A stretch of 64,000 bases of DNA, from positions 455,001-519,000 of the forward strand of contig JACVTC010000093.1 in the NCBI GenBank assembly GCA_016946835.1, read 5' to 3'. The position numbers were made by a program, and so were the translations under genes. The notes under the pieces are model-generated. The model was not told the DNA's origin, made no database searches, and saw nothing but the letters and a program-made list of their open reading frames with translations. Source of the stretch: Neocallimastix lanati (nom. inval.). Its lineage: Eukaryota > Neocallimastigomycota > Neocallimastigomycetes > Neocallimastigales > Neocallimastigaceae. Shown piece by piece: positions 1 to 64,000 of the stretch (the stretch's first letter is position 1; each line of letters starts with the position of its first letter).

Positions 1-98
1 TTTGTAATTACAATATATTTAATATAATTTAATTTAATATTTTATTAAACTTAAGCTAGACTATAACTTTATATTAATAAAATTAACATACGTTAACA
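1..98 (-). repeat. 3' LTR (partial) of the copia element
   Basis: Identical over all 98 bases to 6192-6289 and ends CGTTAACA. On the element's sense strand this is the start of the 3' LTR, directly after the purine tract. The gag-pol stop codon (83-85) lies inside it, so the ORF runs through the purine tract into the LTR. Confidence 0.95.
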
Positions 99-3000
99 CT
101 CCCCCTCAAATTAGATTTTTTAATATTAAAAATCTTATTTGCAAATATACTCATTTTTGTACCATTAACATCTTTAGTGAGAGCGTCAGCTAACATTTCT
201 TTTGTATCTTTGTATTCTAATTTTACTTTCCTTTTTACTATATTATCTCTATTAAAATGAAATCTAATATCTATGTGTTTTAACTTTGTATTGATTTCAC
301 CATTTTCAATAGTTATTTTACTTGCTAAATTATCTGTGAAAATGGTAATTGTTTTATTATAATTTATTAATTCTTTTAAAATATTTCTGATCCATAGAAT
401 TTTTTTAATATTTTCGGATGTGCTAATGTATTCTGCTTCTGCTGTAGACGTAGCTACACATGTTTGTTTTTTAGAAATCCAGCATATGGGACTGTTTCCC
501 ATAAGTATTATTCCACCAGACGTAGATTTCCTGTCATTTAGATCACCTCCAAAATCGGCATCAGTGTATGCTATTATTTCCCCTTGTCCATCATATACAA
601 TTTTATAATCTTTAGTACTATTTATATATCTGAAAATATTTGTTATTTTATTCCAGTCTGATATTGTGGGTTTTTCTGATTTTCTGGCAGCCTTGTTCAC
701 GGAGAATGCGATATCTGGCCTTGTGCATTTTGATAGATATATTAAGGAACCTATAGCACTCTTGTAGATTGTTTTATTGAAAGGTTTATTATTTTCAGAG
801 ATAGTGTTGTCTCCTGTGCATGGTGTTTTTCTTTTTCTCATTTCTTTTATATTAAATTTGTCTAATATATTATTTATAAAACTATTTTGTGATATAATAT
901 ATTTATTCTTTTGTTTTTCAATTTTTATGCCAAGTATGAATTCGGCTGGTCCACAATTTGATATTTTAAATTTTTCTTTAATTTTTGTAATTATATTTTG
1001 TATTTCTTTGTCTTCACCAGTTATGATCATATCGTTTACATATAAACCTATGATGCATTTGGTTTTATTATTCTTTGAATATTTAAATATACACTTTTCA
1101 GATTTTATTTGTTTAAATCCATTTTTATTTAAAAATTTTGTAATCGTTTGGTTCCATTGCCTACCGGATTGTTTTAATCCGTATAGTGCTTTATTGAGTT
1201 TCCAGAATCCCCGCCCAAAGTTAGTATCACCTAGTGGAATAGTAGTGTAAATATCAGTATCTAATGGAGCGTTGAGATACGCAGCTTTAATATCTAATTG
1301 GTAGATATTCCAATTAAACTTAGCTGCTAAAGCGATAATAAGCTTTAATCCATCAATGTTTAAGGTAGGAGAATAAGTAAGTTCATAATCAATACCTCTA
1401 CGTTGTTTAAAACCTCTAGCAACTAGGCGAGCTTTAAATCTAACAATATTATTATTAGAGTCTTTTTTGGTAGCAAAAACCCATTTTGTCGAAATAAGAT
1501 TTTTGTTTTTAGGAATGTAATTAACGATGGACATAACATTATTATTGTATAAATTATTAAGTTCATCTTGAATAGCTTTATACCAGTAATTTTTATTAGG
1601 ACAATTAATAGCTTCATTAAAACTATTAGGTGTATCAGAGTAAATTGTAAAAACCATTTTTTCATTATTGGAAACATCATATTTAGGCCGAGAGATATCA
1701 TTAGTAATATTAAAGAAAGTTTCAGGACTTAAAGGACGTTTGAGTACGGACTGATTGTTAATCCCTGTCATATTATCAGTCATATTTACATCTTGGTCAG
1801 AAATAATGGAAATAATATTATTATTAATGTAATTAGTATCAGAACCTAAATCATGGTTAATAGAATAAGAATCCTGGGGAGTTTTATCGCCAATAGGAAT
1901 AACATCATTTTCATCTAAATTTGAACAATTATAATTGTTAATTGATAGATTATCATCAACAACATTATCTAGTAAATTTTCATTAGTAGCAATAATATTA
2001 TTATTAAAATTGTCATCTTTAATATTTTTAGTGACAGAATCTTCATTATTTAAAGATTTATTAAGGGAAAGTTTAAATGTTTTATCAAAAGTATCATTTG
2101 TTACAGATGTATTGATTTTATTATTATCATTAATTATATTTTTATTATTGACATTTTGAAAAAAAATTTTATTAATAAATTTTTGATTAATTTTTGAAAA
2201 ATTTTTAAGTTTCATAGATTTATTACTGTTATCATTAATTTTATGTAACTTATTATCTTTATTAATAAATGTTGTAGATTCACGTGATGTATTAAAAGAT
2301 TTTAATTTAGTGGAATTATTATTCATAATATTATTATTCTTCGTCATTATTGGGTCTGAATTTAAATTATAAGATTTAATTATTTTACCATTATCCAATG
2401 GTTGTAAATTAAAATTTTCTTCATTTTTTGAATAATTTTTATTATTAAAATTTTTTTCATTTTTAAATTTAGAAATATCAATATTTTCTTTAAGCGTTTT
2501 TACAGGAGTACTGGCAGGGGAATTTTCGGTTGGCTTGGAATCATTTATATTTGAGTTAACAGTATTAATCAGAGTCGGTAAAACGATATCATTTTTACAG
2601 GATTTTTTACTATATTCCTTATGGGTAATTGAAGGATTTTCAGCATCTTTTCCTTTTTCTGCCCAATTATGTTTATTTTTATAAGAATAACTGCATTCAC
2701 CTTTTTCAATGTAAGAATTATTTACCACGTTTTTTAATGAATGATTCAAATTATTTTTATTGTTTACATGGATATTGGTAAATATAAAATCATTATTATT
2801 ATTATTTAAAGAATTGTTATTGACCTTTTGAAGTATATTTTGGTTTTCTAGTACTGTGTTAGTATTTTGTTTATTATAATTTTTATTTAAACGAACTATA
2901 TTATTGTTACTATGTTTTACATTAGTTGAAATTTCATTATTTACTTCAGAAATTACATTTGAATTAATATTATTTTTTGCGTATAAATTATTTTGTTCTA

Positions 3001-5968
3001 AAGTAATATTGTGTTTATTGTTATGTGTGTTATTTGTTTTATTAAAATCCAATAGTTTATTTGTTTTTGTGTCCTTTTCTAAGGTTATGGTTTTAATTTT
3101 GTTATTTTTATTGTTTAAATTAATTATATCGTCGTTGTTAATATTATAAACCATATTTTCTTTACCTTTATCTATATTTTTATTATTATTCATATTATCT
3201 AAAATATTAATAATTATTTTCGTGTTATTATCATGTAAATTATTTTCTGCTTCTATTTTATTATCCTCGTTATCCATGTTCATATTGTTTAAATTATCGT
3301 TTACAATAATGTTATTTAAATCAATATTATTATTGTTTTCATTTAAATTATTATTTTCATTGTTTAGAACATTATTTATGTTTTCTATATTATTAATTAT
3401 ATTTTCATTTATAATATGATTATTTTCATTATTATTATTATTTACTATATTATTATCAATTTTTGTAAAAGAGAAATATGGGTCCACAAATCCTTCTTTC
3501 TCATATATATAGTTTGCTGGACATTCCTCTAAACATTCTACTTCTCTGACATGGTGTATTCTTTTGTTTTTTATGTCCATAATCCTATATGAGTAATTTT
3601 TCTTGCTGAAACCAAGAAATATTCCTTCCTTTGCTTTTGGAGTGAAATTGGATTTGTTTTCCATATTATCAATATAATAACATTTACATCCAAAAGTTCT
3701 TAAGTGTTTTAAAGAAATACTTTTTCCTGATATGACTTCATCAGGTATTAAATTATTATTTCCTTCATGAGGAATCATATTATACAAATAAGCCGCATGT
3801 CTTACTGCATATTCCCAGAAATTTTCAGATAATTTTGCCCAAAATAATAAAGTTTTAGCTGTGTTTTTTATTGTTTGATTTATCCTTTCGGCTTTTCCAT
3901 TATTTTCTGGACAATATGGTGGAGAGAATGATTTTTCAATTCCATTATCTTTACAGTATCTTCTTATTTTCTTATTTTTATATTCTTTACCACCATCTGT
4001 TTTAAATATTTTAACTTTATAATTATCAAATTGATTGTTAAGGTATTTTAGAAAATCGATTATAATGTCTGGCGCTTCAGCTTTAGATTTTAAAGTGAAG
4101 AGCCAAACTTTCCACGAATATTCGTCCAAGAAAGTTATAAAATATTTTTTGTCATTAATAGAACTGTTATATGGCCCCGAAATGTCAGAGTGTATAACTT
4201 CAAGTATCTTGTTTGATTTAGGATTGTTCCCATTATGTGGGGAATGCTTCATTTTTACTACTTTACATTCTTTACATTTTGGGATCTTGATCTCGTGTAG
4301 TTCTAAATGTTTAGAAATATTTCTTATATATTGATGGCCCATTCTTCTGTGCCATATTTCTAGACTGTTTTGCCCTAAATCATCTAATGATAAAATATTT
4401 TGATTATTTATTATACTTTTTGTGTTTATTTTAAATTGATTAAAATCAGTTGATAGAAACGTTCCGATAACATTTTTATCACAGTCAGATATAGTCAATT
4501 TTACTTTTTCTTGACTTATTGGCTCAATAACGGATGTTATACCTATTTTTGCGAATTCGATGGCACTTATCAAGTTTTTATGTGCCTTTTTTGAATATAA
4601 CACTTTGTTTAATTTTATATGGTAGTTGTTTATGGTAAATTCACAACTACCATATCCTTCAAAGTCTAAAGTAGTATTGTTTGCACATCTTAGTTGTACA
4701 AAATCTTCTTTATAATCTTTCAAAAGGTTTTTATCATTAGTTACATGTTCGTAAGCTCCACTATCATAATACCATTCAACTGTTTCGTTACTTTCTATAT
4801 TTCTTTCAATTATGTTTACAGATTTTTCATCATTATCTATATTATATGGTTCATTTATTGATTCAATTAGCAAAGCATCATTAATATGTGGTTCACATAA
4901 TGGTCTGATGTCTTCAAAATTATCATCTCTTTCGCTGTCACTTTCTTCATATTTAGAAGTTATTTTTTCCACTAAACCAAATGATTTTAATTCTTTTTCT
5001 TCATTTTTATGGTTTTTCTGGTAGAGTGATTGTTGCCTCCCTTCTTTTTTGTTTTCTCTTGCTTTCATATTGTATTTACAATCTTTTGTGAGATGTCCTC
5101 TTATCTCACAAATATGACAATATAAATTTTTGTTAGTTTTGTTATTGTTTCTGTTTATTTTCTTAACAAAACCTTTTCCTTTATGATAGTTTTTATTTTT
5201 ATAACGTTTTTCAATTAGATCTATATCCATTGGATCATCATGATCATCATGTTCATCCATTGTATTTTCCCAATTTTCTAGATATGATCTAGCTGAAATT
5301 CTATCTTTTATACTTTCATATAATTGTCTGGCGGTAGTTTCTAAAGTTACATCTATAATGTTTTTAAAGTCATTTGGTAAAATATTGAACATGTACTTTA
5401 ATTTTTCCCTTTCAGTCAAATTTACTCCGGCATCTTCCATTTCACCGAATATTTCATTTACGCTATCAGCCATCTTCATTATTTGGCTGCGGTCATTTGC
5501 CTTAAGTTTTCGCAATTTCTTGAGCCAGTATTCAGTGTCATTATTCTTATCACCGTATTTTGAAGTTAGTTTTTCCATAATTGTGAATGTTTTCTTCATT
5601 CTACTAACTTCCCTTAATATTTTTTCTTCAACGTTTTGAATCACCATAAGCATTAACTGAGAGTCTTTCTCTTCTGCTTTAGCAATGATTCTATTTCGGT
5701 TTTGAGTAAACACTTCATTGTAGTTTACATTTTCTCCACGATTTAATTGTAATTCCTCAATAATCTTCAGGATAGCTTTTACCGTCTTAGATTCTTCATT
5801 AGGATTAAGTCTATAGTTATTATCCTTCAGGTGAGAGATAACATCTTCTTCAATGAATTCTTCCATTCCATATCTCCTAGCTGCAGTTATGATAAGGAAA
5901 TTCCATGTGGCAAAATTGGATACACCACGAAGACGTTGGTCCTTAGCTAAGTTAAATTGATAGGCCAT
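83..5968 (-). CDS. Copia gag-pol polyprotein, 1961 aa, single intact ORF
   Basis: Domains in order: Gag with a CCHC zinc knuckle (C-x2-C-x4-H-x4-C, about residues 284-297); aspartic protease with DSGA (D402); integrase with the HHCC region from H540 and a DD35E triad D595, D658, E694; an Asn-rich low-complexity spacer at about 836-1410; reverse transcriptase with D1559 in LDIKAAYLN and the catalytic box YVNDM (N1645-D1646); and RNase H with YTDADFGGD and AEAEY. Copia order (integrase before RT) is clear. Two oddities: the RT box has Asn where YVDD normally has its first catalytic Asp, and the Asn-rich spacer makes the protein much longer than a typical copia polyprotein. Start chosen at the first Met downstream of the primer site. 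The C-terminus overlaps the purine tract and LTR. Intact reading frame plus identical LTR ends indicate a young copy; whether the RT is active is doubtful. Confidence 0.95.
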   Translation of the reverse strand: MAYQFNLAKDQRLRGVSNFATWNFLIITAARRYGMEEFIEEDVISHLKDNNYRLNPNEESKTVKAILKIIEELQLNRGENVNYNEVFTQNRNRIIAKAEEKDSQLMLMVIQNVEEKILREVSRMKKTFTIMEKLTSKYGDKNNDTEYWLKKLRKLKANDRSQIMKMADSVNEIFGEMEDAGVNLTEREKLKYMFNILPNDFKNIIDVTLETTARQLYESIKDRISARSYLENWENTMDEHDDHDDPMDIDLIEKRYKNKNYHKGKGFVKKINRNNNKTNKNLYCHICEIRGHLTKDCKYNMKARENKKEGRQQSLYQKNHKNEEKELKSFGLVEKITSKYEESDSERDDNFEDIRPLCEPHINDALLIESINEPYNIDNDEKSVNIIERNIESNETVEWYYDSGAYEHVTNDKNLLKDYKEDFVQLRCANNTTLDFEGYGSCEFTINNYHIKLNKVLYSKKAHKNLISAIEFAKIGITSVIEPISQEKVKLTISDCDKNVIGTFLSTDFNQFKINTKSIINNQNILSLDDLGQNSLEIWHRRMGHQYIRNISKHLELHEIKIPKCKECKVVKMKHSPHNGNNPKSNKILEVIHSDISGPYNSSINDKKYFITFLDEYSWKVWLFTLKSKAEAPDIIIDFLKYLNNQFDNYKVKIFKTDGGKEYKNKKIRRYCKDNGIEKSFSPPYCPENNGKAERINQTIKNTAKTLLFWAKLSENFWEYAVRHAAYLYNMIPHEGNNNLIPDEVISGKSISLKHLRTFGCKCYYIDNMENKSNFTPKAKEGIFLGFSKKNYSYRIMDIKNKRIHHVREVECLEECPANYIYEKEGFVDPYFSFTKIDNNIVNNNNNENNHIINENIINNIENINNVLNNENNNLNENNNNIDLNNIIVNDNLNNMNMDNEDNKIEAENNLHDNNTKIIINILDNMNNNKNIDKGKENMVYNINNDDIINLNNKNNKIKTITLEKDTKTNKLLDFNKTNNTHNNKHNITLEQNNLYAKNNINSNVISEVNNEISTNVKHSNNNIVRLNKNYNKQNTNTVLENQNILQKVNNNSLNNNNNDFIFTNIHVNNKNNLNHSLKNVVNNSYIEKGECSYSYKNKHNWAEKGKDAENPSITHKEYSKKSCKNDIVLPTLINTVNSNINDSKPTENSPASTPVKTLKENIDISKFKNEKNFNNKNYSKNEENFNLQPLDNGKIIKSYNLNSDPIMTKNNNIMNNNSTKLKSFNTSRESTTFINKDNKLHKINDNSNKSMKLKNFSKINQKFINKIFFQNVNNKNIINDNNKINTSVTNDTFDKTFKLSLNKSLNNEDSVTKNIKDDNFNNNIIATNENLLDNVVDDNLSINNYNCSNLDENDVIPIGDKTPQDSYSINHDLGSDTNYINNNIISIISDQDVNMTDNMTGINNQSVLKRPLSPETFFNITNDISRPKYDVSNNEKMVFTIYSDTPNSFNEAINCPNKNYWYKAIQDELNNLYNNNVMSIVNYIPKNKNLISTKWVFATKKDSNNNIVRFKARLVARGFKQRRGIDYELTYSPTLNIDGLKLIIALAAKFNWNIYQLDIKAAYLNAPLDTDIYTTIPLGDTNFGRGFWKLNKALYGLKQSGRQWNQTITKFLNKNGFKQIKSEKCIFKYSKNNKTKCIIGLYVNDMIITGEDKEIQNIITKIKEKFKISNCGPAEFILGIKIEKQKNKYIISQNSFINNILDKFNIKEMRKRKTPCTGDNTISENNKPFNKTIYKSAIGSLIYLSKCTRPDIAFSVNKAARKSEKPTISDWNKITNIFRYINSTKDYKIVYDGQGEIIAYTDADFGGDLNDRKSTSGGIILMGNSPICWISKKQTCVATSTAEAEYISTSENIKKILWIRNILKELINYNKTITIFTDNLASKITIENGEINTKLKHIDIRFHFNRDNIVKRKVKLEYKDTKEMLADALTKDVNGTKMSIFANKIFNIKKSNLRGSVNVC
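99..112 (-). other. Polypurine tract (plus-strand primer) of the copia element
   Basis: Minus-strand TTTGAGGGGGAG immediately before the TGTTAACG start of the 3' LTR. This is the standard position and composition of an LTR-element polypurine tract. The same bases also encode the last residues of the polyprotein. Confidence 0.9.
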
Positions 5969-6020
5969 CTTAATACTTTGTTAAAATCGATTTTTAAATT
6001 TAAAGCTTTGTAATTTATTA

Positions 6021-6043
6021 TAGAGTACTGAGACTCTTAATCT
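6021..6043 (-). other. Primer-binding site matching a tRNA-Lys(CUU) half
   Basis: On the plus strand this stretch contains TGAGACTCTTAATCT, which reads like the anticodon arm of a eukaryotic tRNA-Lys(CUU) (stem TGAGA, loop CTCTTAA, then TCT). The preceding TAGAGTAC resembles the end of the D arm. The element's RNA is therefore complementary to roughly tRNA positions 20-41, implying an internally cleaved primer as in Drosophila copia. Five bases separate it from the LTR. The tRNA comparison is from memory of conserved tRNA sequences. Confidence 0.75.
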
Positions 6044-6048
6044 ATTAT

Positions 6049-6289
6049 TGTTTAATATTTATTTATTAATAATTAGATATATAACGCAAGTGTTATATAA
6101 ATGGTTAACAAAGATTTAAAGTACAGATAAAATTACATGTTTTTATATTTAATTGTGGCTTGTTCTAGATACATACTAATTTATATTTTAATTTGTAATT
6201 ACAATATATTTAATATAATTTAATTTAATATTTTATTAAACTTAAGCTAGACTATAACTTTATATTAATAAAATTAACATACGTTAACA
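6049..6289 (-). repeat. 5' LTR of the copia element (241 bp)
   Basis: Plus strand runs TGTTTAAT to CGTTAACA, giving short TGTT/AACA terminal inverted repeats. The outer 98 bases equal the left LTR fragment. The inner boundary is inferred from TG and the adjacent primer site, so it could be off by a few bases. Confidence 0.85.
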
Positions 6290-6430
6290 ATTATTTATAT
6301 TATATATTTCTTAATTTAGTAGAATTATTATTATTATTTTTTATATTTAATATTTGTATATACTATAATATTTTATTAAATATTTAATATTTAATATTAA
6401 TTTTAAGTATATTTGAAAAGTATATTTTAA

Positions 6431-6637
6431 GATAAGAATTATGAAATTAATGATAATACTTGTAATACTTTTTCTAATGAAATTATTCCATTAGTTAATT
6501 CTGGTAATAATAATAGAAAAATGTCAGTTGTATCAAATTTACTAGTATTAAAGTTGAGTAATGATCATTCATCAAAATTAATGGTACTTATAAATAATTC
6601 AATATCGTCATATTCAAAAGATTCATCATATATTTAA
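6431..6637 (+). pseudogene. Truncated C-terminal tail of a solute-binding/7TM receptor
   Basis: About 69 codons, open to TAA at 6635, closely matching the cytoplasmic tail of the receptor gene at 32247-35351. Both share the motifs SNEIIP, VNSG, NNRKMS and SNLLVLKLS, and the same 3' sequence (CTTTCCAG, then TGGGCTAACA) follows each stop. An in-frame TAA sits directly upstream (6428-6430) and no 7TM or ectodomain coding is visible before it. It is therefore a 3'-end fragment of a lost paralogue, bordered by the copia element on its 5' side. Confidence 0.85.
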
Positions 6638-7094
6638 TTATAAATAAAATAGAATATTTATAGTAATATAGTCTTTCCAGCTTTTATCCTGGTGGATAAT
6701 GCTCTTGGGCTAACATAATAATAATAAAATTTAATAAAAAATATTCAATAAATAATAAATAAATAAATAAAAAATGTATATAATTAACATAGTATTAAAT
6801 ATGAATAATTATTCATATATTTTCTTACCAATTATTATTTCATTTAGTATAAAAGAAATAATAATCATATAAAATATAATTCAACAGATATAAAAAAAAT
6901 AAAATGTATCTTATTTAATAAATATAATATATTAAATATATTAATATATAAATAAATGTATTGATACATAAATAAATATATAAAAAATAATAAAAAAAAA
7001 TTTTATGATGTAAATAAATTATTTATAATATAATTCAATTTAAAAACAGGAATTTTCATTCTTTTATTTTTTATAATATTATTATTTTTATATT

Positions 7095-7268
7095 CATATA
7101 CAAATAAATATTATTTGTATAAAATATATTTATTAATAATAAAGACTTCTATCATATACAAATAAATATTATTTGTATAAAATATATTTATTAATAATAA
7201 AGACTTCTATCATATACAAATAAATATTATTTGTATAAAATATATTTATTAATAATAAAGACTTCTAT
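7095..7268. repeat. 58-bp tandem repeat, three copies, each with a perfect hairpin
   Basis: Copies begin at 7095, 7153 and 7211. Each holds TATACAAATA, a 5-nt spacer, then TATTTGTATA, a perfect 10-bp inverted repeat. The copies look identical, suggesting recent expansion. Confidence 0.95.
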
Positions 7269-7555
7269 AAATTATATTTCAGTTACTTTCAACACAACAT
7301 ATTGATATACTGAAATTTCAAAAGTTTATTTTTTTTTTTTTTATTTTGAAAATTATCTCTAAATTCATTTATTTAGTTTCAGTAGAATATGAATAATAAT
7401 TTCTATTTAGAATTTTAAAAATCGTTATATTGTTTAAATTATATTCAATATTAAAAAAGAAATATATATATGCTCTTCAAAAATAAAATCTTATTTTTTA
7501 TTAAATGAAAAATAGAAAACTGATTAATACAGAAAATTTATTTTTAATCAAAAAA

Positions 7556-7850
7556 AATAATATATAATAAATAATAAATAATAAATAATAAATAATAAAT
7601 AATAAATAATAAATAATAAATAATAAATAATAAATAATAAATAATAAATAATAAATAATAAATAATAAATAATAAATAATAAATAATAAATAATAAATAA
7701 TAAATAATAAATAATAATAATAAATAATAAATAATAAATAATAAATAATAAATAATAAATAATAAATAATAAATGATAAATAATAATTAATAAATAATAA
7801 ATAATAAAAAATAAATAATAAAAAATAAATAATAAATAATACAAAAAAAA
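7556..7850. repeat. (AATAATA)n heptamer satellite
   Basis: About 40 copies of a 7-bp A/T unit, near perfect in the centre and degenerating towards 7850. It makes a long meaningless ORF on the minus strand. Confidence 0.95.
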
Positions 7851-8481
7851 TAGCCTAAAAAGAAAAAGAGTTGATTGGATATGATTCATTTGATGGAGAA
7901 AATTTTCATTCATTATTTATTCTATTATTTGTTATATTTTTTATTTTGTTATTTTGTTTTTTGTTTTATTTTATTGTATTTTATTTTATATTATATTTAC
8001 TATAAATAATATTTCTGGAAAATATGATGTATATATATATACTTTATTTTGTACTTCTATTTTATTTATTTAATTATACTATTATTCAAATAAATATTTT
8101 GAAATTTGAATAAAATAAAGTTTTAAATATTGGTTACAGGCTGTATAACTTATAACAATTTAGTACAAATTAAAGTTTATATAATATAATATAAATAATA
8201 AGGTTTTTATATATAAATTCATAATATATTTCATTTCAATAAAATATATATTAATTCTATATATTTAATTAAATTCATCCATAGTTTAGATGTAATATAT
8301 ATCATTTATATATTATGTTTATATATGATTAATAATACATCACAATTTTTTTAATTACTGTATTTTTATGTAACCAATTTGAATATATATTATAGTATAT
8401 TGATAATATTAACTCTCTCAATATATATAATATTTAATTAAGTTTTAATAATTATTAAATAAAACAAATTAGTAATTATAA

Positions 8482-8780
8482 AAATAAATAATAAATAATT
8501 GAATAATAAATAATAAATAATAAATAATAAATAATAAATAATAAATAATAAATAATAAATAATAAATAATAAATAATAAATAATAAATAATAAATAATAA
8601 GTAATAAATTATAAATAATAAATAATAAATAATAATAAATAATAATAAAAGTATTTATTAATAAATAATAATAAATAATAATTAAAGTATTTATTAATAA
8701 ATAAATAAATAAATAATAATAAATAATAATAAAAGTATTTATTAATAAATAATAAATAATAAATAAATAATAAATATATT
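8482..8780. repeat. Second (AATAATA)n heptamer satellite with AATA-type interruptions
   Basis: Same 7-bp unit as at 7556, purest over about 8505-8600, then broken by repeats of a block containing AAAGTATTTATTAATAAA. Confidence 0.9.
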
Positions 8781-9304
8781 AATTTTATTTTATATATAAT
8801 TATTAAAATATATATATTTTTTTCTTTTGTTTATTATTAAATTCTTTAATATATATTAATTAAAAAGATAGATACATTAACAGAATTAACTTTTCTAAAA
8901 TTAAAATAAAAGCAGAAAGATTGTTAAAAAAAAAAAAAATTAAAAAAAAAATTTTTTTTGTGAAATTTTTTTAATATTATTTATTTCGATAATTCTATGA
9001 TATGAATGGTCAAATAAAAACATATGAAAATTTATTTTAAAGAAAAAAAAAATTTTGTAATGTAAAAATTATATATAAATAAATAAATCAACAAAAAAAA
9101 ATGAAAATAAAATAAAAAAAAAAAAATAAAAAATAAAAATAAATAAATAAAAAATAAAAATTAATAATAAAATAGAAATAGTCATATATAATTAGAAAAT
9201 TGAAATAAATAAATAAATAATTATTTATTTATATCAATTCATTCAAATATTATTTTATTACTAATTATACATAAATATTAAATTTATTTATAAAAATTTC
9301 ATTA

Positions 9305-9339
<35 letters not shown>

Positions 9340-9514
9340 AAAGTATATAAAATATAATTTAAAATTATTTATTATTTATTTAATTGAACTATAATAAAAA
9401 TAATCATAATTAATATTAAATAAAAATTATACTCAATAATCATAAATATAACTAAATATAATAAAAGTAATAAAATTTTAGAAATAATCACAACGATAAA
9501 AATAATCATTAAAA

Positions 9515-11665
9515 ATGTTTAATAAAATTTTATATACTACTGCTTTAGTAGCAGCTTCATTTATTTTTAATGTTTGTGCATTTGAAATAAATTTGAATAC
9601 TTTACATTTAACTAATGCTGACAAAAATTCAAAGGTTAATTCAATGCTTGATGCTTATGGTATGAATTATGAAACTGTTCGTTTACCAGTTACTACTTTA
9701 ACCTTAGAAAACAATAATGTTGCTTTATATAATGCAATTGTTGTTGAAGATGCAACTCAAGAAATGTTAGCTACTATTAGAAATCAAATTGAAGATTATC
9801 AAAGAAAGTACAAAGTTAGAGTTGCTTACTTAAATTGTGAACCAGATCCATATTTTGGTTTCAAATCTAGTACCAAGAGTATTAGTGAAAGAGATTTTGT
9901 AGAATTAACTAAGGAAGGTTTAGAATTAGCTAAGAAATACCAAATGAATGGTAAGGACGTTAAATTTAAATCAGGTACTTGTGTTCCTAATGCTCAACAT
10001 GAATGTGATAAATACTATCATTATATGGTTGAAATCAATAATGATATTGTTCCACTTTTAAAATACAATAATACTGAAAGTTATGGTGGTGGTATTGTTA
10101 AGACTAAGGATATCGAATCGATTCACTTTTTTAATTCTAATATTGAATCTACTATCGCTCCATTTGTAGCTCACCTTTGGATTTCATGGACTAATTATGG
10201 TATTATTGATGGTTTCAGAAGACTTTACTTAAGTACTCAAGTTGATGATTTCTTTATTAGCAATCCATTCGACGCTCAAAAGGGTACCGAATTCAGAACC
10301 TCCATTCAAGATATGAAGAATCTTGCTAAATGGGAAAAAGAAATTGCCTCTGAACGTATGCCAAAGGGTTCCCAATACAAAGTTGAATTAGCTTTTAATG
10401 GTTGGTACGTTTTAAAGACTGCTGATCACAAACATAGCATTGCTGTAGATTGGACTTTATATGGAAAACCAAGAGATTATGTTAAACCTCTTTCTGAAGT
10501 AGGTAGTCACAAATTCCCAGAAGAAATTGATTCTGATTGGGATGATGCTGCTTTAAGAAAGGATGAGTTATATAATTACTTTGCTAAGAATCCAGAAGCT
10601 CAAGATGATTTCTACTGGCTTACTCATACTTTCAGTCACCATAATCTTGATTATGCTTCATACCACGATGCTGACGTTGAAATTAGTTTAAATGTTAAAA
10701 TGGCTGATGATCCATATTTAGGTATGTACAAGAGAGATTGCTTCTCTCCACATAGTATTGTTTGTCCAGAAATTAGTGGTCTTCATAATGGTCATGCTTT
10801 ACAAGCTTTTACTGCTAACAAAGTTAATTATGGTGTTGGTGATACTTCCCGTAGAGATCTTGACCCAGATAACTGGTATTTCCCACTCGTCACTAATCAA
10901 ACTACTTCTAATTTCGATGATTTCCTTATTATTCCACGTATACCAACTGAAATGTATTGGGATTGTTCTACTGTTGATCAAATCTTAACTCTCTACAAGA
11001 AAAAATCTGGAGGTAAGGAAACTACTTGGGAAGCTCATTTACAAAAGGAAGCTGATAGCCATGTTAAAAACTTTTTAGAATTGAGACATGATCCATATAT
11101 GTTCCATGAAGGTAACTTAAGAAATGCTGATGTTGGAGAATTTGATGTTCAAGGAGTTAAGGGTCAATTCGGTCTTTTACAACAATGGGTTGAAAGAATA
11201 GTTATTGAAATTAAGAAATATTTGGATTGGCCACTTATTACTAAGAAGATGGATGATCTTGTTGAAACTTATAAGACAAGAATTAGTCAAAAGCAATGTA
11301 TGCCAAAATATACTATGGTCGTTGATGATAGTTCTATGACTATTTCTGAAATTAAGGTTGCTTCCACAAATGGTGAATGTAACGTTCCATTATTTGCTAT
11401 CAGAGATACTAAATTCGATGAATCTACTGTTGATAGTATTGAACAAATTGGTGATGAACCAGCTACCGCTTGGATTAAAGCTACCACTGAACCAAAATCT
11501 GTTAAGTTCACTAACGATATTAAATGGAATGATGATTCTTTCACTGGTAAATATGTAGAATCTGTAGAATCTGTAAGATCTTCATCTAACCTTACTTATT
11601 CTGTTTCTATATTAAAGAATTGTTTATTAGCTTGTGGTATATTACTTTTCTTTTTATTAAACTAA
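9515..11665 (+). CDS. Secreted Agd3-like polysaccharide deacetylase, 716 aa
   Basis: Residues 1-22 form a signal peptide ending near VCAF. The last ~20 residues are hydrophobic (ACGILLFFLL) after a Ser/Asn-rich stretch, as in a GPI-anchored protein. The middle resembles the fungal Agd3 family (CE18 deacetylase with an N-terminal CBM87-type module). Support: QVDDFF (D244, D245) in the position of deacetylase motif 1; HTFSHH (H371, H375) as the HxxxH metal motif after FYW; and downstream conserved-looking blocks SGLHNGH, GVGDTSR and IPRIPTEMYWDC. It probably removes acetyl groups from GalNAc-containing or related polysaccharide at the cell surface; exact substrate is unknown. The gene is intronless, with cleaner codon use and higher GC than its surroundings, suggesting good expression. 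A general CE4-type deacetylase is the alternative. Confidence 0.8.
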   Translation: MFNKILYTTALVAASFIFNVCAFEINLNTLHLTNADKNSKVNSMLDAYGMNYETVRLPVTTLTLENNNVALYNAIVVEDATQEMLATIRNQIEDYQRKYKVRVAYLNCEPDPYFGFKSSTKSISERDFVELTKEGLELAKKYQMNGKDVKFKSGTCVPNAQHECDKYYHYMVEINNDIVPLLKYNNTESYGGGIVKTKDIESIHFFNSNIESTIAPFVAHLWISWTNYGIIDGFRRLYLSTQVDDFFISNPFDAQKGTEFRTSIQDMKNLAKWEKEIASERMPKGSQYKVELAFNGWYVLKTADHKHSIAVDWTLYGKPRDYVKPLSEVGSHKFPEEIDSDWDDAALRKDELYNYFAKNPEAQDDFYWLTHTFSHHNLDYASYHDADVEISLNVKMADDPYLGMYKRDCFSPHSIVCPEISGLHNGHALQAFTANKVNYGVGDTSRRDLDPDNWYFPLVTNQTTSNFDDFLIIPRIPTEMYWDCSTVDQILTLYKKKSGGKETTWEAHLQKEADSHVKNFLELRHDPYMFHEGNLRNADVGEFDVQGVKGQFGLLQQWVERIVIEIKKYLDWPLITKKMDDLVETYKTRISQKQCMPKYTMVVDDSSMTISEIKVASTNGECNVPLFAIRDTKFDESTVDSIEQIGDEPATAWIKATTEPKSVKFTNDIKWNDDSFTGKYVESVESVRSSSNLTYSVSILKNCLLACGILLFFLLN

Positions 11666-12587
11666 AATGATTAGTTTAAAGCAATAAAAATGACAAAGCA
11701 AAAAACAACATAATTAAAAATTAAAAAAAAAAATAAACTGTTTTTAAAAAACTAAAATGAATATTTTACACCAAAAATAACAAAGTAAAATCAACATAAT
11801 TAATAATCAAAAAAAAAATAATAATAATAATAATAATAATAATAAACAAAAAATAATAAAAATAAAAACGAAAAATAAAAATTAAACAAACAAACAAGCA
11901 AATCAAATAGATATATTATTTATTTTTACTTTTTATTTTTACAATAAAAATTCAATATTTTAATGTATTGTGATAATAAAAGGAAAATGAAATAATAATA
12001 GTAATACAAAAAGGAAATTCATTAAAATAAAAATTTATATTATTATTTCATCCTAAAAGTTTTATTATTAAACAAATAATAGTTATGATTAAATAATATA
12101 ATTTTAAGTTTATAATAAAATTTAATAAAAAAAAAAAAAATTTTTTTTAAATAATATGGGAATAAAAAAAAAAGTATTAAATAATATATATATATATATT
12201 TATATATAAATATTTATTTAGTGATATTTAAATAAAATAAAACTTTAAAATAAATAAATAAATAAAATAAATTATTAAAAATAAATTAAATAAATAAAAT
12301 AAAATAAAATAAAATAAAATAAAAACATTAAAAAATTATTTTATTTCTTATTTTATTAATGTATATTTATTATATATTAATAAAAGTTTATTAATTGAGA
12401 ATTTTAAAAGAAATTAGGAAGTAATTTCTCCAAAAAAAAAAAAAAAAAAAAAATATAATCAATAAGAAAGATAAAATAGTAATTAATAAAAAGTTAATTT
12501 ATAACTTTTTGTTTATTTATTTTTTTTTATTATTCTGTTATTGTTCATAAATTGAATATTAAAAATAAAGATAAATAAAAAATAAGA

Positions 12588-12705
12588 ATAAAAAATAAAA
12601 AATAAAAAATAAAAAATAAAAAATAAAAAATAAAAAATAAAAAATAAAAAATAAAAAATAAAAAATAAAAAATAAAAAATAAAAAATAAAAAATAAAAAA
12701 TAAAA
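12588..12705. repeat. (AATAAAA)n heptamer satellite
   Basis: About 16 nearly perfect 7-bp units. Confidence 0.95.
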
Positions 12706-12987
12706 AATAAATTAAAATTAAATTAAAAATAAGAAAAAAAAAATTATTAATAGATAATAATTAAGCAGCAAATAACGAAATAAAATCATAAGAATAAAGA
12801 AATATATATATATACATGTTAATATAATTTGTACATAAAATAACATGATATTTCTAAAACTTTCATTATAGGGACATTGTATTGCCTTTTCTTTTTTTAT
12901 TTTTTTTTTTTTTTTTAAATTAAAAAAATGTTTATAAATGTTTATATATTGAGTATATATTGAGATAAACTTTTAATAAATAACAAA

Positions 12988-12989
12988 AC

Positions 12990-13055
<66 letters not shown>
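12988..13055. repeat. (AAT)n microsatellite
   Basis: About 22 perfect trinucleotide units. Confidence 0.95.
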
Positions 13056-13057
<2 letters not shown>

Positions 13058-13207
13058 TTTATAGATAAAAAAAATTTTTTTTTTTTCTTTTTCTTTTCTT
13101 TTTTAAAGAATTTCATTTTTTTTTTTTTTTTTTTTTATAATAAATTATACTCCAGAGTATACTAATAATTAGAGTAATGGTGAAGATTACTATAGTTAAT
13201 AAGAAAC

Positions 13208-13243
13208 AAATAGAAAATCCATTAGTTAATGGATTTTCTATTT
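13208..13243. other. Perfect 17-bp inverted repeat (palindrome, 2-nt centre)
   Basis: AAATAGAAAATCCATTA, two bases, then its exact reverse complement. It has mixed sequence and so is unlikely to be a low-complexity accident. Another ACTAATGG follows at once. Could be a strong hairpin or a remnant of an inverted insertion. Confidence 0.9.
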
Positions 13244-13299
13244 AACTAATGGATTATGACTTGAAATAAATGGAACATTAACTATTTAAGAGAACAATA

Positions 13300-14720
13300 T
13301 AAATAGCTGTATATAAAGAAAAAAGTTTGAAAAAAGGAATAATAGATAGCAAAGGCAAGTAGGGGTTGATTATGAAGATAGGTTAAGGTTTCAGTTTCAT
13401 ACCAAGAGCATAAGTAAAAATGCTAATCCAGCCTTCATGCTTATCAATAACAATTGTAATGAATAAAATAATTTGAGGAAACTAAAATAAAAAAAAAATA
13501 CCTACTTGACCATACTTAAAATTGAATATAAGATAAATTTACCAGTTACCAAATTCAAACCAGCATTAATTAATACTCCTGATTATAGGATAATTACTAC
13601 TAATAAAGGTATTTTTACTAAGGTAATTTTGAATAACAAAAGGTAGAAATAATTAACTAACCTAAAAGAGCTGAATCATTTACCTAAAAAAAGATATTAA
13701 GATAGAAAATTGGTCTACTCATACTTTTCATACATACAATTTAATTATTTCAATAATTTTCTCTTACAAAGTATAAAACTTATTCAATAATACTAATCAC
13801 CAATGTATAAATCACTAGTACTTGAATCAAATCTATTATCTCCTGCGTTATTCAAACAAAAGGTGATGCCACCATAACCTAAAATAGCAAAAATTAAGGA
13901 AGGAATATCTAATAGTATTTTTTTTCGGGTGTGGGGCATTTCGCCAAATTGCATTTCGCCAGATTGCATTTCGCCAATTTTTTTGAAAGCATGTGGCGTA
14001 TTAAAAAAATGTAGCATTTCGCCAAATTGCAATTCGCCAAGTTGCATTTCGCCAAATTGAAAATTATTAAATAAACAAATAAATCAATAAATAAAATTAA
14101 ATATTATTAATATTGCATAAAAACAATTTTAAAAAAAATATATTTTGAATTAATATTTATTTATTTATTCATTTATTTATATCAATACTCTACTTGTCGA
14201 AATGCAACCTGGCGAAATGCAGCATTTTAATACTACGCCACTTGGCGAAATGCAACTTGGGGAAATGCAATTTGGGGAAATGCAACTCTCCCTTTTTTTT
14301 CTTGTTGAACAGTATTACCTGTGGTTCAAGAACCAACAATATGTCCAATGAAAAGTACAGGAACTAAAAAAAAGTGAATATATATATCTCTAACCAAAAA
14401 AATTTTGTTTTCAAACCAGAAATTGTTGAACTTAAAGTACTACCTATAATAAATACTAAAAAAAAAAACTAGTGCCATTATAATATCCAATATGGTCTGG
14501 TGGAGACATATATCCCAAGCACATTGAAGATTTAAAACATTAATAATATTGTATTGTACCAAAGGCCTGAAGGATACTACCTATCATTTAATAGTACAAA
14601 TGTACAGGCAAAAATACAAAATAAAGATCTGGAGACAAAGAATATTATAGCAATGAAAAAGATAGTGAACATGTGAAAATAAAGGAAGAAAATTCCATAT
14701 TCGTTAGGGTTAGGGGTAGT
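13300..14720 (-). pseudogene. Unidentified decayed higher-GC region, possibly a membrane-protein gene
   Basis: GC is above the flanks, and short open stretches on the minus strand look protein-like: 13800-13920 reads hydrophobic then GYGGITFCLNNAGDNRF, about 14330 reads VLFIGHIVGS, and about 14480-14530 reads MSPPDHIGYYNGTS. These are separated by stops and by the MITE at 13927-14292. They could be exons of a decayed multi-exon gene, or pieces of a retroelement. I recognise no family, and the boundaries are rough. Confidence 0.3.
13927..14292. mobile_element. Small MITE-like element with 15-bp repeated units in inverted arms
   Basis: Left arm (13927 to about 14060) holds six GCATTTCGCC-type units, largely 15 bp apart. 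The right arm (about 14196-14292) holds the reverse complement (GGCGAAATGCAA and variants), with an AT-rich centre. The outermost bases, GGGTGTGGGGCATTTCG and, inverted, GGGAGAGTTGCATTTC, resemble the ends of the MULE at 58173-63028. T-rich sequence on both sides prevents a firm target-duplication call. Probably a non-autonomous relative of that MULE. Confidence 0.65.
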
Positions 14721-14798
14721 AACTCATGTAATAATAGTGATACCTTAATTTATGTTATGAAATAAGATTGGTGTACAGTAGATATATTATTAATATTT

Positions 14799-14800
<2 letters not shown>

Positions 14801-14843
<43 letters not shown>

Positions 14844-14856
14844 TTATTAAACTTTT

Positions 14857-14892
<36 letters not shown>

Positions 14893-14927
14893 TTATTTAA
14901 CTTTTAGGTTTTTTTTTTTTTTTTTTC
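14801..14927. repeat. Long poly-T tracts separated by a repeated 19-bp block
   Basis: T tracts of about 40, 28 and 18 bases surround two copies of AGATTATTAAACTTTTAGG (the second with one change). The rest of 14730-15607 is AT-rich, with a lone GGTGCATTTCG motif at 15305-15315 and no gene. Confidence 0.85.
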
Positions 14928-15607
14928 CACAGTATGTTAAATATTAATAATATAATATAATTATATATAAAATTAAAGATATTTTTTTTTATATATTTTT
15001 ATTTTTAAACCAAAAAACCTTTTTTTTTTTTTTAATTAAAAATGAATTGATAAACTAAAAAAAATTTTTTTTTTTTTTTTAATAAAGTTTTATTTAATTT
15101 TATGCTAAGTTTATTTCTTTATGGTTAAGTTGTTTAAATGAAAAAAAAAAAAATTATTTTTATTAATTTCATACTAATATTAAAAGTTTAATATATATAT
15201 ATTATCAAATTCTCATTTCCAATATATATATATTAATATATAAGGGGGAAGTGAATTTAGGAGAATTCTCATAATTTTTTTTTTTTTTTTTTTTTTTTTG
15301 ATAAGGTGCATTTCGTAAAAATTTAATAAATAGATAAATAAATAATAAAATAAATAAATAATAAATTTATAATATTTAAGAAAATAAAATTATAAATAAT
15401 AAATATATAATAATATATACATAAATAAAAAATAAATAAATAATAAATAATTATAGATGTATTTTATTTTATTATATTTTTATTTATTTAATAAAAAAAA
15501 AAAAAAATAGTCAATAATTTTAGGAATTATTTATCTTTTCATAGATTATTGAATCATTAAATAAAAATAATAATTATAATAATAATAAAATAAATTTTAA
15601 TAATAAT

Positions 15608-15769
15608 TGTAAGAAGTGAATTAAGTTTAATGTATTAAAATGTAATGTATAAGTCATAATGTACTTGAATAAATTGAATGTAACATGTAAAATTAACTAT
15701 TTTGCAACTCTTTATAATAAATAAATAAATAAAGTTGACTTAATATGATCTAAATCTTATTTTCTAACA
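15608..15769 (+). repeat. Decayed 5' LTR of copy A
   Basis: Starts TGTAAGAAGTG, ends CTAACA, and aligns with the copy B LTR at GTATAAGTCATAATGTA and AACTCTTTAT. Followed by AGATTAATAGTCTTAG, a mutated version of the tRNA-Lys-type primer site. Confidence 0.65.
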
Positions 15770-17257
15770 GATTAATAGTCTTAGTGGAATCTCAATGGAC
15801 TCCTAAGAGGATTTTCTGAAAGATGAATCCTAAGCTCGGACATAAATTATATCAAGAAAAAAGTTGTTGGTATTGAAGAATGCCAAATACTCGAACAATA
15901 ACCGTGTGAAAATCTAACCTTTAGAAAATATGAAAATCGAGATATTGAAATCTCGAAATTTTGAAATTTAAGATATTTGTAATCTCCAACCAAAATTTAG
16001 GAACCGCTAAAGGAAATACTAAAAGCAATATTTAGTTTTCAAGAAATAAGTTAAGATTACCCAAAGCAAAGGATGAAGTACATTAGGATATCTTGAAGGT
16101 TCAAACTATGTTTTATTCGCCAGATGAAATACCATGTTACCTCCAATGTATGAAGGATAATTTTGAATATGCAGAAGATTTTTCTGGAAAAAATAATTAA
16201 TGATGTTGGTGTGGATAATACTAATAAACTTTTAAGTAAAATGAAAAACAATACTAATCCGCAATTTACATTTAAATCAGGCCAATCTACACAATGCTTT
16301 AAAGATGGAATTATTAAAAAGAGATGGTCCATATATACGCTCAAAGTTGGTCTTTGTATGATTCAATGAACTAATTCGAGAACACACGAGCTAATAGATG
16401 ATATTGAAGCCTGTAACTGTGATTCTGATAAGAAAGAACAAAAGTATTTTACTTTAAATGGACTAACATATTATTGAATCACAATAAACAATAATATAGA
16501 CAACACACCAACACCAGATATAAAAATAAACTTATAACTCTCATAGTTGAATGTCTTGACCTTATCGTATGAATTATGGGGAACCAATCACTGTTTCTAG
16601 TGGGTATCATAAACAGGAAGTAAGCAAAGCAGTAAAATTCAACAAATAATAATAGTCAACACACGAAAAGTGAAGTCGCGGACCTTCAACCATGTGGTGG
16701 TACTGAACATTTAAAATTTGGAGAAAAATTTTTAAAATTATACAATGCTATAATTAAATTTAAAAAATATTATCAATTTATTATTAAAAATTGTTTATGG
16801 GCACACATCAATTTACAAAAATCCAGAAAATAATCATCACGAAATTCGTTACTACGATGGTAAAAATCACGGAAATACCAAAATATCCAATTATTACTGA
16901 TGAGGTTTAAGAAAACATTAATATATGTAAAGATAAAATAGGATTAACTAATAAAGTCAGTATTTCTAATAATTCAGACCTTAATGAAGATGATGTTTGT
17001 ATTTACGATTTGCGATCCTATCGACACAGAAATAAATGATAAACCCGACCGCGATGACAATAAAGAAGTTCCTAATAATAACCTCAACTCAAGTGATGTT
17101 AACAAAATAAAATATACTTCTCTCCTAAATACTTTCAGTATATTTATAGTATTCATGATTTGGCAATTACATATTATATTTTAGAATTTTCAATATTTTG
17201 TCAATTTTTCATAAAAATTACTCCTTATGCCACTTTAAATAATATCCATTTAAATTA

Positions 17258-17293
<36 letters not shown>

Positions 17294-18125
17294 TTATTAC
17301 ATTTACACAATATTACAATAATATTCATGAAGAGAAAAACACTTAAAGCATATATTAGTGAACTATTCTCAAACATCTTTAATTAAAAAAAAAAATTTGA
17401 TATTTTATTAATTAAACTTTTGACTATTAGTAACGTAATACACTTATACATAAAGGAATCAAATATGTGATAAACTATTTCTACCTTAGAATATATGAAA
17501 TAAAATTTAATAATATATCACTTAATAAGACTTAAGCAATCATTAAAAATGGTTTTTTGTTAAACTACAAAACTTATTATTTAAAATATAGTCATTTTAA
17601 CGAGCATTAAAATACATATTAATCGTATATATATATAATATGCAACAATAATGGAGGAGACTATATGACAGAGATCCCATACAAAATAATTTAAAATATA
17701 ATATCCCAAATGTCCAAGGGAAATATAATAGAATGGTACTTCCTAGCGTGAAATGGATGCATTCTAACAATAATAGTATTATTTAACCTAGCGTGAAAAG
17801 GGTTTAGATAATTACTATTTCAATATAATCATAATGAAAACCTTTCGTGATGAAAGGTATAATAAAATAATAAATATAACCATGAGTTATATGCAAAGAG
17901 ATGACGTTTAATCCATCTGAAAACTATACTTATTGATTATATAGTATTTTAAAGTTATAATATTAAACTATTATCATTAATATTTCAATAATATGAAAAT
18001 TCAAATATATTAAATCCTTTTAAAATTTTGGATTTTAGGGGGAAGTAGGCAAAATAAAATAAAGAACTTAAAATATAAAATATTAAAGAAATGTTACTTA
18101 ACTGATTCTTTGCACTGATTATTTA
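15608..18125 (+). mobile_element. Non-coding LTR element, copy A (5' part, 3' end lost)
   Basis: Begins with a decayed LTR (15608-15769) and a degenerate primer site. It shares with copy B (45417-47552) an LTR, a leader hairpin and a long 3' internal region: 17390-18120 matches about 45955-46625, including TAATGGAGGAG, the hairpins near 17785-17921 and the purine tract TTTTAGGGGGAA at 18037-18049. Copy B's further module and its 3' LTR are missing here. The part from 15830 to 17390 has no counterpart in B and holds only short ORFs of no recognised family. Probably a decayed non-autonomous retroelement. Confidence 0.75.
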
Positions 18126-18749
18126 AAAAACTTTAATTATTTATTAATTAAAAAAATTTTTTTTCTTAAAATATTTAAATATTTAAATATTACTGTATAT
18201 TAAAACATTTTTTTTTTTAACTAGATTATTTATAAATATCGCTTTTATTAAAATTATTTAATATTTATTAAATATTAAAATATTTTTTTAAATTTTAAGT
18301 TTTTAAAAAATACTGAGCAAGAATTTAAAAGGTGTAAAAATGATCAATTAATTAGTTAAATATTATATAATAGATTTAAAAGAGGTAAAGAATAGTTATT
18401 TTAAATTATTATTATTTACCTTTTTTAAATTATTAATATTTATTTATATATATATATTATTGAAAAGTTATAAAACATTTAAAACGTGTGAAAAGATATT
18501 TTATTAATTAAAGCTTTAATTCTAATGCATATTTATTATTATTTATTTATATAATATTTATAAACATTTATTTTTTTTTAAAAAAATTTAATTTTAAATT
18601 TATTTATTTATTATATTTTTATTTATATATTTTTATTTATTTAGTTATTTATTTAAATTACATATATTATTTATTTGTTTTATTATTAATTTATATATTT
18701 TTATTTATTTAGTTATTTATTTAAATTATATTAATAAAATTAAAAATAT

Positions 18750-18784
<35 letters not shown>

Positions 18785-19071
18785 TTATTATATTGCGTCT
18801 TGCACATTATTTTTATTACATTGTATTACATTTCTATTTCACATTTCTAACAATGTTATTTTATTATATTTATTTACTCATTTATTTATTTAAAACAATT
18901 GTTTTTAATAATACACTGATTTACTTTATAATTTATTATAATATTTTTTTAATATTATTGTATATATATATTTTTTTAATTATTCTATTTAATATAGTAT
19001 TCTATTTTCTAGGGATTATGGTTAATTTTTTATCATTGTTCTTTTCAAGTAATTCTTTCTTATATTATAAC

Positions 19072-19112
<41 letters not shown>

Positions 19113-19465
19113 CATATATTTTAATTTGTTAATTAATAACTAATAAAGAAATTAAATAATAATATAATATTACTATATATTTTCTAAAAAACTTTTCTTC
19201 ATATAAAATAATATTTTTAAATTTTATAGAAAGTTTAATAATTAATACTAAAGTGTTTCAAAATAATATTCCTTTTTTTTTTTTTTGTTTGTTTTTGTTT
19301 TTTGTTTTTGTTTTCCCATTTTACGATTTAAAGTTATTTATAATATAAAATTGATAAAATTTTTAATATTGTTTGTATTTACAATTATTTTTTTTAACTT
19401 TGATTGGTTAGACTAATATATATATATATTTATGAAGCCAGAATTTCTTGAATTAGTGTAAATAT

Positions 19466-19490
<25 letters not shown>
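18126..19490. other. Gene-free AT-rich spacer
   Basis: Long T tracts and A/T repeats. A 116-codon ORF at 18793 is a run of hydrophobic A/T codons and not a credible gene. Confidence 0.7.
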
Positions 19491-19497
<7 letters not shown>

Positions 19498-19499
19498 TT

Positions 19500-19800
19500 A
19501 GACATATATAATGAGTACCTATCTCCCATTATGACCATAATAGATATAACTGTTATGTGTGATATACTGGCATACCAGTACAGCATCCCCCCTCCACACG
19601 TCGTTACACGTCTGCCTGAGGCTGTATTCCCTAACATTTTTACATATATCTCCATTGACTACTATCATCGGAATAGGAACCATTCACCCCTCCAGTGGGT
19701 GTAATCATTGGCCTGAGGACATAATATCATTAGTGCCTATGATTAAGATGCAGTGTAGTATCGCAGGGGTTGCGTTCAATGACAAAGGAATGTAAATTTT
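19500..19800. other. Isolated GC-richer patch of unknown origin
   Basis: About 300 bp with far higher GC than the surroundings. On the minus strand one frame is protein-like (SLNATPAILHCILIIGTND, then after two TGA codons MVPIPMIVVNGD and later ITHNSYIYYGHNG). The plus strand is also open for 78 codons from 19559. I recognise neither. It may be a gene remnant, a captured fragment or part of a decayed element. Confidence 0.5.
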
Positions 19801-20794
19801 TAATATTGGTTAGTTTTTATAAATTTAACCACAATAGGTTGTCGATAATGTTTATTCATATAGATAAAAAAATAAATAATTAAAATAAAAAAAAAAAATA
19901 TATTTATATTTATGTATATAATATAATAAATGAATCGTTTTTAACAAATAAATATTTAAATAAATAAATAAAATAATAATTATATAAATAAATAAAATAA
20001 TAAATATAAAGGTTTATTGAGAATATATGGACATATATATATAAATATTCTATAATATTAAAATAAATGTTTTTTTTTTTTTTTTTTTTTAATTCAGAAA
20101 TTGGAAAAAAAAAAATAAAAAAAAAAAAAAAAACCTAAAAGTATTTATATATAATAATTATGGATAAAATTTTAAATTCATAAAAATTATTATTTATAAT
20201 TTATATAAATTAATTATGAAAGTTTCATTATAATTTAAATAAAAATTTTGTTGTATTACATAAACACATAAACTAATATATAATTTATATTTAAATAAAA
20301 TTAATAATGCGTTTTATATTTTTTAAAAATTTTATTTACATATATAATTTTTTTTTTTTTAATTTTATTACAATTAATTATACATATAGATTTATTTAAT
20401 ATTTAATATTTCATTTTTTTTTTACATATTATTAATATTAATTCAAAGTAATTATTATAATCAGTAATAATTGATAATAATATCCATAATATAAAGAATG
20501 TTCATTTCATGAATATTAATTTTTTAATATTAATAAAAATAATTATAATTATAATATAATATAGTTATTAATTAGTTAACTATTTAAAAATTTTCTATTT
20601 GGTGTTTCGTTGTTTCGTAATAATATTTTATAAAAATATTATATATATTGAATTTTTTATCTTTTTTAATGATTTTATTTTATATTTTTTAAAATATAAA
20701 TTGTTGTTATTTTTTATTTTTAAGATAGAAAATATTATTATATTTTTGATATTTATGTGATTTTTAAATTTTTTAATTATTATTTTTAATAATG

Positions 20795-20835
<41 letters not shown>

Positions 20836-21153
20836 TATAATTTTGCTTATTAGTTTTTATTTTATTATTTTTATTATTATTTTCAATTTTTTAATTTTAT
20901 TTTAATTTTTAATTTTTAATTTTTACTTTTTACTTTTTTTTTTTTTTTTTTTTTTGATTGATTTTTTTGATTTTTACTTTTTGTTAATTTATTTATAACG
21001 TTAATTTTTATTGATTTAATTTTTATTGATTTAATTTTTATCGATTTGAATTTAATTGAAATTTAATAATTTTATTGATTTTTATTGATTTATATTTTGT
21101 TTATTTATATATATATATATATATTTTTTTTTCTTTTCTTTTTAATAAAAGTT
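19801..21153. other. Gene-free AT-rich spacer
   Basis: T tracts (for example 20798-20832) and A/T repeats; the last ~150 bases belong to the inverted repeat. No other feature seen. Confidence 0.7.
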
Positions 21154-22311
21154 TTATTCTTCAGTTTTTATGGCTTTTGGTTCATCAGTAATATCTGATT
21201 CAATTTTAATGGCTTCTGGGTCAGAAGTAATAGCTTCTTCAAGATTTTTAATGACTTCTTTTTCAATGTTTTCATCTTCAGCTCTGGCCATTGCTTCATC
21301 GAAATCTTTTGTACCAACAAAGATTTCTTTTCTATATGGATCATGCTTAGCAATAATAGAACGCTTTATAATGGTACAGATAACACAGACATTAATAACA
21401 AACGATAAAGCTGCAATTATACCTTGAGCACTTGGATCGGCTTCTTTTGGATGTTCATTCTTGTTCATGAAGCCATCTTTGTAAATAGAAGGAATAACTG
21501 AGAAAATTCCTTCATCTTGGAATAATGGGAAAACTTGAGCAAACATACACCAAAGAGCTAAAGTATTAGCACGATTTTGAATCCAACCACCTTTGTTCCA
21601 ATAATGATTAGCGAAAGTTGGAGCTAAAAGAAGAGCAATACCACAATACCAAGAGTGAGTTGGAAGATTGTTGTAAGTATATTCAAAATTCCAAACATCA
21701 TAAGCTAAAATGAATAACCAAGTCATATCTGGCCAAAGCATATCATTCTTATCTTTGGAAGTATAAATTCCCCACCATCCGGTCATACAGAAAATATCAA
21801 TAATACCTGCTAAACCATTTAAAATATTCCACCAACCTCCATAAAGCCAAACACCTTCAGAAGAAAGCCACCATCTTGATCCATTATCTCTTGAGTTGAT
21901 GTATCCCTTAATGGCTGATTCAAAATCACTACCAACGGCAATTAAAATGTTAATGGCAACAATAATAAATGGGAAAGGTTTGAACCATTCTTTCTTACCA
22001 ATACCCCATTTATATTTAAGCATCATGAAACCAACACATCCAAGATCAGCAGCATAAAGTTTAGCATAATGGAACCAACTATTCATATGAACATATGTAT
22101 TATTTGTTAAAGCCCAATTTTGATTTAAAGCAGCACAAATATAAATTGCTATGAAATAAATTGTAAGAATAATTGGAAGAATTACAAAACAAGTAATTCC
22201 ACCAATCTTAGAACGACGAGCAAATTCATTAGTTAATACTAATCCTAAGAATACTATAACCAAACCAATAAATTGGTAAATGGCATCATCACCATATACT
22301 TGAAAGAACAT
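21154..22311 (-). CDS. Multi-pass membrane protein resembling DUF5692, 385 aa (copy 1)
   Basis: Integral membrane protein with about nine to ten hydrophobic segments, rich in Trp and aromatic residues, and an acidic Glu/Lys-rich C-terminal tail (about 335-385). Hallmarks: NEFARRSKIGG near residues 29-39, FVILPIILTIYF, the WWLSSEGVW block, WGIYTSKDKNDMLWPDMTW, and AYDVWNFEYTYN before HSWYCG. From memory these resemble the bacterial DUF5692 family, common in gut Firmicutes; function unknown. The ORF is intronless, which fits transfer from bacteria. It is one arm of a large inverted repeat; the twin at 25352-26470 differs almost only in the tail, where this copy keeps 13 extra residues between two near-identical EAIK/KAIK blocks. 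Start is the first Met, after the purine-rich leader. Confidence 0.85.
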   Translation of the reverse strand: MFFQVYGDDAIYQFIGLVIVFLGLVLTNEFARRSKIGGITCFVILPIILTIYFIAIYICAALNQNWALTNNTYVHMNSWFHYAKLYAADLGCVGFMMLKYKWGIGKKEWFKPFPFIIVAINILIAVGSDFESAIKGYINSRDNGSRWWLSSEGVWLYGGWWNILNGLAGIIDIFCMTGWWGIYTSKDKNDMLWPDMTWLFILAYDVWNFEYTYNNLPTHSWYCGIALLLAPTFANHYWNKGGWIQNRANTLALWCMFAQVFPLFQDEGIFSVIPSIYKDGFMNKNEHPKEADPSAQGIIAALSFVINVCVICTIIKRSIIAKHDPYRKEIFVGTKDFDEAMARAEDENIEKEVIKNLEEAITSDPEAIKIESDITDEPKAIKTEE

Positions 22312-22540
22312 TTTCTATTTAATTTAAGAAAAAAAAGTTTTTTTTTTTTTTTTTTTTAATAAAATATTAATAGAAAAGAAAGAAAATATATACGAGTTTA
22401 TTTTATTGTTTTATTTTATTATTACTTATATTTTGATTTATTATTTTTAAATATTTATTTTTTTTTTTAAATATATATATATATTTTTTTTAATATTTAT
22501 TTTTTTAAATATTTTTTTTTATTTTATTTTATTTGTATTA

Positions 22541-22966
22541 CTTTTAAAAAAATGAATAAACCAAAAATTCAAATATTTATACATTTTTTTTTTTTTGAAA
22601 TAAATACTTTAAAACAAAAAAAAAAAAAAATTCATAAGAAAATGAAATAAAGATAATAATAATTTTAATGAATATTATTAAAAAATAAAAATGGATCTAT
22701 TTTTAATAAAATATTTAATCATAGTTTTATAAAAGTTTTGTATTATGCTTGTGGTTGTGATTTTATTATAATTGTAAAAATGAATAAATAAAATAAGTTT
22801 ATAAAGTAAAAAATGGATCACTTGTTTTTTAATTAATATAATTAATATAAATTTAAATTTAAAAAATTAAAAACAATAATAAAAAAATTATCATAATAAA
22901 TTAAATTAAATAAAATGGATTCATTGAAATAATTTCTTAGTAGTATTTTATTATTTAATAAATAAA

Positions 22967-23007
<41 letters not shown>

Positions 23008-25089
23008 ATTAATTTTATTCTTGGAATTCCACAATAGCCTAATAAATTAAAAAAAAAAAAAAAATTTTTTTATATTTATGAATTATATCCACAAAAAAAA
23101 ATTTTTTTTTTTTTTATATTTTTATAATTTATTATATTTATATATATATATTTTTTTTATTATTTAATAAACTAAAAATTAATTATTTATATAATAATTT
23201 ATTTTTTAAATTAAATTACTATAATCGTTAAATTTTTTGATTAAATTTAAATCATGGATTAAATTTTTAATTCAAATGGAAAATTAAATTGATAATCTAC
23301 ATTTTAAATAATTATTTACTATTATTATAATATATTTTGGTACTTTAATTTCTATATTACATTTTACCATGTTAATATATTAATTATTTAACTGTTACTA
23401 CTACTACTATTATTATTATTATAATTTATTATAATTATAGTTATAATTACAGTCTTATTATTTATTATTATTTTGGTAACTAATTGAAAAAAAAAAAAAA
23501 AACATTAAATTCAAAGTTAATACTATATAAATATAATGAAATTTTTATTTGGTTTGAAATATGATTTTAATGTATTTAAAAATGAAATATTCTAATAAGT
23601 TTTTAATTAAATATAATTTTTTATAAATTATTTATAATTAAAAATAAATAAAAGTGAAAAAAAAAATATATATCATATGAAAAAATGTATATAACATTGC
23701 ATTATTTTAATTATTTAAAAGTAATGAAAATTATATTTATCAAATATTAATTATAATTAATGAAAATATATAAATTTAATTTAATTAATATTAAAATAAA
23801 TATATGTAAATTTTTTTTATTAAATTTTTATTATTTATATACTAAGTAATTATATACTTCATATAATAAAAAATTATATATATTATTTCATATGGCATTT
23901 TTTTTTTTTTTTATTTTTCTCTTTTGATTATTTTAACCATCAATTTTCTATTAAATTATATTTAATAATAAATTTATTATCCATATAAATATTTAAATTT
24001 ATTTTAATTATTAATATTACAAACTATAAAATGAAAAATAAATATTCCCAGAATCCTACAACAACAACAAAAAAAAAAAAAAAAAAAAAAAGAATCACTA
24101 TCATTAATATTTTTTTTTATTTTTAAAGATAATAAAATATTATTAAAATAATATATCATGATTAATATTTCTAAGTAATGAAAATAAAATTAATGTTAAA
24201 ATTTTGCGTCCAAAATAAAAATAAAAATAAAAATAAAAATAAAAATAAAAATAAAAATAAAAAAAAAAATCAAAGATTTAGTATTTATTATACATAAAAT
24301 ATAAAATGTTAAGTACTTTTTTTTCATTCCCATAAATTGGGGTTGTGGAAAAACGAAAAAAAAAATATGTTTAGAAGAGACAAAAAGAAATCTTTTTTTT
24401 TTTTTTTCTCTTTTTTTTTGAATTAATTGTCAACAAATTAATATAAAGTGTTATTTTTAACAGTAAATCAAGATTTTGGATATACTTTTATCTATAAAGA
24501 AAACACTAAATATTTTTTGAAAAATAAATAAAAAACAACTAAATACTTGTTTTATTTATTTTCCAAAAAAAAAAAAAAAAAAAAAAAGAAAAAAAAATTT
24601 TTTTTCATTTTACATATATCCATTTTTATTATTAATTATAATATATTAAGAAATTAGTTATAAAATTCAATTAAAATAAATGTGACAAGTATAAATTTAT
24701 GTAAAATAATATAGAATTATTGGTAATGAAAGAAAAAAAATATATTTTTTAAAAAATTTCCATAAAAAAACTATAATATATTTTTAATTTATTTTTTTAT
24801 TATTTTTTATTTATACTTAAAATTTTCATATGATAATTAATCAAAATTTAAAATAATTTTTAAACAAAAAATTTTTATATTAATCTTATAGAATATGACG
24901 TAATTTTATAATAAATTATTAATTTATAAATTTTAACAATGATAATTATATTAAAATAGAACATTGTGATTAAATGGTAATTATTATTTTGCATGTTTTT
25001 GATATTATTTATTTTGTGAATTTAGTATAAATATTTGAATTTTTGGTTTATTCATTTTTTTAAAAGTAATAGAAATAAAATAAAATAAA
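22541..25089. other. AT-rich centre of the inverted repeat
   Basis: Only A/T tracts and short repeats, including (AAAAAT)n at about 24210-24260. No gene or RNA feature seen. Confidence 0.7.
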
Positions 25090-25351
25090 AAAAAAATATT
25101 TAAAAAAAAATAAATATTTAAAAAAAAAAATAAATATTTAAAACAAAAATAAATATTTAAAAAAAAAAATAAATATTTAGAAAAAAAATAAATATTTAAA
25201 AAAAAAATAAATATTTAAAAATAATAAATCAAAATATAAGTAATAATAAAATAAAACAATAAAATAAACTTGTATATATTTTCTTTCTTTTCTATTAATA
25301 TTTTATTAAAAAAAAAAAAAAAAAACTTTTTTTTCTTAAATTAAATAGAAA

Positions 25352-26470
25352 ATGTTTTTTCAAGTATATGGTGATGATGCCATTTACCAATTTATTGGTT
25401 TGGTTATAGTATTCTTAGGATTAGTATTAACTAATGAATTTGCTCGTCGTTCTAAGATTGGTGGAATTACTTGTTTTGTAATTCTTCCAATTATTCTTAC
25501 AATTTATTTCATAGCAATTTATATTTGTGCTGCTTTAAATCAAAATTGGGCTTTAACAAATAATACATATGTTCATATGAATAGTTGGTTCCATTATGCT
25601 AAACTTTATGCTGCTGATCTTGGATGTGTTGGTTTCATGATGCTTAAATATAAATGGGGTATTGGTAAGAAAGAATGGTTCAAACCTTTCCCATTTATTA
25701 TTGTTGCCATTAACATTTTAATTGCCGTTGGTAGTGATTTTGAATCAGCCATTAAGGGATACATCAACTCAAGAGATAATGGATCAAGATGGTGGCTTTC
25801 TTCTGAAGGTGTTTGGCTTTATGGAGGTTGGTGGAATATTTTAAATGGTTTAGCAGGTATTATTGATATTTTCTGTATGACCGGATGGTGGGGAATTTAT
25901 ACTTCCAAAGATAAGAATGATATGCTTTGGCCAGATATGACTTGGTTATTCATTTTAGCTTATGATGTTTGGAATTTTGAATATACTTACAACAATCTTC
26001 CAACTCACTCTTGGTATTGTGGTATTGCTCTTCTTTTAGCTCCAACTTTCGCTAATCATTATTGGAACAAAGGTGGTTGGATTCAAAATCGTGCTAATAC
26101 TTTAGCTCTTTGGTGTATGTTTGCTCAAGTTTTCCCATTATTCCAAGATGAAGGAATTTTCTCAGTTATTCCTTCTATTTACAAAGATGGCTTCATGAAC
26201 AAGAATGAACATCCAAAAGAAGCCGATCCAAGTGCTCAAGGTATAATTGCAGCTTTATCGTTTGTTATTAATGTCTGTGTTATCTGTACCATTATAAAGC
26301 GTTCTATTATTGCTAAGCATGATCCATATAGAAAAGAAATCTTTGTTGGTACAAAAGATTTCGATGAAGCAATGGCCAGAGCTGAAGATGAAAACATTGA
26401 AAAAGAAGCTATTAAAAATCTTGAAGAAGCAATTACATCTGAACCAAAAGCCATAAAAACTGAAGAATAA
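25352..26470 (+). CDS. Multi-pass membrane protein resembling DUF5692, 372 aa (copy 2)
   Basis: Same protein as copy 1 through about residue 350, including all aromatic membrane blocks and the DPYRKEIF and DEAMARAED segments. Differences lie in the tail: one Val-to-Ala change and an in-frame loss of 13 residues, consistent with slippage or recombination between the EAIK and KAIK repeats. Copies 1 and 2 are divergently oriented, start codons facing each other across about 3 kb. Near identity over the coding region means either a recent duplication or gene conversion between arms. Role unknown; it is placed in a membrane by its composition. Both copies look intact and could be expressed. Confidence 0.85.
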   Translation: MFFQVYGDDAIYQFIGLVIVFLGLVLTNEFARRSKIGGITCFVILPIILTIYFIAIYICAALNQNWALTNNTYVHMNSWFHYAKLYAADLGCVGFMMLKYKWGIGKKEWFKPFPFIIVAINILIAVGSDFESAIKGYINSRDNGSRWWLSSEGVWLYGGWWNILNGLAGIIDIFCMTGWWGIYTSKDKNDMLWPDMTWLFILAYDVWNFEYTYNNLPTHSWYCGIALLLAPTFANHYWNKGGWIQNRANTLALWCMFAQVFPLFQDEGIFSVIPSIYKDGFMNKNEHPKEADPSAQGIIAALSFVINVCVICTIIKRSIIAKHDPYRKEIFVGTKDFDEAMARAEDENIEKEAIKNLEEAITSEPKAIKTEE

Positions 26471-26511
26471 AACTTTTAATTAAAAGGAAAGGAAAATATA
26501 TATAAACAAAA

Positions 26512-26655
26512 TAAAAATCAATAAAAATCAATAAAAAATCAATAAAAATCAATAAAAAATCAATAAAAATCAATAAAAATCAATAAAAAATCAATAAAAA
26601 ATCAATAAAAAATCAATAAAAAATCAATAAAAATCAATAAAAAATCAATAAAAAT
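26512..26655. repeat. Tandem repeat of ATCAATAAAA (10-11 bp units)
   Basis: About 13 units alternating between 10 and 11 bp, just downstream of copy 2; a shorter counterpart lies downstream of copy 1 at about 21005-21095. Confidence 0.9.
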
Positions 26656-26659
26656 TAAC

Positions 26660-26972
26660 ATTATAAATAAATTAATAAAAAGTTAAAATTTTAAAATAAA
26701 TATAAAAAAATTAAAAATTAAGTTAAAACAAAACAAAAAAAATACTAATAAATAAATATAATATAATAAAATTATTAAAAAAATAAAATTAAAAATGAGG
26801 AAAGAATATATATATATATATATAAAAGAATCTAAATAATAATAATAATAAAAATAAGATTATAAGAAAAAATATCATATATGATATTTTAAATAATGTA
26901 AATATATTAATATTTATTTAAATTTTTTTTAAAAAAAAAAAAAAAACGAAAAAGATAAGTAGAATTCCTTTT

Positions 26973-27003
<31 letters not shown>

Positions 27004-28200
27004 CTAGAAAGAAAAAAAAATAAATCATTTTAGAAATATTAATAGATGATAATTAAATAAATATATAAAATTTTTTATTTATTTAATTATCTTAATTATT
27101 AATTCATTAAAATTTTTGAATTAATAATAAATAAAATTAATTATTATTAATAGATAAAATAATAGATAAGAAATAAAATATTTTAAAATTTAAAAATTAA
27201 AATTTTTTATATATTATTATTATTATTAGTATGAAGTTTATAAATCTTGTGTTAAATATGCTTTTATTTGTGTTGTTTTCATTCTATTTAAATCATTTTT
27301 TATACTATATTTTTTATTGATTTCATCAATTTATAATCATTTAAAAAATTGAATAATCTTTAGGAAACATTGGCCATTCTCTAGTTTTCATTATTTATTC
27401 TAGAGTATTACTAAATTGATTATCATTTTAATCAGTTCCTAATACCTTCACTATATTAATTTACTTTTTGTTCTACAAATTATATTGAAATATATGCTAA
27501 TGTTAAAAATAACTCACTCAACTTTTATAATTTCTTATTATAATCTTTTAATGATGCATCTTCTAATAATAAAATTATTTTATAAGATAAACTATAATCC
27601 ATAATTTTAAATATACAATAAATATATACCTATTCCTATATAAATCTATTTATTTAATATATATTTAATATAAAATATTTATATTACATATTTTTTATCA
27701 ATTTATTAACATAATCAGAAATATTTTAATATCTAAACTAATTATTATTAAATTAATTTTATATATGAAAATATTAAATGTAAGTTATCATTGTTAACTT
27801 TTATTAGATTTGTATAAATTTAATTTTATTTTAATATTACAAATTAAAAAAAACAAAAAAAACAAAAAAAAGAAAAAAAAAAAAGAAAAAAAATATTTAT
27901 ATTACAAATTAAAAAAAAAAAATTTAATTTCATTAATTTAAAAGAAAAAAAAATTTTTACAATCTTAAATTAAAAAAAAAATTTTTTGTTGGAGATATTC
28001 ATAAATTTTATCAAATAAATTTTTATAATTTTAATTTTTTTTTTATGTGGATAAATAAGATTAAAGTTTATATTCACATAAGCATTGATCAAAGTATTTT
28101 AACTTTATATTATAAAATATAATTATATATAATTTATACATTAAATGTAAATGTATTATATTTTATTTGATAATATATATTAATATATATAATTTAATAA
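26660..28200. other. Gene-free AT-rich spacer
   Basis: A/T tracts. The stretch 27240-27600 is slightly more complex and could be an eroded retroelement, but no motif was found. Confidence 0.6.
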
Positions 28201-28219
28201 ATTTTTAATTATGATAAAG

Positions 28220-28475
28220 TTAAAAATGTTTTATTTTAAAAAATTTTATTTTTAGTATATTTAATATTTTTTTTATTTTATGTATATAAAATACATATAA
28301 TTGTATTCTCCATGGAGTTGAGGCTTTTTGAATTTCTTTAATATAAAATTTTTTTCTGATATTTAAATTGATTTCTTCGTATTTGGATATTTTAAATTTT
28401 TTAATAATATCACTGTTTTTATAAATATCTTTTTTAATACCTGTAATTAATGAGCCATTTACATACAAGACTATT
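28220..28475 (-). pseudogene. Copia reverse transcriptase fragment
   Basis: The minus-strand peptide MYVNGSLITGIKKDI, followed by KKFKISKYEEINL, aligns with YVNDMIITGEDKEI and EKFKISNCGPAEF of the intact copia element. It is the RT catalytic-box region only, cut off on both sides and altered (YVNG). It shares Asn at the first catalytic position with the intact copy. Confidence 0.75.
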
Positions 28476-28750
28476 ATACAAATTATATTTTGTTATTGTC
28501 TCAATGAATAAACATGGTTCACTTTTTAATTGATATAATTACCAAATATTATAATATATAAACAAACGCTTTAAAACACAAAACTTTTATTTTATTATTT
28601 TATTTATTTTAGTTATTATTTTTTATTTATTTATTTATTTATGTATTATAATACTATAAACCGTAAGGATAGATATAATATTATATATTTAGAAAAGTTT
28701 AAGTTATCAAAATATAAAAAATAAAAGTTTCTAATAAGTTCTTTAAAAAC

Positions 28751-28789
<39 letters not shown>

Positions 28790-28859
28790 AAAAATAGAAA
28801 ACAAAAGAAATAATAGTCTAATAAGAGAAAATTATTTAAAAAAAATAACACATTTTCTA

Positions 28860-30310
28860 TCATGAAAGAATTATTATTGATATATCCAGATAAAGCTCCT
28901 ATTTTGGTGACTTTATTTATTATTTTTTTTTGCGTAATAATAAAAGATTGATCCTGTACTCCCTAATATTTTTAAGAAATTCAATAGAATTTGTAATATT
29001 TATTGATACTTCTGAATCAATAGTTATTACCAATAATAGACACTTATGCTTTTAAATGTGCAGATTTCCACATATTGTTTAATAATTTCTTTATTTTCTT
29101 CATTAGATATACTCTTTTTAATAATTGATGGAATTACACTATTGATAATGTTATTGACTCTTGGAACATACCTGATGATTTACTCTTCTTCGAGAATGTA
29201 TTGATTATTAATGAAATTTAAATTATTAGTTTCATATAGTGGAATTCCTGGAATATCTTTGTTTTCATGAACTTCATCTTCTATTTCCATTTCTTCTTTT
29301 TCCATCTCTAAATACTTCAGATGTATTTATTTCTTTTGTTTCAATTTCAGATGATGATGTATCATCACCATGACACGGTTCAATGCCAATTAGTTGGCCT
29401 TTAAGAAAAATTGACTAAATTATTTTCTAATAACTTTCATCTTATTATTTGGATTCTTTGGAATAAACAGACTGATAAAGGTTAAATGATATTTATTATT
29501 AATATAAAACAATTTTTGTTATTTGAGGCTGTTTTCTGATCATAACTTTTATTACTGAAAATTATTGTTTTTATAATAGTTATTGTTTTTACTATATCTT
29601 ACTTTATTATATTCTATCATATAATGTTTTAAGTGATGACATTCATTTTTATTTTGTTTATTATGATAATTACAAAATGTTCCAAATTTATTTTTGTTGT
29701 TGTTCCTAGAAGTGTATGACATTTCTTTGTTATCCTCAGAAAATGTATTTCTAGCAGTTTCTTATTTGTTTTTTTCATATGTTGTCAGAGATGCTACATT
29801 TTATTTCTAAAATGCTTAATTGTTTTTCATCATCTCTTTGTATAGATAAGTTAATTTTTCTATGTTATCCTGTAAATTCTGTAATTTCTAAAATTCTTCA
29901 ATGTAGTTTATGACTTTTTTTTTATTTAGAACCTTCAAATTTTCTAATTTTTTATAGAGTTTGGAGATTTTATTCAATTCTTCTTCTTTATAATTTTTCT
30001 CAAGTAGCTTTAACAATGAATAAGCCAATTTTTTCTCTTTGGTCTTGTTTTTAATATAGGCTTTAATTTTATGTATCCACTGACCTTTTAATGAAGCTGA
30101 TGTATTTTGAGTTATTCATTTTGTGCTTCTTAATCTTTCTTCTACTTTTTCAGATAGTCTTGCTTCTTTGTATGCATAATTAGTGATAAATTTTTGTATG
30201 ATAGTTTCATTTTTTTTTCTTCACTTTCCTCAAGTCCATCCCCATTTAATTCTAGTTTGAAGTCTTCGTACTAGTTTTTATAGTTGGTCTCTGTCAGGAT
30301 ATAATTCATA
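28860..30310 (-). pseudogene. Decayed retroelement gag and protease region
   Basis: Minus-strand reading gives a Gag-like sequence with many stops: a start near 30310 (MNYILTETNYKN), charged helical stretches, a knuckle-like CNYHNKQNKNECHH near 29660, an Asp/Glu-rich stretch near 29300, and a protease-like IDSEVSINI near 29010. The order gag then protease fits an LTR retrotransposon. The knuckle resembles the C-x2-H type seen in some Ty3/gypsy Gags, so it may not belong with the copia RT piece to its left. Frames are badly broken. Confidence 0.6.
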
Positions 30311-30329
30311 CTATAAATAATTATTTTTA

Positions 30330-31624
30330 TCATTTTGCTTAATTTTTTTTTTTTATTACTTATTTTGTAAATTATTGAATTATTACTAATTTCTGAATTA
30401 TTCATTATGTTTTTTACATATATATATATTAAAAAACACTAGTGAGTCAATGAGACTTGAAATCTGATAAAAAATGTTAAAATTTATATTAACTTTTTAC
30501 TAAAATATTTATAGATTTAAAAGACTTATTTTTTTTTTTTTAATAATACATGATTTAATATTTTTATATTCAAAAAATTACATTTAATGAAACATCCATA
30601 TTTTATTCTAAATACATACCTTAATAATAATTATATAAAAGAGGTTTATAAAAAATTTTTAAAAAATTTTATTTGTTATAAGCTATATAAACTTTATATT
30701 ATTATATATTTATTTATTTGTAATACAGTATTAAATGTTTATTATTTTAAACTAAAATATATATTTTCTAACAAAAATTAATACTTTTAATCTATTTAAA
30801 TAATATTTACATGGAAATTTTCCAAAATTTTTTCCAAAATTAAAATTTATATTAAATATAATTTAGATTTATTTCATTAGAATTATATGTTTATATATTG
30901 ATATAATCTAGTACGAGGAAGTATTGTTAAGGATTAATTTATTAAATTTAGTAAAGTATTATTATATTATTTATTATAATAAATTTTATTATTATTATTA
31001 TTAAATATATTTATTCAAGTAAAAATAATTAATAATAATAATAAAATTAAATAAATTTTATTATTTTTATTATTATTATTTTTATTAAATATATTTATTC
31101 AAGTAAAAATAATTAATAATAATAATAAAATTAAATTTTATTATTTTTATTATTATTATTTTTATTAAATATATTTATTCAAGTAAAAATAATTATACTT
31201 TATTAAACATTTAAAACTATATAACAACATTCTTACACACTTCTCTTAATTCAGAGAAATGTTTTATTTTATGTTGTTTAATTATAATTAACTATAACTA
31301 TTTAATTAGTTGTTCTTGTGATTAAATTAAACTATATAATGAGTATTTATTTTAAAAGTATTATAAATATTAATAACTATTATTTAAGGAAATATTTAAT
31401 AACTATATAAATATAAAATAATAAGAATAAAACATTGATTTATGTTATAAAATTTTCTTATTTCTTATTTTATTAATTTTAAGTATAATTAATATATAGA
31501 AATCAAGCCACTTATTATGACCATTATAAAATCATTAGATTTAAATTTGATTTCTAACATTAATTTATGTTTGAATAATAAAATTTATTTTATATTAATT
31601 AAGGTTGAATATTTCATTTAAATA

Positions 31625-31655
<31 letters not shown>

Positions 31656-32246
31656 ATTCACCCATATATTATTTAACAATTTTCAACTAAAAATAAATAA
31701 AAATGATAAAATTTATATTATTAATATTTATTTGATTTCTAGATTATTTGCTTATTTTTTTTCAATTTTGTTTATTAGTACTGTTAACATATTTTGATTA
31801 AATATGGTGTTTTCATTACTTTATTAAATTAATAGAATTATTAAAACTTTGAAAATTAACATTTTAAAAGAGTAAATCATTTTTAAAATTTTAAAATTTT
31901 TATTAATAATTTTTTATAATTTTATTAAAAAAAAGGAAAAATTTTTTATATATTTAATATAAATAATAAATATATTTAAACATATTAAAAAATAAAGTTT
32001 TTATGTAAATTTTGGTAATATAAAGTAATTTTAGCTAACAAAATAATCTAAATAAAAATAAAACTATTATTAAATGAGTTATTTTACTTTGTATTAAAAA
32101 ATAGTAATAATTTTAGAAATAATATTATAAAAAATAAATAAATAATTTTAGAAATTATATTATAAAAAAATAAATAAATAAAAATTAAAAAAAAAAAAAA
32201 AAAAAAAAAGAAGTTAATAATTATCAATAATTGATAAATAATAAAA
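30330..32246. other. AT-rich spacer upstream of the receptor cluster
   Basis: Contains a ~75-80 bp tandem repeat at 30975-31195 and A/T tracts. No gene seen. Confidence 0.7.
30975..31195. repeat. Tandem repeat of ~75-80 bp, three copies
   Basis: Each copy contains TATTTATTCAAGTAAAAATA followed by (AAT)n and (TTA)n runs. Confidence 0.85.
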
Positions 32247-35351
<3,105 letters not shown>

Positions 35352-36735
35352 TGGTTAGTATTTGTGGGCTAACACACATAAGATGTCTGGATATACCTTG
35401 CGAATGTCTTCTTATTTTTTATGGGGTATTTTCTCCCTACCTGGGTATTCCCTATAAATGAAGTTAGAAGTTCACTCGCCAGAAAGTATTATTTGCATAT
35501 TGTCACGGACTCTACTCAGTCCTTATATTAAGGTTCTGCATACTCAGTATGAGCAAAAAATATTATAATATCTAACATATACTAATCTAGTTAACTGAGA
35601 AGAACTTAACTATTCGTCAGTCTTGATAAAAAACATGGAAGATCCCTGACTTTATCCCAGCCACATTTCCATGCTTGTGACTGTTAAACTATTAAAAAAA
35701 AATAGAAATAATAATAAATATGAAAAAAATTATAAAATTTAATGTGGAAAATATCTATTTAAAATTTTACAAGTTTTATGAATATTCTTTTTTAATTTAT
35801 ATAAAACTTATAAAATATCGTATAATTGAAAATACTATTACTATTTTTAATAAATATTAAATAGTATATATAGATTAGCAATAAACTCAATTGTAAAAAA
35901 TTGTTAACAATTTATAATGCTTTTAAAAATATATAAAAATAAATTTTAAAAATACAATTAAATATAATAGTAATAACAAATTCAATATACTTTTATCTTA
36001 AATATATAATATATTTAAGATATATATTTTGTTTTATTATAAAAAATAGTTATTTATAAATAATAATAATCAATTAGAACTTTTATTTTTCTATTTTATA
36101 CAATTATTACTTCTAATTAGAAAATTTAAAAAAAATTTTTTTTAACAAAATAGTAAATTGTAGTAAACATTATTATAAAATAATTTATAAAATATTAAGG
36201 AATTAAGTTTAAGGATTATAACATATATATTAATTAAATCTTAATTCTCATTGACTCTTCAAAATAAATTAAGTTATAAAATATAATGGATAATTTAAAA
36301 ATAGAATATTTTTTTAATATTAAATAATTAATACTTTATTTTTTTTTTATTTTTGGATATATAAAAATATTATATTTATTGCATTTCTATCAATTCTAGT
36401 AAAAATATTTTATTAAAACCAATATATATACATTGGTTATTATTGATGATCATCACTTCATACGATCATAATGTGGTTATAATCACAATCACCATGATCA
36501 TCATGAGTATTATTTACAATTATTCTTATATTTATTATCTGATCATTATCATTATTATGAATAAAATAAAATAAAATAAACTTATTAAATTTATATTTGG
36601 TAAATATATAATAGAATAACAAATTAATATTGAAAGAAGCAAAAATATTATTATTTTATATAAATTTTATGAAAAATGTGTATCTTCAAAATAAATAAAT
36701 AAAAGAAAAAAAAATAATAATAATAATACCCAAAA
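35352..36735. other. Spacer between receptors 1 and 2, with a GC-richer block at 35340-35690
   Basis: The first 350 bases are complex sequence unlike the AT background: AGTGGTTAGTATTTGTGGGC near 35352 resembles a tRNA A-box region, and GGACTCTACTCAGTCC near 35507 can fold. No complete tRNA or ORF is present. The start is shared with the relic at 6680-6712. The remainder is AT-rich; 36430-36520 has several GATCAT palindromes. Confidence 0.55.
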
Positions 36736-39655
<2,920 letters not shown>

Positions 39656-40200
39656 ATATATTGTTATTATGAATAATAATAATAATATACTATTATATAA
39701 TTTTTAATAAAATAAAAAAAATTATATATTACATTTTTTATAAAATATGAAAATTATATATTATACTTTAATAAAATATGAAAATATAAAAATAAAAATA
39801 AAAATGTTGAAAAGTTTAAAATTATTGTGTTCTTATTATTAAAAAGATATATCCTATATCCTTTAATAGATGTAATAAAGTTTTTAAAGATTAACAATCA
39901 AAATAAATTATATAATCTTTTGATAAATAAAAATTTATTTAGATAAACTTTAATTTTTTTTTTTTTTATAGTGAAACTCAAATAAATATTTTATATGGGT
40001 TCTTAAATTCAAAAATTATTTAAACATAAAAAATATTTTTATATAATATTTTAAATTATTATTATTAGTATAATCTTATTATTATCTATTAACACTACTT
40101 ATTAAATATTTAATATCATATTTAATGATTAATTTATATTTATATATATATATATATTGAAATATCATCATCCATTACACATTAATAATATTTAAACAAA
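39656..40200. other. AT-rich spacer between receptors 2 and 3
   Basis: No gene seen. It should hold the receptor 2 3' end and the receptor 3 promoter, but no site could be recognised. Confidence 0.6.
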
Positions 40201-43200
40201 ATGATATTATATATATTATATCTTATAATTTTCAATTCATATATATGTATATATTAATTATTTATTTTCATAATTATAAATTATATTTTAAATATTTTGA
40301 TAAAAAAACTACATTTATTAAATTATATGTAATTTTTTTTATATTATTGATAGATATTACTAAATCAATAACTCTTAATTCAATTGCATTTACATATTAT
40401 GAGCAAAGCCAAATTTTTACACCAATAATAAATGATTTTAACAGATATTCAAGTGAAAATCATTTGAATATTACCATTAATTTAAACCTTTTCACTCCTG
40501 CGAATTCAACAATCGATATTAATGATTATGGAACAATGATTGATACTTTATTAAAAAAAAGACCCCCAAAATATGATTTATATTTTTATGATAATGCATA
40601 TTCTCAGAAATATGGACTATATCTATTAAATTTAGAGAAAAAGTTACCAGAAGAACATATAAAAATGTATAATGCGAGTTATGTTAACCAGACATGTTCT
40701 TATATTGGTGAAAATGAATATAAAATAGTTGGACTTGTAATTAGAATATTAATTATAATTAAATATAAATATTTATTTTTTATTTTTAAATTATTTTATA
40801 TTTAATATATTTATATTTAATAAAGGAATTATTAATATTTTTTTCTAATGATTTATAAAATATGCAGCCAATTTATGCTGATTATACTATTTTATATTCA
40901 AATATGGTTCTTTTAAATAAATATAAGAAAAGAATACCAAAGACATGGGAAGAACTATATAATACTGCAAAATATATTATAGAAAAAGAAAAAGAATTAA
41001 ACAATACTGATTTAATAGGATATAATGGATTACTTATTGGTAACATTTAAAAATTAAATATATAGTATTTATTATTATTATAATATTTATATGATGTACA
41101 AATATCTCTTCTTCTTCATTTCATTTATTCTTTTATATATATATATTTTTTTATATAGTATTTTTTTTATTTTTTATTTTTTATTTTTTATTTTTTATTT
41201 TGTATTTTGTATTTTATACTTTCTTTTTTTTTTTATATTTTCTTATTTTTTTTATATTTTTTTATATTTTCTTATTATTTTATATTTTCTTATTTTTTTT
41301 CTTTGACTTTTCCATATTTATTATTTTATAAAAATTAAAGATTCAGAATTAGGAACAAGTTCAATCATAGAATTCATTTATTCATATAGAGATTCAGTAG
41401 ATTCACAATATCCAGATCTAATAAGTAATAATACTATTAATGCTTTAGAAATGTTAAAAAAGATATCTTCCGAAATTTCATCAGGTATTATAAAAATATG
41501 TATTTATATTGATAATGAATAAATGAATATATATATAAATAAATAAATAATAATAATAATTTATATTCCATTTTTATAAAGAAACAATTATGAAATCAAA
41601 TATACTTTATAGAACAGAAAGCTTAAATAATGAAAACTCAATATTTATTACATTTTATAATTCAAACTTTAATTCAAATTATAAAAAAGCAATAAATTTA
41701 GGACATAAAGAAGGAATATCAGGTTCAACTGGTGTTGGATATAATTTAGGGATAAGTAAATATATAGATAAAGAAAATATCAGGAAGGCTGCAATTGAAG
41801 CTTTTAAATATATAACATCCAAAGAAGTTCAAAGAAAGTTAGTAATGAAAGGATATATCTTTTCAATTATTAATAGTTTATATGAAGAAGAAGACTTATG
41901 TAAGAAAGTAGATTGTGAATTTTTTAGACGTATTCAATTAGTAGGAAGAACAGTAATCAATCGATATAACTACGATTATTATACAACAAATTATAGAAAA
42001 TATGTATATGATTTTGTATTTGGAAATAATAGTATTTCAGATACATTGAAAAAGATTGAAAATTTAACGAAAATATATAGTATTTCAATTGATACAAAAG
42101 ATTCAGCTATAGGCTTAATTTATCTATGTTTCGTATCAACATTATCATTTTTAATGTGTATATCATTAATATTCCTATTTAAAAAAAATTATAATTCTTA
42201 CTTTTCTTTTCTTCCAAATGATTTTTGGATTTTAAGTATTATTGGATCAATTATTATATTATATATTGAATTACTGGATTTCAATCAAATAACTATTGAA
42301 AAGTGCTGTATGAAAATTACTTTATTATCTTTAGGATTTACATTTAGTTTAGTTCCTGTATTATATAAGTTAATCATTAATTTTCCAATTGAAAATAAAA
42401 TATCAGATTGGACTGAAAATCATAAATATATATTTTTATTTATATTTTTGACATTAGATTTGTCAACATTACTTTTACATTTTATGTCTTCGTATATAGT
42501 TTATGAAAAAAAAATTGATGAAGGAAAAAACTTTAAAATATGTCAAATTAATAAGGATGTAGGGTATGTAATATTAAATTTTAGTATGGTCAGTAAAATG
42601 GTTATTTTAATCACAATCTTAGTTTTAATTTACATTGAATGGAACATGGAAGAAACATATTATGATTTACGTTTTTTAATTATATCGATTTATTCAAGTT
42701 TTTTAACAATAATATTGATAATTATTGTTAGTAATGTTATAATAGAAAATTATGTGGCTTTTTTTTCAATATCTGCATTATTATATATACTTTTATCCGT
42801 CATTAATTATTCATGTCTATATGGAATAAGAGTAATTTGGGGATTATTGAAAAAAGATAATAATGAAACACTCTTTATTAAAAATGTTAATAAAAACTTC
42901 TTAGAGAGTAAAAAAGTATTATCTTCTACTGTAACAAATAATAATGATCAATATTCAAAAAGTTCAACTAAAAGCAATATTAATACTAATAACAACATCA
43001 ATAATAATAATAATAGTAATAGTAATAGTAATAGTAATAATAATAATAGCAAGGAATTAAATAAAGAATTGACTACTGTATCAAGTAATACTGGTATGGA
43101 AAGAAGAACTTCAAATATACCCCAGTTATTTCTTAAAGTATATAATTATCATATTTCGAAAGCTCCAGCATCACCTAAAGATTCTCTAGATTCTGATGAT

Positions 43201-43221
43201 ATGGATATAAATAATGCTTAA
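40201..43221 (+). CDS. Receptor 3: intact solute-binding/class C-like 7TM receptor, ~794 aa, five exons
   Basis: Exons 40201-40246, 40354-40736, 40868-41039, 41341-41484 and 41582-43221 join in one frame with GT-AG introns in phases 1, 0, 1, 1. Exon 1 (MILYILYLIIFN) is a signal peptide. A reading without intron 1 from ATG 40245 is also open, but the spliced model matches the neighbours. Ectodomain (to about residue 420): bacterial solute-binding type, with YDLYFYDNAYSQKYG, PKTWEELYNTAKYI, GYNGLL and GISGSTGVGYNLGI; paired cysteines include C-KKVDC. Seven membrane spans at about 425-695 include LPNDFWIL and YIEWNMEETYYDLRF. The tail is Asn/Ser-rich, ending in an acidic stretch. Gut fungi are known to have many such receptors, presumed to sense sugars released from plant fibre. 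Downstream G-protein coupling is inference. Confidence 0.85.
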
Positions 43222-43740
43222 TTTATTACATAATATTTATTAAAAAATATAAATTACAAATTTTTTAATAAATATTATGTAATAAATTAAAGATTTATAC
43301 CAAATATGTATATATAATTAACATATGAAGAAATAAAATCAATATGTATATGTAATAACTAATATATATAAATTAATATATGATAATTTAATATATATGA
43401 TATATTATAAAAGTTCTTATTCATTTCATGTATATTAATATATATATATTATCTTTTTATTTTTTATTTTTCTTATTTTATTTTTTTTATTTTTTAATGT
43501 TTAATAGAATATATTATATATATTTAATTATTCAATTAAATATTAACGTTCATAAATAATATCTAATAATTTAATTAATGTATGAAAATATGATATAGAT
43601 GTATAATTATACTCTACATTTGTAAGCATATTTATAATTATTAATAAATATTTATTATTATTATAATATAAACTATAATATTTTTTAATTAATTTATTCT
43701 ATTTTACTTTATTTTATTATATATTATATTATATTTTATT
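43222..43740. other. AT-rich 3' flank of receptor 3
   Basis: Includes an inverted repeat around 43221-43290 (AATTTATTACATAATATTTA and its complement) that could form a 3' hairpin directly after the stop codon. Nothing else seen. Confidence 0.6.
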
Positions 43741-44022
43741 CAATCTGTACTTTATATTTAATATTCTACTATTTATTTTATTTTATTCAATCTGTACTTT
43801 ATATTTAATATTCTACTATTTATTTTATTTTATTCAATCTGTACTTTATATTTAATATTCTACTATTTATTTTATTTTATTCAATCTGTACTTTATATTT
43901 AATATTCTACTATTTATTTTATTTTATTCAATCTGTACTTTATATTTAATATTCTACTATTTATTTTATTTTATTCAATCTGTACTTTATATTTATATTT
44001 CAACTATTTATTTTATTTTATT
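43741..44022. repeat. 47-bp minisatellite, six copies
   Basis: Copies start at 43741, 43788, 43835, 43882, 43929 and 43976. The core TTCAATCTGTACTTT followed by TAATATTCTACT recurs at about 51630 (one copy) and in the MULE at 61180-62430. Confidence 0.95.
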
Positions 44023-44157
44023 TAATTATATCTTATTTTATTTAACTTATTATAGTGCATTATTTATTTATTTATATATTTATATTTTTTTCATAACTTT
44101 ATTATTTAATAATTGTTTCTAATATAAAATATCAATACGATTTATTAAAATTCCTCA

Positions 44158-44440
44158 CTAATGGTAGTTTTCGACACCCCATTTACTATATGAATCAATT
44201 TCAATTATTTTAATGCATTCTGAATAACATAAATAGCCCAAAATTTCTGACCAGCATAATTTTTTATTCAAAATTTCGTTATATGGAGTAATACCACACC
44301 ACTCTTTTTTTTTTAAAATCATATCATTAGTCCCCATTATTATCATGTGCACAAACAGTAGTACTATCCGATGAACAACATGAATATCCTAATTTTTTTG
44401 ATGTACAATTGTTTAAGTTTGTTTGAATTTCTTCATACTG
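44158..44440 (-). pseudogene. Relic of a tandem fungal dockerin (cellulosomal protein fragment)
   Basis: Minus strand reads CTSKKLGYSCC and later DNNGD for a first dockerin (44440 to about 44360). After a stop or frameshift comes KEWCGI, a short linker, then CWSEILGYLCYS and SYSKWGVEN for a second. Fungal dockerins (CBM10-like, ~40 residues) typically read CW/F-x2-x-LGYPCC ... D.DG.WGVENG.WCGI, so both modules are recognisable. Decay: a stop at the end of the first, CC changed to CY in the second, and a stop before its WCGI. No catalytic domain remains nearby. In life such modules attach plant-wall enzymes to the fungal cellulosome. Strong lineage marker for Neocallimastigomycota. Confidence 0.8.
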
Positions 44441-44499
44441 AGTAGCTAATACGATTTAGTTGGAGTTAATAAAAATTATGAAAGCTTTGGGGAAATTGA

Positions 44500-45015
44500 A
44501 AAATAATTCAAAATTCGTGGCTATCATTATCAAGTTTGTCGATGAATAAATTTATAAAGATATCGAAGATTTGGAATCTGCTTATTATATGATCAAGAAA
44601 TTGGAAGAGATAAACCAAGAATCAGATGAACTTATAATGGAAAAAACTAACCAAGCAATTGAAAAGTATGAAGTTATGTAATTATAAAGAGAGTTTTAAA
44701 ATGATTATCTAATATGTTAAACTTTTTTAACAAGCTTAAATATTCCATTTAAGATATGTGTGAAAACGACAATATCCAGTATATGTTTAAAACATTAACA
44801 AAAGAATTACAAATTGCTTTTCCTGCTCGAACCTGGTAAAAAGCTGAAAATTATTATAATTTTTATCAAATCTAGATACTTATCGGATACATGAATACAT
44901 AAAGAATAATCAAATCACATAATATTCATAATAAATATAATAACTATAATGATCCCATGAGCTTAGATTTAGTATTTAGTAGAATCTACAGAAATAAAAG
45001 CCAATTAAAAGGTAT
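44500..45015 (+). pseudogene. Copia gag fragment
   Basis: Broken frames contain DLESAYYMIKKLEEIN, then NIQYMFKTLTKEL, and finally DPMSLDLVFSRIYRNK. The latter two parallel KLKYMFNILPNDF and DDPMDIDLIEKRYKNKN in the intact copia Gag, in the same order. No LTR is visible upstream; the fragment begins abruptly next to the dockerin relic. The matching 3' end of such an element may be the RNase H fragment at 48385, with the middle lost. Confidence 0.65.
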
Positions 45016-45330
45016 CAAGATGTACTAGACATGGTGCATTTCAGAAAGTCGTATTTTTCAATGTGGCGTTCATATTTCCATAATCCTTTTTATTATTTTT
45101 TTATACAATTATATATAAATAAATAAATTATAATCAGGTTTAGAAATAAATAAAATTGTATTAATTATTAAAAAATATAATGTTTTAAATATTTTCTTAA
45201 TTAGATTACATTGTAATTTTGTAACAAAAAAGACTGAATAATTTAATATAAATTTATTTATATAAATAATTATATTATATTTTTATTAACAACTTTTATA
45301 CTATAAAACAAGAATTTTCTATTAAAATTC

Positions 45331-45336
<6 letters not shown>

Positions 45337-45416
<80 letters not shown>
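45337..45416. repeat. (AAT)n microsatellite, target of element B
   Basis: About 26 AAT units end at the element; AAT units resume right after its 3' LTR (47555 onward), so the element inserted within the array. Confidence 0.9.
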
Positions 45417-45611
45417 TGTTAGAATATGTGAAATGTATGAAAAATAAGCTTCAAATGTATTGAAACATATTGTAATATAATTTATGTATAAGCCACAATG
45501 TATTAATATAAAAGCATTTAATTTAGAATAATTAATGCTAGTAACTCTTTATCATAAAATATATTAATAAAATTAACATAATTATAAACCATAAATTCAT
45601 GACTCTTAATA
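45417..45611 (+). repeat. 5' LTR of element B
   Basis: Starts TGTTAGAATATG. It ends GACTCTTAATA where the 3' copy has GACTCTTAACA (one transition in the terminal CA). Confidence 0.9.
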
Positions 45612-45625
45612 GATTAAGAGTCTCA
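45611..45625 (+). other. Primer-binding site of element B, complementary to tRNA-Lys(CUU) and to its own LTR end
   Basis: AGATTAAGAGTCTCA is the reverse complement of the tRNA-Lys(CUU) anticodon-arm sequence TGAGACTCTTAATCT. The LTR end immediately before it contains GACTCTTAAT, so 45601-45622 is a perfect 10-bp inverted repeat with a 2-nt centre. Confidence 0.75.
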
Positions 45626-45636
45626 TCTGACTCTTA

Positions 45637-45663
45637 AAAAGATTCATAGCAAAAGAATCTTTT
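45637..45663 (+). other. Leader hairpin of element B
   Basis: AAAAGATTC, 9-nt loop, GAATCTTTT: a perfect 9-bp stem just after the primer site. Copy A has AGGATT/AATCCT at 15808-15831 in the same place, where an A-T pair is replaced by G-C on both sides. Confidence 0.8.
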
Positions 45664-46271
45664 GCCGGAAACAATATTATGTCGAAAAAAAAAAAAAAAA
45701 ATAATTGAATTTTAAATTATGATAAAGGTTGCTCATTATGTCAATTTTTAAGATGAATAATAAAAATTGATAACTGATCAAAATGATCAAGACAGAAAAA
45801 TTGAAGAAACGCGTAAAATATAAAACTGTTGATAAAAGAAATTATTTCAGGATAAGTAAAACTCAAAAAAATATAAAAATATTTATTTAAAAATAAAAAA
45901 CACGTATAAACGTATATAAAAGAAAAATATATATCTTCATACTAGAGACTCTTAATTGAAATTATAATTTGATATTTTAACAAATAAGCTTTTGGCTATT
46001 GGTAATATAATATCTATACATGAAGGAATCTACTATGTGATGGACTATTTCCGCTCCATGAATATACAAAACATATTATTTAAAGTATAGTTATTTTAAC
46101 GCGTATTTATAAATATTAAACTCGTATATATAAATGTAAACTACAATAATGGAGGAGTCTATATGTCAGAGACCACATATAAAATAATTAATATATAATA
46201 TCCCAAATATTCAAGGGAAATATAATAGAATGGTAATTCCTAGGGTACATTCTAATAATAATATTATTATT

Positions 46272-47112
46272 AAACCTAGCGTGAAATAGGTTTAAATAAA
46301 AAAAAAATTATTTAATATAATCATAATACAAACCTTCGTGATGAAAGGTATAATAGAATAATAAATATAACCATGAGTTATATAAAAATGGATGATGTTT
46401 ATCCATCTATAAACTATACTTATTTATTACAGAGTATTTAAAATTATTAAAATTTTATAATTAATATTTTAATGATGAGAAAATTCAAATATATAAAATC
46501 CTTTTTAGAAATTTGGATTTTAGGGGGAAAGTAGGCAAAATAAAATACAAATTATAAAAATATAAAAGAAAATAAAAATATTAAAGAAAAGTCACTTAAC
46601 TGATTCTTTGAGCTAATTATTTGAAAATAATATTTATCTTGAAATGAATAAAATAGCCTAATAGCGAAAATTAACAAAAATTAACATTTAAGAAAGAATT
46701 AACTGAAATAGTGAATATTAATCAATTATGAAACAATTTAAATTTTTACTAATAAGTTTAAATGATTAGAATAATATAATTAATTATAAATACAATCAAT
46801 TTTAATACCCCAAGATTATGATTTATCAAATACACCAATATATAATTAACAATTTATTTTAATAGTTATCGCTAAAACTACAAAGCGAAAATATATAAAA
46901 GTTAACTCTAATCTATAAAGCGGATTTATAATTGAAAGTGATGTAAAACCCAATATATAAGAGGTATTCACACAAATTGAGATGGTATAATATCACCCTT
47001 CATGAGAAAGGTTTCCATCATATAAATGGTAATATATAAACCATATACTATAAGAGATGTTTTAGATACATCTAATATTAATGGTGTAATAATATTAAAT
47101 ATTTAGTTTTAG
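46272..47112 (+). other. Conserved hairpin modules and internal purine tracts of element B
   Basis: Module 1: AAACCTA/TAGGTTT (46272-46293), ACCTTC/GAAAGGT with one bulge (46332-46349), ATAAC/GTTAT (46367-46381), TGGAT/ATCCA (46389-46405), then TTTTAGGGGGAAAG (about 46517). Module 2, a diverged repeat: CCTT/AAGG near 46997, CCAT/ATGG near 47013, AGATG/CATCT near 47053, then TTTTAGGGGGAAA (about 47108). Copy A has the module 1 hairpins at 17785-17921. Confidence 0.75.
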
Positions 47113-47356
47113 GGGGAAATTATTAGATTATAAATATACTTAAGAAATTATTTTAGCAATATTTAAATTAAATTAAATAATTAATATAACATAAAAAATA
47201 TTTTATTCATATAAAATTAGAGGTTAATTTAGGATAGAAATATATATAACAGTTTAATAATATCAAGTTAATAGTGTAAAATAGGATAATTTTATATACA
47301 CGTATTCACCAGTGAACCAATTTATTCATTATTGAATAACTAGGTTTAAGGGGGAA

Positions 47357-47552
47357 TGTTAGAATATGTGAAATGTATGAAAAATAAGCTTCAAATGTAT
47401 TGAAACATAATGTAATATAATTTATGTATAAGCCACAATGTATTAATATAAAAGCATATAATTTAGAATAATTAAGTGCTAGTAACTCTTTATCATAAAA
47501 TATATTAATAAAGTTGACATAATTATAAACCATAAATTCATGACTCTTAACA
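47357..47552 (+). repeat. 3' LTR of element B
   Basis: TGTTAGAATATG to GACTCTTAACA; preceded by the purine tract at 47345-47356. Confidence 0.92.
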
Positions 47553-47837
47553 ACAATAATAATAATAATAATAAAATTATTAAATATTTTTATTATTATT
47601 TTTACATCGATATCATTAATTTTATTAATATTATAGAATTAATAATCATAATATTATGGAAATCATAAACATTTTATTTAAATATATAATTATTAAGAAT
47701 ATTTTATTTATATATTTAAAGGTTTTATAAAACTTTTAATTTTAATTTTTATATTAATAAAAAGATTAATTTTAAATGAATATTTTTTATTTTTTTATTT
47801 ATATATATATATATTTTTAAGATATATAAGACTTTTT

Positions 47838-47877
<40 letters not shown>

Positions 47878-48169
47878 ATTTTAGATAAAGAATATTTTAT
47901 TTTTTTTAAATATATATAATGAAAATTTCAAAAATATTTTAATTTTTTAATAAAAATATTTTATTTATATCTATTTTAGAGATACATAAAACTTTATAAA
48001 TTTTTAAAAATAATATATTTTTTAAAAAAAATATTCTTTATTTTAATAAAAAATTAAAATTAAAAGAATAATCTTTTTATATCTTTAAGTTATATAAGCC
48101 TTTTTAAATTTTAAATATATATATATATTAAATACTTTTTATTGATTTAAAGAATATTTTATTTTATTT

Positions 48170-48233
<64 letters not shown>

Positions 48234-48384
48234 AAATATAAAAAAGAAAATAATAAAAAATATAAAAAATTTTAACCTTAATTTGACATTATTTATAAAA
48301 GTTATTTATTTATTAGTTTATTTATAAAAATTTTAAAAAACCGCGTTTTTCGAAATGTAATGATGTAAAACTTTCCCTTCTTTA

Positions 48385-48758
48385 GAGGATTCGAAAAAGG
48401 TTTTAAATATTCTAAAATATCTTAATTTAGGAAAAAATTATAAAATTACATATAAAGGACAGGGGGAATTAATAGCTTATGTGACTCCGACTTAGCAGGT
48501 GACCTAATAGACAGAAAGTTTACTTCTGAATATGTAGAATTAATATGTTATTACAGATAATTTAACAAGTAAAACTAATATTGAAAATGGAGAACTTAAC
48601 AATAAATTAAAGCATATATATAAAAAATATCATTTTAATAGAGATAATAAAAAAATAAATAAGTTACTCGACTATTTTAAAGCTGAAAACACGTTCACAG
48701 ACACACTAACAAAAAGATTATAATGACCGAAAATGACAGCTTTTACAGTGAGTGGGAA
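48385..48758 (+). pseudogene. Copia RNase H and C-terminal fragment
   Basis: Broken frames read KNYKITYKGQGELIAY, then DNLTSKTNIENGELNNKLKH and later ENTFTDTLTKRL. These match the intact copia RNase H region (DYKIVYDGQGEIIAY, DNLASKITIENGEINTKLKH, KEMLADALTKDV). A large piece with the AEAEY active-site region is deleted in the middle. It ends in a purine tract, GTGAGTGGGAA. Confidence 0.85.
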
Positions 48759-48899
48759 TGTTATTATATAAAGTTAATTAAATATATTTAAAAAATATAC
48801 TAGTAATATTATTTCATTATTTTTAAATCTCGTTATGTTTGAAATACATTATTATATTCTTTGTTTTGATAATTTCATTGTAGTATTAACAAATTAACA
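48759..48899 (+). repeat. Possible LTR of the decayed copia copy
   Basis: Starts TGTTATTAT directly after the purine tract; TTAACA occurs at 48886-48891 and 48894-48899 as possible ends. No second copy in the window to confirm. Confidence 0.4.
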
Positions 48900-49001
48900 A
48901 AATCACAATAATATAAATAAGATAAAATTTGTGAAACATTTTTATCTTTTGTAATTATCAAAAATCATTATAAATTTTAAATATTAAAATAAAAATTATA
49001 T

Positions 49002-49092
<91 letters not shown>

Positions 49093-49806
49093 TAATAGTC
49101 ATTTGATAATTATTTTTATTATAATTAATAATTGATTATTTTTTAATAATTACATATTATATATAATAAATAAATAACATTTGTAAGGATTTATTAATAA
49201 TAACTTTATTTATTGTATCTTTTCATTTAAAAATTTTATATTTTACATTGTCCAAACAAAAAAAAATTAAATTTAATTTATTGAATGTACATTATGTAAC
49301 ACCAAACTAAAATTTTATTTACTTTTTATTCATCTAATGATAATATATTATATAATATCTTCAAACACTATATTATTTTTATTAAGATATTGAATTTACA
49401 TTATATTCTACCTATAGATTAACAATACTAATTAAATATATTAAAATTGAATTTTAATTTTTCAAAAATTTTTTTTTATTTTTTTTAGTTTTTACCTTTA
49501 TACAAAATAAAAATTTTTTCTATTAAATAGATTAATAAAAATTTACTATTAAAATAATATTAGTTAATAACCAATAATAATATAATTTGGATATAATATT
49601 TTTTTTATATAATAAATATTTAAATATATAAATTAATTAAGAGTGGACTGTTTCTATTTTTTTTGTTTATTTATTTCTTAAAATTTTTTTTCTATGATTT
49701 CTTTTTTTTAAAGTATAAAACTATAGTAATTATAATATATAAATTAGAAATAAAAAAAAAAAGAATTTTAATTATTGTATTTAAATATATATAACAAAAA
49801 GTTAAA
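48900..49806. other. AT-rich spacer with (ATTT)n at 49002-49093
   Basis: About 22 ATTT units, then A/T-rich sequence. No gene seen. Confidence 0.75.
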
Positions 49807-50088
49807 ATGGATCTTCTTTTAGGAGGTACATATATTAATTAAAGTAAAAAAAAAATAATATAAAAAAATAATATATATTAGCAAATTTTCAATTATGTAT
49901 TGAAAAAAGAAGTAAAATTTTTGATTATAAAAATAGTAAGAATTTTAAATAATAAGAAAAAATAAAAAAATCAGATGAAATTTAAGTAATTCATAGAATA
50001 AAATAAAATGATACTGTAAAATAATTATAAAATATATAATAATAAAAATAAGATTAATAATAAGCGAGAAGAAAATATAAAAAAATAA

Positions 50089-50122
<34 letters not shown>

Positions 50123-50823
50123 GACAGTGAAAAAGAAATATACAAAAAGGAAATAACTTATTATTAGAAAAGATTTAAAAAGATTTAAAAAGATTTATTA
50201 TTAAAATAATATTAATTTAATTTATTTTAAAAAATAATAGCCTTAATTACTGGTATGGCTCAAGCATCAGCAAATCAAAATAAACCAACAAATACAGCTC
50301 AAAAACCAGTTCAAAAACCAGCTCAAAAACCAGTTCAAAAACCATCAAATACCACTTCTACAAGTGCTTCATCAAACAATGATGGTTCTATGTTAAGCCA
50401 ATTATTAGGTAGTGATTATAAACCACCAAATAATAATAATTCATCAAATTCATATGGTGCCCAAGGAGGTAATGGTCAAAGCCCAAATCCAAATCCAAAT
50501 GCTGGATATGGTCAAGGTCTAAATCCAAACTCTGGATATGGCCAAGGCCAATATGGTGGCTTTGGAGGTTATGGACCAGTTCCATACGGTCCAGGTGCAT
50601 ATGGTTCTAGTCCACAAGGTGGATATGGTCCAGGTCCATACGGTCCAGGTTTTGGACCTTATGGTCCACCACCACCACCTCCACCATTCGGTTTTGGTAA
50701 TCCACCTCCACCACCTCCTCCACCATTTGGTTATGGAGGTTACGGACCAGGACCATACGGACCATACGGACCAGGACCATACGGACCAGGACCATATGGT
50801 CCTAATAATGGAAATGTAGATGC

Positions 50824-50855
<32 letters not shown>

Positions 50856-50863
50856 GTTCATAA
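49807..50863 (+). CDS. Gly/Pro/Tyr-rich low-complexity protein, ~213 aa, 19-nt first exon
   Basis: Exon 1 (49807-49825) encodes only MDLLLG plus one base. A 415-bp GT-AG intron follows, then exon 2 (50241-50863). The joined N-terminus MDLLLGALITGMAQ is hydrophobic and matches the paralogue at 53234. The rest is disordered: Lys/Gln/Pro repeats (KPVQKPAQKP), a MLSQLLG motif, then GYGPGPYGP-type repeats with poly-Pro runs and a poly-Asn end. Composition suggests a phase-separating, adhesive or wall-associated protein; no domain is recognised. The first Met in exon 2 (50255) could start a shorter form, but the identical exon 1 and splice site in the paralogue argue for the two-exon model. Confidence 0.75.
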
Positions 50864-53233
<2,370 letters not shown>

Positions 53234-54595
53234 ATGGATCTTCTTTTAGGAGGTAATTATAAGATGTATTATTATTGTATTATTATTGTTATTATTCAGT
53301 AGCTTTTTTAAATACAATAAAAGTATACCAAGGAATTTTTATTTCAAGAACAAAAAATTTATACTATATATGATTAGATAATAATAGAATTTTTTGGAGA
53401 AAACAAAAAATAAAATAAAAAAAGATAAAATAAAAAAAAAGATAAAAAAAAAAAAAGAAATATAATATTAAATAAGAAAATGAAAAGATATAATAATTAC
53501 TTTACAATATATGATATCTAAACTGAAAAGGCGAATGGAATAAAAAATTAAATAAATAAATATACTTTGTGTTATAATTATACTAATAGGAATTAATAAA
53601 GTAATTTTTTTAATAAAATAAAAAATTGAGCTAATGTTATAAACAATTTTTTTATAATATATTTAATAAATTTATTTTCAATATAAAAAAATATATATAC
53701 AATATACATATTAATATATAAATTAGAAAATGAAAAAAATAGAAAAAATATATATATATATTTATAGATACATATAAATATATAAATTTGAAAGTAGAAA
53801 AAAATATATATATATATAAATATATAGAATATTTAAATATTAAATCCTTTATATAAAAAAAATATATTGTACTAAATAATACTTTTTTTTTCTTTATTTT
53901 TACTTTATATTATAAACTAAAAATGTAATTATAAAATAATAGCTTTAGCCTCTGGAATGTCTGCTGGCGCCTCTGGTAGTGGTCGTGGTCGTGGTCGTGG
54001 TCGTGGAGGCCAAGGCGGTATGGGAGGTCCCGGTGGTATGGGAGGCCCAGGTGGAGCTGGAATGGGTCTAGGAATGGGACCTGGTATGGGACCTGGTATG
54101 GGTGGTCCAGGTAGAGGTGGCCCAGGTATGGGAGGTTCTGAAGGTACCTCTTTATTAGGTGCTTTATTAGGTATAGATAATACCAGTTCATCCAGCAGAG
54201 GTGGTTATGGTAGAGGTGCTGGTGGTAGAGGAGGCTACGGTATGGGAGGAGGTTCTTCCAGAGGTGGCTATGGTGGTGGTATGGGCATGGGAGGTCCAGG
54301 AATGGGTATGGGTATGGGCGGTCCAGGCATGGGTGGTCCAGGAATGGGCATGGGTGGCCCAGGTGGCATGGGTATGGGAGGTTCTGAAGGTACTTCTTTA
54401 TTAGGCGCTTTATTAGGTATAGATAATACCAGTTCATCCAGTAGAGGTGGTTATGGTAGAGGTGCTGGTGGTAGAGGAGGCTACGGTATGGGAGGTCCAG
54501 GTGGTCGTGGAGGAATGATGGGTGGCCGTGGTGGTCCAGGTGGCCGTGGTGGCCGTGGCGGTATGAGCGGTGGTGGTCTTTTTGATATTTTCTAA
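53234..54595 (+). CDS. Gly/Met/Arg-rich low-complexity protein, ~223 aa, 19-nt first exon
   Basis: Exon 1 (53234-53252) is identical in sequence to exon 1 of the gene at 49807. A 690-bp intron follows, then exon 2 (53943-54595). N-terminus MDLLLGALASGMSAG. Then RGRGRGRG, GGMGGPG-type repeats, and two near-identical blocks of about 40 residues each starting GGSEGTSLLGALLGIDN and followed by SSSSRGGYGRGAGGRGG. The LLGALLG core echoes the N-terminal LLLGAL. It ends GGGLFDIF. RGG repeats are typical of RNA-binding or phase-separating proteins, but no folded domain is present. GC is strikingly high for this genome because of Gly codons. Function unknown. Confidence 0.75.
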
Positions 54596-55440
54596 GCCAT
54601 AATAAGATAAAAATATTAAAAAAAAAAATTCATATTCATATAAATATATACACCCATCTTAACTCTAAAGAATTAAAAAAAATTGATCCATAGTCAGTAC
54701 ACCTACCAATGTTAAATAAATAATTAAAGAAAATTTTAAAGACAAGTCTTTAAATAAATGATTAAAAAAATTTTAAAGACAAAAACAGAAAAAAAAAAAT
54801 ATTAATAATATTATTATATATATATATATTTATAGTTTTTATTTTTTATAAAATAAAAAAAAAAAAAAAAAAAATTAATTAATAATTATATATATGTATA
54901 AGCCACCACCTATAATTGAGAAGAAAAAAGTAATTTTTTTTTTTAAATCATTTATAATTCCAACCATTATATATATATATGAATTATTGAAGCGTATTCA
55001 TACAATAAAAAAAAAAAAAAAAAATAGTACAAATAGTATTAATATTAGTAATCATTTTATGATCTTTCCAATTTTTTTTATAATAAATTATATAGTCATA
55101 TTGTATTTTTATATCAAATTTTATTATCTTTTTTTTTTTTTTTTTTTTTTTTATTTCTCACATTAAATCTTATTAAATATTGTCAAATATATTTTTATTA
55201 ATTATTTATATTATTTTATAATTTGTTCCTTTTTAAATATTGTTCAATTATATAACTATTTTATTAAAACTTTTTTTTTTTTTTTCTTTAACTATTATAT
55301 GTTGCTTTTATTATAATCAGTATAATCAGTATAAACAATAATAAATATAAAATATAAATATAAATATAAAAATAAAAATAAAAATAAAAATAATAAAATA
55401 AATAAATGAAGAATGAATAAATACTTAAATAACGAATATT
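54596..55440. other. AT-rich spacer
   Basis: A short direct repeat (GACAAGTCTTTAAATAAATGA type, about 54720-54790) and A/T tracts; no gene. Confidence 0.65.
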
Positions 55441-55739
55441 TAATTTAATGATAGTGAAAATAATAATAATGGCTGTTAATAATGTAATTGAATAAGGTCA
55501 AATGGTGTTAATTATGTTAATATTAGTAATTTTCTGAAGGATGAATGTGTAAATAATATATGTGACATGGAACCGACTAATACATAATTTCCTTCTTAGT
55601 GAAAGAGATGCAGATATGATGGATTTAAATTATAAAAATGGAATGGAATGTTTTGTTTTTAAGAACCAAATCATTTCTAGTGATTATTATAAAACACCTA
55701 AAAAAATATTCATGTAATTAATAAATGAATAAATAAATA

Positions 55740-56770
55740 AGGATTAAAGTCCGCAATAATTGCGGCTATAAAAAAAAAAATTCTAAAACGCCATTCTTGG
55801 TGTGATTTGCGGTTCTCTTTTACAGAAATGATGCCTTAGGGCTAGTATACTCGACAAGGGTTGCTACTCCGACGGTCTAAAGCACAAACTAACCTAAGGA
55901 AACGTCAATGTAAGTAAGATAAGCTAGCAGTGCCTAAGCCTCTAAAGGAAAAGACCATTATTTCTTTCAGATAGTTAATTCAAACCATAATCATGAATAG
56001 GAATTCCCTTTAAGAAGAAATCTTTAAATCAAGAATGTTATTTCATCACCTATTTTATTTAATATATTTATTAATGACAAATTTGATAAATGCAATAGGT
56101 ATGATATGATTACTTAAAAAATAAAAAATAAAAATATAAAAAAAAAAAAAAAAAAATTATTGTGGTGGCCGATTTACTGATGATATTGTTTTATTGGACC
56201 CTACGAAATCCTCTATTAAATTTTTTTTTTTTTAAATAAAACTCATGATTGGGGAGGTATTAAAAATGAAATAACCTTTGGAATTAGTAAATGAGCTAAA
56301 TTTGCTGTTAAACCAAAGAACTTTATACCTTCAAGACGTTATGAAAATCCTACCTTTAAGTTTGGCATGAATCATCTACCAAACACTAATTAATATACAA
56401 TATATCTTGGTATACCATTTCAATGAATCATTGGATTTAGAGCTAATTATTATTAAGATAAATAGTAAAAATAAATTATAGGGTTAAACTCTTTTCTTTT
56501 GATTTTTATTCAATAGGAACATATCTTTCTTCTTTAAAAACTCGTACTCTAGTTTTCTTTGTCCTTATATACAGTTCTTTATTACATACTTTTCAAGATC
56601 GAAACGATAAGACTAAAAAGGAATTCTAATACATTTTCAAAAGATAATTTTCATCCACATGAAGTTATCATCAATGAATTGAAAGAGTTAGAGGCCATTT
56701 CTTCCTCGAAACTCATAATGTTGTTCTTTAATATTAATGTAAAAAATTTCATGTATTTTATTTCATGAAT
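55740..56770 (+). pseudogene. Non-LTR retrotransposon (LINE) reverse transcriptase ruin
   Basis: Broken frames show RT hallmarks in the right order: SSPILFNIFINDKFDKCN (56044-56100), FTDDIVLLDPTKS around 56170 (the catalytic F-x-DD box, with Thr in place of Ala), GIKNEITFGISK (about 56250), PTFKFGMNHLPNTN (about 56350), and YLGIPF followed by SLDLELII (about 56405-56450). Many stops and shifts. The upstream part, 55740-56040, is GC-richer and probably belongs to it but shows no motif. The ORF from 56559 is part of the eroded C-terminal region. Confidence 0.85.
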
Positions 56771-56779
56771 TTTTTTAAT

Positions 56780-57803
56780 ATATAATATTAAATAAAATTT
56801 ATTCCAACTTAAAAAAAAATACTTTTAATATATTATTTATTATTATTACTATTACAATTATTATTATTATCTATTTAAATAAAATTATTATTATAATCTG
56901 TTTATCTATTATTATTTATTATTTTGTAATTATAATTATTATTTATTATTAATTTTATTTATAATTATTTATTATTGTTTCTTATTAATTATTATAATTT
57001 ATTAAATTATTATTTATTATTATTTCTTATTAATTATTATTAATTATTATTATTTATTATTAATTATTATTATTTATTATTAATTATTATTATTTATTAT
57101 TAATTATTATTATTTATAATTATTTGTTATTTATTATTATTATTTATTATTGTAATGGTGTTGTTTTAAATATATGCATTTTTTTTAATAAAATAAATTT
57201 TCTTATCTATTTATCCATATAGATTAATAGTCATTTTGAAAAAAAAAAATTTTGAAAAAGAAAAAAAGAATTTTTTTTATTAAAAAATTGTGGCTATCCG
57301 AATATTTTATTATTATTGATTTATTCCATAGTTAAAATTAATAAAATTAAAAAAATAAAAAAAGAATGTGGTTCATTTCGCCAATTTTTATAATACAAAT
57401 TTTCAATACGCCATTTATTTTTAATGGCTTGTAAACTTTTTTGTTAACGCCATAAAAATTTTAATAAAATTATATGTAAAAAAAAATAAATGTATAAATA
57501 AATAAACAAACAAATAAATAAATAAATAAAGAATGTAATTATTCACTTAATAATTAATTTAAAATTTGAAATAACAAAATAATACAATAAAATAATATTA
57601 TGTAGCATAAAATATCTATTGCCACAAATTTATATATATCACGTGAAAAATGGCATAATGCAACATCCCCGTATATATATATGTACTTCCTATCAAAATT
57701 GTTGGAAAAATGAAAGTGAATTTGATCAATTTCATTATTTATTAAAAAAAAAATATATATATATAAAGTTTTATCTTTATTCAAATTAAATTAAAAAGTA
57801 TAA

Positions 57804-57841
<38 letters not shown>

Positions 57842-58162
57842 CATTTTTATCTTCAAATGTTACTATTTAAAGTTATAAAAAAGGAAAATTAACAAAAAAT
57901 AATACAAATAAAAAAAAAAAAGTAATAATATAAATACATATTGTATACTAATTATTAAATGTATATATTATGCAAATTAAAAATATTTTTATATTTTTAT
58001 ATTACAATATAATATAATATATTAAAACATTATATTTTAAAAAATATATTACTATTCAAAATTAATAGAATATAGAATAAGTAGATAAATTTTTTCTAAA
58101 AGTTTTATTTATTAATAAATATTTATTAATTTTTGGTAATTATAAGGTTTAATAATTTTAGG
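56780..58162. other. AT-rich spacer with a possible small MULE-like element
   Basis: ATT-type repeats at 56820-57150, then complex sequence. GTGGTTCATTTCGCC at 57369 and, inverted, GGGGATGTTGCATTATGCC ending near 57670 could be the two ends of a ~300-bp non-autonomous element; the match is weak. Confidence 0.4.
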
Positions 58163-58172
58163 AAATTACATT
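58163..58172. repeat. Target site duplication, left copy
   Basis: AAATTACATT, identical to 63029-63038. Confidence 0.92.
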
Positions 58173-58223
58173 GGGGAGTGTGCATTTCGAAAATTTTTAT
58201 TACATAATTTGTATTTTGTTGTA
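58173..58223. repeat. Left terminal inverted repeat of the MULE
   Basis: About 51 bp; pairs with 62977-63028. Confidence 0.92.
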
Positions 58224-59045
58224 TGGCTTAAATATTTTTAATTTTAAGCCACTTAATTTTATTAAAAATTTAATGAATAATAATTAATTAATTAAATAAA
58301 TAAAATTACAATTCTCAAAAATTTTCAAATACGTAATCTTACGTGGGGCGTATATCTAATTGTATCATAATTTTGTGGCTTTTTTCTACAATTTTTAAAA
58401 AGCCATATATTCACAATATGGCGTGAATAATAAATGTGGTGATATTTTATGACGAAAGATTATAAGCCACCAAGAATTTGGCGAAATTCAACTGGAAGAA
58501 ATTCAACTTTTGGCGAAATACAACACTTCAATAAATAATAATTAGGTTAGGTATTTCTATTTAACATTGAAAAATAAAATAAAAATAAGAAATAATAAAA
58601 CTTTTTTTTTAAACATTGAAAAATAAAATAAAAATAAATAAACATTTTATTTTTTAATGCTTAAAAAAATAAAATAAAAATAAATTAACATTTTATTTTT
58701 TAATGCTTAAAAAATAAAAAAAAAAAAAAAAAAAAAAATAAGAAATAAGAAAACTTCTTTTTTAAACATTAAAAAATAAAATAAAAATAAATAAAAATTT
58801 ATTTTTTAAGCATTAAAAAATAAAAAAAAATAAAATAAAATAAAAAATAAAAAATAAAAATAAAAATAAGTAAATAAAATAGTAAATAAAGAAATAATAA
58901 ATAATTAATAATTAAATAATTATTTAAATAATTATATAATTAATTAAAAAAAGGTTTATTATTTTAAATATTAAAAAAAAAAAAAGTTTCAAAGCATTTA
59001 AAAGTATACTTATTAAAATATTTTATTGAAAAATTTTAATTATTA

Positions 59046-60485
59046 ATGGAAGACAATATAGAAATTGAAATAAGTGAAACAAATCGAGGAAATGAACAAA
59101 TTATTATTAATAAAAAACACAAATTTAATTTTTCATTTCAAAGGAAAGATAAATCAAAAATTTATAGATGCACTGAATATAAGACTTTAAATAAATGTAA
59201 ATCTTTAATTATTTTAAATGATAAAAAGGAGGTTTTAAAATATGAAAGTTTACATAACCATCTCGAAAAAGAAATTGATGTGTCTATATCAGTAGCAAAG
59301 CATAAAATTAAGGAAGAAATTAAAAAAAATTTAATTCCTATGAATATAAAACCTAAACATATATTTAATGTCGTTTCTCAAGAAATGGGACTTATATGTC
59401 CCGAATATAGTACAATTAGATCCCAAATGATAAGAAATATAAATAAACAATTTCCTCCAAACATAAAAAGTTTTGATGATATTCCCATTGAATCAGAATA
59501 TTATAAAACGAAAAGAAATGAAAATTTTATGATATTTAAAAATACTGATCTAATAATCTTTCAATCACCATTCCAAGTATATTTATTTTCGAATTATCAT
59601 AAAAATATATTTGGGGACGGTACATTTTACGCAGCACCGAAATTTAATTATCAGTTATTTATAACAAGAACTTATGTTGGGGAATTTAATATGTTTAACA
59701 CTACTTCCATTTCTATATTAAAAAATAAAAAACAATCTACATATGAAACATTATTTAAAGAAATAAAAAAAAATGCAAATAAATTTAGGAGTAATACATT
59801 AATTACTACAATTAATTTTCATTGTGATTTTGAACAAGGTATATCTAATGGCGCAAAAAAAGTTTTTCCCAATATAAATATTAAATATTGTGTTTGGCAT
59901 TACAAAAGATCATTAGAAAAACAAAAAAATATATTATGTTATCATGAAGTGAAGAATAATAATGATGTATATATTTATTATAAAGCTATTTCGAACTTAC
60001 CATTTATAAACCCTAACTATATATTTGATATTTATATTATAATAAAAAGAATTTGTCAAAAAAAAAAGTATAATAATTTTCTGCAATTTTTAGAATATTT
60101 TAATAAAAATTATTTACTTAAGTATAATGTTAATAATTGGAATTATTATGAAAATATAGAGCATTTAACAAACAATGCATCAGAATCTTATAATAGCTAC
60201 TTAAATAATATATTTCCAAATAAACCTTTATTTTATAAATTAATATATATATTAAAAGAAGAAGAAAAATTATCTTATAATGATTATCAAAGGAGAACTA
60301 AAGGAAATTGGAAAAAAAAGCAAAAAATATTTAGTGCAACTGATGAAATTAAAAAAATTTTAATTGAAAATTACAAAAGTAAGGAGATAAATTTATTTTA
60401 TAATGGATGCAACAGAAATGAATTAATTAAATTAAGGAAAGAATGTTTAATTGATTTAAACGATATAAATATTAATTTAAAATAA
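59046..60485 (+). CDS. MULE transposase with FLYWCH-type zinc finger, 479 aa
   Basis: N-terminal zinc finger of FLYWCH/WRKY-GCM1 type with likely ligands C42, C51, H70 and H72, expected to bind the element ends. The catalytic MULE domain follows: D191 in GDGTFYAAP, D261 in CDFEQG, the C-x-x-H signature C282-VW-H285, and E380 in NNASESYN, giving a full DDE set. Single exon with no stops, in a complete element, so it may be active. Codon use is strongly A/T-biased, like its surroundings. Length is at the short end for MULE transposases; no C-terminal SWIM finger is visible. Confidence 0.9.
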   Translation: MEDNIEIEISETNRGNEQIIINKKHKFNFSFQRKDKSKIYRCTEYKTLNKCKSLIILNDKKEVLKYESLHNHLEKEIDVSISVAKHKIKEEIKKNLIPMNIKPKHIFNVVSQEMGLICPEYSTIRSQMIRNINKQFPPNIKSFDDIPIESEYYKTKRNENFMIFKNTDLIIFQSPFQVYLFSNYHKNIFGDGTFYAAPKFNYQLFITRTYVGEFNMFNTTSISILKNKKQSTYETLFKEIKKNANKFRSNTLITTINFHCDFEQGISNGAKKVFPNINIKYCVWHYKRSLEKQKNILCYHEVKNNNDVYIYYKAISNLPFINPNYIFDIYIIIKRICQKKKYNNFLQFLEYFNKNYLLKYNVNNWNYYENIEHLTNNASESYNSYLNNIFPNKPLFYKLIYILKEEEKLSYNDYQRRTKGNWKKKQKIFSATDEIKKILIENYKSKEINLFYNGCNRNELIKLRKECLIDLNDININLK

Positions 60486-61140
60486 ATAATCTTAATTTAA
60501 AAAAATGCTAGAAAAATACAAATTTATTTACCTATTGTGTTTATTTAATAATCTTAATAGAAATGATCTTTTAGTTATTTTTATTAAGTAACTTATAACT
60601 AAAACCGATTTATTTGATACTAGTTAAAATTTTATTAATATTAATATCAATATTATATAATAATTTTATTAATATTAATATCGATATTATATTATTATAA
60701 ATTTTATTAATATCAATATACTTTTCAAAATTAATTATGTTATTAAAAATATTAAATTCAATAAAAGATTTTTATTATTTTATTAAAATTATAATTGTTA
60801 TTATTATATTTTAATAATAATTGATTCATATTGATCAAACATTATAAATATTACTATGCAAATAATTAATTATTTTAATAGGATCAATTATTCAACTCTT
60901 ATTGTTTTAATTTTTAATTCTTATATCATTTAAATTAATATATATATATATCGTTTATGAAAATATGAATTATAAATAATTAAAATTATTTACTTTTCAT
61001 TTAAATTTTTTTATTTACTATAATAAAACATAATAATTAAAAGACAAACGTTATTATAACTAAATTTTTTTTTTTAGAAAAATAAATGAAAAAAAATTAA
61101 AATATCTAAGATTCCTATATATATAAAATAATTATTATAT
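60486..61140. other. Non-coding part of the MULE, 3' of the transposase
   Basis: AT-rich; contains a partly repeated block (TATTAATATCAATATTATAT type, 60630-60720). No gene. Confidence 0.65.
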
Positions 61141-61144
61141 TTTT

Positions 61145-62420
61145 TTTATTTTATTTTATTTTATTTTATTTTATTTTATTTTATTCAATCCGTACTTTCT
61201 TATTTAATATTCTACTATTTATTTTATTTTATTTTATTTTATTTTATTTTATTTTATTTTATTTTATTTTATTTTATTTTATTTTATTTTATTTTATTTC
61301 ATTTCATTTCATTTCATTTTATTTTATTTTATTATATTTTATTTTATTATATTTTATTTTATTTCATTTCATTTCATTTCATTTTATTTTATTTTATTAT
61401 ATTTTATTTTATGTTATTTTATTTTATTTTATTCAATCTGTACTTTCTTATTTAATATTCTACTTTTTATTTTATTTTATTTTATTCAATCTGTACTTTC
61501 TTATTTAATATTCTACTTTTTATTTTATTTTATTTTATTCAATCCGTACTTTCTTATTTAATATTCTACTTTTTATTTTATTTTATTTTATTCAATCTGT
61601 ACTTTCTTATTTAATATTCTACTTTTTATTTTATTTTATTTTATTCAATCTGTACTTTCTTATTTAATATTCTACTTTTTATTTTATTTTATTTTATTCA
61701 ATCTGTACTTTCTTATTTAATATTCTACTTTTTATTTTATTTTATTTTATTCAATCTGTACTTTCTTATTTAATATTCTACTTTTTATTTTATTTTATTT
61801 TATTCAATCTGTACTTTCTTATTTAATATTCTACTTTTTATTTTATTTTATTTTATTTTATTTTATTTTATTTTATTTTATTTTATTTTATTTTATTTTA
61901 TTTTATTTTATTTTATTCAATCTGTACTTTATATTTATATTTCATCTATTTATTTTATTTTATTTTATTTTATTTTATTTTATTCAATCTGTACTTTCTT
62001 ATTTAATATTCTACTTTTTATTTTATTTTATTTTATTTTATTTTATTTTATTTTATTTTATTTTATTTTATTTTATTTTATTTTATTTTATTTTATTTTA
62101 TTTTATTTTATTTTATTTTATTTTATTTTATTTTATTTTATTTTATTTTATTTTATTTTATTTTATTTTATTTTATTTTATTTTATTTTATTTTATTTTA
62201 TTTTATTTTATTTTATTTTATTTTATTCAATCTGTACTTTCTTATTTAATATTCTACTTTTTATTTTATTTTATTATATTATATTATATTTTATTTTATT
62301 TTATTTTATTCAATCTGTACTTTCTTATTTAATATTCTACTTTTTATTTTATTTTATTATATTTTATTTTATTTTATTTTATTTAATTTCATTTTATTTT
62401 ATTTTATTCAATCTGTATTT
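61145..62420. repeat. (TTTTA)n array with ~14 interspersed minisatellite units inside the MULE
   Basis: Long TTTTA runs punctuated by TTCAATCTGTACTTTC followed by TTATTTAATATTCTACT. In 61435-61850 the unit repeats regularly every ~53 bp. Same core as the arrays at 43741 and 51630. Confidence 0.95.
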
Positions 62421-62976
62421 TCTGTTGATAATATAAACAAGGTATTAATGTATAATAATTAATAATATTTAAAATAAAATAAAAAAAATATAATTATTTT
62501 ATATATGTAGTAATTATATATATATATATATGTTAAATATCATAGTTATGTGTTTAATTACATTGTACATTATACTACATTATTAAGTGTAAAATATTTT
62601 TTTTATTCGATAATATAATGCAGTGTAACGTTAAATGTTACCAATAATGTTAGACTAGAAAATAAATATAAATAACATGTAATAACATATTCTTAAATGA
62701 ATAAGGTCTTTCTAAATGTAAAAGCAATAAATAAATAAATAAATAAATAAATAAACACATAATAAAATATAAATATCATTTCTGAATTTAAGTGTTATAT
62801 TTAACAATATATATATATATTTTTATTTAATTTTCTAAAAAAAATTTTTTTAGTCATAATAAACGTTTGTCTTAATTATTTTTATTATTATTTAAAAATT
62901 TATTTATTCATTTATAATTTATTTATTCATTTATTTATTTATTACATTATAATACGCCATATTTTCCGAAATGCAC

Positions 62977-63028
62977 TACAACAAAATACAAATTTATGTA
63001 ATAAAAATTTTCGAAATGACACACCCCC
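62977..63028. repeat. Right terminal inverted repeat of the MULE
   Basis: Inverse complement of the left end with few differences; ends GACACACCCCC. Confidence 0.92.
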
Positions 63029-63038
63029 AAATTACATT
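63029..63038. repeat. Target site duplication, right copy
   Basis: AAATTACATT, identical to 58163-58172. Confidence 0.92.
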
Positions 63039-63181
63039 AGTATGTATACCAAATGTGGCTTAAAGAATACAACGAAAATTTTTACATATTAAATCTCATT
63101 ATGTAATTTAATACAACAAACAATAAAGAAATAATATATTTTTAATTTATTTTTTAAATTAATTTCTTTATATTTCTAACA
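63039..63181 (-). repeat. LTR part of a second copia element
   Basis: Plus strand ends TTTCTAACA, so the element's LTR begins TGTTAGAAATATAAAG; the purine tract (minus TTTGACAGGGGAA) adjoins at 63182. The outer LTR limit is unknown and may lie beyond the MULE insertion. Confidence 0.65.
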
Positions 63182-63199
63182 TTCCCCTGTCAAACTCTA

Positions 63200-64000
63200 T
63201 TTTATTGATTGAAAATAGTGTTTGAAAATTTAGTCATTTTGGGTCCATTTATTTTTTTGATTAATACATCTGCTAGCATATTTTCCGTATCAATAAATTT
63301 CAAGTGTGATCAAATTGTTTTTAATTAAATCTTTGTTAAAATAGAATTTTAAATTTATGTGTTTTAATTTTGAGTTTAATTGTCCATTCTCAATACCTGT
63401 TTTACTAGCTTGATTGTCAGTGTAAATTTTAATTGGTTTTTCATAGCTAAATAACTGGAGTAAAATATTTTTAATCCATAAGACCATTTTAGCAACAAAC
63501 AGTATACTGATGTATTCTGCTTCCATGGTAGAAGTTGCTACAGATTTTTGTTCAATAGAATTCCAACAAAAAGGATTTGCTCCCATTAAAATAGAATGTC
63601 CAGAGGTAGATTTTTTATCATTAATGTCACCTCCTATATCCGCATACGTATAAGCTATAATTTCCTCTGTTCCCGTGTATGTTATTTTATAATTTTTAAT
63701 TTGATTTAAATATTTAAAAATGCTAATAATAAAATTTTCCAATCGGATAATGTAGGGTTTTCTGAACTTCTTGCACCTTTATTTACTGAAAAAAGAATTA
63801 TCAAGCCTAGTGCACTTTGCAACATAAATTAAAGACCTTAATGCACTCTTAGAAGTTGTTTTATTAAATGGTGCTTTATTTTCATTTAAATTATCTCCAA
63901 TGAATGGAGTTCTAGCTTTCCTAGTGTTAAAAATTTTGAACTTTGATAAAATATTTTCAATGTAACTGACTTGAGATATTGTGTATTTATTTTATTCTTT
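63200..64000 (-). pseudogene. Second copia element: decayed RT/RNase H end, continues past the window
   Basis: Minus-strand frames match the C-terminal half of the intact copia pol: SQVSYIENILSKFKIF (63930-63980), KSALRSLIYVAKCTR, SVNKGARSSENPTLSDW, then the open stretch 63290-63742 with TYADIGGDINDKKSTSG, TSTMEAEYIS and IYTDNQASKTGIENGQ, and finally FIDTENMLADVLIKKINGPKM in another frame. Several frameshifts and an altered RNase H box (YADIGG for DADFGG) show it is inactive. The RT catalytic box would lie beyond the window end. Confidence 0.88.

Follow-up and report, generated by a model that had tools for sequence, protein, structure and literature searches.

How does an LTR element family that encodes no protein stay mobile within a very AT-rich, fungal-type genome? 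The question is raised by element B, which lies in the window, by which we mean the whole stretch of 64,000 nt analysed here, taken from an assembly of 199 Mb in 762 contigs. The LTRs of B are 97.4% identical to each other, and its longest ATG-initiated open reading frame has 75 codons on the minus strand and 35 on the plus strand, which bears out its description as a non-coding LTR element in an earlier note on this DNA. Dozens of copies of the family are found in the assembly; with the 5′ 584 nt of B as the query, we obtained at least 41 matches at 91–100% identity (40 of 1623 candidates scored). We fetched 39 B-type loci besides B itself, and examined the LTR pairs of 38 of them together with B (n = 39). 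Two full LTRs are present in 26 of these 39 copies, with a median identity of 0.99 and with 1.00 in 6 of the 26. An exact 5-bp target duplication flanks 23 of the 26 two-LTR copies; many of these lie in sequence made up of A and T alone, which makes a match by chance easier. In B itself the duplication carries one mismatch and the 5′ LTR ends in TA, while most other copies are exact.

With paired TG..CA LTRs, a primer site, a polypurine tract (PPT) and a target duplication, the B family has the composition of an LTR retrotransposon, and B combines the lack of gag-pol with recent transposition. The family is a young, non-autonomous, coding-free LTR retrotransposon that has transposed recently and must, given its lack of coding capacity, have drawn on proteins supplied in trans. 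We take it to belong to the non-autonomous, coding-free kinds of LTR element that go by the names LARD and TRIM, with which it shares the LTRs, the primer site, the PPT, the absence of gag-pol and the presence of recent copies; its 2.1 kb presumably place it above typical TRIMs and below typical LARDs. Two other assignments were ruled out, namely that of an autonomous Ty1/copia element (Pseudoviridae), as B holds no RVT_2/rve polyprotein ORF, and that of a retrozyme, as no hammerhead match was obtained in Rfam. The start of the B-type LTR gave 0 matches in a collection of viral contigs.

As for the surroundings of the insertion, TAA-type simple repeats occupy positions 45340–45416 and also lie around several relatives, possibly as a result of target choice. 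On the plus strand at 48461–48530, some 0.9 kb beyond the 3′ end of B, a short and decayed frame reads LCDSDLAGDLIDRKFTSEYV; we take this to resemble the RNase H motif of copia elements, so that the neighbour of B is probably the relic of an old copia element.

Table 1. Features of element B, of the diverged copy A and of the copia element in the window (positions are those of the window).
Feature	Position	Strand	Remarks
Element B	45417–47552	+	LTR element, 2.1 kb
5′ LTR of B	45417–45611	+	195 nt, TGTT...AATA
GACTCTTAA at U5 end	45601–45609	+	Same letters as tRNA-Lys(CUU) anticodon arm
Primer binding site of B, GATTAAGAGTCTCA	45612–45625	+	Complementary to tRNA-Lys(CUU) nt 27–40
Primer-site hairpin, TTAAGAGTC - TCATCT - GACTCTTAA	45614–45637	+	Perfect 9-bp stem
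Second leader hairpin, AAAAGATTC / GAATCTTTT	45637–45663	+	Leader hairpin of the earlier note
Module 1 of B	46066–46545	+	Non-coding block common to diverged families
Hairpin, loop GCGTGAAA	46272–46293	+	No covariation
Hairpin, loop GTGAT	46332–46349	+	No covariation
Hairpin, loop CATGA	46366–46382	+	No covariation
Hairpin, ATGGATGA / TTATCCAT	46388–46406	+	
Internal PPT-like tract 1, TTTTAGGGGGAA	46518–46529	+	Exact in 23/26 two-LTR copies
Internal PPT-like tract 2, TTTTAGGGGGAA	47107–47118	+	Exact in 20/26 two-LTR copies
Predicted hairpin enclosing 3′ PPT	47303–47358	+	Almost invariant in 33 copies
3′ polypurine tract, TTTAAGGGGGAA	47345–47356	+	Adjoins 3′ LTR; exact in 23/26 two-LTR copies
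3′ LTR of B	47357–47552	+	196 nt, TGTT...AACA
Copy A 5′ LTR, diverged	15608–15769	+	Ends by eye
Copy A decayed primer site (GATTAATAGTC...)	15770–15783	+	
Copy A module 1	17566–18129	+	81% identical to B
Ty1/copia polyprotein, 1961 aa	83–5968	−	RVT_2, rve, Retrotran_gag_2; candidate type of helper
Primer site of window copia, GATTAAGAGTCTCA	6029–6042	−	Identical to B's

The first clue to the source of these proteins is the primer site. The sequence GATTAAGAGTCTCAT directly abuts the 5′ LTR of B on its inner side, and the primer binding site within the leader is complementary at each of its 14 nt to the anticodon arm of tRNA-Lys(CUU) as encoded in this genome. Of the 39 fetched B loci, 37 contain an 11-nt core of the site, and genome-wide the 15-mer of the site occurs 668 times, as compared to 0 for its reversed control. 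Because the complementarity is to the interior of the tRNA and not to its CCA end, it argues for half-tRNA priming, and we infer that the primer of B is a half-tRNA derived from tRNA-Lys(CUU). The pattern of the corresponding tRNA arm occurs 73 times, clustered on about 20 contigs (C188, C251, C266, C353 and others), and the one occurrence examined (L105) is a tRNA-Lys(CTT) gene by ARAGORN. The 73 occurrences largely alternate in orientation, at steps of roughly 4.6–7.5 kb, like arrays of inverted units.

Priming from the inside of a tRNA has precedents among copia elements. The primer of Drosophila copia is the initiator tRNA-Met, whereas the site in B matches tRNA-Lys(CUU). Half-tRNA priming is described for Drosophila copia, whose primer site is, as in B, complementary to an internal part of the tRNA (PMC5371799), and the genus Hemivirus, in which this element is placed, is described as set apart by the use of just a short tRNA segment (PMC8515867); B has a primer site of this kind. 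Closer still are the FunCo1 elements, fungal copia elements described from Pezizomycotina, plus two copies in Lipomyces starkeyi, for which a site printed as ATTAAGAGTCT is called a tRNA-Lys PBS (PMC5445492). This site is complementary to an internal part of tRNA-Lys and is the same as that of B; the comparison covered the primer site, and B, in contrast to these copia elements, has no genes.

A copia element with an intact ORF is found in the window itself, with the same primer site and the same type of PPT as B. The LTRs of the two elements are related distantly at most, to judge from an alignment score of 106 against a mean of 79.6 and a maximum of 99 in 300 shuffles, and among the genome loci examined, none was identified as a copia element carrying the LTR of B. 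At one locus, a PPT and an LTR 87% identical to that of copy A, a diverged relative of B in the window, lie 1.9 kb downstream of an RVT_2 match, and PPT-LTR junctions of B's LTR type number 487 genome-wide at up to 2 mismatches, against 1 in the control. From the primer site, the PPT and the LTR type we infer a helper of the copia type, and B is likely to be mobilised in trans by such an element. The reading that we favour, with good confidence, is that B is a young coding-free LTR retrotransposon copied in trans by the Ty1/copia elements of the same genome.

The copying cycle would then run as follows: 1) the Gag of the helper would package the RNA of B; 2) the 5′ half of tRNA-Lys(CUU), presumably released by cleavage of the tRNA and annealed beside the 5′ LTR, would prime the minus strand, at a site that may stay hidden in a hairpin with a copy of the tRNA arm until the primer displaces that arm; and 3) the plus strand would start at TTTAAGGGGGAA adjoining the 3′ LTR, with the two internal copies of the tract as possible further starts. 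The interior around module 1 would be inherited non-coding sequence, whose hairpins would require no structural selection.

Where this interior may come from is suggested by the relatives of B. Module 1 is shared by diverged families at 71–88% identity, with a mean pairwise identity of 85% over 32 copies (measured on 46130–46540), while the LTRs of A and B are 71–75% identical. With the module of copy A as the query, relatives are found at 77–83% over long matches, and with a distant module copy as the query, further matches at 68–88%; six more distant modules (L098–L103) were covered by cmsearch only. When the window was searched with a covariance model built on module 1, the copies at 46262 and 17774 were the only matches at E up to 1. 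The second, diverged module that the earlier note had read in B around 47107 was thus not recovered by this model, and the local alignment of the two putative modules has a score of 36, where 300 shuffles average 35.6 (SD 5.0), so that this claim is not supported. Downstream of the module of copy A, no match to a 3′ LTR was found in the window.

The relatives that share module 1 have about 1 kb or more of extra sequence between leader and module. Module 1 might be the old 3′ non-coding part of larger, A-type parents, and B a deletion derivative of these, an account to which we give slightly less than an even chance. In four relatives (L071–L074) the extra sequence matches the interior of A upstream of the module at 76–90%, and the tree of the module copies has 89–91% terminal branches, as would be expected of independently decaying copies. 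The short frames and fragments of these A-type relatives gave no Pfam match below E 0.01, which speaks for this account; the coding nature of the extra stretch is unsupported, with an 83-aa fragment having 3 matches in the genome, itself included. The extra stretch of L071–L074, with its short open frames ahead of the module region, is possibly a decayed gene of the parent elements. In another locus (L104:1–240), the sequence upstream of an A-like 3′ LTR holds imperfect repeats containing GTAAAACC and CCATGAGTTGTC.

The earlier note had also pointed to repeated purine tracts of the type that primes the plus strand, and this observation stands: the window contains 4 such tracts at up to one mismatch, against 0.42 expected, a count that was reached by 0 of 100 shuffles. 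The internal TTTTAGGGGGAA tracts share the form of the 3′ PPT, and copy A also carries one, at 18033. That the internal tracts serve as extra plus-strand primers (central PPTs) is possible, but on the sequence evidence we regard it as rather unlikely. In its favour, next to this excess, are the exactness of both tracts in most two-LTR copies (Table 1), the mention of a central PPT for Ty1 (PMC5371799) and the low number of changes (2) at the five G of tract 1 on internal branches. On terminal branches, however, these five G show no deficit, with 26 changes (5.2 per site, compared to 4.1 at unpaired G), and of 63 module copies, 41 have tract 1 in its exact form (AGGGGGAA) and 22 have lost it. 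The 3′ PPT itself lies within a predicted hairpin, and the folded segment around it has the lowest z of any in B (−3.56). Over the folded stretch, 96.1% of cells are paired, against 95.9% with shuffled partners (4.7% of 300 shuffles reach 96.1%), with 1 double-change cell in 33 copies; as its stems are nearly invariant in these copies, this hairpin is hardly testable by covariation.

The central proposal of the earlier note was that the interior of B is a structured RNA under selection for packaging or dimerisation. The hairpins on which it was based, with loops GCGTGAAA, GTGAT and CATGA, are indeed seen in B and A alike; the selection is unsupported, as module 1 shows no covariation. We assembled 86 rows of module copies, from which 23 were dropped as second fetches, segmental duplicates or partial or interrupted modules, leaving a set of 63; a greedy subset at 95% gave 32 copies, and a further alignment (A1), which omits L072, comprises 31. 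There is no compensatory excess on 31, 32 or 63 copies, an outcome that the earlier note had itself named as speaking against its proposal. In the 31 copies, 90.6% of cells are paired, as compared to 90.7% with shuffled partners; in the 32 copies, 0 of 94 pairs fall under E 0.05 in a G-test with APC against a tree-based null, and 0 double changes lie on internal branches. The 94 pairs are those proposed by RNAalifold with RIBOSUM scoring, and with default settings it proposes 0. The trees have 91% (32 copies) and 89% (63 copies) of their branches terminal, which indicates that the copies decay independently.

Some counts do lean towards pairing. On internal branches, pair-breaking changes number 14 against 31.6 under the null (32 copies), 14 against 28.6 (SD 4.3) when only the hairpins read in B are counted, and 37–52 against 54–60 for the minimum-energy structures of five single copies; in the latter, restored pairs amount to 18–25 against 8–12 under the null, which is partly expected, since each structure was taken from a copy in which the pairs exist. 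Stems undergo 0.36 changes per site on internal branches and positions outside them 0.54, and 92.1% of cells are paired against 86.6% under the tree-based null, for a structure derived from the same alignment. Stems change less, however, at A, C and T as such, and pair-keeping changes are not raised (18 against 20.4 in the 32 copies, 14 against 18.1 for the hairpins from B alone). Their share on internal branches is 0.50 at the true register, and 8 of 12 slid registers give a higher one.

The asymmetry of changes within G-C pairs was examined as well, since C>T there leaves a G-U pair and G>A leaves none. On terminal branches the C>T:G>A ratio is 43:27 in G-C pairs against 116:139 at unpaired positions (Fisher P 0.022), and over all branches P is 0.049. 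On internal branches, where selection in mobile lineages should show, it is 6:7 against 37:38 (P 1.0), without an excess of C>T. In the fourth hairpin of the module (ATGGATGA / TTATCCAT), 11 of the 32 copies have A-C in place of the G-C pair 46390/46404. B itself folds well, with four 120-nt windows across 46197–46496 at z −2.0 to −2.8 on the plus strand (minus strand, −0.4 to −1.9). The mean fold z of the hairpin stretch over the 32 non-redundant copies is, however, −0.77 on the plus and −0.63 on the minus strand. Rfam gave one match in B, at E 4 and far below the gathering score, and none at E up to 1 in the loci of eight relatives; a known RNA family or ribozyme in B was rejected on this result.

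We rejected the module-1 hairpins as evidence of selection on the fold z, the RNAalifold output, the pair counts, the covariation test, the slid registers and the strand asymmetry; a weak constraint on module-1 pairing may still exist. That module 1 is a functional structured RNA, maintained as a packaging or dimerisation signal in mobile lineages, strikes us as doubtful: the deficit of broken pairs, the terminal-branch asymmetry, the folding of B and the sharing of the module by families with diverged LTRs speak for it, and the missing compensatory excess, the slid registers, the balanced internal branches, the near-equal folding of the two strands and the lack of an Rfam family against it. 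The results give clear reason to doubt hairpins counted by eye in very AT-rich sequence.

In the leader, the earlier note had described a compensated pair in what we list as the second leader hairpin. It is there when each copy is read in its own register, with AAGATT/AATCTT in B and AGGATT/AATCCT in A, but in an alignment of 19 leaders only two cells have changes on both sides, one belonging to A and the other to L071, a result equalled in 39 of 500 shuffles. This count is rough, as the 3′ arm of A is shifted by one column and the stem of L071 is otherwise poor.

The strongest candidate for an RNA feature of B is another hairpin, which the earlier note had not named and which contains the primer site. 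Its 5′ arm lies in the primer site and its 3′ arm copies the anticodon arm of tRNA-Lys(CUU); a further copy, at the U5 end, recurs with minor changes in most of the B copies that were fetched. Genome-wide, GACTCT follows the exact primer site at a distance of 0–6 nt in 207 of 668 cases, against 0 in the reversed control, and among the 100 listed of these 207 the spacer between site and arm is that of B in 41 and another in 59, so that arm spacers differ between elements of the same genome. We further scored the downstream pairing in 15 leaders (16 rows less one chance place within the window). Seven of these belong to a set of nine places, drawn in the order of listing among the first ten non-B exact sites and not chosen for a hairpin; the tenth listed place was already contained in L046, and L109 and L113 gave no separate row. 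The pairing run is reached by shuffles at P <0.03 in 6 of the 15 leaders, among them 3 of the 7 taken irrespective of hairpins, and not in the other 9, which include the copia element of the window (P 0.46). A copy of the tRNA arm beside the primer site is therefore frequent, not universal. Across 21 distinct B leaders, the arm varies no less than the sequence around it, so that common descent explains part of this frequency.

A small literature search brought up no comparable primer-site hairpin, and the hairpin pattern gave 0 matches in a collection of prokaryotic genome contigs. The nearest likeness is the Conserved Hairpin Site of the fungal GalEa elements, which also lies right after the 5′ LTR, in elements with TGT..CA LTRs of about 200 bp and a 5-bp target duplication; it is described as having a palindromic 5′ arm and no primer site, in contrast to B, where the 5′ arm is the tRNA-Lys primer site (PMC5445492). 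An assignment of B to the GalEa site as described, with its palindromic CHSeq1, a conserved A/A mismatch and no primer site, was ruled out, since a primer site is present in B and its 9-bp stem is perfect. In HIV-1, a tRNA-like element of the PBS segment is described in which the leader mimics the anticodon arm of tRNA-Lys near the primer site; there, the mimic binds LysRS and the primer is the 3′ end of the tRNA, whereas the arm in B would pair with the primer site (PMC11181671).

That reverse transcription of B is self-primed, as in Tf1 or through the downstream hairpin arm, with the tRNA match secondary, is very improbable: although the 3′ arm GACTCTTAA could conceivably prime once nicked and GalEa elements are described with a hairpin replacing the primer site (PMC5445492), the match to tRNA-Lys(CUU) extends over 14 nt and the arm pairing over only 9, the exact site occurs without a good arm in several elements (L108, L110, L111), and the identical site of FunCo1 is termed a tRNA-Lys PBS (PMC5445492).

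Under the favoured reading, with a half-tRNA as the primer, the hairpin could act as a switch, in which the copy of the tRNA-Lys(CUU) arm hides the primer site and the half-tRNA displaces this arm copy or is recruited with its help, as in HIV-1, as a possible intermediate toward the primer-less hairpin site of GalEa; we put this forward as speculation, with the odds well against it. If functional, the primer-site hairpin would join two priming arrangements of fungal copia elements, the tRNA-Lys site and the hairpin site, and would make the origin of the hairpin site testable.
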